A DNA stretch of 44,650 bases from Streptococcaceae bacterium (GTDB lineage Bacteria; Bacillota; Bacilli; Lactobacillales; Streptococcaceae). Location of the stretch: assembly GCA_031254115.1 (NCBI GenBank), contig JAIRUZ010000071.1:1-44650 (forward strand). Reading direction: 5' to 3'. The notes under the pieces were generated by a model. That model did not search any database. It worked only from the letters and a program-made list of their open reading frames with translations, and was not told where the DNA came from. The first letter of the stretch is position 1; every line of letters starts with the position of its first letter. Positions 1-44,650 of this stretch are shown piece after piece. Position numbers and translations under genes: made by a program.

Positions 1-494
1 GGAAGCTCTGAATATGTCTGAATAGACAAATGAAAGGTTGATCCTTGAGCCGAGCGTAGCACTTTCGGACTATAAATATCTGCCGTTTGGCCCACACAGA
101 TTACAGTATCAAATCCTGCCGCATCCGCTGTCCGAATCAGCGTCCCGACATTGCCAGGATCCTGCACATTTTCAAGCACCAGATACCTATTTCCGCTGAA
201 ATCCACTGACTGCAAGCTTTTCACGACTTCAGCCACCACGCCCTGCGGTGTTTCCTCGTCTGACAGCGTTTTCAAGACATCGTCTGAGACGACAACCATT
301 CTGTCAGCACTGACACGGTCTGCTTTTGACGCGGCGACAAAAATCGTGACGATTTCAGCGTTTGATGCAAGCGCTTCTTCGAGCAAATGAAAACCTTCAA
401 TCAAATAATGCCCTGTTTTATCGCGGTATTTTTTTTGAAACAGCTTGCGGGCTTCTTTGACTTTTTTGTTTTCTTTTGAATTGATAATTTCCAT
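1..494 (-). CDS. TrmH/SpoU-family RNA 2'-O-methyltransferase (5' part only)
   Basis: The first 164 codons are in the window and the C-terminus lies beyond position 1. The translation starts MEIINSKENKKVKEARKLF and carries the N-terminal SpoU substrate-binding region (about residues 1-95) followed by the start of the SPOUT methyltransferase fold, with the motif DPGNVGTLIRTADAAGF. Family members methylate ribose in rRNA or tRNA using S-adenosylmethionine; the exact target cannot be told from this fragment. The ATG at 494-492 is only 8 bases after a TATAAT box read on this strand (508-503), so no Shine-Dalgarno site fits and the mRNA is probably leaderless. It diverges from acyP, as is common in lactic acid bacteria. 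Confidence 0.88.
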   Translation of the reverse strand, partial: MEIINSKENKKVKEARKLFQKKYRDKTGHYLIEGFHLLEEALASNAEIVTIFVAASKADRVSADRMVVVSDDVLKTLSDEETPQGVVAEVVKSLQSVDFSGNRYLVLENVQDPGNVGTLIRTADAAGFDTVICVGQTADIYSPKVLRSAQGSTFHLSIQTYSEL

Positions 495-511
495 GTGCTA
501 TAATTATAACA
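476..511. promoter_or_regulatory. Symmetrical divergent promoter of acyP and the SpoU gene
   Basis: Plus strand: -35 TTGAAT at 476-481, 17-bp spacer, extended -10 TGC-TATAAT at 496-504. Minus strand: extended -10 TGT-TATAAT at 511-503. The two -10 boxes interlock in the near-palindrome TGCTATAATTATAACA (496-511), so two polymerases cannot occupy both at once. Each start codon lies 6-8 bases beyond its -10 box. Confidence 0.75.
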
Positions 512-789
512 TGGAAAAACTAAAATTGAAAGTCAGCGGACGCGTGCAGGGCGTGGGATTTCGCTATGTGACGCAGTCAGTTGCCACGGAAATGGGCGTG
601 CGTGGCGAAGTCTGGAACAATGCGGACGCTAGCGTAACGATTCGCGCGCAGGCTGAGGATTTGAGCGCTTTCGTCAATCAGGTGCGCACAGGCTACCTGA
701 AAAAGCCGTGGATTAAAGTCACAGACGTTTCCGTGCAATTTGATAATGACGCACCAGATTTTGACGATTTTAAAGTGGTTTATAAATAA
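511..789 (+). CDS. acyP: Acylphosphatase
   Basis: The 92-residue product hydrolyses acyl phosphates to carboxylate and phosphate in the cytosol. It shows the family signature: GRVQGVGFRYVTQ near the N-terminus with the phosphate-binding Arg, and the Asn in GEVWNNADASV. Length matches the family (about 90 residues). An upstream in-frame ATG exists at 445 but lies before the promoter; ATG 511 gives the normal N-terminus MEKLKLKVSGRVQG. It begins 6 bases after the TATAAT box, so the transcript is predicted to be leaderless. In many lactic acid bacteria acyP precedes a YidC gene; here the next gene is convergent instead. Confidence 0.93.
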   Translation: MEKLKLKVSGRVQGVGFRYVTQSVATEMGVRGEVWNNADASVTIRAQAEDLSAFVNQVRTGYLKKPWIKVTDVSVQFDNDAPDFDDFKVVYK

Positions 790-815
790 AAACTCTTCAC
801 CAATTGAAGAGTTTT
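788..815. terminator. Shared bidirectional terminator of acyP and the lysozyme-like gene
   Basis: An 11-bp stem (AAAACTCTTCA at 789-799 with TGAAGAGTTTT at 805-815) and 5-base loop. T-runs suit both directions. The last codons and the TGA (799-797) of the minus-strand lysozyme-like gene lie inside the hairpin, so one structure ends both convergent genes. Confidence 0.8.
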
Positions 816-1414
816 AATAAATTAAAGTTGAAATGAACTTCTTGCGCGTAAAAGAAATTACCGCCGTCGGTGTAGAGTTTGCCGCCATTGTAGAAAAGTG
901 AATCCCAAGTCAGGTGCGTGTAAGTCGCGCCTGTTTTATTTCCGAGGCTTGGCGCAACAACCGTTCGCGAATAAGCCTCGGCGAGCTTTGTTGTGTTCGT
1001 ACCGCCATGCGCTGCAACATAATCCACATACGCTTTGCCAAAATTATACGCCTGCACGCCTGTATAAACGTCGCAGCCTTTCTCGTTTGCGTATTCAATC
1101 AGGTTCACAAGATTTTTAATTCCTTGGCTCATCGACTCAGACTGCGTGTCAATTACGTTCGTGTTGCCATTTCCAGCGACCGACTCGCTTGACTGCATCA
1201 CATCGGTCGCACCACCTTTCGTCTCGGTGTAAATAATCGCTAAAACCAGCTGCGTGTCTGCCGTCAAATCGTATTTTGCAAGCTCGCTTGATACTTGCGC
1301 GCGGTATGCCTCAACGCGCTTGACATTTTCATGCGTCCGGTAACCCCACAACACCCCAAATATAACAAGGACTACAAGCATGCCCTTAAAAATAAATTTT
1401 ACTAGTTTTTTCAT
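797..1414 (-). CDS. Membrane-anchored lysozyme-like cell-wall hydrolase (PvaA/CwlT N-domain type)
   Basis: A 205-residue protein with an uncleaved N-terminal hydrophobic segment (about residues 8-25) that should anchor it outside the membrane. The body matches the lysozyme-like family of pneumococcal PvaA and the muramidase half of CwlT: IIYTETKGGATDVMQSSES carries the likely catalytic Glu and the DVMQSSES signature, followed by SMSQGIKNL and YNFGKAYVDY. It should cleave peptidoglycan glycan strands. A position downstream of glyA is the usual streptococcal arrangement. It has its own extended -10 promoter; activity is inferred from family only. Confidence 0.82.
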   Translation of the reverse strand: MKKLVKFIFKGMLVVLVIFGVLWGYRTHENVKRVEAYRAQVSSELAKYDLTADTQLVLAIIYTETKGGATDVMQSSESVAGNGNTNVIDTQSESMSQGIKNLVNLIEYANEKGCDVYTGVQAYNFGKAYVDYVAAHGGTNTTKLAEAYSRTVVAPSLGNKTGATYTHLTWDSLFYNGGKLYTDGGNFFYAQEVHFNFNLLKLFNW

Positions 1415-1436
1415 AACTCACAAATCGTGTAACGTC

Positions 1437-1445
1437 ATTATAACA
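1437..1445 (-). promoter_or_regulatory. Extended -10 promoter of the lysozyme-like gene
   Basis: TGT-TATAAT read on the minus strand with no good -35. The predicted start leaves about 16 bases of leader with only a weak GTGAG ribosome site before ATG 1414. Confidence 0.6.
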
Positions 1446-1500
1446 CATTTCAAAAATTCCGCCGAATGTTTTACGCGAACATCTGGAAATCTGTTGCGAC

Positions 1501-1532
1501 AAAAAGCCCGCAACCAAAAGCGCTGCGGGGCT
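1501..1532 (-). terminator. Terminator of glyA
   Basis: On the minus strand AGCCCCGCA (1532-1524) pairs with TGCGGGCT (1512-1505) with one bulged C, then a TTTTT run. It lies about 40 bases beyond the glyA stop. Confidence 0.8.
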
Positions 1533-1569
1533 AAAAAGATAATCAGACTTTTTTAATTTTTTCATAGTA

Positions 1570-2826
1570 TCACTTCTGATATAGCGGAAATCTGTCTGTC
1601 AGTGCCCAGACAGCCTTTTTGACTTCTGTCAGCTGCTCCTGATTCTCCTTTGCCTGAAGCGCGCGAACGACGAGGCGCGCAACTTCGCGGCTGTCAGCTT
1701 CTAGCATGCCGCGCGAGGTAACGGCGGCGGCGCCGATGCGAATACCGCTGGTTTTTGTCGGTGGCAACGTGTCGTTTGGCAGCGATTCCTTATTGACCGT
1801 GATGGAAACGGAGTCGAGCAGACTTTCGGCTTCCTTACCGTTGACGCCTGTCTCAATCACGGAAACATTGAACATGTGATTGTCCGTACCGCCACTGATG
1901 ACGTGCAGCCCTGCCTTTGCGAGCTCGTCAGCCATCGCGGCCGTATTCTTCATGACTTGGGAAATGTAAGCTTTGAACTCAGGCTTTTGCGCCTCGCCAA
2001 GTGCCAGCGCTTTCGCTGCAATCACGTGCTCAAGCGGTCCGCCTTGAATACCTGGAAAAATAGCACTGTTGATTTTCTTCGTCAACTCGGAATCATTCGT
2101 TAAAATCATGCCGCCGCGCGGCCCACGCAATGTTTTGTGAGTCGTCGTCGTGACTAGATCCGCGTAAGGCACAGGACTTGGGTGCAGCCCAACCGCAACG
2201 AGCCCAGCAATATGCGCCATGTCCACCATCAGCCGCGCACCGACCGCGTCCGCAATCTCACGAAACTTCGCAAAATCAATCACACGACTGTACGCCGACG
2301 CACCCGCCACAATCAGCTTAGGCTGATGCTCACGCGCCAAACGCGCAATCTCGTCGTAGTCGAGCAGCTCGGTCTCTGGATTCAGCCCATAGCTGACAAA
2401 ATTGTAGGTTTTTCCGCTAAATGAGACTTTCGCGCCATGCGTCAAATGCCCGCCCGCATTCAAATCCATCGCGAGCACCGTATCACCTGACTCAATCAGC
2501 GCCCTGTAAGCCGCCATATTGGCCGACGAGCCCGAATGCGGCTGCACATTGGCAAAAGCCGCATTAAACAAAGCTTTCGCCCGCTCAATCGCAAGCGTCT
2601 CAACCACATCCACACACTCCGTCCCGCCATAGTAGCGCCGTCCTGGATAGCCCTCCGCATATTTATTCGTCAAGACGCTGCCTTGCGCCGCCAGCACTTG
2701 CTCCGACACGACATTTTCAGATGCAATCAGCTCAATATTGTGCGCCTGCCGCACCTCCTCCGCATGAATCGCAGCCCAAACCTCCGTATCCTGCGCGTCA
2801 AACTCGTGATTTCTGTAAAAAGTCAT
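1570..2826 (-). CDS. glyA: Serine hydroxymethyltransferase
   Basis: The 418-residue PLP enzyme interconverts serine and glycine, loading tetrahydrofolate with a one-carbon unit. Motifs seen: [35 protein letters not shown] (cofactor Asp202 and His205) and the PLP-lysine signature [15 protein letters not shown] (Lys231). ATG 2826 is chosen over an upstream in-frame codon because GAGGAG stands 7 bases ahead of it and the product then begins [10 protein letters not shown], as in homologues. It has its own promoter and terminator, so it is separate from the tsaC-prmC operon upstream. Confidence 0.97.
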
Positions 2827-2856
2827 ACAATTCTCCTCAATTCTAAATTTAGTGAT

Positions 2857-2865
2857 ATTATAACA
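2857..2865 (-). promoter_or_regulatory. Extended -10 promoter of glyA
   Basis: TGT-TATAAT on the minus strand (2865-2857); no convincing -35. The leader would be about 24 bases and include the GAGGAG ribosome site. Confidence 0.65.
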
Positions 2866-2894
2866 TAAAATTTGACGCAAGGACGATGGGACAT

Positions 2895-2916
2895 AAAAAA
2901 GCCTATTTAATAGGCT
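2895..2916 (-). terminator. Terminator embedded in the end of tsaC
   Basis: AGCCTA/TAGGCT stem followed on the minus strand by TTTTTT (2900-2895). The tsaC stop codon (2909-2907) sits in the loop, so the gene's last codons form part of the terminator of the long operon upstream. Confidence 0.7.
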
Positions 2917-3518
2917 ATTTCCCCAATCTCAGGGACTTTTTCAAGGATTTCTGCGCGGGAAATGGCGCCTTGGCGGAGGATTTGGGCGGGCGATTGCGTG
3001 AGGTCGAGAATAGTGGTGTCAAGTCCGTGGAGGGTGTCATCTTTGACGGCAAGCGCGGCTTTTTCGCGAATGGCGGTGGACAGATCGGCAAAGTAAACGG
3101 GGCTCGCTTCGCCTGTTAGATTGGCCGATGGGCCGACCAAAAGTCCGACTTCTTTGATGACGGCTTGCGTCGCGGCGACGCTTGGCATGCGAAAGCCGAC
3201 GGTCGTTTTGCCAATGTGAATCCACTCAGGCACGGCGTTTGAGGCTTCAAGAATAATCGTGAGCGGGCCTGGCAGAAAGGCATTGACAAGTTTTTCGAGA
3301 TACTCTGGCTGATGTTTACTGTATTTCAAAACCGTCGCAAAGCTTGCCACATTGAGATTGAGCGCTTTCTCCGTCGGGCGTCCTTTCGCGGCGTAGAGCC
3401 GCTCGACTGCTGTCTGGCTCGTCGCGTCCGCAAAAATGCCATAGACCGTTTCGGTCGGCAGAATAACGAGTTCGCCTGATTTTAGCGCCTTGACAGCCGC
3501 TTCAATTTGATTTTCCAT
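2907..3518 (-). CDS. tsaC: L-threonylcarbamoyladenylate synthase (short Sua5/YrdC type)
   Basis: Makes threonylcarbamoyl-AMP from threonine, bicarbonate and ATP for the t6A modification of tRNA position 37. The 203-residue protein has the YrdC signature [35 protein letters not shown] and [11 protein letters not shown]. It lacks the extra C-terminal Sua5 domain, as usual for this form in lactic acid bacteria. GGGAG precedes ATG 3518, and the upstream gene ends 2 bases before it, so the pair is translationally coupled. It is the last gene of the tdk-prfA-prmC run. Confidence 0.93.
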
Positions 3519-3520
3519 TT

Positions 3521-3829
3521 TTAACTCCCTTTGCTTTCTTTTTTTGCTAATAAATGCTCAATTTTCTTAGATTCCTTGCCGAGCGCGATGATGAGCTGTT
3601 TGTAGTCGTCAGGAACGTAATAAGGATGTCTGAAAACCTTGCCCGCAACGCCGAGCTTTTGTCCGTCCGTCGCGCGTACTTTGTCGATAAAGCGCACCAG
3701 CATCTCTTTTGCAAAGTTAAATTCCTCGCGTGCCAAGGCGACTTCGCCCTCATTTGCCATGCGGCGCACCAGCGCAAATTCCTGCGATAAGGTTTGGCTC
3801 ATCGCCCGCAACTCCATGTCAATTTTCAT
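3521..3829 (-). CDS. Hypothetical helical protein, 102 residues
   Basis: I do not recognise this family. The sequence is charged and predicted largely helical, with no membrane segment or signal peptide; notable pieces are EFALVRRMANEGEVALAREE and a lysine-rich end KKESKGS. ATG 3829 is preferred over a TTG at 3835 because AAAGG stands 6 bases ahead; it overlaps the end of the GNAT gene by 11 bases. Its position between a GNAT gene and tsaC in an overlapping operon supports it being a real gene, but gives no function. Confidence 0.7.
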   Translation of the reverse strand: MKIDMELRAMSQTLSQEFALVRRMANEGEVALAREEFNFAKEMLVRFIDKVRATDGQKLGVAGKVFRHPYYVPDDYKQLIIALGKESKKIEHLLAKKESKGS

Positions 3830-4226
3830 TTTCAACCTTTCTCAAATAGATATTATCTCGTATTTCACGGCCCTTATCAAAAACTGGATGCCCATATTTT
3901 TCAGGAAAATAGTTTTTAACAACTTTGTAGCTGACAAAGCCACATTTTTCGTAAAAATGCGCGGTAAATGCGTCTGTTCGCACGCTCAAGCTGGGATAAA
4001 TTTTTGTCAGCGCTGACAGAAATTCGCGGCCAAGTCCCAGGCCTTGCTGAGCCTCAGCAACCGCGAAATTCAGCAATTCATTGTCCGCGACAATCGCAAC
4101 GGCCTGATTTTCAAAAACCCACATCGCGCCCGTCTCGAGGTAATCTGGAATAAATCGCGCATCGTCAGCGAGGAGTAAAAGTGGCATGAACTGGCTTTTG
4201 TTTTCTGTAATAAGACGAATATTCAT
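3819..4226 (-). CDS. GNAT-family N-acetyltransferase
   Basis: A 135-residue single-domain acetyltransferase. The acetyl-CoA binding motif is visible as QQGLGLGREFL (Q/RxxGxG/A type), and the C-terminal part AHFYEKCGFVSYKVV is the usual GNAT ending. The substrate is unknown; a GNAT gene at this place is common in streptococci. Its start overlaps the end of the preceding membrane gene by 4 bases. A perfect copy of the palindrome TGTCAGCGCTGACA (4005-4018) encodes LSALTKI right after the CoA loop. Confidence 0.85.
   Translation of the reverse strand: MNIRLITENKSQFMPLLLLADDARFIPDYLETGAMWVFENQAVAIVADNELLNFAVAEAQQGLGLGREFLSALTKIYPSLSVRTDAFTAHFYEKCGFVSYKVVKNYFPEKYGHPVFDKGREIRDNIYLRKVENEN
4005..4018. 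repeat. Iterated palindrome copy in the GNAT gene
   Basis: TGTCAGCGCTGACA, perfect; read as LSALTKI. Confidence 0.9.
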
Positions 4227-4591
4227 AGATTTATCCAGACGATGAGGCTAGCCACACATTCGACTGCTGAAAGTGGTCGCATTACACGCCTTTCTTTTTG
4301 ACTTTTAGTTAGGCTATTGCCAATAATCGCCCAAGCTTGAAACGCGGTATTGACAAGGATTAGCGCCTTTGCGAACGGTGTCACGTGCCCTTTCAAAACT
4401 GTGAGATAGGCAAATCCCATCAGCAAAAAATAAACAAGGAAAAAGAGACTCACAAAGCGCAAATGCGCCGGCAACACGCGGTGTTTCCCACCCAGAACAT
4501 ATTCTCCGAGCGGCGCGCCAAAAATCAGTAACGCGTGAAAGAGTGAGTTCGCGAATACGAGAACTAAGCAAATCCAAGCTGCGAGGTTCAT
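4223..4591 (-). CDS. Small integral membrane protein, about four helices
   Basis: 122 residues with hydrophobic segments near residues 5-25, 43-65, 74-93 and 105-121. No motif is recognised and function is unknown. It overlaps prmC by 4 bases and the GNAT gene by 4 bases, so it is co-translated in the operon. The basic stretch SLTKSQKERRVMR between helices three and four is probably cytoplasmic. Confidence 0.7.
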   Translation of the reverse strand: MNLAAWICLVLVFANSLFHALLIFGAPLGEYVLGGKHRVLPAHLRFVSLFFLVYFLLMGFAYLTVLKGHVTPFAKALILVNTAFQAWAIIGNSLTKSQKERRVMRPLSAVECVASLIVWINL

Positions 4592-5415
4592 CTCACGCTG
4601 ACCATTCTATCTTTCCCTGCAAAATCTTGATGAACGCGGACGATTTTCTCGGGAAAGGCAGCTTCAAACAGCTTTTTGACGGCGGTGCCTTGTTTGTAGC
4701 CAATTTCCAGATAGAGCTTGCCGTTTTCTGTAAGATGTTGGCGCGCACCGCGAGCGATTTTTTCGTAAATGGCAAGGCCGTGATTGCCCGCATAAAGCGC
4801 GCCGTGCGGCTCGTGACCGTCAACTGACAGGTCCACCTCTGCCACATCGGCAGGGTCAATGTAGGGCGGATTTGACACAATCAGGTCGAATTTTCCTGTC
4901 AGCGCATCAAAAACATCTGACAAGACAAAGTCGATTTCTGTCAGGTTTGAGGCGGCATTTTCCTGCGCCAAATCAAGCGCCACGGCTGAAATATCTGACG
5001 CTGTCAGCTGCCAAGTTGGGCGCGCGGTTGCAAGACTGACGGCAATCGCGCCCGAGCCCGTGCCAATGTCCAGCACGTTGAGCGGCAGCTCCGTTTTATT
5101 TTCAGCCAAAATCAAGTGCACCAATTCCTCCGTCTCCGGCCGCGGAATCAGCACGCGCGCGTCAACTTTGAATCGCAAGTCGCAAAATATCGCTGAGCCA
5201 ACAATATATTGCGGCGGCTCATGCGCCATCAGCCGATTTGAGATTTCTGTCAGCTCTGACAGCATCTCAGGCGTCGCATTTTCCCGCAATAAATTGACCC
5301 AGTTGAGTTTTGTCAGCCCGTGACGCTCGCGGTAGACAAATTCAAGCGCAAACGGCTCTACGCCAGCCAGCGCATGCCGATTGAAAATCTCTGACACTTT
5401 TTCATATACTTTCAT
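4588..5415 (-). CDS. prmC: Release factor glutamine methyltransferase
   Basis: Methylates the glutamine of the GGQ motif in RF1 and RF2, using S-adenosylmethionine. The 275-residue protein shows the SAM-binding loop VLDIGTGSGAIAVSLA (about residues 114-129) and the glutamine-binding NPPY (182-185) of class-specific N5-methyltransferases. Its substrate gene prfA is upstream in the same operon, though here three membrane genes separate the two. The start overlaps the preceding stop as TAATG. A near-palindrome copy (5248-5261) encodes LSELTEI. Confidence 0.96.
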   Translation of the reverse strand: MKVYEKVSEIFNRHALAGVEPFALEFVYRERHGLTKLNWVNLLRENATPEMLSELTEISNRLMAHEPPQYIVGSAIFCDLRFKVDARVLIPRPETEELVHLILAENKTELPLNVLDIGTGSGAIAVSLATARPTWQLTASDISAVALDLAQENAASNLTEIDFVLSDVFDALTGKFDLIVSNPPYIDPADVAEVDLSVDGHEPHGALYAGNHGLAIYEKIARGARQHLTENGKLYLEIGYKQGTAVKKLFEAAFPEKIVRVHQDFAGKDRMVSVR

Positions 5416-6599
5416 TAAAATCCATTCTCCCAGTGAGCCTCACCGTCATCAGCTGAAACAGCCTGCGCCGAATTTTCTGAAACAGCAAGCATTTTTTGAG
5501 GCGGCATTTCAGGCGGACGTATACGGCGCTGTTTTTGCCACTGATCATATAAAATAGCCATTACTTCCTCGGCTTTCAAAATCCGCCCAGTTGATGTAGA
5601 AAGCTTCATTTTATCACTTTCGCCAATCATAACCACACAGTTTGGAAATTCCGTGGGGCTCAGGTAAAAGCCACGTCTTATGCTTCGCAGCCAAGTCGGT
5701 TGCTTTTGCAAATTCTCAAACTTTTCTCCCAAATAATCGCCCGTATCTTTCACAAGAATCTGCACATAATGCACGTCTGGCGCGCCTTTAGAGCCATGAG
5801 CCACATAAATCTGAAACGCCGTTACATCTTGCCATTTAATCGGGCCAACTTCACGTTTTTGCAGCCAATCATTGTAACTAATGCCACGCTCTTCAATCTG
5901 GAGAACGACGTGATTGCCGACGCGCACGCGGTAAAAAATACCATAGATTAAAAATCCACCGAAAAGCAGCGTAACAAAACTCCCCGAAAACAAGTCGCCT
6001 GAGCCAATCGCAAAAATACCCACACTCGTAAAAGCAAAGAGTACAATTATTGAAAAAATAATCACAATAATATTTCTTGGCACATAATGCAGCTCAATTG
6101 GCAAGTTCATTTTGGGAGGTTCAGGCAATGTGTGAGCGGGCGGCAGCTTATGTGTGAGCGCTCCCGCATGAACTTCTGGCGTCTTTTCTTGCGCTTGCTG
6201 CATCTGAAGCTCTGGACTTTCATTAAAAAATGGGGTCTTCACAAGCGTCTCTTGCGGCTTTACCACATTGTCTTTCAACATAAAAATTCCTGCCAGAAGA
6301 AGCAAAACAAAAATCGGAATGAAAAGGAAAATATAAGCCGCTGGGATAATGATAAGCGAAAATCCAATAATCGCAAGAATTTGCCCGCGCGTTTTCAGCT
6401 TCCTTTTATGCGACCTTGAACGCGCGATGAGAGCTAAAACAAGCCCCGTGATACCTATCGCTAGCACTAAAAGAACGATCTCACCCATTACGCTATCAGC
6501 GATTTCTTGTGTGATGATTACAAAAAGCGCCAAAAAGCTGATGACAATGCTACTTATAAACGAAAAAATCGCCGTACTTGTATTGATTGCTAGTCTCAT
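5415..6599 (-). CDS. Multi-helix membrane protein with C-terminal PH-like (STM3941-type) domain
   Basis: 394 residues. The N-terminal third has about four hydrophobic segments (residues 8-28, 40-60, 75-95, 100-125), then a soluble proline-rich linker, two more helices (about 172-225) and a soluble part. The stretch VVLQIEERGISYNDWL ... GPIKWQDVTAFQIYV resembles the PH-like region of STM3941-family proteins; this match is from memory of the pattern and is tentative. The last 40 residues are low complexity. It overlaps prmC by one base and the MFS gene by 4. Function unknown; possibly a membrane sensor or scaffold. Confidence 0.65.
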   Translation of the reverse strand: MRLAINTSTAIFSFISSIVISFLALFVIITQEIADSVMGEIVLLVLAIGITGLVLALIARSRSHKRKLKTRGQILAIIGFSLIIIPAAYIFLFIPIFVLLLLAGIFMLKDNVVKPQETLVKTPFFNESPELQMQQAQEKTPEVHAGALTHKLPPAHTLPEPPKMNLPIELHYVPRNIIVIIFSIIVLFAFTSVGIFAIGSGDLFSGSFVTLLFGGFLIYGIFYRVRVGNHVVLQIEERGISYNDWLQKREVGPIKWQDVTAFQIYVAHGSKGAPDVHYVQILVKDTGDYLGEKFENLQKQPTWLRSIRRGFYLSPTEFPNCVVMIGESDKMKLSTSTGRILKAEEVMAILYDQWQKQRRIRPPEMPPQKMLAVSENSAQAVSADDGEAHWENGF

Positions 6600-7861
6600 G
6601 TCAGCTTCCGCCCTTCTTTTGTGAGTCCGTGTTTGAGTCTAGTGCGTTGATTGGCGTGCACGGAATATTTTTCAAGTGTTGCGCCCATGATGCTAGCAGC
6701 AACGAGCCCGCAACCGCCGAGCAGCCAAATGCCAGCTGCCAAAAAGCTCACAGCCGCGCCGCCCGCGATGAGCATAGGTCCAGCCGCAGAGCCTGCATCT
6801 CCAAATAAGCGGCACGTCGCAAGAAACTGCGCGCGCCCATTTTCAGGTGCCATATCCGCTGAAATAGTCATAATCATGCCCGCACCGATGGCATTTCCAA
6901 AGCCCATCACGAGCGCAACGAGCGCGAGCGTCCCCATGCCGTTCGTTAAAGGAATAAACAGGATCGAACCGCCCAAAATCAGCAATGACGGAATCGCGAC
7001 CCACAACCGCCCAAAACGATCCATCACGCGTCCCGCCGGATAGAAAAATGCCGCGTCCAAAAGCCCTGAAAACCCGTAAATGTAGCTCGTAATCGGCGCT
7101 GAGAGCCCAATATGCGCCGCCCAAAGCGGCAAAGCCACATTAGACGTTTGCCGCACGGCGCCCACAAGGACAATCGCAACCCCCAGCGTCATGAACATGC
7201 GTGCATTTTTCTTTAATAAGTCGCGCGTGCGAACGCGATCAGATGACGCATGCGCGCGTTTTTCCCCGCTCGGTAATTCCTTGACAAGATAGACTGAAAG
7301 GCCCGTAACAACCACGAGAAGCGCCGCCAGCCAGTATACCGCAGGCAAAAAATCAGCGCCTTTTAAAAACCAAACGCCAAGAACTGACAGCGTCGCACCA
7401 CCTAAAAACGGCCCAATTAACGAGCCAATGCGCTGCATGCCGCCGAGCGTCGAGAGTGCAATTGAGCGTCTCGCCGCTGGCGTGACTTCTGTCAGATACG
7501 CTTGTCTGGCAAGCACAAAGAGCGCATTGACCGCACCTAGGCCAAATATGGCGAGCGCAAACACAAACCAATTCGGTGCGAGTGCGCACAAAATCAAAAG
7601 AATCAGCGAAACGCCCGCGCCATAAAGCATCGCAGCACGATCTCCCAAACGCTGCGCGAGATGCCCCGCTGGAATATCGCCAACGACTTGACCGATGGAC
7701 AAAAGTGCCACAACGAGCGCGGCCACAGCCGCATTGCCGCCAAGTTTTAGGACACTCAGCGGAATCATGGGCGTGATGCTGCCGATACCCGTTTCAAAAA
7801 TCATGGTTGGCAAAAAAACGCTCGTGAATTGCTTTTTAAATGTGAGGACTGGCTCAACCAT
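6596..7861 (-). CDS. Major facilitator superfamily transporter
   Basis: 421 residues with about 12 hydrophobic segments and the cytoplasmic loop motif GHLAQRLGDRAAML between helices 2 and 3, typical of the drug:H+ antiporter class. A central basic loop (SGEKRAHASSDRVRTRDLL) splits two six-helix halves. Substrate unknown; drug or metabolite efflux is a guess from the class. The start ATG lies inside a leftover copy of the prfA 3' end, where the old prfA stop codon overlaps it. It ends with an ATGA overlap onto the next gene. Confidence 0.85.
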   Translation of the reverse strand: MVEPVLTFKKQFTSVFLPTMIFETGIGSITPMIPLSVLKLGGNAAVAALVVALLSIGQVVGDIPAGHLAQRLGDRAAMLYGAGVSLILLILCALAPNWFVFALAIFGLGAVNALFVLARQAYLTEVTPAARRSIALSTLGGMQRIGSLIGPFLGGATLSVLGVWFLKGADFLPAVYWLAALLVVVTGLSVYLVKELPSGEKRAHASSDRVRTRDLLKKNARMFMTLGVAIVLVGAVRQTSNVALPLWAAHIGLSAPITSYIYGFSGLLDAAFFYPAGRVMDRFGRLWVAIPSLLILGGSILFIPLTNGMGTLALVALVMGFGNAIGAGMIMTISADMAPENGRAQFLATCRLFGDAGSAAGPMLIAGGAAVSFLAAGIWLLGGCGLVAASIMGATLEKYSVHANQRTRLKHGLTKEGRKLT

Positions 7862-7902
7862 TGAGATTCGCCAGCTTTTCCGTCTGATTCATCAAAACCA
7901 GT
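7854..7902 (-). pseudogene. Duplicated 3' end of prfA
   Basis: On the minus strand this stretch reads LVLMNQTEKLANLNG then TGA, against [15 protein letters not shown] then TAA at the true prfA end. The core ATCAGACGGAAAAG is identical at 7888-7875 and 8221-8208; over 21 bases (7868-7888 versus 8201-8221) only one differs. The fragment's TGA (7856-7854) overlaps the MFS start, as expected if prfA originally ran straight into the MFS gene and the DNA between the repeats was added later. Confidence 0.75.
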
Positions 7903-8221
7903 CTGATTTGTGAACTTCTAATCATTCTTTATTCTCTAATTTCTTTTGCTTATCCTGAAAACTGCAGACTACAAACAAAATCCAACAAATGACTGCCATT
8001 GACAAGCCTATAAACGCTGGGATTAATGCTTGATTAGTCGCATTATTGATTTCTTTTAGTTGAGCGGGCGTATTCCCATCTGGATCCCAGTCATAAAAAG
8101 TAGCAACCAATCCTGCATTCAAAAATGCAAGAATTGCTCCTACACTAAAAACTCCAGCAAAGACAGCTGAAATAATTTTCACAGTTTTAATTATTCAACC
8201 TCGCCAACTTTTCCGTCTGAT
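7868..8221. repeat. 333-bp segment bounded by 21-bp direct repeats in the prfA tail
   Basis: Direct repeats at 7868-7888 and 8201-8221 (20 of 21 bases equal) enclose one small AT-rich gene. The arrangement is what site-specific integration into a gene's 3' end, with restoration of that end, or a tandem duplication would leave. No integrase is present in the segment. Confidence 0.65.
7922..8182 (-). CDS. Small two-helix membrane protein in the inserted segment
   Basis: 86 residues with hydrophobic segments at about 4-28 and 52-73 separated by a polar loop with WDPDGNTPAQ, and a charged tail KQKKLENKE. The family is not recognised. The start is GTG 8182, 4 bases after the prfA stop and without a clear ribosome site. 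Base composition is visibly richer in A+T than the neighbours, which, with the flanking prfA repeats, suggests it was acquired. Confidence 0.65.
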   Translation of the reverse strand: MKIISAVFAGVFSVGAILAFLNAGLVATFYDWDPDGNTPAQLKEINNATNQALIPAFIGLSMAVICWILFVVCSFQDKQKKLENKE

Positions 8222-9248
8222 CCGCCATGACAAGCGCGTCAATAATTTCTCCCAAATCGCCTGAAATAATGCGGTCCAATTTTTGCACTGTCAGCCCAAT
8301 CCGGTGATCCGTCACACGATTTTGCGAAAAATTATAGGTGCGAATGCGCTCGCTTCTATCACCCGTGCCAATCGCCGACTTGCGCGTGGCGTCATTTTTG
8401 TCTCGCTCAATCTGCTGATAATAGTCAAAGACCTTGGTGCTCAGCAGCTTAATCGCTTTTTCGCGGTTTTTAATCTGCGTGCGCTCTTCTTGCATTTCGA
8501 CCTTAATACCTGTTGGCAAATGCACCATGCGCACAGCAGTTGCGACCTTATTGACATTTTGCCCGCCAGCACCTGACGCATGATAAATATCCGTGCGAAT
8601 CTCGTTCGGGTCAATCTGATAGTCAAAGGCTTCAATCTCGGGCATGACAAGCACCGTCGCTGTCGACGTGTGCACGCGCCCTTGCGTTTCGGTCACTGGC
8701 ACACGCTGCACGCGGTGTGCGCCCGATTCAAATTTGAGCTTGCTGTAAACATTGACACCAGAAATCAGCACAGAAACCTCTTTGTAGCCGCCAATTCCCG
8801 TGACATTTGCCTCCATCAGCTCAAACTTCCATCCTTGGGACTCGCTGTAATGCTGATACATAGTAAGCAAATCGCCCGCAAATAGTGCGGCTTCGTCGCC
8901 GCCCGCCGCGCCGCGGATTTCAAGGACAATATTTTTCCCGTCGTTGGGATCTTTTGGCAGCATCAAAATCTTGAGCTGCTCTTCAAGCGCCGCTTTTTGC
9001 ACTTTGCCTTCTGCAAGTTCTGCCTTCGCCAATTCGCCTAGTTCGGGGTCTGCCAGCATTTCCTCAGCCTCTATCAGCTGCTGCAAAACGTTTTTGTAAG
9101 CCGTGTAACAGCTAACCACCTCGCGCAGCTGCCCTTCCTCGCGCGACAAGGCCAAAAAACGGCGGCTGTCAGCCACCACCTCAGGGTCTGACAACAATTC
9201 GTGCAATTCCTCGTAACGCCCGAGAATGGATTCTAGCTGATTAAACAC
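8187..9248 (-). CDS. prfA: Peptide chain release factor 1
   Basis: Recognises UAA and UAG and triggers peptide release. The 353-residue protein has the catalytic GGQ (228-230, in GAGGQNVNK) and the RF1-type PxT tripeptide (PVT, 184-186). It begins with GTG 9248, with GAGG 6 bases ahead. A second, partial copy of its 3' end lies 333 bp downstream beside the MFS gene. PrmC, encoded further along, methylates its GGQ glutamine. Confidence 0.97.
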
Positions 9249-9368
9249 TGTTTCCTCACTTCTTTAGTTATAAATTTTTTCAAGTTTTGTTTTCATTTTT
9301 GTAGCTAATCGGTGCACCAGCAATAGATTACCGCCACGTATCCAGAGATTAGGAAATTCTCGCGGCTG
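9249..9368. other. 120-base gap between tdk and prfA
   Basis: No gene or clear promoter is seen. CTAATC (minus strand, near 9350) and GATTAG (near 9310) could pair weakly across a large loop. The tdk frame stays open for 34 codons past its TGA, which is not unlikely by chance. Streptococci often have a small tautomerase gene here; none is recognisable. Confidence 0.4.
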
Positions 9369-9944
9369 TCATGCGTCTGCCTCTGGATTCATATAATGCT
9401 TTCGGCAAACAGGCAGGTAGCTTTCATTGCCGCCGATTTGCAGCTGTTCGCCCTCGTAGACAGGCTGGCCGTCAATTGTGCGCAGCGCCATTGTGGCTTT
9501 CTTGTGGCAAAACCAGCAAACGGTCTTGATTTCCTCAATCTTGTCAGACAGCAAAAGCAGATATTTTGAGCCCTCAAAAAGTTCATTGCGAAAGTCATTT
9601 TTGAGCCCGTAAGCCATGACTGGAATGTCCAGCTCATCGACAATGCGCGCAAAATCGTAAATGTGCGCCTTCGTCAAAAACTGCGCCTCATCAATCAAAA
9701 TGCACGCTGGCTTTTCTGTCAGCTGCTCTACATAGTCAAACACCGCCATCTCATCCGAAATCGCGAGCGCATCGTGCGAAATCCCGATGCGCGACGCCAC
9801 CACGCCTTGCCCCACACGTGTATCGAGAATCGAAGTCATCAAAAGCACGGGCTTGCCCTCTTCCTCGTAATTGTGTGTAACTTTGAGAATGTCAATTGAT
9901 TTGCCCGAGTTCATCGTCCCGTAGCGAAAATATAATTGCGCCAT
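9369..9944 (-). CDS. tdk: Thymidine kinase
   Basis: Salvages thymidine to dTMP with ATP. The 191-residue protein is a type II kinase: P-loop GTMNSGKS at residues 9-16, Walker B-like ILIDEAQFL, and a zinc-binding part with CWFCHKK and a later CRKHY. GAAAGG precedes ATG 9944. It heads the prfA-prmC operon, as in streptococci, and is preceded by a structured leader ending in an intrinsic terminator about 32 bases before the start. Confidence 0.96.
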
Positions 9945-9975
9945 GTTTTCCTTTCATTTTTTGCGTCAAACAATC

Positions 9976-10012
9976 AAAAACTTCCGTTCGGCCGCGTCAC
10001 CGTTCGGAAGTT
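9976..10012 (-). terminator. Intrinsic terminator just before tdk
   Basis: AACTTCCG (10012-10005) pairs with CGGAAGTT (9986-9979), followed by TTTTT. It stands about 105 bases after the SseB-TyrA stop and 32 before the tdk ATG. It may end the upstream gene, or act as an attenuator of transcripts begun at the promoter within 10091-10119. Confidence 0.7.
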
Positions 10013-10020
10013 GTGACTCG

Positions 10021-10075
10021 ACTTGGCAGCTTTTACCACCGTACGAGAGCGAACATCAGCGTGATGCCGCCAAGT
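10021..10075 (-). promoter_or_regulatory. Leader hairpin upstream of tdk
   Basis: ACTTGGCGGC (10075-10066) and GCTGCCAAGT (10030-10021) form a 10-bp stem with one G-U pair around a 35-base loop. It lies in the predicted 140-base tdk leader, upstream of the terminator hairpin. A third possible stem, GTCAC/GTGAC, would trap the terminator's left arm in its loop. Confidence 0.45.
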
Positions 10076-10090
10076 GTTTGACAGATTTTG

Positions 10091-10119
10091 ATTGTACTAG
10101 AAACTTTTTGCGCTGTCAG
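10091..10119 (-). promoter_or_regulatory. Predicted tdk operon promoter
   Basis: -35 CTGACA (10119-10114), exact 17-bp spacer, -10 TACAAT (10096-10091). The -35 overlaps the stop codon of the preceding gene. The -35 is also a half copy of the iterated palindrome, so it could be coincidental. Confidence 0.5.
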
Positions 10120-12161
10120 CCCAAAAGTTTGCGAAGTTTTCTTCCGTCGCCTGACAAAACCGCGCCAGCCAATTGATCCAGCTGCGTGCGCAATTCTGTC
10201 AGCTGCTCCAGCACATTTTCCGCATTTTCAAAGATTTCGTTCACGTTAAATTCGAGCGTGTCAGCAAGCAGCGCGTTATTTTCTGCGCTCATGAGCGCGT
10301 CAGCTTCTGGATACGATTTCAAAAGTGCCCGACTGTTTTTTGTCAGCGCTGACAAAACAAGCGTTGGCATCTGCTCGAGGCCACCCATTGCCTTGTCATG
10401 CGCCTCCGCGTCTATCACCGCAAAACGTGCCCCGCTATCAGCGAGCAATTCTTGTACTTGCTCATTATCAGCTGACAACACATAAGTTTTGTCTCTAAAG
10501 AGCGCTGCGCTCGCCTCGTCAGCTGAGCCGATCACTGGATGCCCACCAACAAACGTAACTTCTTTTCCATCAAATAGTTTCTTCGCTGACGCAACAATTT
10601 CCGCTTTCGTGCTGCCCGTATCCGTAATCAATACACCCGCATGCAACGGCAAACCAGCCAATTGTTTCAAAATCGCCAGATTCTTTTTCTCTGGCAAACT
10701 CAAAAGAATGACCGAAGCCTTCTCAGCTGCTGCGTTAAGGCTTTCCACCACCAAATTAAAACGTCCCGTAGCCACGCTCGCGGTGCGCGCTGAGGCATCG
10801 GTATCGTAACCGACCAAATAAGCTTTCGGATCTTTTGCGCGAATCACAGCAGCAAGAGAAGCACCAACAACGCCCAGACCAATAATCAAAACATTTTGGC
10901 GGCCCAACACAACCAGTTTTTGACGGTCCACTTGTACACCGTGCGTGAATGGATTGATATGTGCAAAATTAACGGCTGGAAGCGCGGTGAATAAATCACC
11001 AATTGCCTCCGTGCGCGACACACGAAACGCCTCAAACGCGCGCAAGAACTGCGACGGAATCTGCGTAAAATTCGTAAAGGCAATCAGCTCATCGTCGTCA
11101 TCATGTGACTCAGGATGCAACAGGAAATGATGCTCCAAATACTGCACCATCTCATCTTCGCTGCGCGCAGACGCATTTTCTTTTGATTCACTGGACTCAT
11201 AAATCAAATAACTAGGAATGGCTACTTTCTCGGCAAATGCGCCGCTACCTACTTTTGTCGAAAATGCCGTGTAATCAGCCGTTTTTACATCAATTGCAGC
11301 CGCGTTGTAGTCTTCCTTGGACGTTTCAAAAGCAATCACAAACGTCGCCTCAGCGCCTTTTTTCGCCTCGCCCATATAAAGACGCGTGAGCGCATCGTCA
11401 GACTCGACGAAGCTAATGAGACCGCGCAATAAAGCCGTCGGAATACTCGTCACAGGTTTGAAATCTAAAGCGTCTAAGCCTTGAGGAATTGCTGGTTGCG
11501 GCTGTTCTTCTACGGCAATTTCGGATGCTTCATTTTCAGCTTCATCTTTGACAGCATTCTCTGCCTCTGACTCAGGCTCCGTCTGCGTTTCAGCAGTTTC
11601 GGGCACAACTTCAGGTTCAATTTCAGACACTTCTTCTGGTTCTGCTAGCGTTTCGGGCGCGGGCTCATCCACAGGCTTTACTTCCCCGCGCTCGCTGCGA
11701 CGCGGAAAAAGTGGCTCCGTGGGCACGGACGCAGGCGTCTCTTTTTCAGCTTCAGGCACAGTGTTCTCCTCTTCGGCGTTTAAAACTGCTGTCCGGCTCA
11801 GGCGAATGCTGTCCGTTTCAGGATTAATCAGGAGGAAATCAACATCATCGAGCTCCTTGAGCAAATCTTTCAAATCCTCAAAATTCATCGTTGTCAAATC
11901 CGACGTCGGATCGTCAACAATTTTTGAACGGCTGGTGTAGAGATGCAGAAAATTCTCGCCATTGTCGTCTTCAAAGACGACAAAGCCGCCCTCTTCAAGC
12001 GCGAAAGTTGCATAATTTTCTTTCAGCCAAACAAGCGTTGCGTCGGCGCTTTTAAATTCAAGCGCGCTAATCTGGCGCTCTTTGCGGCCGCGTGCGCGAT
12101 GCGTCGCGGTTCCTGATTTGTCGTCATCTTTATCGTCTCTAAAGACATCAAATATTCCCAT
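10116..12161 (-). CDS. SseB-like / prephenate dehydrogenase-like fusion protein
   Basis: A single 681-codon frame. Residues about 32-122 resemble an SseB N-terminal domain (ending DVDFLLINPETDSIRL); 128-225 is a Glu/Pro-rich, probably disordered linker; 240-322 resembles the SseB C-terminal domain; 335-416 looks like a second SseB N-type unit (FAHINPFTHGVQVDRQKL). From 422 a Rossmann domain of the TyrA family begins: NVLIIGLGVVGASLAAV, then TDTGSTKAEI (514-519) and GGHPVIGS (539-546). The catalytic His of the last motif is kept, but the family's SHLPH motif is replaced by EQMPT (about 596-600) and the helical end is short. Prephenate oxidation is therefore doubtful. It sits outside any aromatic operon, has its own promoter, and is followed by tdk. 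Function unknown. Confidence 0.75.
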   Translation of the reverse strand: MGIFDVFRDDKDDDKSGTATHRARGRKERQISALEFKSADATLVWLKENYATFALEEGGFVVFEDDNGENFLHLYTSRSKIVDDPTSDLTTMNFEDLKDLLKELDDVDFLLINPETDSIRLSRTAVLNAEEENTVPEAEKETPASVPTEPLFPRRSERGEVKPVDEPAPETLAEPEEVSEIEPEVVPETAETQTEPESEAENAVKDEAENEASEIAVEEQPQPAIPQGLDALDFKPVTSIPTALLRGLISFVESDDALTRLYMGEAKKGAEATFVIAFETSKEDYNAAAIDVKTADYTAFSTKVGSGAFAEKVAIPSYLIYESSESKENASARSEDEMVQYLEHHFLLHPESHDDDDELIAFTNFTQIPSQFLRAFEAFRVSRTEAIGDLFTALPAVNFAHINPFTHGVQVDRQKLVVLGRQNVLIIGLGVVGASLAAVIRAKDPKAYLVGYDTDASARTASVATGRFNLVVESLNAAAEKASVILLSLPEKKNLAILKQLAGLPLHAGVLITDTGSTKAEIVASAKKLFDGKEVTFVGGHPVIGSADEASAALFRDKTYVLSADNEQVQELLADSGARFAVIDAEAHDKAMGGLEQMPTLVLSALTKNSRALLKSYPEADALMSAENNALLADTLEFNVNEIFENAENVLEQLTELRTQLDQLAGAVLSGDGRKLRKLLG
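10341..10354. repeat. Iterated palindrome copy in the SseB-TyrA gene
   Basis: Perfect copy; read as LSALTKN near residue 606, beside the altered motif EQMPT. Confidence 0.9.
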
Positions 12162-12195
12162 TTTATCCCCTTCTTATTCAAAAATCCTTGATTGT

Positions 12196-12204
12196 ATTAT
12201 AACA
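12196..12204 (-). promoter_or_regulatory. Extended -10 promoter of the SseB-TyrA fusion gene
   Basis: TGT-TATAAT on the minus strand just after the der stop. The leader is about 27 bases with AAGGGGATAAA before ATG 12161. Confidence 0.6.
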
Positions 12205-12208
12205 TAAA

Positions 12209-13519
12209 TCACTTACGTTTGCGTGCAATGATATGTATTGGTGTCCCCGTATAAATAAACGCCTTGCGAATCTGATTTTCAAGAAAACGCAAATAACTAA
12301 AATGCATCAATTCTTCTTCATTGACAAAGACGACAAAAGTCGGCGGTTTAATCGCCACTTGCTGCGCCATGAAAATCTTGAGGCGCTTGCCTTTGTCAGT
12401 CGGCGTCGGATTTGTCGCGACCGCATCTTGAATCACGTCATTGAGCACGCTCGTTGTGATTCTGAGATTTTGATAGTCGTGAATTTCCTTGATTTTGTCA
12501 GGCAATGTCGAAAGACGCTGCTTAGTCATAGCTGACACATAAACGATAGGCGCATAATCCAAGAATTTAAATTTGGTTCGGATTTCTTCCTCAAATTTTG
12601 CCATCGTGTGATTGTCTTTATCAAGCGTGTCCCATTTATTGACGACAAGAAGAATGCCTTTGCCAGCTTCGTGTGCAAAGCCTGCGATGCGCATGTCGTA
12701 CTCACGAATGCCTTCTTCGGCGTTAATCACCATGAGGACAATATCGCTACGATCAATCGCACGCATAGCGCGCATGACTGAATATTTCTCGGTCGACTCG
12801 TAAATTTTTCCTGATTTACGCAGGCCCGCCGTGTCAATCATGAGAAATTCTTGGCCGTCAGCGTCCGTAAAGCGCGTGTCAATCGCATCGCGCGTCGTTC
12901 CAGCAATCGGCGAGGCAATCACACGCTCTTCGCCAAGCATCGCATTGACAAGGCTTGATTTTCCGACATTTGGCCGACCAATCAAGCTAAAGCGAATCAG
13001 ATTTGGATTCTCCTCTTCGCTGTCAGCGGGAAGTGCCGCAATAATAGCGTCTAGCACGTCGCCAGAGCCAATGCCGTGAACGGCAGACATCGGGAGTGGC
13101 TCACCAAGCCCCAAACTATAAAAATCATAAATTTCAAGACGACGCTCAGGGTTATCGGTTTTATTAACCACGAGAATCACGGGTTTATCTGTTTTATAGA
13201 GAATCTGTGCAACGGCCTCGTCGCCGTCTGTCACGCCCGTCTCACCATCAACGACCGCGACGATGACATCAGCTTCATTCATCGCAATTTCAGCTTGCGC
13301 ACGAATTTGCGTCATAAATGGCGCGTCTGACAACTCAATGCCGCCCGTGTCAATCAGCGCAAAGTTTTTACCGAGCCATTCTCCTGTTGCATAGATTCTA
13401 TCGCGCGTCACGCCAGGCGTGTCCTCGACAATCGAAATGCGCTCGCCTGCAAGTCGATTGAAAATGGTCGATTTGCCAACGTTCGGTCGCCCGACGATAG
13501 CTACTGTTGGTATACTCAT
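12209..13519 (-). CDS. der: Ribosome assembly GTPase Der (EngA)
   Basis: Two consecutive GTPase domains and a C-terminal KH-like domain, needed for 50S subunit maturation. Domain one: [17 protein letters not shown]. Domain two: [17 protein letters not shown]. Length 436 is normal. ATG 13519 lies 7 bases after an extended -10 (TGT-TATACT) with no room for a Shine-Dalgarno site, so the mRNA is predicted to be leaderless, surprising for an essential gene. Confidence 0.97.
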
Positions 13520-13526
13520 AGAGACT

Positions 13527-13535
13527 AGTATAACA
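13527..13535 (-). promoter_or_regulatory. der promoter, TTTTTTTGTTATACT class
   Basis: Poly-T followed by extended -10 TGT-TATACT on the minus strand. The same 15-base string occurs before sufC and before the ferredoxin-NADP reductase gene. The predicted transcription start coincides with the der ATG. Confidence 0.7.
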
Positions 13536-13546
13536 AAAAAACGGCA

Positions 13547-14266
13547 TTATTTCAGCAGTTTTTTTCGGTTAAGGTTTTCGGTTGAAGAGGGATTTTCAGG
13601 TTGTCCCCATTGCAGGGCGATACGCTCGGACCACGTTGTATCAAGTCTGCGTGCACCCGCGTAATCCTCTTGCACCTTGTCATACGCGCGAATAACAGTT
13701 TCGTCTTGCAGCTGATAGGTTTCTGGCATTACCACGCTTTCGTACGGCAGGCGTGGCTTGACGTCGTTTCGGCGCGCAGGTTTGCCAAGTGCGATGCCAA
13801 ATAAAGGATAGGTATAATCTGGCAGCGCCAGCACATCTGAAATTTCTGACGATTGGTCACGAATGAGCCCAATCATCACGCCGCCAAAGCCTCCTGATTC
13901 TGCGGCGAGCAGGACATTTTCTGCGGCGAGAGCTGCGTCAATGCTCGAGATCAAAAGGCTCTCGACGCCAGCGGGCTGAAAATCACCGCCATTTAGTGTG
14001 ACGGCCGTTTCTGCACGTTTCAAATCGCCAACAAACACAAGATAATGCGAACAATTTTTAATCGCTTTTTGCGGCTGATGCGCGAAAAGCGCGTCTTTTT
14101 GCGCTTGCGAGCTGACCACAATAATCGAATATGACTGGAAATTTTTCCAATTTGACGCGGCGCGCCCTGCGTTAATCCACGTTTTGAGCGTGTCCTCAGG
14201 GATTTTTTCTTCCGTAAAATTGCGTACAGACGCATGTTTTTGCATCAGATTTATAAGTTCATTCAT
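13547..14266 (-). CDS. Nitroreductase-family NADPH-dependent oxidoreductase
   Basis: 239-residue FMN enzyme of the NfsA/FRP-like branch: N-terminal HASVRNFTEEKIPEDTL, middle ASNWKNFQSYSIIVV, and LLAAESGGFGGVMIGLIRD typical of the flavin fold. It probably reduces nitro compounds, quinones or free flavin with NADPH. The start overlaps the end of dnaI by 8 bases, so it is the tail of the nrdR-dnaB-dnaI operon. The stop is followed by the der promoter. Confidence 0.88.
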   Translation of the reverse strand: MNELINLMQKHASVRNFTEEKIPEDTLKTWINAGRAASNWKNFQSYSIIVVSSQAQKDALFAHQPQKAIKNCSHYLVFVGDLKRAETAVTLNGGDFQPAGVESLLISSIDAALAAENVLLAAESGGFGGVMIGLIRDQSSEISDVLALPDYTYPLFGIALGKPARRNDVKPRLPYESVVMPETYQLQDETVIRAYDKVQEDYAGARRLDTTWSERIALQWGQPENPSSTENLNRKKLLK

Positions 14267-15116
14267 GACGACGGTTGACTCCTTCTAAGTGAATTTCTTT
14301 GGCGAGAAAATGAATGCGCTCCATAACGCGCTTTGCAGGCCAAATGTCTTTTTCATTGCGCGTTTCTGCGAGATGCGCCTCTAAATCTGCCATCGATAAA
14401 TTGGACGTGAAAAAGGTCGGGAGGCTATTGTCCATGCGATATTGCAGGATTACTTGGAGAATGCTATCGCGCACCCAGTTGCTATTTGTTTCGGCACCGA
14501 TGTCATCCAAAACCAGAATGGGCGCGGTTTTCAGATTTTCCACGCGTGCACGGTAATTGTCGTACGTGGACTCGGCGATGAAAGTCGGATAATGCACAAG
14601 CGTTGTCTTGTAGCCGTAGTCTGCAAGCGAATTTGCCATGCTCGCGAGAATAAATGACTTTCCAACGCCAAAATCGCCATACAAATAAATGCCTTTGGCG
14701 GCTGACGGGTTTTGAATAAACGTTGTCAGCGCTGACAGAACGGCTAAGCGCGATTCCAGTTTCTCAACGTCGCTGAGCGTGACTTTTTTGAGACGCTCGG
14801 GCAAGCCAATCAGCTGAATACGCGCACTTTTTTCTTGCAGCGCCAGCTGACGCGCGTTTTCAGGCATTTCTTTATAAACGACCTCGGCGTAGCCATTGCT
14901 CAAAACGAGCGTCGGCAAATAGCTTTTTTCCAGCTTTTCTTTTTCCGTCACGTACTCGTAAAATTGCGCATAAGAGCGCGCAATGGCGTCGTCTGACAGC
15001 TGATGGTGTGCGATAAAAGCCACGATTTCAGGGTGCGCGAGCGTTGCCATACGCTGTTTTTCAAAGGCCGCGGCGAGCTCGGGGTGCTTACCAATAATAT
15101 TTGAAATGGCTTCCAT
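14259..15116 (-). CDS. dnaI: Helicase loader DnaI
   Basis: Loads the replicative helicase at origins and restarted forks. The 285-residue protein has the N-terminal helicase-interaction region (about 1-115) and a C-terminal AAA+ ATPase with Walker A YLYGDFGVGKSF and Walker B LVLDDIGAE. It follows dnaB with a TAATG overlap, the standard Firmicutes arrangement. A perfect palindrome copy (14724-14737) encodes LSALTTF just before the Walker A region. Confidence 0.95.
   Translation of the reverse strand: MEAISNIIGKHPELAAAFEKQRMATLAHPEIVAFIAHHQLSDDAIARSYAQFYEYVTEKEKLEKSYLPTLVLSNGYAEVVYKEMPENARQLALQEKSARIQLIGLPERLKKVTLSDVEKLESRLAVLSALTTFIQNPSAAKGIYLYGDFGVGKSFILASMANSLADYGYKTTLVHYPTFIAESTYDNYRARVENLKTAPILVLDDIGAETNSNWVRDSILQVILQYRMDNSLPTFFTSNLSMADLEAHLAETRNEKDIWPAKRVMERIHFLAKEIHLEGVNRRHE
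14724..14737. repeat. Iterated palindrome copy in dnaI
   Basis: Perfect copy; read as LSALTTF. Confidence 0.9.
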
Positions 15117-16309
15117 TATGATTTTTCCTTTCCGAGATTGGCGAGCGCGTCCAGCATCTGCTGCGCGGCGGCTTCCGCTTTCGCTTTCGCTTCAGGCGAC
15201 GTATTTTCTTTGAAATCTGGATTTGACCACGCGGGCTGCGGTTTGACCGTTTTTTTCGGCTTTGCTTTGGCATGCTTTTTTGCTTCGATTTCCGCGGCAT
15301 AGGCGTCAATGCGCGCGAGCGCGTCTTCTGCCGTCGCAACTTTGTGGCGCATCCAGTCATTTGCGACGCGATTCACAAGCGTTTGGACAAGGCTCGCGCG
15401 TTTGAGCTGAACGATGATGTAGTGAATGAGAATATTTTGCACGTCGTCAGGCAGTTTTAATTCTGCAAGCGCTGACAAGCGATTTTTTTCGTCGCCCGAA
15501 ACAAAGCCGCCCATTTGGCGTTTGAGCTGCGCCAGAAAATCAAGCGGCGCGTGCGCTTTGGCGACGCGCGCGAGCTGTCGTTGTGGCTCTGACAGATTGG
15601 CAACAGCTGACAAATCGGGCGCCTCCGCTGACAAATTTTCCCGAATAAGTTGCGCTGACAGTTGCGCGAGATTCAGCGTGCCGTCCGCGTTCGCAGCTTC
15701 TGTCGCGCGTTTAAAGAGCGCATACCAATCCAACTGAAACTTGTCAGCCATGCCGTACAGCTGCAAAATATCCGCATCTTCATTTAGAAAGCGCAATTTT
15801 TGCGAGGTCAGCGCCGTTTTGAACGCTGATAAATCAAAACCGTGTCTATCAGCGCTGACAGGCATTTCTGACGTTTTTATGTCAGCTGACAGCCTGAAAA
15901 CGTCAGACAATTTTTTAGAAACACGCCGTCCTTGCGGCACTTCGCGCTGCAGCTGCTCGAACTCTGATGCGCCAAGTCTAGCACGCAGCAAGGCCGTGTA
16001 AAATGCGTCCGCAAGAAATGCTTCAAACGTCAGCGGACTTTTCACATCGAGCGTCAGCTGATTGGGCGCTTCATAAATCGCAATCAAATCAAGCGCTGAC
16101 AGCTTGTCAAGCGCACTTTCAAACTTGGGCAATCCGATTGACAAATGCTCAAGTAGCCGCGCAATCCGCCCCGTTTTGAGCGTGCGCAAAAGCTGATACA
16201 AACTTGCCGCCACAGGCTCTAGCACAGGCAAATAAAGCCTTGCGAATGTCGTCTCGTCAAAGCTTGTCTTCTCGCTATTTACCGTATGAAATGTATCGCC
16301 AGGTCGCAT
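15116..16309 (-). CDS. dnaB: Replication initiation and membrane attachment protein DnaB
   Basis: 397-residue Firmicutes DnaB (not the helicase), which works with DnaD and DnaI to place the helicase. The N-terminal part has winged-helix character; the C-terminal region ends in a lysine/alanine-rich tail preceded by PAWSNPDFKENTS. Assignment rests on moderate sequence resemblance plus its place between nrdR and dnaI. It overlaps nrdR and dnaI as TAATG. Several imperfect palindrome copies lie inside, e.g. 15847-15860. Confidence 0.9.
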   Translation of the reverse strand: MRPGDTFHTVNSEKTSFDETTFARLYLPVLEPVAASLYQLLRTLKTGRIARLLEHLSIGLPKFESALDKLSALDLIAIYEAPNQLTLDVKSPLTFEAFLADAFYTALLRARLGASEFEQLQREVPQGRRVSKKLSDVFRLSADIKTSEMPVSADRHGFDLSAFKTALTSQKLRFLNEDADILQLYGMADKFQLDWYALFKRATEAANADGTLNLAQLSAQLIRENLSAEAPDLSAVANLSEPQRQLARVAKAHAPLDFLAQLKRQMGGFVSGDEKNRLSALAELKLPDDVQNILIHYIIVQLKRASLVQTLVNRVANDWMRHKVATAEDALARIDAYAAEIEAKKHAKAKPKKTVKPQPAWSNPDFKENTSPEAKAKAEAAAQQMLDALANLGKEKS

Positions 16310-16758
16310 TATTTTCCTTTTGTAATCGATTTGAGGAGCGTTTCAAGCTCCGAGACATCTTTAAAGCTCCGATAAACGCTCGCAAAGCGAATATAAGTGA
16401 TTTCGTCAAGCTTCGCCAGCTCTTCCATGACAAATTCACCAATCGTTTCACTTGGAACTTCTTTCACGTCAAGCGTCCGAATTTTAGCTTCGATTTTGTC
16501 AATAGAAGCCTCAATTGCCTCAACCGAAATCGGGCGTTTTTGCGCCGAGCGGATAATGCCGCGCAACATTTTTTCGCGGTCGTATTCCTCACGCGTGCCG
16601 TCTTTCTTGATGACGAGCATGCTCACGGCTTCCACGCGCTCAAAGGTCGTAAAGCGATAGCCGCACGATTCGCATTCGCGCCTGCGTCTGATTGCTTCGT
16701 CAACCGCCCGCGTATCAAGGACTTTCGAGTCTTCCGAGCCACATTTTAGACATTTCAT
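16309..16758 (-). CDS. nrdR: Transcriptional repressor NrdR
   Basis: 149-residue zinc-ribbon and ATP-cone regulator that represses ribonucleotide reductase genes when dATP is bound. Zinc cysteines are at 3, 6, 29 and 32 ([10 protein letters not shown] and [13 protein letters not shown]). The stretch between the two Cys pairs appears two residues shorter than in the usual family pattern ([10 protein letters not shown] in place of a longer acidic loop). The ATP-cone follows at about 48-138. It overlaps trmB by 4 bases and dnaB by 1. Confidence 0.95.
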
Positions 16759-17408
16759 GCTCTCACATCTCCTGCTTCAAAACGCGCCGCAAGCCTGAAA
16801 ATTGGCTGTCCTTTGCGCGAAAACTTGCGCTCATATTCTGTTTCGACGTTATTTTCCATCAGCTCGGGATTTCGGTGCAAATCAAGACTGACAGAGTCGA
16901 GCGTCATGCCATACTGGCTCATGTTTGACAAACTCCACTCAAACAAGCCCTGATTGTCCGTCTTAAACGTAAGTGCGCCGTCAACTGACAGAAGTTCTTT
17001 GTAAATAGCCAAAAAGCTGTCAGCTGTCAGACGCCGCTTCGCGTGACGCGTTTTCGGCCACGGATCGCTGAAATTAAGATACATCTGGCTGACAGAATGT
17101 GCCGCAAAATAAGCCGTCAGCGCCGCGCCGTTTGTCAACAAAAAACGAACATTTGGCAACGGAGCTTCAAGCAATTTGTCAAGCGCCCATGAAATCACGG
17201 TTTCTTGCAAATCAATCCCGACAAAATTCACCTCTGGATATTTTGCTGCCATGCCCAAAATAAAATCGCCTTTACCGCAGCCCACCTCGATTTGAAGCGG
17301 TTTTTGATTCCCAAAAACGACCGTCCAATCCGCCGGCGCCGTGATTACTTTATCTGAATGTGCCGCGAGAAATTCTGCCACACCTTTTCGTTTCCTCACA
17401 CGCATCAA
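16755..17408 (-). CDS. trmB: tRNA (guanine-N7)-methyltransferase
   Basis: Makes m7G46 in tRNA with S-adenosylmethionine. The 217-residue protein has [17 protein letters not shown] as SAM-binding loop, [12 protein letters not shown], and the signature [17 protein letters not shown]. It overlaps ccrZ by 4 bases, a pairing seen throughout streptococci. Confidence 0.96.
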
Positions 17409-18199
17409 AATTGCCCCATAAACAAGCGAAGTCCTTGAATTTCCCGATTTGCCGCCACGATATTATTCAGCCGCATCGCGTGGTCTGCATGCACCAAAAA
17501 TGCCAATTGCCCATACCAGCGCAATTTCGACCAAACAGAAACGTCCGTCAAGCTGTAACCCAGCCGCGACATCATCATTGCCCAATCCGCGCGCGCAACA
17601 AAATGCGAAATATAATAGCCAATATCATAAAACGGATCGCCCAAACTCACCGTGTCCCAATCAATCAAATACAGCCGCCCCGTTTTCTCCTCAAGCAACC
17701 AATTTGACGGCCGAATATCGCCGTGAAGCACCATAATATTCAGATTATTGAGCATTGGAACTTTCGTCTGCATTTCCTGCGCCACACCGCTCAAAAATGA
17801 ATTTTTGGCAATCTGTGATTCTTCATTTTCAAGCAAATCATTTAAAACGCTTGCAGGACGCTTGACGGAACGGTCAAATTGCGACAATGAATCCCGGATT
17901 GAGCGGCTCGTATGCAACTTCATCAACAGCTTTGGAATATCTGGATGCAGCATTTCGGCGTTCGTCAGCACGTGCCCCTCAATCCATGACTGCGCGGTCA
18001 AGCTTCCGTTGCCATTTTCAAGCTCACGCGTCCACAAAATCTTCGGCGTAATGCCTTCAGCCGCGACCAACGGCAAAATCGGGCTCGCATTCAGTTTGAC
18101 AAAAACCTGCTGCGTCCCAATTTTTCCCATATATGAGGTGCCCGAACTCGATTCAATCGGCCGCATTTCCCCGTTTAATTTCAGTGCTTCATTCGCCAT
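17405..18199 (-). CDS. ccrZ: CcrZ-type cell-cycle regulator, LicA/choline-kinase-like fold
   Basis: 264-residue protein with an aminoglycoside-phosphotransferase-like kinase fold: catalytic loop LHGDIRPSNWLL and metal-binding LYLIDWDTVSLGDPFYDIG. In streptococci the trmB-linked homologue CcrZ coordinates division with DNA replication initiation. The name is given by family and neighbourhood; the phosphorylation substrate cannot be read. GAGGCTAA precedes ATG 18199. Confidence 0.87.
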   Translation of the reverse strand: MANEALKLNGEMRPIESSSGTSYMGKIGTQQVFVKLNASPILPLVAAEGITPKILWTRELENGNGSLTAQSWIEGHVLTNAEMLHPDIPKLLMKLHTSRSIRDSLSQFDRSVKRPASVLNDLLENEESQIAKNSFLSGVAQEMQTKVPMLNNLNIMVLHGDIRPSNWLLEEKTGRLYLIDWDTVSLGDPFYDIGYYISHFVARADWAMMMSRLGYSLTDVSVWSKLRWYGQLAFLVHADHAMRLNNIVAANREIQGLRLFMGQF

Positions 18200-18225
18200 T
18201 TAGCCTCATTGTCGTGTAATATTTA

Positions 18226-18465
18226 TCAATAATGAATTAAAATCGTTTGTGTCAAAATGTCCGCATATTGATACGATTCGGTCGTTTTAGGTCCACGCAA
18301 AGGAATATTTTCCACGATAAAATGCGTTGGATACGTCTCAATTAAATTTACTTTGTGACGATTTTCACGTTTGCGACCATATTGTGACGTAATCTCAATC
18401 TGCTGACCCACATGTTGCTCTACTTGCTTACGAATATCAACGATTTTTCCAATTTCTGATTCCAT
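18226..18465 (-). CDS. veg: Veg family protein
   Basis: 79-residue conserved Firmicutes protein. Recognisable parts: VDIRKQVEQHVGQQIEI, GRKRENRHKVNLIETYP, FIVENIPLRG. In Bacillus Veg affects biofilm formation; a role here is unknown. ATG 18465 is preferred to an upstream TTG. A good extended -10 box lies 23 bases upstream, overlapped by a perfect inverted repeat. Confidence 0.9.
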   Translation of the reverse strand: MESEIGKIVDIRKQVEQHVGQQIEITSQYGRKRENRHKVNLIETYPTHFIVENIPLRGPKTTESYQYADILTQTILIHY

Positions 18466-18488
18466 TATTTTCTCACTTTCAAACTTCA

Positions 18489-18497
18489 ATTATAGCA
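18489..18497 (-). promoter_or_regulatory. Extended -10 promoter of veg
   Basis: TGC-TATAAT on the minus strand (18497-18489). Confidence 0.65.
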
Positions 18498-18518
18498 TAA
18501 ATTCCAGAAGAATTTATG
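18496..18518. repeat. Perfect 9-bp inverted repeat at the veg promoter
   Basis: CATAAATTC, 5-base spacer, GAATTTATG. It occupies the -35/-10 spacer of veg and touches the TGC of the extended -10, a position suited to an operator. It is also just beyond the dnaC stop, but no T-run follows, so it is a poor terminator. Confidence 0.6.
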
Positions 18519-18525
18519 TCTTCTT

Positions 18526-19908
18526 TTAGAAACCTTGCGGCTCTTCGCGATGATTGTAACTCATGAATTTATTGCTTTCTTTCATGAAAATCAATTCCGC
18601 AACGCCGCGCGCACCCGAGCGGTTTTTCTCAATGATAACCTCAACTTTATTGTCCATGACAAAGCTTTCGTCGCCCTCTTCTGAAGCCTCGGGACGCTCC
18701 TGATACAAAAACGCCACAATATCTGCATCCTGCTCAATCGAGCCTGATTCGCGCAAATCCGAAAGCCTAGGACGCTTGTCCTCACGCGACTCCACGCCAC
18801 GTGAAAGCTGTGAGAGCGCAATAACCGGCACATGCAATTCTTTCGCCAAAATCTTCAGCTGACGCGAAATTTCTGAGACTTCCTGTTGCCGATTTTCACG
18901 GCCATTTCCTGTAATCAGCTGCAAATAGTCAATGATAATCAGCCCGAGATTTCCCGTTTCTTGCGCCAAACGCCGCGATTTTGCACGAATCTCGGTAACC
19001 TTGATGCCAGGCGTGTCGTCCACATAAATCTGCGTGCGCGCAAGGACGCCCTGAGCACTTGTAAAATGTTGCCAGTCGTTCTCATTCATTTGCCCTGTCC
19101 GCAAATGATTCGCATTGACAGGTCCCGTTGATGCAATCAAACGATCCACGAGCGATTCTTTACCCATTTCAAGAGAGAAAATTGCAACAGCCACGCTTTC
19201 GCCGTCATTGCCATGAATGGCGACATTGGCAGCCACATTGAGCGCAAACGCTGTTTTACCAACGCCTGGGCGCGCCGCCAAAATAATCAATTCGTCCGCG
19301 TGAAAGCCTGTTGTCAACGCATCCAAATCTGCATAACGCGTCGCAAGACCCGTGACGCTCGAGTTATTTTTTGCACGCTCATTGAGCGTGTTGTAATTCT
19401 CCTCGAGCAAATCCGCGACATTGCTAAAACCCGTGCGACTTTTGCCTTGGGAAATCGCCACCATATCACGCTCAGCTTGCGCAAGCAAATCCTCGGAAAC
19501 GTCTTCTTGCGCATAAGCGCGCTCAACCGTCTCTGAAAAACGCGCAATCAGCTGCCTGAGCTGGGATTTTTCTTGCACATGCTCCGCGTAAAAGCTGGCA
19601 TAAGACGCCTGAAAATTGCCACTGACAAGCTCAGCAAGATACGCGACACCGCCCGCCATCTCCAGATCGCCTTGCAATTCGAGCTGCGCACGCACGGTCA
19701 CAACATCTATCACCTCGCCGCGTTCATGTAGCGCAATCATCGCACGAAAAATGGCTTTGTGCGCATTTCGGTAAAAATCGCTCTCAACGACAAATTCTTG
19801 CACATCAATGAGGACATCATTATCCAGAAAAACGGCACCTAAAACGGCCTGCTCGGCAGGTAAATCTTGCGGCGGCGTATGCAAAATACTCGACTCGTTC
19901 TCAGGCAT
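18526..19908 (-). CDS. dnaC: Replicative DNA helicase
   Basis: 460-residue DnaB-type hexameric helicase (called DnaC in Firmicutes). N-terminal domain about 1-150, then RecA-like ATPase with Walker A AARPGVGKTAFAL, arginine-finger region and LIIIDYLQLITG. ATG 19908 overlaps the rplI stop by one base. The gdpP-rplI-dnaC order is conserved across Firmicutes. Confidence 0.97.
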   Translation of the reverse strand: MPENESSILHTPPQDLPAEQAVLGAVFLDNDVLIDVQEFVVESDFYRNAHKAIFRAMIALHERGEVIDVVTVRAQLELQGDLEMAGGVAYLAELVSGNFQASYASFYAEHVQEKSQLRQLIARFSETVERAYAQEDVSEDLLAQAERDMVAISQGKSRTGFSNVADLLEENYNTLNERAKNNSSVTGLATRYADLDALTTGFHADELIILAARPGVGKTAFALNVAANVAIHGNDGESVAVAIFSLEMGKESLVDRLIASTGPVNANHLRTGQMNENDWQHFTSAQGVLARTQIYVDDTPGIKVTEIRAKSRRLAQETGNLGLIIIDYLQLITGNGRENRQQEVSEISRQLKILAKELHVPVIALSQLSRGVESREDKRPRLSDLRESGSIEQDADIVAFLYQERPEASEEGDESFVMDNKVEVIIEKNRSGARGVAELIFMKESNKFMSYNHREEPQGF

Positions 19909-20360
19909 CAGATGCCTTCTACTTTGACGCGCACAGTCGCCGTGACTTGTGGATGGAGCTTCACGGGCACTTCGCGCTCGCCAATCACATGCATCGGATT
20001 TTCCAGCTGAACTTTGTGTTTATCAACGTCCAGATTAAACTGAGCTTTGAGCGCATCGGCAATTTTCTTGGAATTAACCGCGCCAAATAAGCGATTTTCT
20101 GCGCCTACTTTTTCTTTCAGTACAACAACCGTTTTCTCGTCTTCAAGCTGTGCTTTGAGCGTCTGTGCGGCAGCGAGTGATTCGGCTTCGTCTTGCGCTT
20201 GGCGCTTTTGTTGCCCAGAAAGTGTCGCAATCGCTTGATTCGTCGCCGCTTGAGCTAATTTGTTTTTAATCAGGAAATTTTGCGCGTAGCCGTCAGGCAC
20301 ATTTTTTATGTCCCCTTTTTTGCCTTTGCCTTTGACATCTTGTAAAAAAATGACTTTCAT
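19908..20360 (-). CDS. rplI: Ribosomal protein bL9
   Basis: 150 residues: N-terminal L9 signature [20 protein letters not shown] and NFLIKNKLA, long connecting helix, and C-terminal domain ending TVRVKVEGI. It is the usual length and overlaps gdpP by 4 bases. Confidence 0.97.
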
Positions 20361-22345
20361 TGTGTGTTCTCCTTTTCAGTTAGTAAATCGTTGAGTTGTA
20401 TCAGTAGCGTTTTTTGGACTTCTGCTAGCGTTTGATTTTCGATTTCTGTGGCAGCAGATTCAAAGTGTCCGCCGCCGCCCATATTTTCCATGATTCGCTG
20501 AACATTAATCGCGTCTCGATTTCTCGCGGAAATGGCAATACGCCCAGGCGCAGTTTTGCCAATGGTAAACGCCGTGGTAATGCCATTCATCAGTAAGAGC
20601 GCGTCTGACGCTTTGGCCAACGTGACGCGATTGTATGTCTCATCTGGACTTCCAAGCGCAATCGCAATATGCGCATGAACAACTTGCGCTGAAACCACGA
20701 TTTGATTGACACGTTTATAATCCTCAAAGTCAGTGGCGAGGAGCCGTGCAACGACGTCATTGTCCGCCCCTTGATTACGCAAATAGGCAGCTGCTTCAAA
20801 GGTTTTTGACGTTGTCACTTTGCTAAATGATTTCGTGTCAAGGCTAATCCCCGCGAGAATGACGCTCGCTTCAATTGCCGTCATTTTTTGGCGTCTTGTA
20901 TCTTGAAATTGCAGGACTTCGACAGCCATTTCAGAGGCGGACGAGGCGCCCGATTCAATAAAGGTCAAAATTGCTTTTTCAGCAAAATCCTCCGCGTCGC
21001 GCCTGTGATGGTCAATCACGACCACTTTTTCAAAACTGTCATAAAAATTTTTCGACAGCGTTTGTGCGACTTTTGAATGATCCACCATAATCAAAAGATC
21101 TTTTGACAGCTTCTTAGCTTGTGCCGTCTCGAGCCGTAAAATGTGCGCATAGAGCTTTTCGTCTTCCTTGTTCAACGCCTCAATCGCACGCGCAACGTCT
21201 GGCAAAAGCTCATCTTTATCGTACACGACAAACGCTTCTTTGCCATTCATCGCCACAAAATTTTTCATGGCAATCGCAGCACCAAGCGCGTCCATGTCTG
21301 TCAGCCGGTGCCCGACGATGAAAACCTGATCACTTTCTGAAATAACCGTTTTGAGTGCTGTGGCAATGGCACGCGCACGCGTGCGCGTTTTCGTCATGCG
21401 CGACTCTGAATTTCCGCCAAAGTAGAACGCACGCGCCGCGGGTTCATTTTCCTTGATGACGACCTGATCGCCGCCGCGGACTTGCGCAAGCTCGAGATTG
21501 GAGGTTGCCATTTTTCCCATGCTGGCAAAATCGTTGACGCCATAGGAGATGCCGATGGAAAGCGAGAGTGGCGTGCCTTTTTCGGCTGTCAGCTCGCGAA
21601 ATTGCGTCAGCAACTGAAAGCGCGTGTCCATTTGCTGTTTGAGCACGCGATAATTGGCGAAGAAAATGAAGCGGTCTGACGAAAGTCTGCGAAAGAAAAT
21701 TTGATTTTCCGAGGCAAATTTGTCCAAAAAATTGACAATGACCGAGTTAATCGTGGAGATTTCGCCGTCTGACAGGCCGTCAGTGGCATCGTCGTAATTG
21801 TCAACGCTGATGACACCCAAAATCGGGCGGCGGGCAGAAAGCGAGGATTTGGCAGAAAATTCGGCCGTCGCGTCTGCCAGATAAATCAGATGCTTTTTCG
21901 TTTCAACGGTGATTTGATATTTTTTGTCAGCCACAACAAGCGGCGCACTCGCGTCTTTTTCGTGGCTGTCGAGAATTTCGTGAATCTTGTCAGCCGAAAT
22001 CGGATGCGCTGCGTCATTAAAAATAAATTCGATATACGGATTATACCAATCGGGCTCATAGGTTTTCGCGTCATAGCTGATAAGGCCAATCGGCATCTCA
22101 GAAAGCGTGGAATTGAGCGAGCCAGACGCCTTTTGATTGATTTCAGAAATGAGCGCGCTGCGCGAAATCCGAAACGCGCGACTCTGATAAATCGCGAGCG
22201 CTGCAATCAGCGCATTCACGACAAGAAGCCAGAGAATCTCGCTCCAAAGCACATGAAAAATGCTGAGCGCGACAATTTCAAGCACGGTCAGCCCAAGCAT
22301 AAATCCAATAACAGTTGACGCTTTGAAGCGCTCAAATGATTTCAT
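20357..22345 (-). CDS. gdpP: Cyclic-di-AMP phosphodiesterase
   Basis: 662 residues. Two N-terminal membrane helices (about 8-52), a PAS-like region, a degenerate GGDEF domain, then DHH-DHHA1 with [21 protein letters not shown] and [12 protein letters not shown], and [10 protein letters not shown] near the end. It degrades c-di-AMP and so affects osmotic and wall homeostasis. ATG 22345 (MKSFERF) is chosen because GAGGAAACC stands just upstream; a longer frame would run into the preceding gene. Confidence 0.95.
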
Positions 22346-22368
22346 GTTTGGTTTCCTCATTTTATTAT

Positions 22369-22388
22369 TTCTGTCAGCGCTGACAGAG
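22369..22388. repeat. Intergenic copy of the iterated palindrome
   Basis: CTGTCAGCGCTGACAG at 22371-22386 fills most of the gap between the HAD gene's stop codon and gdpP. It lacks a T-run in the direction of transcription, so it is not a standard terminator. Confidence 0.85.
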
Positions 22389-23783
22389 CTATTTTTCCCG
22401 CGCTTTTCGTTTGGCAACGCGCGTCTGGCGCGCAAGTTCAGCCGTAATCTTTGCCTCGGGTGCAAATTTGTGCTCCCAATCGTCAGGCTTTAACACTTTG
22501 CCCGTTACCGAATCAAAATGCGGCTGTCCGTCTGGGAAAATCTTTGCCATATTCGCCTTGTGAACGGCATCAAATATCTCGTGCGGATCCACACCTGACA
22601 ACACAAGCGAGCCGTACGTCAAATACAAAAGGTCAAGCAAACTGTCCGTTTGCGCTGTCAGCTGATTGCTCGCCAGCTTGTCAGACGCGAGCGTTTTCCC
22701 GGCCGCATCGTCCACCGACTGATGCAATTGATTTTTCAGCTGATGAAACACTTTCATATCGCCGTCAGCTGCTGCAAAAAGAAATTCCACGATTTCCTCA
22801 ACCTCAAACGCCGCGCGGTTCGCGGCTTCAACGGGCGTAAAAGTCGTTGGCACTTCCTGCGTTCTTCCGTCCATGAGCCTGTGAAACTCTTTGACCTTGT
22901 TGAATTGCTCATCTTTTGATGCAAAATTCGTGTGCTCTTCAAAATGAACCAGCCCATAATAATCGAGTGCACGCGCAATGCCGTCTTGATTGTTGCTTGA
23001 CGTGACATAATCTGCGACTTCTTTGATGTCGCGCGTCGCGTTACCCATCGCGACACCCAAACCTACGCCGCGAATCATTTCCAAATCATTTTCCGAATCG
23101 CCAAACACCATTACCTCAGGTAGAGAAAAGCCAAATCTATCGCCCAAACGCTTGATTCCACGTAGCTTTGACGTGCCTTTGGAAATCAAATCAGCCGAAT
23201 ACGGATTGCTTCGCGTGATGAAAAGCCCTGAAAATTTTGCTTCCAAACGGTCCGTTTCATCCTTTGTCGCCACCATCACAATCTGATAAATCGGCTCGCG
23301 CAACAGCTTTCTCAAATCGTAAACCATCGGGCGAAAACGTCTGACAACATTTTTGTACGACGTGCGCGCAAGCCGCGCTGCGGCTGACGGAAGCAAACCC
23401 GCAATAAAGCCCGCCGTGCGCGATTCCCCAAATTTCAGTAAGCCGGAGCCCGACATGCCGTCCGCTTTTCCAAACGACAAATCTCGATGATTGTCCGCCG
23501 CGTAGCGCACAATACGGTGCACGAGCTTCTTGTCTAGCGGATTCTCATAAATCACTTCTTGCGCGTCCAAAATATATTGCCCGTTGTAGGTCACCGCAAA
23601 ATTTAAGCCCAACTCTTCCATCAATGGCAACGCAAAAGCAGGGCCGCGCCCTGTTGCAATTCCCACCAACACGCCATTTCGGCGCATATCTGTGATCGCA
23701 CGTTTTGTCGAGGGCGCGATGCCACGCGTCGAGGTCAAAAGCGTCCCATCCAAATCAAAAAATACTGCTTTTGTTTCAGTCAT
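22389..23783 (-). CDS. Cof-type HAD-IIB phosphatase fused to a MazG-like pyrophosphohydrolase domain
   Basis: 464 residues. Residues 1-280 are a HAD phosphatase: FFDLDGTLLTSTRGI (motif I), ATGRGPA, KGTSK and VFGDSENDLEMI (motif IV). Residues about 300-415 resemble the all-alpha NTP/phosphoribosyl-ATP pyrophosphohydrolases (EVEEIVEFL and SLLDLLYLTYGSLVLSG). This fusion occurs in other streptococci; it may hydrolyse and then dephosphorylate nucleotides, which is inference. ATG 23783 is 10 bases after TATAAT, giving an almost leaderless mRNA. Confidence 0.87.
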   Translation of the reverse strand: MTETKAVFFDLDGTLLTSTRGIAPSTKRAITDMRRNGVLVGIATGRGPAFALPLMEELGLNFAVTYNGQYILDAQEVIYENPLDKKLVHRIVRYAADNHRDLSFGKADGMSGSGLLKFGESRTAGFIAGLLPSAAARLARTSYKNVVRRFRPMVYDLRKLLREPIYQIVMVATKDETDRLEAKFSGLFITRSNPYSADLISKGTSKLRGIKRLGDRFGFSLPEVMVFGDSENDLEMIRGVGLGVAMGNATRDIKEVADYVTSSNNQDGIARALDYYGLVHFEEHTNFASKDEQFNKVKEFHRLMDGRTQEVPTTFTPVEAANRAAFEVEEIVEFLFAAADGDMKVFHQLKNQLHQSVDDAAGKTLASDKLASNQLTAQTDSLLDLLYLTYGSLVLSGVDPHEIFDAVHKANMAKIFPDGQPHFDSVTGKVLKPDDWEHKFAPEAKITAELARQTRVAKRKAREK

Positions 23784-23793
23784 AGTTCTAGCT

Positions 23794-23802
23794 ATTATAC
23801 CA
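23794..23802 (-). promoter_or_regulatory. Extended -10 promoter of the HAD fusion gene
   Basis: TGG-TATAAT on the minus strand (23802-23794); predicted leader of about 4 bases. Confidence 0.65.
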
Positions 23803-23842
23803 CATTTTAAGCTTACAGGCGTGTCCACTTATTTGCCCCACG

Positions 23843-23972
23843 TGTTATAATGTTCACACCCCATAACATGCTAAAGCAGGAACGGGAGAATGAAAATCTC
23901 TATGAAGATTTTCTAGAACTTTCATTAGCCTGGAAACAAAAAGTTGTCGTTTTTATTTCCATACGTTATAAT
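23843..23972 (+). promoter_or_regulatory. Two promoters and a hairpin upstream of ansA
   Basis: P1 is TGT-TATAAT at 23843-23851. P2 has -35 TTGTCG (23944-23949), 17-bp spacer and TATAAT (23967-23972), placing transcription start at the ansA ATG. Between them GAAAATCT/AGATTTTC forms an 8-bp stem. P1 transcripts could encode an in-frame N-terminal extension beginning MLKQERENENLYED, but no ribosome site supports it. Confidence 0.55.
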
Positions 23973-23978
23973 AGTGGT

Positions 23979-24929
23979 ATGAAAAAAATACTCATTTTGC
24001 ACACTGGAGGCACGATTTCCATGGCCGAAGATGCAAGCGGCCATGTCCAACTTTCGAGCGAAAATCCGCTTAGCACGCCCGAATTTTCAGACGTTACACT
24101 CGTCACAGAAAATGCCTTTAACCTTCCTAGCCCGCAAATTGGCGTTTCTGAAATGCTCCAGCTCAAAAATCGGATTTTGTCAGCGCTGACAAACGAGAAT
24201 TTCGCAGGCGTTGTCATTACACACGGCACTGACACGCTTGAAGAAACCGCGTATTTCCTTGACGCCACGCTCCCTACTGACAAGCCCGTCGTCATCACAG
24301 GCGCCATGCGTTCAAGCAACGAAGTCGGCACCGACGGCACGTACAATTTTCTGTCAGCACTGACAGTCGCCAAAACCCCGTCATCAGCTGGTCGCGGCGT
24401 TCTCGTCGTCATGAATGGTGAAATTCACCTTGCCAGATTCGTCACCAAAACGCACACCACCAATGTGTCGACCTTCCAAACGCCCACCCGCGGCCCTGTT
24501 GGCCTGCTGACAAAAAACGGCCCCTATTATTTTGACGCGCCGCAAACTTTTCCGCACCACGACATTTCGTCAGTCGCTGGAAACATTCCCATCATCAAAG
24601 CTTACGCAGGCATGAGTGGTCAGATTTTTGATTTGTTGCCCACTGACAAACTCGACGGCCTCGTCATTGAAGCTTTAGGCGCTGGAAATTTGCCGCCTGC
24701 TGCGTTTACGAGCCTCAAACGCCTACTCGCTGAAAATATTCCCGTCGTCTTGACCTCGCGCTGTTTCAACGGCCTCGCCGAGCCCATTTACGCCTACGAC
24801 GGCGGTGGCGTTAAGCTCCACGAAGCAGGCATTCTCTTCGCCCGCGAAATCAACGCCCAAAAAGCCCGACTCAAACTCCTCATCGGCCTCCAAGCCCACT
24901 TAAATCTCAAAAAATTTATTGAAGAATAA
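23979..24929 (+). CDS. ansA: Type I L-asparaginase
   Basis: 316-residue cytosolic enzyme hydrolysing asparagine to aspartate and ammonia. Both catalytic threonine motifs are present: ILHTGGTISM near residue 12 and VITHGTDTLEET near residue 85. The start is set at ATG 23979, giving the normal MKKILILHTGG beginning and lying 6 bases after TATAAT, hence a likely leaderless mRNA. Two palindrome copies, one perfect (24178) and one with a mismatch (24352), both encode LSALT. Confidence 0.93.
   Translation: MKKILILHTGGTISMAEDASGHVQLSSENPLSTPEFSDVTLVTENAFNLPSPQIGVSEMLQLKNRILSALTNENFAGVVITHGTDTLEETAYFLDATLPTDKPVVITGAMRSSNEVGTDGTYNFLSALTVAKTPSSAGRGVLVVMNGEIHLARFVTKTHTTNVSTFQTPTRGPVGLLTKNGPYYFDAPQTFPHHDISSVAGNIPIIKAYAGMSGQIFDLLPTDKLDGLVIEALGAGNLPPAAFTSLKRLLAENIPVVLTSRCFNGLAEPIYAYDGGGVKLHEAGILFAREINAQKARLKLLIGLQAHLNLKKFIEE
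24178..24191. repeat. Iterated palindrome copy in ansA
   Basis: Perfect copy on a plus-strand gene, read in the same frame as in minus-strand genes (LSALTNE), as the symmetry allows. A one-mismatch copy follows at 24352-24365. Confidence 0.9.
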
Positions 24930-24999
24930 ACCCTACCGAGCGACACGCTCCACCGCTCAGTCCCGCATAGAGAAGCTTGAAAACAAGAATTTTTAAAAT

Positions 25000-25027
25000 A
25001 AAAATGCTCCTCATTTGCAGGAGCATA
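25000..25027. terminator. Terminator of the suf operon (and possibly ansA)
   Basis: ATGCTCCT (25004-25011) pairs with AGGAGCAT (25019-25026), 7-base loop. On the minus strand it is followed by a TTTTTATTTT-like run, best suited to the suf operon. Confidence 0.7.
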
Positions 25028-25092
25028 TTTATTTCGGGGAGCAGGTTCTGAAATCAAGGGAGCAAAACAGAATCATAAGTAAGTCTTTTACT

Positions 25093-25113
25093 GGCGCATC
25101 GTTGCGCCTTTTT
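25093..25113 (+). terminator. Plus-strand intrinsic terminator
   Basis: GGCGCA, TCGT loop, TGCGCC, then TTTTT. It suits transcription from ansA, 160 bases upstream, or a lost gene. Confidence 0.75.
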
Positions 25114-25199
25114 ATGTTTTCTGCCCCTTTTCTGCCCCTTAGTTAATTTTCATCTTTATAAGACGCTTGAAACCCTTACTACGACTGACTTCATTTCAC

Positions 25200-26615
25200 T
25201 TACCCTATCGAACCTTCCATAGAGTAAGAAATCAATCGATTCAACTCGACGGCATACTCCATCGGCAATTCCTTTGTGAAGGGTTCGATGAAGCCCATGA
25301 CAATCATGTCCGTGGCTTCTTTTTCGGTGAGGCCGCGGCTCATGAGGTAGTAGAGCTGCTCCTCGGAGATTTTGGAGACTTTGGCTTCGTGCTCGAGAGC
25401 GACGCTGGCGTTGTGGATTTCGTTATAAGGAACGGTGTCGGATTTGGAAATGTTGTCCATGATGATGGTATCGCACTCAATATGGGACTTGGATTTGGCG
25501 GATTTAGGGCCGAATTTGACTTGGCCGCGATAATTCACGATGCCGCCACCTTTGCAGATGGACTTGGAAATGATGCTGGAGCTGGTGTTCCGCGCGTTGT
25601 GAATCATTTTGGCGCCCGTGTCTTGGTTTTGGTCGGTTGAGGCGAAGGCAATGGAGAGCATGGTGCCGCGAGCGCCAGGGCCGTCGAGGTAAACGGCGGG
25701 ATATTTCATGGAAACTTTCGAGCCGAGATTGCCGTCGACCCACTCAACGGTCGCGTTGGCCTCGGCTTTGGCACGTTTGGTGACGAGATTATAAACATTG
25801 CTGGACCAATTTTGAATGGTCGAATAGCGCATGTAGCCGCCTTCTTCGACGAAAATTTCGACGACGGCTGCGTGAAGCGAGCTTGCGCTGTAAGTCGGCG
25901 CGGTACAGCCTTCGACGTATTGAATGCTGGCGCCTTCTTCAACGATAATCAGCGTGCGCTCAAATTGGCCTGATTTTTCGTTGTTGATGCGGAAATAGGC
26001 CTGAATCGGGATTTCACATTTGACGCCTTTGGGGACGTAGACGAAGCTACCGCCTGACCAGACGGCTGAATTGAGCGCAGCGAGTTTATTATCTGAGGGC
26101 GGCACGAGTTTCGCAAAATATTTTTTGAAGAGTTCGGGGTATTCTTTGAGGGCGGTGTCGGTGTCGGTGAAGACGATGCCAAGCTTTGTGAACTCGTCTT
26201 TCATGTTGTGGTAGACGACCTCGGACTCGTACTGGGCGCTCGCGCCCGCGAGATAGCTGCGCTCAGCCTCAGGAATGCCGATTTTCTCAAAGGTATTTTT
26301 GATTTCCTGCGGCACGTCGTCCCAGCTGCGAGCCGGCTTGTCGGTCGGTTTTTGGTAATAAGTAATATCGTTCCAGTCAATGTCCGTGAGGTCAGGGCCC
26401 CATTTTGGTAGGTCGAGCTTTTTGAACTGCTCAAAGCTCCGCAGGCGAAAATCGAGCATCCAGTCGGGCTCGCCTTTAATCGCTGACATCTCACGAATGA
26501 CGGCTTCTGTCAGACCCTCGCCAGCGGTTGTCGCTATGAGCGCGGCATTGTCATGAAAGCCAAATTTGTAATCGTCGAGGCCAGCGGTGACCTCTGCGGC
26601 TGTATTTTCAGTCAT
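25200..26615 (-). CDS. sufB: Fe-S cluster assembly protein SufB
   Basis: 471-residue scaffold subunit of the SufBCD complex on which Fe-S clusters are built. Recognised from [56 protein letters not shown] and the C-terminal [19 protein letters not shown]. It is the last gene of the operon and follows thiN by one base. Normally it follows sufU directly; here thiN lies between. Confidence 0.97.
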
Positions 26616-26616
26616 T

Positions 26617-27264
26617 TTATAAGTCCTTTCTGTGTGGATCGTCGGAGCGAATCACGACGAGAACGCCTTCTGTGAAGCTAACGGTCATCGGAGCGCTCGC
26701 GCTCACAAATTCGTTGCTGGCATAAATGTCTGCCCAGTTGTCCGCGACTTTCAGCGGGTATTTCGCGCCCGTGATGCTAAGCGTGCGCGTATTTGCGAGC
26801 TGCCAGAAGCCGATGTATTTCTTGTCAGCGCTGACAAGCGTGTGCGTGCCCGGCAAGAGGTAACTGACAGTGTTTTGCGCGTCTATCAGCGTAAGCTTGG
26901 GCGAAAATTTTCGGAATTTTTCCGTTGTTGGCAGCAAAAGATTTGTCAGCGCGTGATCGAGCCTGCCGCCAAGCGCGCCTGTGAGCGTCAGATCGGCTGA
27001 TGGAAAATCGGCCAGAGTCTTCGCAAGCGCGACTTCAAGGTCGGTCGCGTCTTTTTCAGGCGCCAATTGGACGACTTCACCCGCAACGTCCGCGACCAAA
27101 CGAAATTCCGCGGCTGTCAACGAATCGAAATCGCCAAGCGCGAGATCAAGCGTCAAACCTTCTTCTGCTGCTTTCAAAGCGCCGCGATCGACGCCGACGA
27201 TTCTGTCAAATGGGGCATCAGCCGGGAAAATGGGCGCAAAGCCCGCGACGACTAAGATTCTCAT
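26617..27264 (-). CDS. thiN: Thiamine pyrophosphokinase
   Basis: Converts thiamine to thiamine diphosphate with ATP. The 215-residue protein has [30 protein letters not shown] and [13 protein letters not shown]. It overlaps sufU by 4 bases and abuts sufB, so it is embedded in the suf operon, an unusual place for this gene (in many Firmicutes it follows rpe). A perfect palindrome copy at 26823-26836 is read in another frame here, giving VSADK. Confidence 0.93.
26823..26836. repeat. Iterated palindrome copy in thiN
   Basis: Perfect copy extended to 18 bp; the only perfect genic copy read as VSADK rather than SALT. Confidence 0.9.
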
Positions 27265-27731
27265 GCGTGCGTCGTGCGACTTTCAGCGTGGCCGTCCGTC
27301 TCAATCGCCTTTTTCAGCGCATTCCAAGCGAGCGTCGCGCATTTGACGCGCTGCGGAAATTTTGAAACACCAGCGAGAAATTGCGCATCGCCCAGCTCGT
27401 CTTTTGCGACGGCTTCGCCCGTTACCATTTTTGAAAATAGCTCTGCGAGCGCGAGCGCGTCAGCGCTTGTTTTACCGCGCACAAGCTCCGTCATCATTGA
27501 GGCCGAAGCCGTCGAAATCGTGCAGCCGTGCCCTGAAAACGCCAACTCGGAAATCGTATTGCCGTCAAATTTGACGGACAAGCGAATCACGTCGCCGCAG
27601 GTCGGATTGTTCATGTCAATCACGCAGCCTGCCCTGAGTTCGCCGTGGTGGCGTGGGTGATCGGCGTGGTCGCGAATCGCCATTTGCTCGAATTTCGAGC
27701 CGTAAAGTGCGTTTAATTTTGATAAAGCCAT
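27261..27731 (-). CDS. sufU: Zinc-dependent sulfurtransferase SufU
   Basis: 156 residues, IscU-like fold. Accepts sulfur from SufS and passes it to SufBCD. Cysteines are in NPTCGD, HGCTIS and VKCATLAW, with Asp of the first motif as further zinc ligand. The start is preceded by GGAGA; the TMEM175 gene ends 9 bases upstream. Confidence 0.95.
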   Translation of the reverse strand: MALSKLNALYGSKFEQMAIRDHADHPRHHGELRAGCVIDMNNPTCGDVIRLSVKFDGNTISELAFSGHGCTISTASASMMTELVRGKTSADALALAELFSKMVTGEAVAKDELGDAQFLAGVSKFPQRVKCATLAWNALKKAIETDGHAESRTTHA

Positions 27732-27740
27732 TGAATCTCC

Positions 27741-28331
27741 TTATTCTGTCTTGTCAGCCCTGACATTTTTTTCGATTTCACTGTCGGGAATAATCCAGGG
27801 AATGAGCGTTGTGACGACGGAAATCATGACGATAAAAGGTAGCTTTAAAATCAGCGCAAGCGCGAGACCTAGAACAGCCGTAATTCCCGATGCGACCGCC
27901 TTTTTGAACCAAATGCTGCGCCAATAACTCGCGACGAAATCCTGCTGCTTGTAAATCTCAAAACCAAGCAGCGTGTACACCATGTCGCTCACGAGAATCG
28001 TCAGCCCGAAGAGCAGCTCTGGCGCCTGACTGGCTGGATAATTGGCCATCCAGCTCGTCGTGAACGGTACCAAACTAAAGCAAAAGAGCAAAACCAGATT
28101 TGTCCAGAGAATGCGGCCTGACACCGTTTTGAGGAGCTGAAAGAGGTGGTGGTGATTATTCCAGTAAACCGCGAGCACGGCGAAGCTGACAAGATAGCTG
28201 ACGAGGACAAATTTTTGATCCCAAAGCGCTGCCCAGCTGCTGCCCTCAGGCGTTTTCAGCTCTAACACCATAATCGTAATCAAAACGGCAATCACGCCAT
28301 CGGAAAACGCCGAAATCCGTGAATTATTCAT
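27741..28331 (-). CDS. TMEM175-type potassium channel protein
   Basis: 196-residue six-helix membrane protein with the family filter-helix motif near the start: RISAFSDGVIAVLITIMVLEL (FSDG). Bacterial TMEM175 proteins form leaky K+ channels as tetramers. ATG 28331 overlaps the flavin-reductase gene's stop by 8 bases, preferred over a longer in-frame start. A position inside a suf operon is unexpected. Confidence 0.88.
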   Translation of the reverse strand: MNNSRISAFSDGVIAVLITIMVLELKTPEGSSWAALWDQKFVLVSYLVSFAVLAVYWNNHHHLFQLLKTVSGRILWTNLVLLFCFSLVPFTTSWMANYPASQAPELLFGLTILVSDMVYTLLGFEIYKQQDFVASYWRSIWFKKAVASGITAVLGLALALILKLPFIVMISVVTTLIPWIIPDSEIEKNVRADKTE

Positions 28332-28908
28332 CAGAACGTGCTTCTTTCTTAAACTTAAGAAAGCTCCCGACGGGCGTCGCGTCTGCGCCAAGCTGCTTAT
28401 AAACTGCGCGATTATTACGGTCGCCCATGTAAATCAACGGCTGATAGGCGGGCCAATTCACGCTGTCAGCACTGATAAGTTTGTCGTCAAGCAAGCGCGT
28501 AGAAATTTTCGCGCTGACATGAACATAATCGCCGATTTCGTGGACTTCTGTCAGCTGACAAATGAGCGAAAGCGGCGTATTTTCAAGCAACGGCACGCCA
28601 TCATTTTCCGTCAGTCTGGCGCCCGCGTCTGTCAACGCTGACAGCTTTTTCTCGCGGGGAAATGCGCCCGCAATGTCTGATAAAAGTCCTTGCTGTGAGC
28701 TGACAATATTGACTGAAAGCCGCTGCCCGACTTTTAAAACCTCCGCGAAATTGCCGTCCTTGCCAAAGCCCATGAAAATCGCGTCGTCAAGCGTGTAACT
28801 CGACGTAATCGTGCGCGCCAAAAGCTCGCCAGACGCCGCGGTTGCAAGCACAATCAACACTGGATAGCCCAGATAAAATTTGTCTGACCGAATCTCTCTT
28901 TTCGCCAT
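28324..28908 (-). CDS. Flavin reductase-like FMN-binding split-barrel protein
   Basis: 194 residues beginning with IRSDKFYLGYPVLIVLATA, followed by ARTITSSYTLDDAIFMGFGKDG and NFAEVLKVGQRLSVNIV, the pattern of the flavin-reductase/HpaC-like split barrel. It probably binds FMN and may reduce flavin or a small substrate with NAD(P)H. An imperfect palindrome (28630-28643) encodes LSALTDAG. Its place between sufS and sufU suggests a possible redox link to cluster assembly, which is only inference. Confidence 0.85.
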   Translation of the reverse strand: MAKREIRSDKFYLGYPVLIVLATAASGELLARTITSSYTLDDAIFMGFGKDGNFAEVLKVGQRLSVNIVSSQQGLLSDIAGAFPREKKLSALTDAGARLTENDGVPLLENTPLSLICQLTEVHEIGDYVHVSAKISTRLLDDKLISADSVNWPAYQPLIYMGDRNNRAVYKQLGADATPVGSFLKFKKEARSDE

Positions 28909-28926
28909 TTTTCCTCCTTAATAGCC

Positions 28927-29310
28927 TTAAAACATGCCGTTATCGTGCGCTGCCTCGTCTGGCACAGTTTGCAGCACGTCCCAATGCTCAACGATTTTCC
29001 CGTCCGCATCAAAACGGAAAATGTCAATGCCCGCATAGTCTGGAAAGCCTGGCCACGTCTGGTGGCAATGCAGCACGACCAAATCGCCCTCTGCGATAAC
29101 GCGCACAAATTCCACGTGCTTGCCTGGATAATCCGCCGCCATTTTCTCAAAATAAGCGATAAACGCCTCTTTTCCGTCTGCGACGCTCGGATTGTGCTGC
29201 GTGTAAGTCGCGCCCGCATAACGTTCAATCGCCGCGCGCGGCTCGTTGTCGTTGAACATCAGCTCATAAAAAGCTTGCGCCGTCACCTTGTTTTTCTCCA
29301 AATCTTGCAT
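28927..29310 (-). CDS. SnoaL-like (NTF2-fold) protein
   Basis: 127 residues with the alpha+beta cone pattern: [71 protein letters not shown]. Members are small-molecule isomerases, hydrolases or unknown. The start is 3 bases after the sufS stop, so it is part of the same transcript. Confidence 0.88.
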
Positions 29311-29313
29311 TTG

Positions 29314-31810
<2,497 letters not shown>

Positions 31811-31811
<1 letters not shown>

Positions 31812-32581
31812 CAGACTTCCTCTTTGTATTCCAAACCTAATTCGTCTGCAATTTTCGCGTAACCCTCGCGCTCCAAACGCTTCGCAAGCTCGGCATCGCC
31901 CGTCATCACGACGCGCCCGTCCATCATGATGTGCACCACGTCAGGCGTGATATAGTCAAGCAACCGCTGATAATGCGTGATAATCAGCGCCCCAAAATCC
32001 GCACCACGCATGGCATTCACGCCTTTGCTGACGACTTTGAGTGCGTCAATATCGAGACCCGAATCAATCTCGTCAAGAATCGCGAAAACAGGTTCCAGCA
32101 TCAAAAGCTGCAAAATCTCATTGCGCTTCTTCTCGCCCCCCGAAAAGCCCTCATTCAGATAGCGCTCGGCCATTTCCTCTTTCATATTCAGCAGCGCCAT
32201 ATTTTTGTCGAGCTTTTTGATGAAATCCATCACGCCGATTTTGTCGTCTTCGGAACGCTTCGCGTTAATGGCAGCCCGCATAAACTCGGCATTTGTCACG
32301 CCTTGAATCTCCGACGGATACTGCATCGCAAGAAAAAGCCCAAGCCGCGCACGCGCATCAACCGATAATTCCAGCACATTTTCTCCGTCAAAAAGAACCG
32401 TGCCTTTTGTGACCGTATATTTTGGATCGCCCATAATCGCCGCCGAAAGTGTCGATTTCCCCGTCCCGTTCGGCCCCATAATCGCATGAATCTCGCCCGT
32501 TGCCAGCCGCAAATCCACACCTTTGAGAATCTCCTTACCCTCGATCGACACATGTAAATTTTTAATTTCTAAAAGTGACAT
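31811..32581 (-). CDS. sufC: Fe-S cluster assembly ATPase SufC
   Basis: 256-residue ABC-type ATPase: Walker A MGPNGTGKSTL, signature FSGGEKKRNEI, Walker B FAILDEIDSGLD. It drives conformational change in SufBD. GGAGG stands 6 bases ahead of ATG 32581. First gene of the operon. Confidence 0.97.
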
Positions 32582-32591
32582 TATTCCTCCA

Positions 32592-32613
32592 AATGTCTAA
32601 AGTATTTGACATT
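32592..32613. repeat. Inverted repeat in the suf leader
   Basis: AATGTC and GACATT separated by 10 bases, located around +1 of the suf transcript, between the -10 box and the ribosome site. A possible operator; only 6 bp per arm. Confidence 0.4.
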
Positions 32614-32616
32614 ACT

Positions 32617-32625
32617 AGTATAACA
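32617..32625 (-). promoter_or_regulatory. suf operon promoter, TTTTTTTGTTATACT class
   Basis: Extended -10 TGT-TATACT on the minus strand, with a T-run just upstream that doubles as the tail of the trxA terminator. The leader is about 29 bases. Confidence 0.7.
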
Positions 32626-32650
32626 AAAAAACGACGGTGTGTCGTTTTTC
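32625..32650 (-). terminator. Terminator of trxA
   Basis: AAAAACGAC (minus strand, 32649-32641) with GTCGTTTTT (32635-32627), 5-base loop and a 7-T run that runs into the suf promoter. Confidence 0.8.
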
Positions 32651-32684
32651 TGATTTATTTAATCCGCTTCGCACTACGCTTAGT

Positions 32685-32999
32685 TTATGCGATTTCCGCC
32701 AAAATCTCTTTGATTTGTGCTTTCGTATGAACGCCCGCCTCTTGACGCACAACTTCCCCATTTTTCATGAAAAGTAATGTTGGAATCGCCATAACGCCGT
32801 AACCCTGCGGTGTAGCTGGATTTTCATCGACATCCATAGCCAAAAATCGCACCTCGTCCTCGTCAAGCTCCTCAGAAAGCTGCTCGATAATCGGCGCCTG
32901 CATTCGGCACGGACCGCACCATGTCGCCCACATATCCACGACGCTCACACCATTTTTTGTTTCCTCCTTAAAACTCGCATCTGTAATATCGTATTTCAT
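32685..32999 (-). CDS. trxA: Thioredoxin
   Basis: 104-residue thiol-disulfide carrier with active site WATWCGPCR and cis-Pro IPTLLF. ATG 32999 is chosen because GAGGA precedes it and the product then has the normal thioredoxin length; a longer frame has no support. The neighbourhood mutS2-trxA matches other lactic acid bacteria. Confidence 0.96.
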   Translation of the reverse strand: MKYDITDASFKEETKNGVSVVDMWATWCGPCRMQAPIIEQLSEELDEDEVRFLAMDVDENPATPQGYGVMAIPTLLFMKNGEVVRQEAGVHTKAQIKEILAEIA

Positions 33000-33024
33000 G
33001 TTAGAAATCCTCACTTTCACGTTT

Positions 33025-33053
33025 ATTTTATCGTTTACTCGTGTAAATTGCAA
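33025..33053 (-). promoter_or_regulatory. trxA promoter
   Basis: -35 TTGCAA (33053-33048), 17-bp spacer, -10 TAAAAT (33030-33025). One of few promoters here with a recognisable -35. Confidence 0.65.
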
Positions 33054-33074
33054 CTGTTCTGCTTGAAAAGCTTC

Positions 33075-35405
33075 TTATTTTAGAATCGCAATCGTCGCGC
33101 CGCTGCCGCCTGCATTTAGAGGCGCGTAAGCAAAACTCTTGATGTGTTTGTGCTTGGCGAGCGTGTTTTTGACCATATCGCGAATGACGCCCGTGCCGAT
33201 GCCGTGCACAATCGTGAGCTGGTTCATATTGTTCAAAAGCGCCATGTCAATATAGCTTTCAAGCTCAAGCAGCGCTTCGTCATAGCGCATGCCGCGCAAA
33301 TCGAGCTGTCCTGCAAAATGCCCGCTCGTTTTGCGGCTGATAGCCCGCGATTGGGCGGGGCGCTCGGGCGCGCCAATGTCAAGCGCCTCAAAATCAGTTT
33401 CGGCAAGTTTCATGGTCGCGTTGCCCATGTTGACAGTCCAGCGACCATCTTTTTCAAGGCGCATGAGTTCGCCCGTTTGACCAAACGCGATGACAGAAAC
33501 TTTCGCGCCTGGCTTCAAACCGCGCTGCGCTTTGGCTTTTTTCAGAACTTTATTGACTGACAAATCAGGCACAAGTGCTTCGAGTTCTTTTCTCGCGGCG
33601 ATAATTTCGTGCGATTTCAGCTGGGATTTTTCTGTCAGCGCTGACAGAATTTTTTGCGCTTGTAAATCCGCATTTTTGGCGATTTCAACGGCTTCTGCAC
33701 GCGATTTTTCAAGAATGCGCGCGCGCTCATTTTCAAGAACTTGCAGTTGATTTGACAAAGCGGCTTCTTTTAGTTGCGCATCGTGCTGAATCTGGCGCGT
33801 ATCGTCAAGCCGCGTCTCAAGCTCGAGTGCACGCGCTTCAAGCCCTGCAATCATCTGATTGATGTCTTTTTCATCGTCCGAAAGCAAGTTTTCAGCTGCT
33901 GCCGTAATTTTTTCAGGCAATCCCAAACGCCTTGAAATTTCAAACGCGTTCGATTGGCCTGGGATTCCCAGATGAAAATGATACGTCGGGCGCATTTGCT
34001 CAATGTCAAAAGTCATTGATGCGTTCGTCATTTTCGGCGTTTCGAGCGCAAAGAGCTTCAGCTCTGGATAATGCGTCGTCGCAAGGACTTTCGCGCCTTT
34101 ATGATGCAAATGTGTCAAAATCGAAATTGCAAGCGCAGCGCCTTCTTTCGGATCCGTGCCCGCGCCAAGCTCGTCAAGCAACACGAGCGACGTTTCTTTC
34201 GCGCGCTTTGTAATCTCGATAATTTGCGTCATGTGGCTCGAAAACGTTGATAAACTCGCCTCGATGGATTGTTCATCACCAATATTCGCGAAAATTTCTG
34301 TGAAAATGCCAACTTTGGAGTCGTCGTCAGCCAAAATGGGCAGCCCCGCTTGCGCCATCAGCGCTGACAGACCGACCGTTTTGAGCGTAATCGTCTTGCC
34401 GCCTGTATTTGGCCCCGTGATAATGATGCTCTCGAGCGTCTCGTCAAACAAAATATCGTTTGCGACGGCTTTATTTTGCGCAATCAGCGGGTGGCGCGCT
34501 TGGCGCAAAATGAGCGTCTGCGCGTCGCTGATTTCTGGCAAAGTTGCCTTGTATTGCCGCATAAATCTGACTTTGGCACGCAATAGATCAAGCTGTCCCA
34601 AAAGCCACGCATTTTGCCTGATGGCGGGAATTTCAGGGATTATTTTTTCTGTCAGCTGCTCTAAAATGCGCGCAATTTCATTTTTTTCTTCGAGCGCGTT
34701 TTGTGCGAGTTCTTGATTGAGCGCGAGCGTCTGGCGCGGCTCGATGTAGAGCGTGAGGCCTGAGCTAGATAGGTCTTGCACGACGCCAGGCACTTTCGAT
34801 TTGCTGCCGGCTTTTACGGCGAGCACTTGGCGGCCGTTTCGGATTGTGATAATATTTTCTGACAAATCAGACGCATGTTTGCTGAGTAATTCGGCCATGG
34901 CGCGGCGAATTTTTTCTGTCAGCTGACGCGACTGTCTGCGAAGCTCCAAAAGGCGTGGCGACGCGCTGTCAGCCACATTTCCCGCGTCGTCAAAAATATC
35001 GAGCACTTTTATAAGCAGCGACAGATTTTCATATTTGTCAAGAAGCGCCTGCAGCGCGGAAATTGGGGCATTGTCAGCCGTCTCAAAATAGTGCATCACG
35101 CGCGCAAGCACGCGTAAAAGATGCAAAATGCGCGCAAATTCACGCGCGGAAACCGCCGCCGCAAGCTCTAGGCGTTTGAGCGTTTCAGAAATATCCGCCG
35201 TTTCCGACAACTGAAAATCGCCATTTTCTGCGATAACCGCAAGAAGTTCGGCTATTTGCGCGAACGTCTGGCGAATTTTCATTTTGTCAGTTGACGGCAA
35301 GACTTCTGTCAGCTGGTGCAGCCCTTGTGCGCTCACTAAAAGCGGCGCAAATAGCGCCCGCACTTTCTCAAACTCCAATGTCTCTAATACTTTTGTGTTC
35401 ATCAT
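33075..35405 (-). CDS. mutS2: MutS2 family ATPase/endonuclease
   Basis: 776 residues. Walker A ITGPNTGGKTITL, Walker B LVLLDELGAGTDP, a long coiled coil (about 515-620) and a C-terminal Smr domain with LDLRGMRYDEAL and IVHGIGTGVIRD. MutS2 acts in suppression of recombination and in rescue of collided ribosomes. A perfect palindrome copy (33633-33646) encodes ILSALTEKSQ at the coiled-coil end. It overlaps cvpA as TAATG. Confidence 0.95.
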   Translation of the reverse strand: MMNTKVLETLEFEKVRALFAPLLVSAQGLHQLTEVLPSTDKMKIRQTFAQIAELLAVIAENGDFQLSETADISETLKRLELAAAVSAREFARILHLLRVLARVMHYFETADNAPISALQALLDKYENLSLLIKVLDIFDDAGNVADSASPRLLELRRQSRQLTEKIRRAMAELLSKHASDLSENIITIRNGRQVLAVKAGSKSKVPGVVQDLSSSGLTLYIEPRQTLALNQELAQNALEEKNEIARILEQLTEKIIPEIPAIRQNAWLLGQLDLLRAKVRFMRQYKATLPEISDAQTLILRQARHPLIAQNKAVANDILFDETLESIIITGPNTGGKTITLKTVGLSALMAQAGLPILADDDSKVGIFTEIFANIGDEQSIEASLSTFSSHMTQIIEITKRAKETSLVLLDELGAGTDPKEGAALAISILTHLHHKGAKVLATTHYPELKLFALETPKMTNASMTFDIEQMRPTYHFHLGIPGQSNAFEISRRLGLPEKITAAAENLLSDDEKDINQMIAGLEARALELETRLDDTRQIQHDAQLKEAALSNQLQVLENERARILEKSRAEAVEIAKNADLQAQKILSALTEKSQLKSHEIIAARKELEALVPDLSVNKVLKKAKAQRGLKPGAKVSVIAFGQTGELMRLEKDGRWTVNMGNATMKLAETDFEALDIGAPERPAQSRAISRKTSGHFAGQLDLRGMRYDEALLELESYIDMALLNNMNQLTIVHGIGTGVIRDMVKNTLAKHKHIKSFAYAPLNAGGSGATIAILK
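33633..33646. repeat. Iterated palindrome copy in mutS2
   Basis: Perfect copy extended to 20 bp (33630-33649); read as LSALTEK. Confidence 0.9.
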
Positions 35406-35971
35406 TATAAATTTGTATACGGAATATGCAGCGTGTTGCCAATAATCAGCTGCAAAAGCTTTTGGCTGCTGAGCGGCGTGTCAAAAATCATCCAATGCGC
35501 AAAGGGCGATGACGCAAGAAGCGACTGCACGCTCGCATTTGGCACAAGTGACAACAACGTCAGCACAACTTGTAAGCTGACGTAAGTCATCGCGGCCGCA
35601 AGCAATCCGGCGAGAAAACGTCCCAATTTACCAAAGGTAATTTTCCGTGCAATCGGTCGCAAAATGAGGCTCAACAGCCGCAATATCAGCCCTGACAGAA
35701 AGAAAATAAGGCTGAAAGAAAGCATGGCCGCAAGCGGACTTTTGATTTGCGCAAGCACCTGATTGCTAAAATAAGTCAGTGCTGGGCTGTCAGCCGTCGT
35801 CAATGTGATCTGTTTCACAAGCTGTGCAGAAACGTTTTGATACAAACTCGCGGCTAAAATAGCTGACACAATCGTGCCAAACACTTCAAATAATTCCCAA
35901 AAAAGCCCGCGTCTGTACCCGCGCAAATAGCCCAAAAATAGCACTACACCAAGTCCAATCGTTACAATCAT
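35405..35971 (-). CDS. cvpA: CvpA family membrane protein
   Basis: 188 residues with four hydrophobic segments (about 2-22, 28-50, 78-100, 118-142) and the family start GLGVVLFLGYLRGYRRGLFWE. Homologues are linked to colicin V production, envelope stress or biofilm. Always near mutS2 in this group. Starts within the end of the ferredoxin-NADP reductase gene (4-base overlap). Confidence 0.88.
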   Translation of the reverse strand: MIVTIGLGVVLFLGYLRGYRRGLFWELFEVFGTIVSAILAASLYQNVSAQLVKQITLTTADSPALTYFSNQVLAQIKSPLAAMLSFSLIFFLSGLILRLLSLILRPIARKITFGKLGRFLAGLLAAAMTYVSLQVVLTLLSLVPNASVQSLLASSPFAHWMIFDTPLSSQKLLQLIIGNTLHIPYTNL

Positions 35972-36966
35972 TTTCCCTCTTCTTTTTCAAAAAGCGTACT
36001 CGAATGCCCACTTGTCAGCTTGTGCCCAAAATCAATCTGCCGCGCAATCGCCGAAACCGCCGTCACCGCCTCGCCAAAACCGACCGAAATAAGCGGCACT
36101 TTTACGCGCGGCGCCTCGCGGTATTCAACCACATCACCCGCCGCAAAAATCCCTGAAATATTGGACGCCATTTCCTGACTGACAGGAATCTTGTTATTTC
36201 GCGTCACGTCAAGCGCGTCCATCACGTCAAGCACGCTCGTAATCGAACCGTAGCTGACTAAAACCTTGTCAGCTGACAGCTCAAGCCTCTCATCACTTTT
36301 GACTTTCTGCAAGCTCAGCCCACTCTCTGTCAGCGCTGACACGGTAAATGGCGTGTGCAAGTTGACAGAGGACTCTGCCACGTCCGCAACCGTTTTAGCA
36401 TGTGCGCGAAATTTATCTCTACGATGAACGACATGAACTTCTTTTGCAATCGGCTCAAGCATCAGCGCCCAATCAAGAGCCGAATCGCCGCCGCCCAAAA
36501 TCACCACCGTTTTCTCGCGATACTCCTCAAGCACCGACACATTGTAGCTCAAACGTCCCGAATCGTGCGCCGCGTCCTCGCCGTCCACGCCGATTTTCCG
36601 CGGTGTAATCAACCCATTTCCCGTTGTCAATAAAACCGAGCGACTTAAAAATTCAGCCGCACTCGTTTTCAGCAAAAAATTACCGTCCGCGCGTTGCTCG
36701 ATTTTTTCCACTTTTTGCCCGAGCGAAAGCGTGTGCGGCACGCGCCTTAGCTGCGCCTGCAAATTTTCCGCCAATTCGCCGCCCGAAATCTCGGGCACGC
36801 CCGCAATATCATAAATTTTCTTCTCCGGATAAATCGCCATCGGCTGACCGCCAATCGCCTCAGCAACGTCCAAAATATGAACAGACAACCCTTTCATTCC
36901 CGCATAAAAACCCGCGTACAAACCCACAGGTCCCGCGCCCACCACCGTAATATCAAACATTTCCAT
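35968..36966 (-). CDS. Ferredoxin/flavodoxin-NADP+ reductase (YumC type)
   Basis: 332-residue thioredoxin-reductase-like flavoprotein without the CxxC: FAD loop VVGAGPVGLYAGFYAG, NADP loop VVILGGGDSALDWAL and GIFAAGDVVEY. It transfers electrons between NADPH and ferredoxin or flavodoxin. ATG 36966 lies 7 bases after the extended -10 box, so the mRNA is predicted leaderless; ATG 36960 is the alternative and would also lack a ribosome site. A perfect palindrome (36328-36341) encodes VSALTES. Confidence 0.92.
   Translation of the reverse strand: MEMFDITVVGAGPVGLYAGFYAGMKGLSVHILDVAEAIGGQPMAIYPEKKIYDIAGVPEISGGELAENLQAQLRRVPHTLSLGQKVEKIEQRADGNFLLKTSAAEFLSRSVLLTTGNGLITPRKIGVDGEDAAHDSGRLSYNVSVLEEYREKTVVILGGGDSALDWALMLEPIAKEVHVVHRRDKFRAHAKTVADVAESSVNLHTPFTVSALTESGLSLQKVKSDERLELSADKVLVSYGSITSVLDVMDALDVTRNNKIPVSQEMASNISGIFAAGDVVEYREAPRVKVPLISVGFGEAVTAVSAIARQIDFGHKLTSGHSSTLFEKEEGK
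36328..36341. repeat. Iterated palindrome copy in the reductase gene
   Basis: Perfect copy; read as VSALTES. Confidence 0.9.
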
Positions 36967-36973
36967 ACCTATA

Positions 36974-36982
36974 AGTATAACA
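36974..36982 (-). promoter_or_regulatory. Promoter of the reductase-cvpA-mutS2 operon
   Basis: TTTTTTTGTTATACT on the minus strand, identical over 15 bases to the der and suf promoters. Confidence 0.7.
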
Positions 36983-37009
36983 AAAAAAGTAAACGCAAGC
37001 GCTAAATAA

Positions 37010-37029
37010 AAAGCGACACGCGTCGCTTT
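37010..37029 (-). terminator. Terminator of ccpA
   Basis: AAAGCGAC (minus strand 37029-37022), loop GCGT, GTCGCTTT (37017-37010), then a T-rich tail. Confidence 0.8.
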
Positions 37030-37036
37030 CAAAATT

Positions 37037-38035
37037 TTATTGTCGGGTTGATTTTTTAATCTCGATTCGGTAAGGCAAAATCGCAACCTTATCCTCGACT
37101 TCCTCTTTGTTAATAATTTTCGTGAGGAAACGCATCGAAACGGCACCGACATCGTACAACGGCTGATCAATCGACGACATATTAGGCCGCGTGAAATTAG
37201 TCACAATCGTATTGTTGCTTGCCATGATTTCGACCTCTTCTGGCACACGAACACCGCTGTCAAGCAAACCATTGAGAAGTCCAGCCGCCACTTCATCATC
37301 CGTGACATAGACCGCCGTAGCGCCCGTTGCCTTGATACGCTCAACAAGCGCATAGCCTTTTTTATAGCTGTAATCCGTTTCAATCACGCGTGCCTCAGAA
37401 AATTCGCGCTTGAACTTTTTGAGCGCTTGCTTGTAGCCCGAAAAGCGCATGCTGTTAATACCCGTTGTCAGCGGCCCTGAGACCATCGCCACTTTTTCAT
37501 TGCGCGACGCCAAAAGCCCGACCGCTTCAAACGTTGCTTTTTCATGGTCAATCGTCACCGTCGGCACTTGTCCCTCGTGGTCAATCATTCCCGCAAGCAC
37601 AATCGGTGTGCGCATTCTAGAAATTTGGCTGCGCAGCGCCTCCGAAATACGGTTGCCCATCAGGATAATCCCGTCGACTTGTTTGGCAATAAGCTCGTTA
37701 ATGACCGAAATTTCCTTTTTCTCGTCATCTTCCGAATTTGCTACCAAAATCGTGTAGTTGTACATCCGCGCGACATCGTCAATTCCAATCACAATCCGTG
37801 AATAAATCGAGTGCATGAAGCTTGGCATCACCACGCCAATCGTCGTCGATTTTTTGCTCGCAAGACCGCGCGCAATCGCGTTAGGCCTGTAATCCAGCTC
37901 TTTGACAGCCGCCAAAACTTTCACACGCGTGTTTTCTTTGACATTCATATTGCCATTGACAACGCGTGAAACAGTTGCCATCGAAACTCCCGCAAGCCGC
38001 GCGACATCATAAATTGTTGAAGTTATTTCTTCCAT
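37037..38035 (-). CDS. ccpA: Catabolite control protein A
   Basis: 332-residue LacI-family regulator that, with HPr-Ser-P, controls carbon catabolism by binding cre sites. HTH: TIYDVARLAGVSMATVSRVVNG; HPr contact and core regions are normal. ATG 38035 follows GGGGGAAA and gives the usual MEEITSTIYD-type start; the longer frame is not used. A cre site overlaps its promoter, indicating autoregulation. Confidence 0.97.
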   Translation of the reverse strand: MEEITSTIYDVARLAGVSMATVSRVVNGNMNVKENTRVKVLAAVKELDYRPNAIARGLASKKSTTIGVVMPSFMHSIYSRIVIGIDDVARMYNYTILVANSEDDEKKEISVINELIAKQVDGIILMGNRISEALRSQISRMRTPIVLAGMIDHEGQVPTVTIDHEKATFEAVGLLASRNEKVAMVSGPLTTGINSMRFSGYKQALKKFKREFSEARVIETDYSYKKGYALVERIKATGATAVYVTDDEVAAGLLNGLLDSGVRVPEEVEIMASNNTIVTNFTRPNMSSIDQPLYDVGAVSMRFLTKIINKEEVEDKVAILPYRIEIKKSTRQ

Positions 38036-38070
38036 TTTCCCCCATTTTCTGAAAATAAATTTGTGGTTAC

Positions 38071-38099
38071 ATTCTATCATTTTCTGAAAGCGATTACAA
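38071..38099 (-). promoter_or_regulatory. ccpA promoter
   Basis: -35 TTGTAA (38099-38094), 17-bp spacer, -10 TAGAAT (38076-38071). Confidence 0.75.
38085..38098. promoter_or_regulatory. cre site between ccpA and pepQ
   Basis: TGAAAGCGATTACA matches the cre consensus TGWNANCGNTNWCA at every position. It covers the -35/spacer of ccpA, so binding should repress ccpA, and lies about 50 bases upstream of the pepQ start. Confidence 0.85.
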
Positions 38100-38126
38100 G
38101 TATAAGATATTATTTTTCCCAAAAAG

Positions 38127-38135
38127 TGGTATAAT
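38127..38135 (+). promoter_or_regulatory. Extended -10 promoter of pepQ
   Basis: TGG-TATAAT, followed by six T and the ATG; no clear -35. Predicted transcription start coincides with the ATG. Confidence 0.7.
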
Positions 38136-38141
38136 TTTTTT

Positions 38142-39239
38142 ATGAATAAACTACAACACATTTCTAATTTCCTCGCCGAAAACGGCGTGGATATGACGTT
38201 TCTCACACAGCCTACGACGATTAATTATCTGACAGGCCTTCACATTGATCCGCACGAGCGCATCGCGGGGCTCATTATTTTGCCAGATGACGCGCCGTAT
38301 TTGTTTGTTCCTGCGCTCGAAGTCGCCAAAGCAGAGTCCATCGTTGACAGCAGCATTCGCGTGTTTGGCTATCAGGATTCGGAGAATCCGTGGCTGACAG
38401 TTGCAACCAAAATCAAGCGCGCGCCAAAGAAAATTGCCATCAGCTATCCTGACACGACGATGCTCTACATGGAAGGCTTGCGCTCACAATTTGCAAACGT
38501 TTCGTACGTGGACATCAGCCCGCTGATTGGTCGCATGCGCTTGCGCAAATCTGACGACGAACTTAAAAAGCTGAAAGTTTCAGGCTCTTACGCTGACAAA
38601 TGCTTTGAAATCGGCTTCAAGCTTGCTAGAGAAGGCCTTGCAGCTGGCATTACCGAAACGGATATCGTCGCAAAAATCGAGTACGAGATGAAGCGAATGG
38701 GCGTGCCGCAAATGTCATTTGAGACCATCGTGCTCTCGGGTGCGCGCGCCGCAAATCCTCACGGTGAGCCTGAAAATGTTGCTATCGAAAACAACAAATT
38801 GCTGCTTTTTGACCTTGGCACCATGTTTGACGGCTACGCGTCTGACGCGACACGCACCATTGGGCTCGGCGAAATTTCAAGCTTTGACCAAGAAATTCAT
38901 AAAATTGTCCTTGAGGCGCAACTTGCCGCAACGGATGCCATCAAACCTGGGCTTTTCGTCAATGAGATTGATAAAGTCGCGCGCGACGTGATTACTAAAG
39001 CAGGCTACGGCGAGTATTTTGTGCATCGTCTGGGTCACGGCATTGGCATGGAAGTCCATGAATATCCGTCTATCGGCGGCGCTGACGAGATTGAGATTGA
39101 AAAAGGCTTTGCGTTCTCCGTTGAGCCAGGTATCTACATCCCTGGAAAAGTTGGCGTGCGTATTGAGGATTGTATTGTCGTTAGCAGCACGGGCGCTATC
39201 AACCTGACACAAACACCAAAAGAACTCCAAATCTTTTAA
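38142..39239 (+). CDS. pepQ: Xaa-Pro dipeptidase (prolidase)
   Basis: 365-residue dinuclear metallopeptidase of the M24 family that splits dipeptides ending in proline, important for growth on casein peptides. Metal ligands appear in [19 protein letters not shown] (Asp pair), [15 protein letters not shown] (His) and FSVEPGIY and VRIED (Glu pair). ATG is 6 bases after TATAAT, no ribosome site, predicted leaderless. The divergent pepQ/ccpA pair is classic for lactococci and lactobacilli. Confidence 0.95.
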
Positions 39240-39255
39240 TGAAACAAGTTTAATA

Positions 39256-39291
39256 AAAAAATTCCGATCGCTCATCCGTTCGGAATTTTTT
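39256..39291. terminator. Bidirectional terminator between pepQ and glnQ
   Basis: AAAAAATTCCG (39256-39266) with CGGAATTTTTT (39281-39291), T-runs in both directions, loop 14 bases. Confidence 0.8.
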
Positions 39292-39299
39292 ATTTATTT

Positions 39300-40034
39300 T
39301 TAATGCAAAACTTTGCTCAGAAAATCTTTGAGCCGAGCGTCTTTTGGAGCGCCGAAGACTTCTTCAGGCGTGCCGTCTTCGAGAATCACACCGCCGTCTG
39401 TGAACAGCACGCGATTGGCTACTTGCCTCGCAAAGCCCATCTCGTGCGTGACAATAAGCATCGTCATCCCGTCATCCGCAATGCGCCGCATGAGATCAAG
39501 CACATCGCCGACCATTTCAGGGTCAAGCGCACTCGTTGGCTCGTCAAACAGCATCACGTCAGGATCCATGGCAAGCGCGCGGATAATCGCGACACGTTGT
39601 TTCTGACCGCCTGACAAAGTCTCAGGCCTTGCATTTTTGAAATCCAACAAGTCAACTGCTTTCAGCAGATCAAGCGCTTTTTCCTGCACTTCTGCTTTGC
39701 TCATTTTTTTGAGCTCGAGCGGCGCGTACATGATATTTTCAAGCACTGTCATGTTTGGAAAGAGATTGAACTGCTGAAACACCATGCCGATATTTTGCCG
39801 AACAAGATTGATATTCGTGTTTTTGTCTGTCAGATTATAGCCGTCAATGATAATATCGCCCGACGTTGCTTCTTCAAGCCCATTGAGCGTGCGCAAGAAA
39901 GTGGATTTACCAGAGCCCGACGGACCAATGATACACGCCACATCGCCCTTGTCAAATTTGACAGAAATGCCTTTGAGCACTTCATTTTTTCCATAATATT
40001 TGTGCAGATCCTGCACTTCGATTTGATTCGCCAT
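39300..40034 (-). CDS. glnQ: Glutamine ABC transporter ATP-binding protein
   Basis: 244-residue ATPase for polar amino acid uptake: Walker [12 protein letters not shown], signature LSGGQKQR, Walker [17 protein letters not shown] 40034 is chosen for the GGAGG 6 bases ahead. It works with GlnP encoded upstream; a structured 162-bp element lies between the two genes. Confidence 0.96.
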
Positions 40035-40057
40035 TTTTCCTCCTGTTCCTTGAATCT

Positions 40058-40219
40058 GTTTCATAACCCTGCTTTGCCCCTAACGGGGAAAGCAATCTGT
40101 AAGCCGCTAAAGCGGCAACAGTCTGCTTTTCGCCCAACTCGCTTTAGCGCTCGGCACGTGCGCCGAGTCAATGAACGCAAAGCTTGATTGGCCTTCAAAA
40201 GCAAAACGGGTTATGAAAC
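40058..40219. repeat. 162-bp inverted-repeat-bounded, hairpin-rich element between glnP and glnQ
   Basis: Ends are GTTTCATAACCC (40058-40069) and GGGTTATGAAAC (40208-40219), perfect 12-bp inverted repeats, with further matching bases inside. Internal stems include TGCTTT(G)CCCC/GGGGAAAGCA (40070-40094 region), GCCGCT/AGCGGC, CTCGGC/GCCGAG and a long-range CGCTAAAGCG/CGCTTTAGCG. No coding frame and no clear target-site duplication. Confidence 0.7.
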
Positions 40220-40226
40220 AAGTCTA

Positions 40227-42404
40227 TTACTTAAAGCGTGCTTCGACGCGTCTGCCGACCCACATGAGAAGCAGGTTCACGGCGACAAAGATAATGCCAA
40301 TCAAGCCGTAAACCATGAAGCCTTGGAAATTTCGCGCGACGATGATTTGGCCTGTTTGCAGCAATTCGACAAGTCCAATCGTCGAGACGAGCGTTGTGTC
40401 TTTGAGCGTGATGACAAATTGGTTAATCAAGCTTGGCACGCTGATTTTTACCGCTTGCGGTACGATGACGCGGCGCATGGTCGTGAGATAGGGCACGCCG
40501 AGCGAGCGCGAGGCTTCCGTTTGCCCGACAGGCACGGCTTTGATTCCACCACGAATGGTTTCAGAGATGTAAGACGATTCATTAAGCGTGAGCGCGATAA
40601 CACCCGCAACAAATTCATTGATTGGCGATTGGTGCCCTGTCAGCATTTGCAAGAGATTTGGAATCCCGTAGAACAGGAAGAAAATCAAAACGAGGAGCGG
40701 AAGCGCACGGTTTAAGTCGACATAAACGCGTGAAATTGCGCGAACGATTTTATTTGGCGAGCTTGCCATCAGGCCAAAGAGAACGCCAACTGCGAGCGCG
40801 AGAACAAAGGACACGAGCGCGAGCTCAAGGGTAATCAGCAGGCCTTGCAGGATTTGCTGCCAGTTGTTTGTGATAATGCCGCCAAGCGTGCTTTCATTGA
40901 CCTTGTTTTGAGATTGAGACGCTGAAGTTGCGAGATAAGTACTCACGATCTTATCGTACTGGCCATTGGCTTGAATGGCTGCGAGTCCTTGATTAAACAT
41001 CGCAATCAGCTCAGGGTTCGTTCCTTTTTTAACTGCAAAGCCGTAAGAGCCTGCAGGAACTGGCTTGAGCGGCGTTTTATATTGTTTGCCTTGCTTAATC
41101 GCATACTGAATGACGGGCTCATCGTCCATAATAGCGTTGATAGAGCCAGCTTCGAGCGCTTGATACATGGCCGTCGCGTCTGAATAAGTCTTGAGTGTAT
41201 AGCCGTATTTTTTGGCATTTGCCACAAGATAATCATAGCTGACCGTGCCATTTTTTGCGCCGACCACCTTGCCTTTGAGATCGCTCCAATTGGTGACGTC
41301 AGAGGTTGATTTCGGGACGGCAACGGTCACATTTGCCTGATAATAAGACGTTGAAAAGTCAAAAATTTTCTTGCGGTCGTCGGTGATAGACATGCCCGCA
41401 ATCACGGCGTCGGCTTGGCCCGCTGAGAGCGCGTTTACCGCTGACGAAAAGCCAACATTATTCCATTTGATGCTAAAGCCTTGATTTTTTGCGATGGCGT
41501 TGAGCAAATCAATGTCAATGCCCGTGTACTGCTTGCTCGTGTTTTGGAACTCAAACGGCGCAAAAGCGTTATCTGAGTAAATCTGATACACTGGTTTTTT
41601 GGGTGTAATTTTCGTGTCAGCGCTTGCAGCAGTTGCCGTCGTGCTGTCAGCTGACGTATATTTGGCAACGATTTTGTCATACGTGCCGTCAGCTTTCATT
41701 TTTGAAAGAGAGGTATTAAATTCCTTGACAAGATCCGCATTTTGACCTTTGACAACCGCAAAACCATAGCCGCCTGGAAGCGACGTTTCCATTGCCGTGC
41801 TAAATGCGAGATCTTGGCCTTGCGCGATGGCATAAGAAATGACAGGGACTTCGTCCATTGCGCCGTCAATATTGCCCGAGCCAAGCGCTGCGAACATGTG
41901 CGTGCCGTCGCTGTATGTTTTAATCGTGTAACCGTATTGCTTTTGATTGCTTTCCAGCCACGTCTGCGCCGCAGTCCCATTTTTTGCGCCAAGCGTTTTG
42001 CCTTTAAGCTCAGAATAGCTTGAGAGTTTATGCGCACCTGTGGTCGCAATTGCAAGCGCTGACGTATAATACGGATTTGAGAAATCAAAGAGCTTCTTAC
42101 GCGCGTCCGTGATCGACATGCCAGCAATCACCGCGTCAGCTTTGCCCGCTTTGAGATTGTTCACCGCGGTATCAAAGCCTGGATAGCTGATTTCGAGCTT
42201 CCAATTGTTATCTTTTGCGACTTGCGTGATGATGTCCACGTCAATGCCATACCATTCCTTGTTTGCACCTTGAAATTCAAATGGCGCATACGCATTGTCA
42301 GACGCAATTTTAACGACTTTTTGAGTCGCCGCATTCGCTGGCAGTGAAAGTCCAACTGTCAGCGCTGACAGCGCAAGTAGCACGAGAAATAAGAGTTTTT
42401 TCAT
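40227..42404 (-). CDS. glnP: Glutamine/glutamate ABC transporter, substrate-binding domains fused to permease
   Basis: 725 residues: signal peptide (1-25, MKKLLFLVLLALSALTVG then cleavage after ANA), two tandem periplasmic-binding-type domains (about 30-265 and 280-500) each starting with a YxIxSDNAxAPFEFQ pattern, and a permease domain (about 520-725) with SRSLGVPYLTTMRRVIVPQA, the EAA loop. Lactococcal GlnP has this same double-domain build. ATG 42404 with AAGGGA ahead. A GlnR box lies upstream. Confidence 0.96.
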   Translation of the reverse strand: MKKLLFLVLLALSALTVGLSLPANAATQKVVKIASDNAYAPFEFQGANKEWYGIDVDIITQVAKDNNWKLEISYPGFDTAVNNLKAGKADAVIAGMSITDARKKLFDFSNPYYTSALAIATTGAHKLSSYSELKGKTLGAKNGTAAQTWLESNQKQYGYTIKTYSDGTHMFAALGSGNIDGAMDEVPVISYAIAQGQDLAFSTAMETSLPGGYGFAVVKGQNADLVKEFNTSLSKMKADGTYDKIVAKYTSADSTTATAASADTKITPKKPVYQIYSDNAFAPFEFQNTSKQYTGIDIDLLNAIAKNQGFSIKWNNVGFSSAVNALSAGQADAVIAGMSITDDRKKIFDFSTSYYQANVTVAVPKSTSDVTNWSDLKGKVVGAKNGTVSYDYLVANAKKYGYTLKTYSDATAMYQALEAGSINAIMDDEPVIQYAIKQGKQYKTPLKPVPAGSYGFAVKKGTNPELIAMFNQGLAAIQANGQYDKIVSTYLATSASQSQNKVNESTLGGIITNNWQQILQGLLITLELALVSFVLALAVGVLFGLMASSPNKIVRAISRVYVDLNRALPLLVLIFFLFYGIPNLLQMLTGHQSPINEFVAGVIALTLNESSYISETIRGGIKAVPVGQTEASRSLGVPYLTTMRRVIVPQAVKISVPSLINQFVITLKDTTLVSTIGLVELLQTGQIIVARNFQGFMVYGLIGIIFVAVNLLLMWVGRRVEARFK
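42356..42371. repeat. Perfect palindrome inside the GlnP signal peptide
   Basis: CTGTCAGCGCTGACAG encodes LSALTV in the hydrophobic core of the signal sequence. Confidence 0.9.
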
Positions 42405-42426
42405 AGTTGTTCCCTTTCTTATCACT

Positions 42427-42454
42427 ATTCTACACATTTTTCATGATTTTTCAA
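42427..42454 (-). promoter_or_regulatory. glnPQ promoter
   Basis: -35 TTGAAA (42454-42449), 16-bp spacer, -10 TAGAAT (42432-42427). Confidence 0.7.
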
Positions 42455-42461
42455 TGCAATA

Positions 42462-42478
42462 TGTCAGATTTTCTAACA
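42462..42478. promoter_or_regulatory. GlnR-binding site upstream of glnP
   Basis: TGTCAGATTTTCTAACA fits the GlnR consensus TGTNAN7TNACA exactly. It sits just upstream of the -35, centre near -50. GlnR repression of glnPQ by nitrogen supply is known in Lactococcus. Confidence 0.8.
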
Positions 42479-42500
42479 TTGTCAAGCCTCACTCAAACTG

Positions 42501-42531
42501 AAAAATCCGTCAGACGTCCCAACGGATTTTT
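42501..42531 (-). terminator. Terminator of bcaT-hicD
   Basis: AAAAATCCGT and ACGGATTTTT arms around an 11-base loop, read toward glnP. Its left arm shares the A5 run with the right arm of the adjacent palindrome hairpin, so the two stems exclude each other. Confidence 0.75.
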
Positions 42532-42548
42532 GTCAGCGCTGACAAAAA
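42527..42548. repeat. 22-bp perfect palindrome just after hicD
   Basis: TTTTTGTCAGC followed by GCTGACAAAAA, the longest copy of the iterated palindrome here, starting 1 base beyond the hicD stop. Confidence 0.9.
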
Positions 42549-42549
42549 A

Positions 42550-43464
42550 TCACGCAAATTTCTGTGATTTTTCTTTGATTTCAGCCATTGATTTTTTAAG
42601 CTGCGCCTCTTCGTCAGCTGTCAGCTGCAACGCGAGAACTTCTTCCACGCCATTTTTGCCAATAATCGCGGGCGTTGAGATGTACGAATCGCTCTCTACG
42701 CTATAATGCGAGCAAATCGCGACATTGTGCGCGTCCTCAAACACCAGATTCATCAGGCCAACGGTCGCGGCTGCAATCGCAACGTTCGTATATTTTTTGC
42801 CGTCAAACACCGTGAAACCGCCCCATCTTGCTTTTTCTGCCAAATCATTCAAATCAAGCCCTTTTTCAGCCGCAATTTCAGTCATCGGACGATCCGCAAC
42901 GCGAACGGTTGACCACGCCGTAAATTGCGAATTGCCGTGTTCGCCGAGATTATAACCCGTCACCGAGCGCGCATCAATTCCCAGCGCCTCGCCCACTTGA
43001 CGCTTCATGCGCGCCGTGTCAAGATACGTCCCCGTCCCCAAGATTTTGGCATGAGGAAAGCCCGTCTCGCGGTAATACAAATCGACGATTACGTCGTTTG
43101 GATTGGTCGTCACAATTAAGATGCCAGAAAAGCCTGATTTTTTAAGCTCGGCAGAAACCGCCTTGACCGACGGCACGTTGGCACGCAGTTCGGTAAAACG
43201 ATCGCCATTTGCCTGAAGCAAATCAATGCGCCCGAGCGTTGACAGCACAACATCTGCGTCTGCCAAATCCGCGTAATCGCCCACGTAAATCTTCGTGTGA
43301 AAATTCAAGAGCGACTGCGCATCAAGCAAATCGCCTTCTTCTGACTTGACTTTCGCTTCATCAGTATCAATCAAAACCAATTCATCAACATAGCCGCCCT
43401 GCGCAATCATCAGCGCGACTGTCGCGCCCACGTGCCCAAGCCCAATAATTCCAACTTTTCTCAT
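42550..43464 (-). CDS. hicD: L-2-hydroxyisocaproate dehydrogenase (LDH family)
   Basis: 304-residue NAD-dependent enzyme reducing branched 2-keto acids such as ketoisocaproate. NAD loop IGLGHVGATVA; catalytic His in GYNLGEHGNSQFTAWSTVRV; and ARWGGFTVFDGKKYT, as in Lactobacillus L-HicDH rather than in lactate dehydrogenase. Starts immediately after the bcaT stop (TAAATG). Together they convert leucine and relatives to hydroxy acids. Confidence 0.87.
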   Translation of the reverse strand: MRKVGIIGLGHVGATVALMIAQGGYVDELVLIDTDEAKVKSEEGDLLDAQSLLNFHTKIYVGDYADLADADVVLSTLGRIDLLQANGDRFTELRANVPSVKAVSAELKKSGFSGILIVTTNPNDVIVDLYYRETGFPHAKILGTGTYLDTARMKRQVGEALGIDARSVTGYNLGEHGNSQFTAWSTVRVADRPMTEIAAEKGLDLNDLAEKARWGGFTVFDGKKYTNVAIAAATVGLMNLVFEDAHNVAICSHYSVESDSYISTPAIIGKNGVEEVLALQLTADEEAQLKKSMAEIKEKSQKFA

Positions 43465-44487
43465 TTATTCTACCTTTTCTATCCAACCGTCTGGCGCTTC
43501 AATATCGCCAAATTGAATGCCTGTCAGCTCATCGTAAAGCCGCTTGGTGACAGGTCCGACCTCTGTTTCACTATAAAAAACATGATACTCATCTTTAGTT
43601 TGAATCCCTGCGATAGGCGAAATAACCGCTGCCGTGCCGCACGCCCCCGCTTCCGCAAAACGCTCAAGCTCTGAAATTTTTACGTCACCCTCTAGCGCTT
43701 TCATACCCAAACGGTGCTCCGCGAGCCACAAAAGTGAATATTTCGTAATACTTGGCAAGATGGACGGCGAAAGCGGCGTCACAAATTCATTGTCTTTTGT
43801 AATGCCAAAGAAATTCGCGCTGCCCACTTCTTCAATTTTTGTATGCGTTGTCGGATCCAGATAGATCACATCTGAAAAATTGCGGCTGTGCGCAAGTTCG
43901 CCTGGAATCAAGCTCGCTGCATAATTACCGCCGACTTTTGCAGCGCCCGTACCGTGCGGCGCTGCGCGGTCATAATCATACGATACCACAAAATTCGTTG
44001 GCGTCAAGCCGCCCTTGAAATAATTGCCGACGGGCATCGCAAAAACCGTAAAAATATATTCAGGAGCTGCGTGCACACCAATCACATCGCCAACACCAAT
44101 CAATAGCGGCCGCAAATAGAGCGTGCCACCTGTGCCAAATGGCGGCACATAACCTTCATTTGCCTTGACAACTTGCTTTACGGCATCTACAAACTTATCC
44201 GTTGGCACTTCTGCCATCATGAGGCGCAGCGCCGTGCGTTGCAAGCGTTCGGCATTCATCCTTGGACGAAAAAGTTGAAGCGCGCCCGATTTCGTGCGGT
44301 AAGCTTTCAGTCCCTCAAAGCCTTGCTGCCCATAATGAAGAGCTGGCGATGCCTCCGAAAGGTGCAAGGTTGCCTCTTCCGTAAGCGCCCCAGCGTCCCA
44401 TTTGCCGTCTTTGTAGTGGCTAATGTAACGGTACGGAAGCTTCCGATAAGCAAATCCCAAGTTTTCTGAGTCCAAATTAACTGTCAT
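43465..44487 (-). CDS. bcaT: Branched-chain amino acid aminotransferase
   Basis: 340-residue fold-type IV PLP enzyme: HYGQQGFEGLKAYRT, LYLRPLLIG, GAAKVGGNYAAS (PLP lysine), IEEVGSANFFG and GTAAVISPI. It interconverts Leu, Ile and Val with their keto acids. AAGGAGG precedes ATG 44487. It is followed with no gap by hicD. A CodY-type box lies upstream. Confidence 0.96.
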   Translation of the reverse strand: MTVNLDSENLGFAYRKLPYRYISHYKDGKWDAGALTEEATLHLSEASPALHYGQQGFEGLKAYRTKSGALQLFRPRMNAERLQRTALRLMMAEVPTDKFVDAVKQVVKANEGYVPPFGTGGTLYLRPLLIGVGDVIGVHAAPEYIFTVFAMPVGNYFKGGLTPTNFVVSYDYDRAAPHGTGAAKVGGNYAASLIPGELAHSRNFSDVIYLDPTTHTKIEEVGSANFFGITKDNEFVTPLSPSILPSITKYSLLWLAEHRLGMKALEGDVKISELERFAEAGACGTAAVISPIAGIQTKDEYHVFYSETEVGPVTKRLYDELTGIQFGDIEAPDGWIEKVE

Positions 44488-44511
44488 AGTAAAGCCTCCT
44501 TCATGCTGTTA

Positions 44512-44540
44512 ATTATAGCTTTTTATTTCTGAAAAAACAA
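44512..44540 (-). promoter_or_regulatory. bcaT-hicD promoter
   Basis: -35 TTGTTT (44540-44535), 17-bp spacer, -10 TATAAT (44517-44512). Confidence 0.7.
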
Positions 44541-44551
44541 GGATAAGGCAA

Positions 44552-44566
44552 AATATTCTGAAAATT
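44552..44566. promoter_or_regulatory. CodY box upstream of bcaT
   Basis: AATATTCTGAAAATT, one mismatch to the CodY consensus AATTTTCWGAAAATT, centred about 50 bases upstream of the predicted start. CodY control of bcaT by branched-chain amino acids is known in Lactococcus. Confidence 0.7.
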
Positions 44567-44574
44567 CAAGCCTT

Positions 44575-44650
44575 TTAGCGCGCAACGATTCGGTAGCTTT
44601 TTTTCTCGCCCCAGAGAAGTCGCAAAAGTGTGTTGAGAAAGAGAAGAAAC
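44575..44650 (-). CDS. C-terminal end of a membrane protein
   Basis: Only 24 codons and the stop are in the window. They read FLLFLNTLLRLLW then GEKKSYRIVAR, a hydrophobic helix followed by a basic cytoplasmic tail. The family cannot be told. The stop lies 8 bases from the CodY box of bcaT. Confidence 0.55.
   Translation of the reverse strand, partial: FLLFLNTLLRLLWGEKKSYRIVAR

Follow-up and report, generated by a model that had tools for sequence, protein, structure and literature searches.

SseB, the enhanced serine sensitivity family, is widespread and of obscure function, and the SPI-2 protein of Salmonella that carries the same name is an unrelated protein. Published profile analysis relates the SseB domain to the Tic22 peptide-binding chaperones (PMC9503650, the text of which cites work on Salmonella SPI-2 SseB). 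TyrA is a recurrent fusion partner, and the fusions described in the part of PMC1173090 considered here are AroQ-TyrA, TyrA-AroF, HisHb-TyrA, TyrA-ACT and TyrA-REG; the same part also provides a precedent for a decayed or truncated fused domain, the AroF remnant of P. syringae. The roles assigned below to Ser126, His197 (E. coli), the His-Asp pair, His217 and the substrate Arg follow PMC2954222, in which the His-Asp pair hydrogen-bonds to the catalytic His. A search of a literature library for SseB joined with prephenate dehydrogenase found no paper. As far as we have searched, the SseB–TyrA protein described here is a new architecture of known parts that is restricted to one small genus.

Domain order of the fusion protein

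The window, by which we mean the whole stretch of 44,650 nucleotides that was analysed, comes from Lactovum (Streptococcaceae), a small genus with members in soil and termite guts, and encodes a 681-codon fusion frame on its minus strand. The gene der ends 47 bp upstream of the fusion gene start, and a purine-rich AGAAGGGGAT precedes the ATG. The gene, its neighbour and its domains are as follows.

12209..13519, minus strand: der GTPase, constantly present upstream (in Glo450_bin24 as well, and within about 2.5 kb in L. miscens)
10116..12161, minus strand: 681-aa SseB–SseB_C-like–SseB–TyrA fusion gene (open reading frame and Pfam)
11778..12047, minus strand: residues 39-128, SseB_N unit 1 (PF07179 on 59-126 and profile comparison)
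11469..11774, minus strand: residues 130-231, acidic disordered linker (composition; pLDDT about 30)
11208..11468, minus strand: residues 232-318, SseB_C-like unit, a weak assignment (profile comparison)
10908..11174, minus strand: residues 330-418 (about 315-418 in the profile comparison), second SseB_N-like unit (profile comparison)
10425..10904, minus strand: residues 420-579, TyrA nucleotide-binding (Rossmann) half (PDH_N; best solved relatives 3dzb, 3b1f and 5uyy)

An earlier note had read SseB units, an acidic linker and a TyrA-type domain in this one frame, and Pfam and profile comparison agree with it. The N-terminal and C-terminal parts each match their expected family above the cut-off: PF07179 (SseB) at residues 59-126 (E 1.9e-5, 25.3 bits against a cut-off of 21), the similarity on which the earlier note had staked its reading, and PDH_N (PF02153) at residues 436-579 (E 2.2e-20, 73.2 bits against 26.5). 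The order along the protein is SseB_N, acidic linker, SseB_C-like unit, second SseB_N-like unit and TyrA core. By profile comparison, unit 1 matches stand-alone SseB with 97.8% probability, while the second SseB_N-like unit matches unit 1 with 94% and stand-alone SseB with 77% probability. The linker between units is 31% D/E and 6% K/R. The SseB C-terminal domain PF14581 has no Pfam match in the window protein; residues 232-318 resemble SseB_C weakly in the profile comparison (19%, P 1.2e-3), and a stand-alone SseB of another genome (G073) aligns to the N-terminal profile at positions 233-310. The AlphaFold model of the L. miscens orthologue, which is fairly confident in its domains, shows these three units ahead of the C-terminal domain and repeats the secondary-structure order of unit 1. 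A Foldseek search with that model gave no significant whole-model match, and a sequence search for SseB relatives among solved structures found none. By analogy with the one published profile link to peptide-binding chaperones, the SseB units are most likely a binding adaptor for protein or peptide. The Lactovum SseB part also gives a weak match to a type VII-associated model of NCBIfam. In another Streptococcaceae genus (g4; loci L053, L055 and L056), stand-alone SseB-like genes adjoin genes for possible substrates of type VII secretion.

Residues kept and lost in the TyrA unit

The residue numbering of published TyrAs was carried over to the window protein by our own transfer, which fits the spacing, and the motifs of the TyrA unit were located by alignment.

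10857..10880, minus strand: residues 428-435, GLGVVGAS dinucleotide motif with GxGxxG intact
10599..10625, minus strand: residues 513-521, TDTGSTKAE with the catalytic Ser kept (Ser126 of A. aeolicus TyrA)
10524..10547, minus strand: residues 539-546, GGHPVIGS with the catalytic His kept and the following HKSG lost
10386..10403, minus strand: residues 587-592, AHDKAM with the His-Asp pair kept
10362..10382, minus strand: residues 594-600, GLEQMPT in place of QVSHxPH, with the tyrosine/prephenate-contacting His lost
10263..10289, minus strand: residues 625-633, SAENNALLA in place of AGGFRDMTRIA, with the carboxylate-binding Arg lost

The alignment upholds two changes that had been noticed by eye, the retention of GGHPVIGS at 539-546 and the replacement of SHLPH by EQMPT at 596-600. 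The substrate Arg is replaced by A and the SHxPH His by T, and the loop is deleted, although both residues are invariant in all 29 canonical TyrA rows and in the Glo450_bin24 fusion. A Trp of the helical domain is also lost, as is ACT, the frame ending after the PDH_C helices. Across the 64 near-invariant columns of the 29 canonical rows, the window protein keeps 25 and the Glo450_bin24 fusion 62; within the core, 27 of 52 near-invariant residues are lost. These losses are not scattered evenly: cofactor and relay residues are kept in 7 of 7 cases (P 0.004) and substrate-clamp residues in 0 of 7 (P 0.007) under random keeping of 25 of the 52, P values that are indicative only because both sets were picked from PMC2954222 and general background after the alignment had been seen. 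Loss of the substrate-binding residues with retention of cofactor and relay residues suggests that the window TyrA unit is no longer a prephenate dehydrogenase. Its best score against the NCBIfam equivalog for that enzyme is 149.8 bits, short of the 524 set for membership.

The earlier note had also described the C-terminal dimer helices as short, which is not clearly the case. PDH_C at residues 584-680 scores 20.4 bits, just under the cut-off of 22 (85.6 bits in Glo450_bin24), and its alignment spans model positions 1-100 of 102; the protein lacks instead the ACT domain carried by near relatives and the GGFRDMTRIA substrate loop. For the TyrA part, the AlphaFold model of the window protein is of poor quality (pLDDT mostly 33-55), and because of this its fold matches, although they are TyrA, have an rmsd near 20, so that the sequence was relied on instead. 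In the TyrA tree, the end branch of the window domain measures about 10 changes per column compared with a median of 0.26, and with so long a branch the tree does not place the domain; it neither supports nor rejects monophyly with the Glo450_bin24 domain (AU p 0.34).

The altered frame nevertheless has no stop in the 262 codons of the TyrA part, at about 34% identity to relatives, whereas simulated unconstrained drift to 60% identity produces 4.7 stops on average and leaves only 1.7% of runs stop-free. Its codon-use score of 0.18 falls among those of 38 other window genes (0.20 +/- 0.07), compared with -0.23 for random synonymous codons. Together with the very long branch, the open frame and codon use indicate that the TyrA part is probably translated and folded but freed from the constraints of prephenate dehydrogenase. 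This altered form is known from one metagenome-assembled genome (MAG), which is 76% complete.

Orthologues and aromatic genes in Lactovum

The window protein used by itself as query retrieved no relative, and an alignment-based search found four. Orthologues are thus present in all five Lactovum genomes of our genus sample, namely the window genome, L. miscens DSM 14925 and the MAGs Glo450_bin24, TD116_bin48 and Ehx436_bin1; the sample leaves out the L. odontotermitis type-strain genome (BAAGGQ01). From their bin names, the Lactovum MAGs presumably originate from termite guts. A profile of residues 1-417 was run against about 1,100 Bacilli genomes, in overlapping samples of 335 from the family, 395 from the order and 399 from the class. 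Only the five Lactovum genomes yielded the long N-terminal form; elsewhere in the Lactobacillales, SseB proteins stand alone and are about 225-315 residues long. Among the plasmid-record matches listed, all were to the TyrA part.

The earlier note had called for a survey of the genomes that hold the fusion, and this finds the TyrA-bearing form in the window genome and Glo450_bin24 and an SseB–ACT form in the other three. Glo450_bin24 encodes a 799-aa SseB–SseB–TyrA–ACT protein that adjoins der and has all catalytic residues; its TyrA-ACT part is contiguous and ordinary, being 58% identical to a TyrA of the family over 357 columns. No other TyrA was found in this genome, which is 81% complete. 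The orthologues of L. miscens (511 residues), Ehx436_bin1 (479) and TD116_bin48 (472) have no dehydrogenase core and consist of the SseB part and, immediately after it, a tail of about 65 residues alignable with the ACT end of TyrA. The canonical TyrA profile finds this ACT end in all three core-less orthologues (E 3e-4 to 1e-3, which none of 900 shuffles reached), and hhalign compares the tail with the ACT end of TyrA at P 3.4e-8. Among 995 solved chains, the predicted fold of the tail is closest to the ACT of B. anthracis TyrA (Z 11.7, rmsd 1.1 over 63 residues), with AcuB second (Z 9.4). By profile and predicted fold, the tail is a TyrA-type ACT domain. Since the ACT of Glo450_bin24 is part of an ordinary contiguous TyrA-ACT, it is simpler to suppose that an ancestral SseB–TyrA–ACT fusion lost its core than that a core was inserted, and we infer such an ancestry with later core deletion.

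A second, canonical tyrA, which the earlier note had suggested looking for, is indeed found elsewhere in the window genome: a tyrA with ACT adjoins aroC (contig C5, 1404-2456), and aroA, aroK and pheA lie on contig C12. The earlier note would have been refuted by complementation with the fused gene in a genome without any other tyrA, and the fused gene is not the sole tyrA here. Glo450_bin24 possesses aroA, aroK and pheA and the fused TyrA only. In L. miscens (99% complete) and TD116_bin48, aroA and aroC are present and neither tyrA nor pheA was found, while Ehx436_bin1 has tyrA and no pheA was found there. If the fused unit once made tyrosine, loss of its core would be expected alongside loss of the Tyr/Phe branch or the presence of another tyrA, as is seen.

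The segment of aroC 3' half, cadD-like gene, domain X gene and tyrA is 94% identical between the window genome (C5, 1-2473) and Ehx436_bin1 (C159, 1-2473), and the two contigs share their first 119 bases exactly. The MAG contig names contain k119, the same number as the shared bases, which suggests one shared assembly and a recent exchange of the aroC–tyrA segment; such an exchange between the two genomes is likely from the sequence comparison. Transfer of aroC-tyrA into both genomes was considered as a proven event and dropped, the arrangement aroC-X-tyrA beside rimP fitting a locus native to the window genome. Directly after aroC, Glo450_bin24 encodes a 199-aa protein (C13, 5349-5948) made of an SseB_N-like half, which matches the second SseB_N-like unit (unit 3) with 90% probability in profile comparison, and an 83-residue domain X. 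Domain X has no Pfam family match; it is encoded by a separate gene of about 85 aa after aroC in one other Streptococcaceae genus and by a gene that immediately precedes tyrA in both Ehx436_bin1 and the window genome. Two joins of SseB with aromatic genes in Glo450_bin24, the second of them seen by profile comparison, suggest more than coincidence.

In the window, the neighbours of the fusion are der, tdk and prfA, and no linked pathway genes were found beside it. The suggestion that both tdk and der might be constant neighbours held for der, which is present at both TyrA-bearing loci, and failed for tdk. A VanY-type D-Ala-D-Ala carboxypeptidase-like gene, recognized by eye, lies directly upstream of SseB-ACT in all three ACT-only genomes and is not found there in the TyrA-bearing ones. 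Near the SseB-ACT gene, TD116_bin48 and Ehx436_bin1 have tandem genes with N-terminal repeats 'EWLxxFExxxGRKPTxxEFxxAK' (L045 570-9443 and L043 9391-15395).

Fate of the TyrA unit and comparison with known fusions

Based on these results, we propose with a probability of roughly 0.55 that the fusion carries a retired ancestral SseB-tethered prephenate dehydrogenase, now a non-catalytic NAD(H)-binding module on an SseB adaptor, while the canonical tyrA supplies tyrosine. The ancestor would have been a Lactovum-specific SseB–SseB–TyrA–ACT protein in which two SseB units formed the adaptor for a prephenate dehydrogenase. In the window genome, the canonical tyrA of the aroC locus would have taken over tyrosine synthesis; the fused unit would then have lost its ACT feedback domain and prephenate clamp, ceasing to be a prephenate dehydrogenase and remaining as a folded NAD(H)-binding module. 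The function that survives would probably lie with the SseB units, as an adaptor that binds proteins or peptides.

The retained nucleotide motif, Ser, His and His-Asp pair with none of the seven clamp residues, in an open frame of normal codon use, would also be expected of a dehydrogenase with a new substrate, such as one that performs NAD-dependent hydride transfer on a hydroxy-substrate without prephenate's carboxylates and uses the SseB units as a scaffold. To this extent the residue pattern allows the reuse of a TyrA fold for another NAD-linked reaction that the earlier note had put forward. We regard it as possible but doubtful, however, as the pocket-lining loops are deleted, the neighbouring genes offer no pathway and the altered site occurs in no relative. 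The intact TyrA-ACT of the closest relative and the dropped core of three others point to retirement of an enzyme rather than to a new enzyme family, and a non-catalytic NAD-binding module is favoured over an enzyme for another substrate.

The very long branch, the loss of ACT and of about half of the near-invariant core, and the deletion of the core in three relatives would also suit a neutral relic, in which the TyrA part is a decaying leftover awaiting deletion and the SseB part alone matters. This is unlikely, given the stop-free codons at such low identity, codon use like that of functional genes and the non-random retention of catalytic and cofactor residues. A working prephenate or arogenate dehydrogenase, redundant with the canonical TyrA, would account for the kept catalytic Ser and His and for a TyrA model that matches end to end over the core, but is highly improbable with the His and Arg for substrate and tyrosine binding gone together with their loops and a canonical tyrA in the same genome. 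Although the window comes from a metagenome bin, of which it forms one contig, a chimeric assembly or a frame artefact that brought SseB and tyrA genes together can be dismissed. The identical junction and der linkage occur in the independent MAG Glo450_bin24, and ACT-bearing fusion remnants are present in a further two MAGs as well as in L. miscens DSM 14925, an isolate.

Across five genomes, one SseB protein is joined to an intact enzyme, to a clamp-less enzyme or to an amino-acid-sensing domain alone, and the Lactovum genomes would clearly illustrate the stepwise natural retirement of an enzyme within a fusion. A broader and more speculative idea is that Lactovum SseB is an adaptor with swapped aromatic modules: a tethered SseB–TyrA–ACT enzyme, an enzyme-free SseB–ACT tyrosine sensor in species without tyrA and pheA, and, in the window, an SseB–altered TyrA serving as a dehydrogenase or redox sensor for a new ligand. 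If true, it would give SseB its first concrete biochemical context. As L. miscens is cultured, the role of SseB with an aromatic-amino-acid module is directly testable.

Compared with the TyrAp-ACT proteins of low-GC Gram-positive bacteria (5uyy, 3dzb and 3b1f), which are its best sequence and fold matches, the window TyrA unit shares the Rossmann core, dinucleotide motif, catalytic Ser and His and PDH_C-type helices, but it lacks the prephenate clamp and ACT and has an SseB region of about 420 residues in front. Relative to the stand-alone SseB family (PF07179/PF14581), unit 1 passes the Pfam cut-off and the second SseB_N-like unit is related by profile; whereas stand-alone SseB consists of SseB_N and SseB_C, the Lactovum protein consists of SseB_N, linker, SseB_C-like unit and SseB_N followed by the enzyme or ACT. 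It shares TyrA as a fusion partner with the fusions described in the part of PMC1173090 considered here, but its own partner, SseB, is not among them and belongs neither to the enzymes of the aromatic pathway nor to the known allosteric domains.
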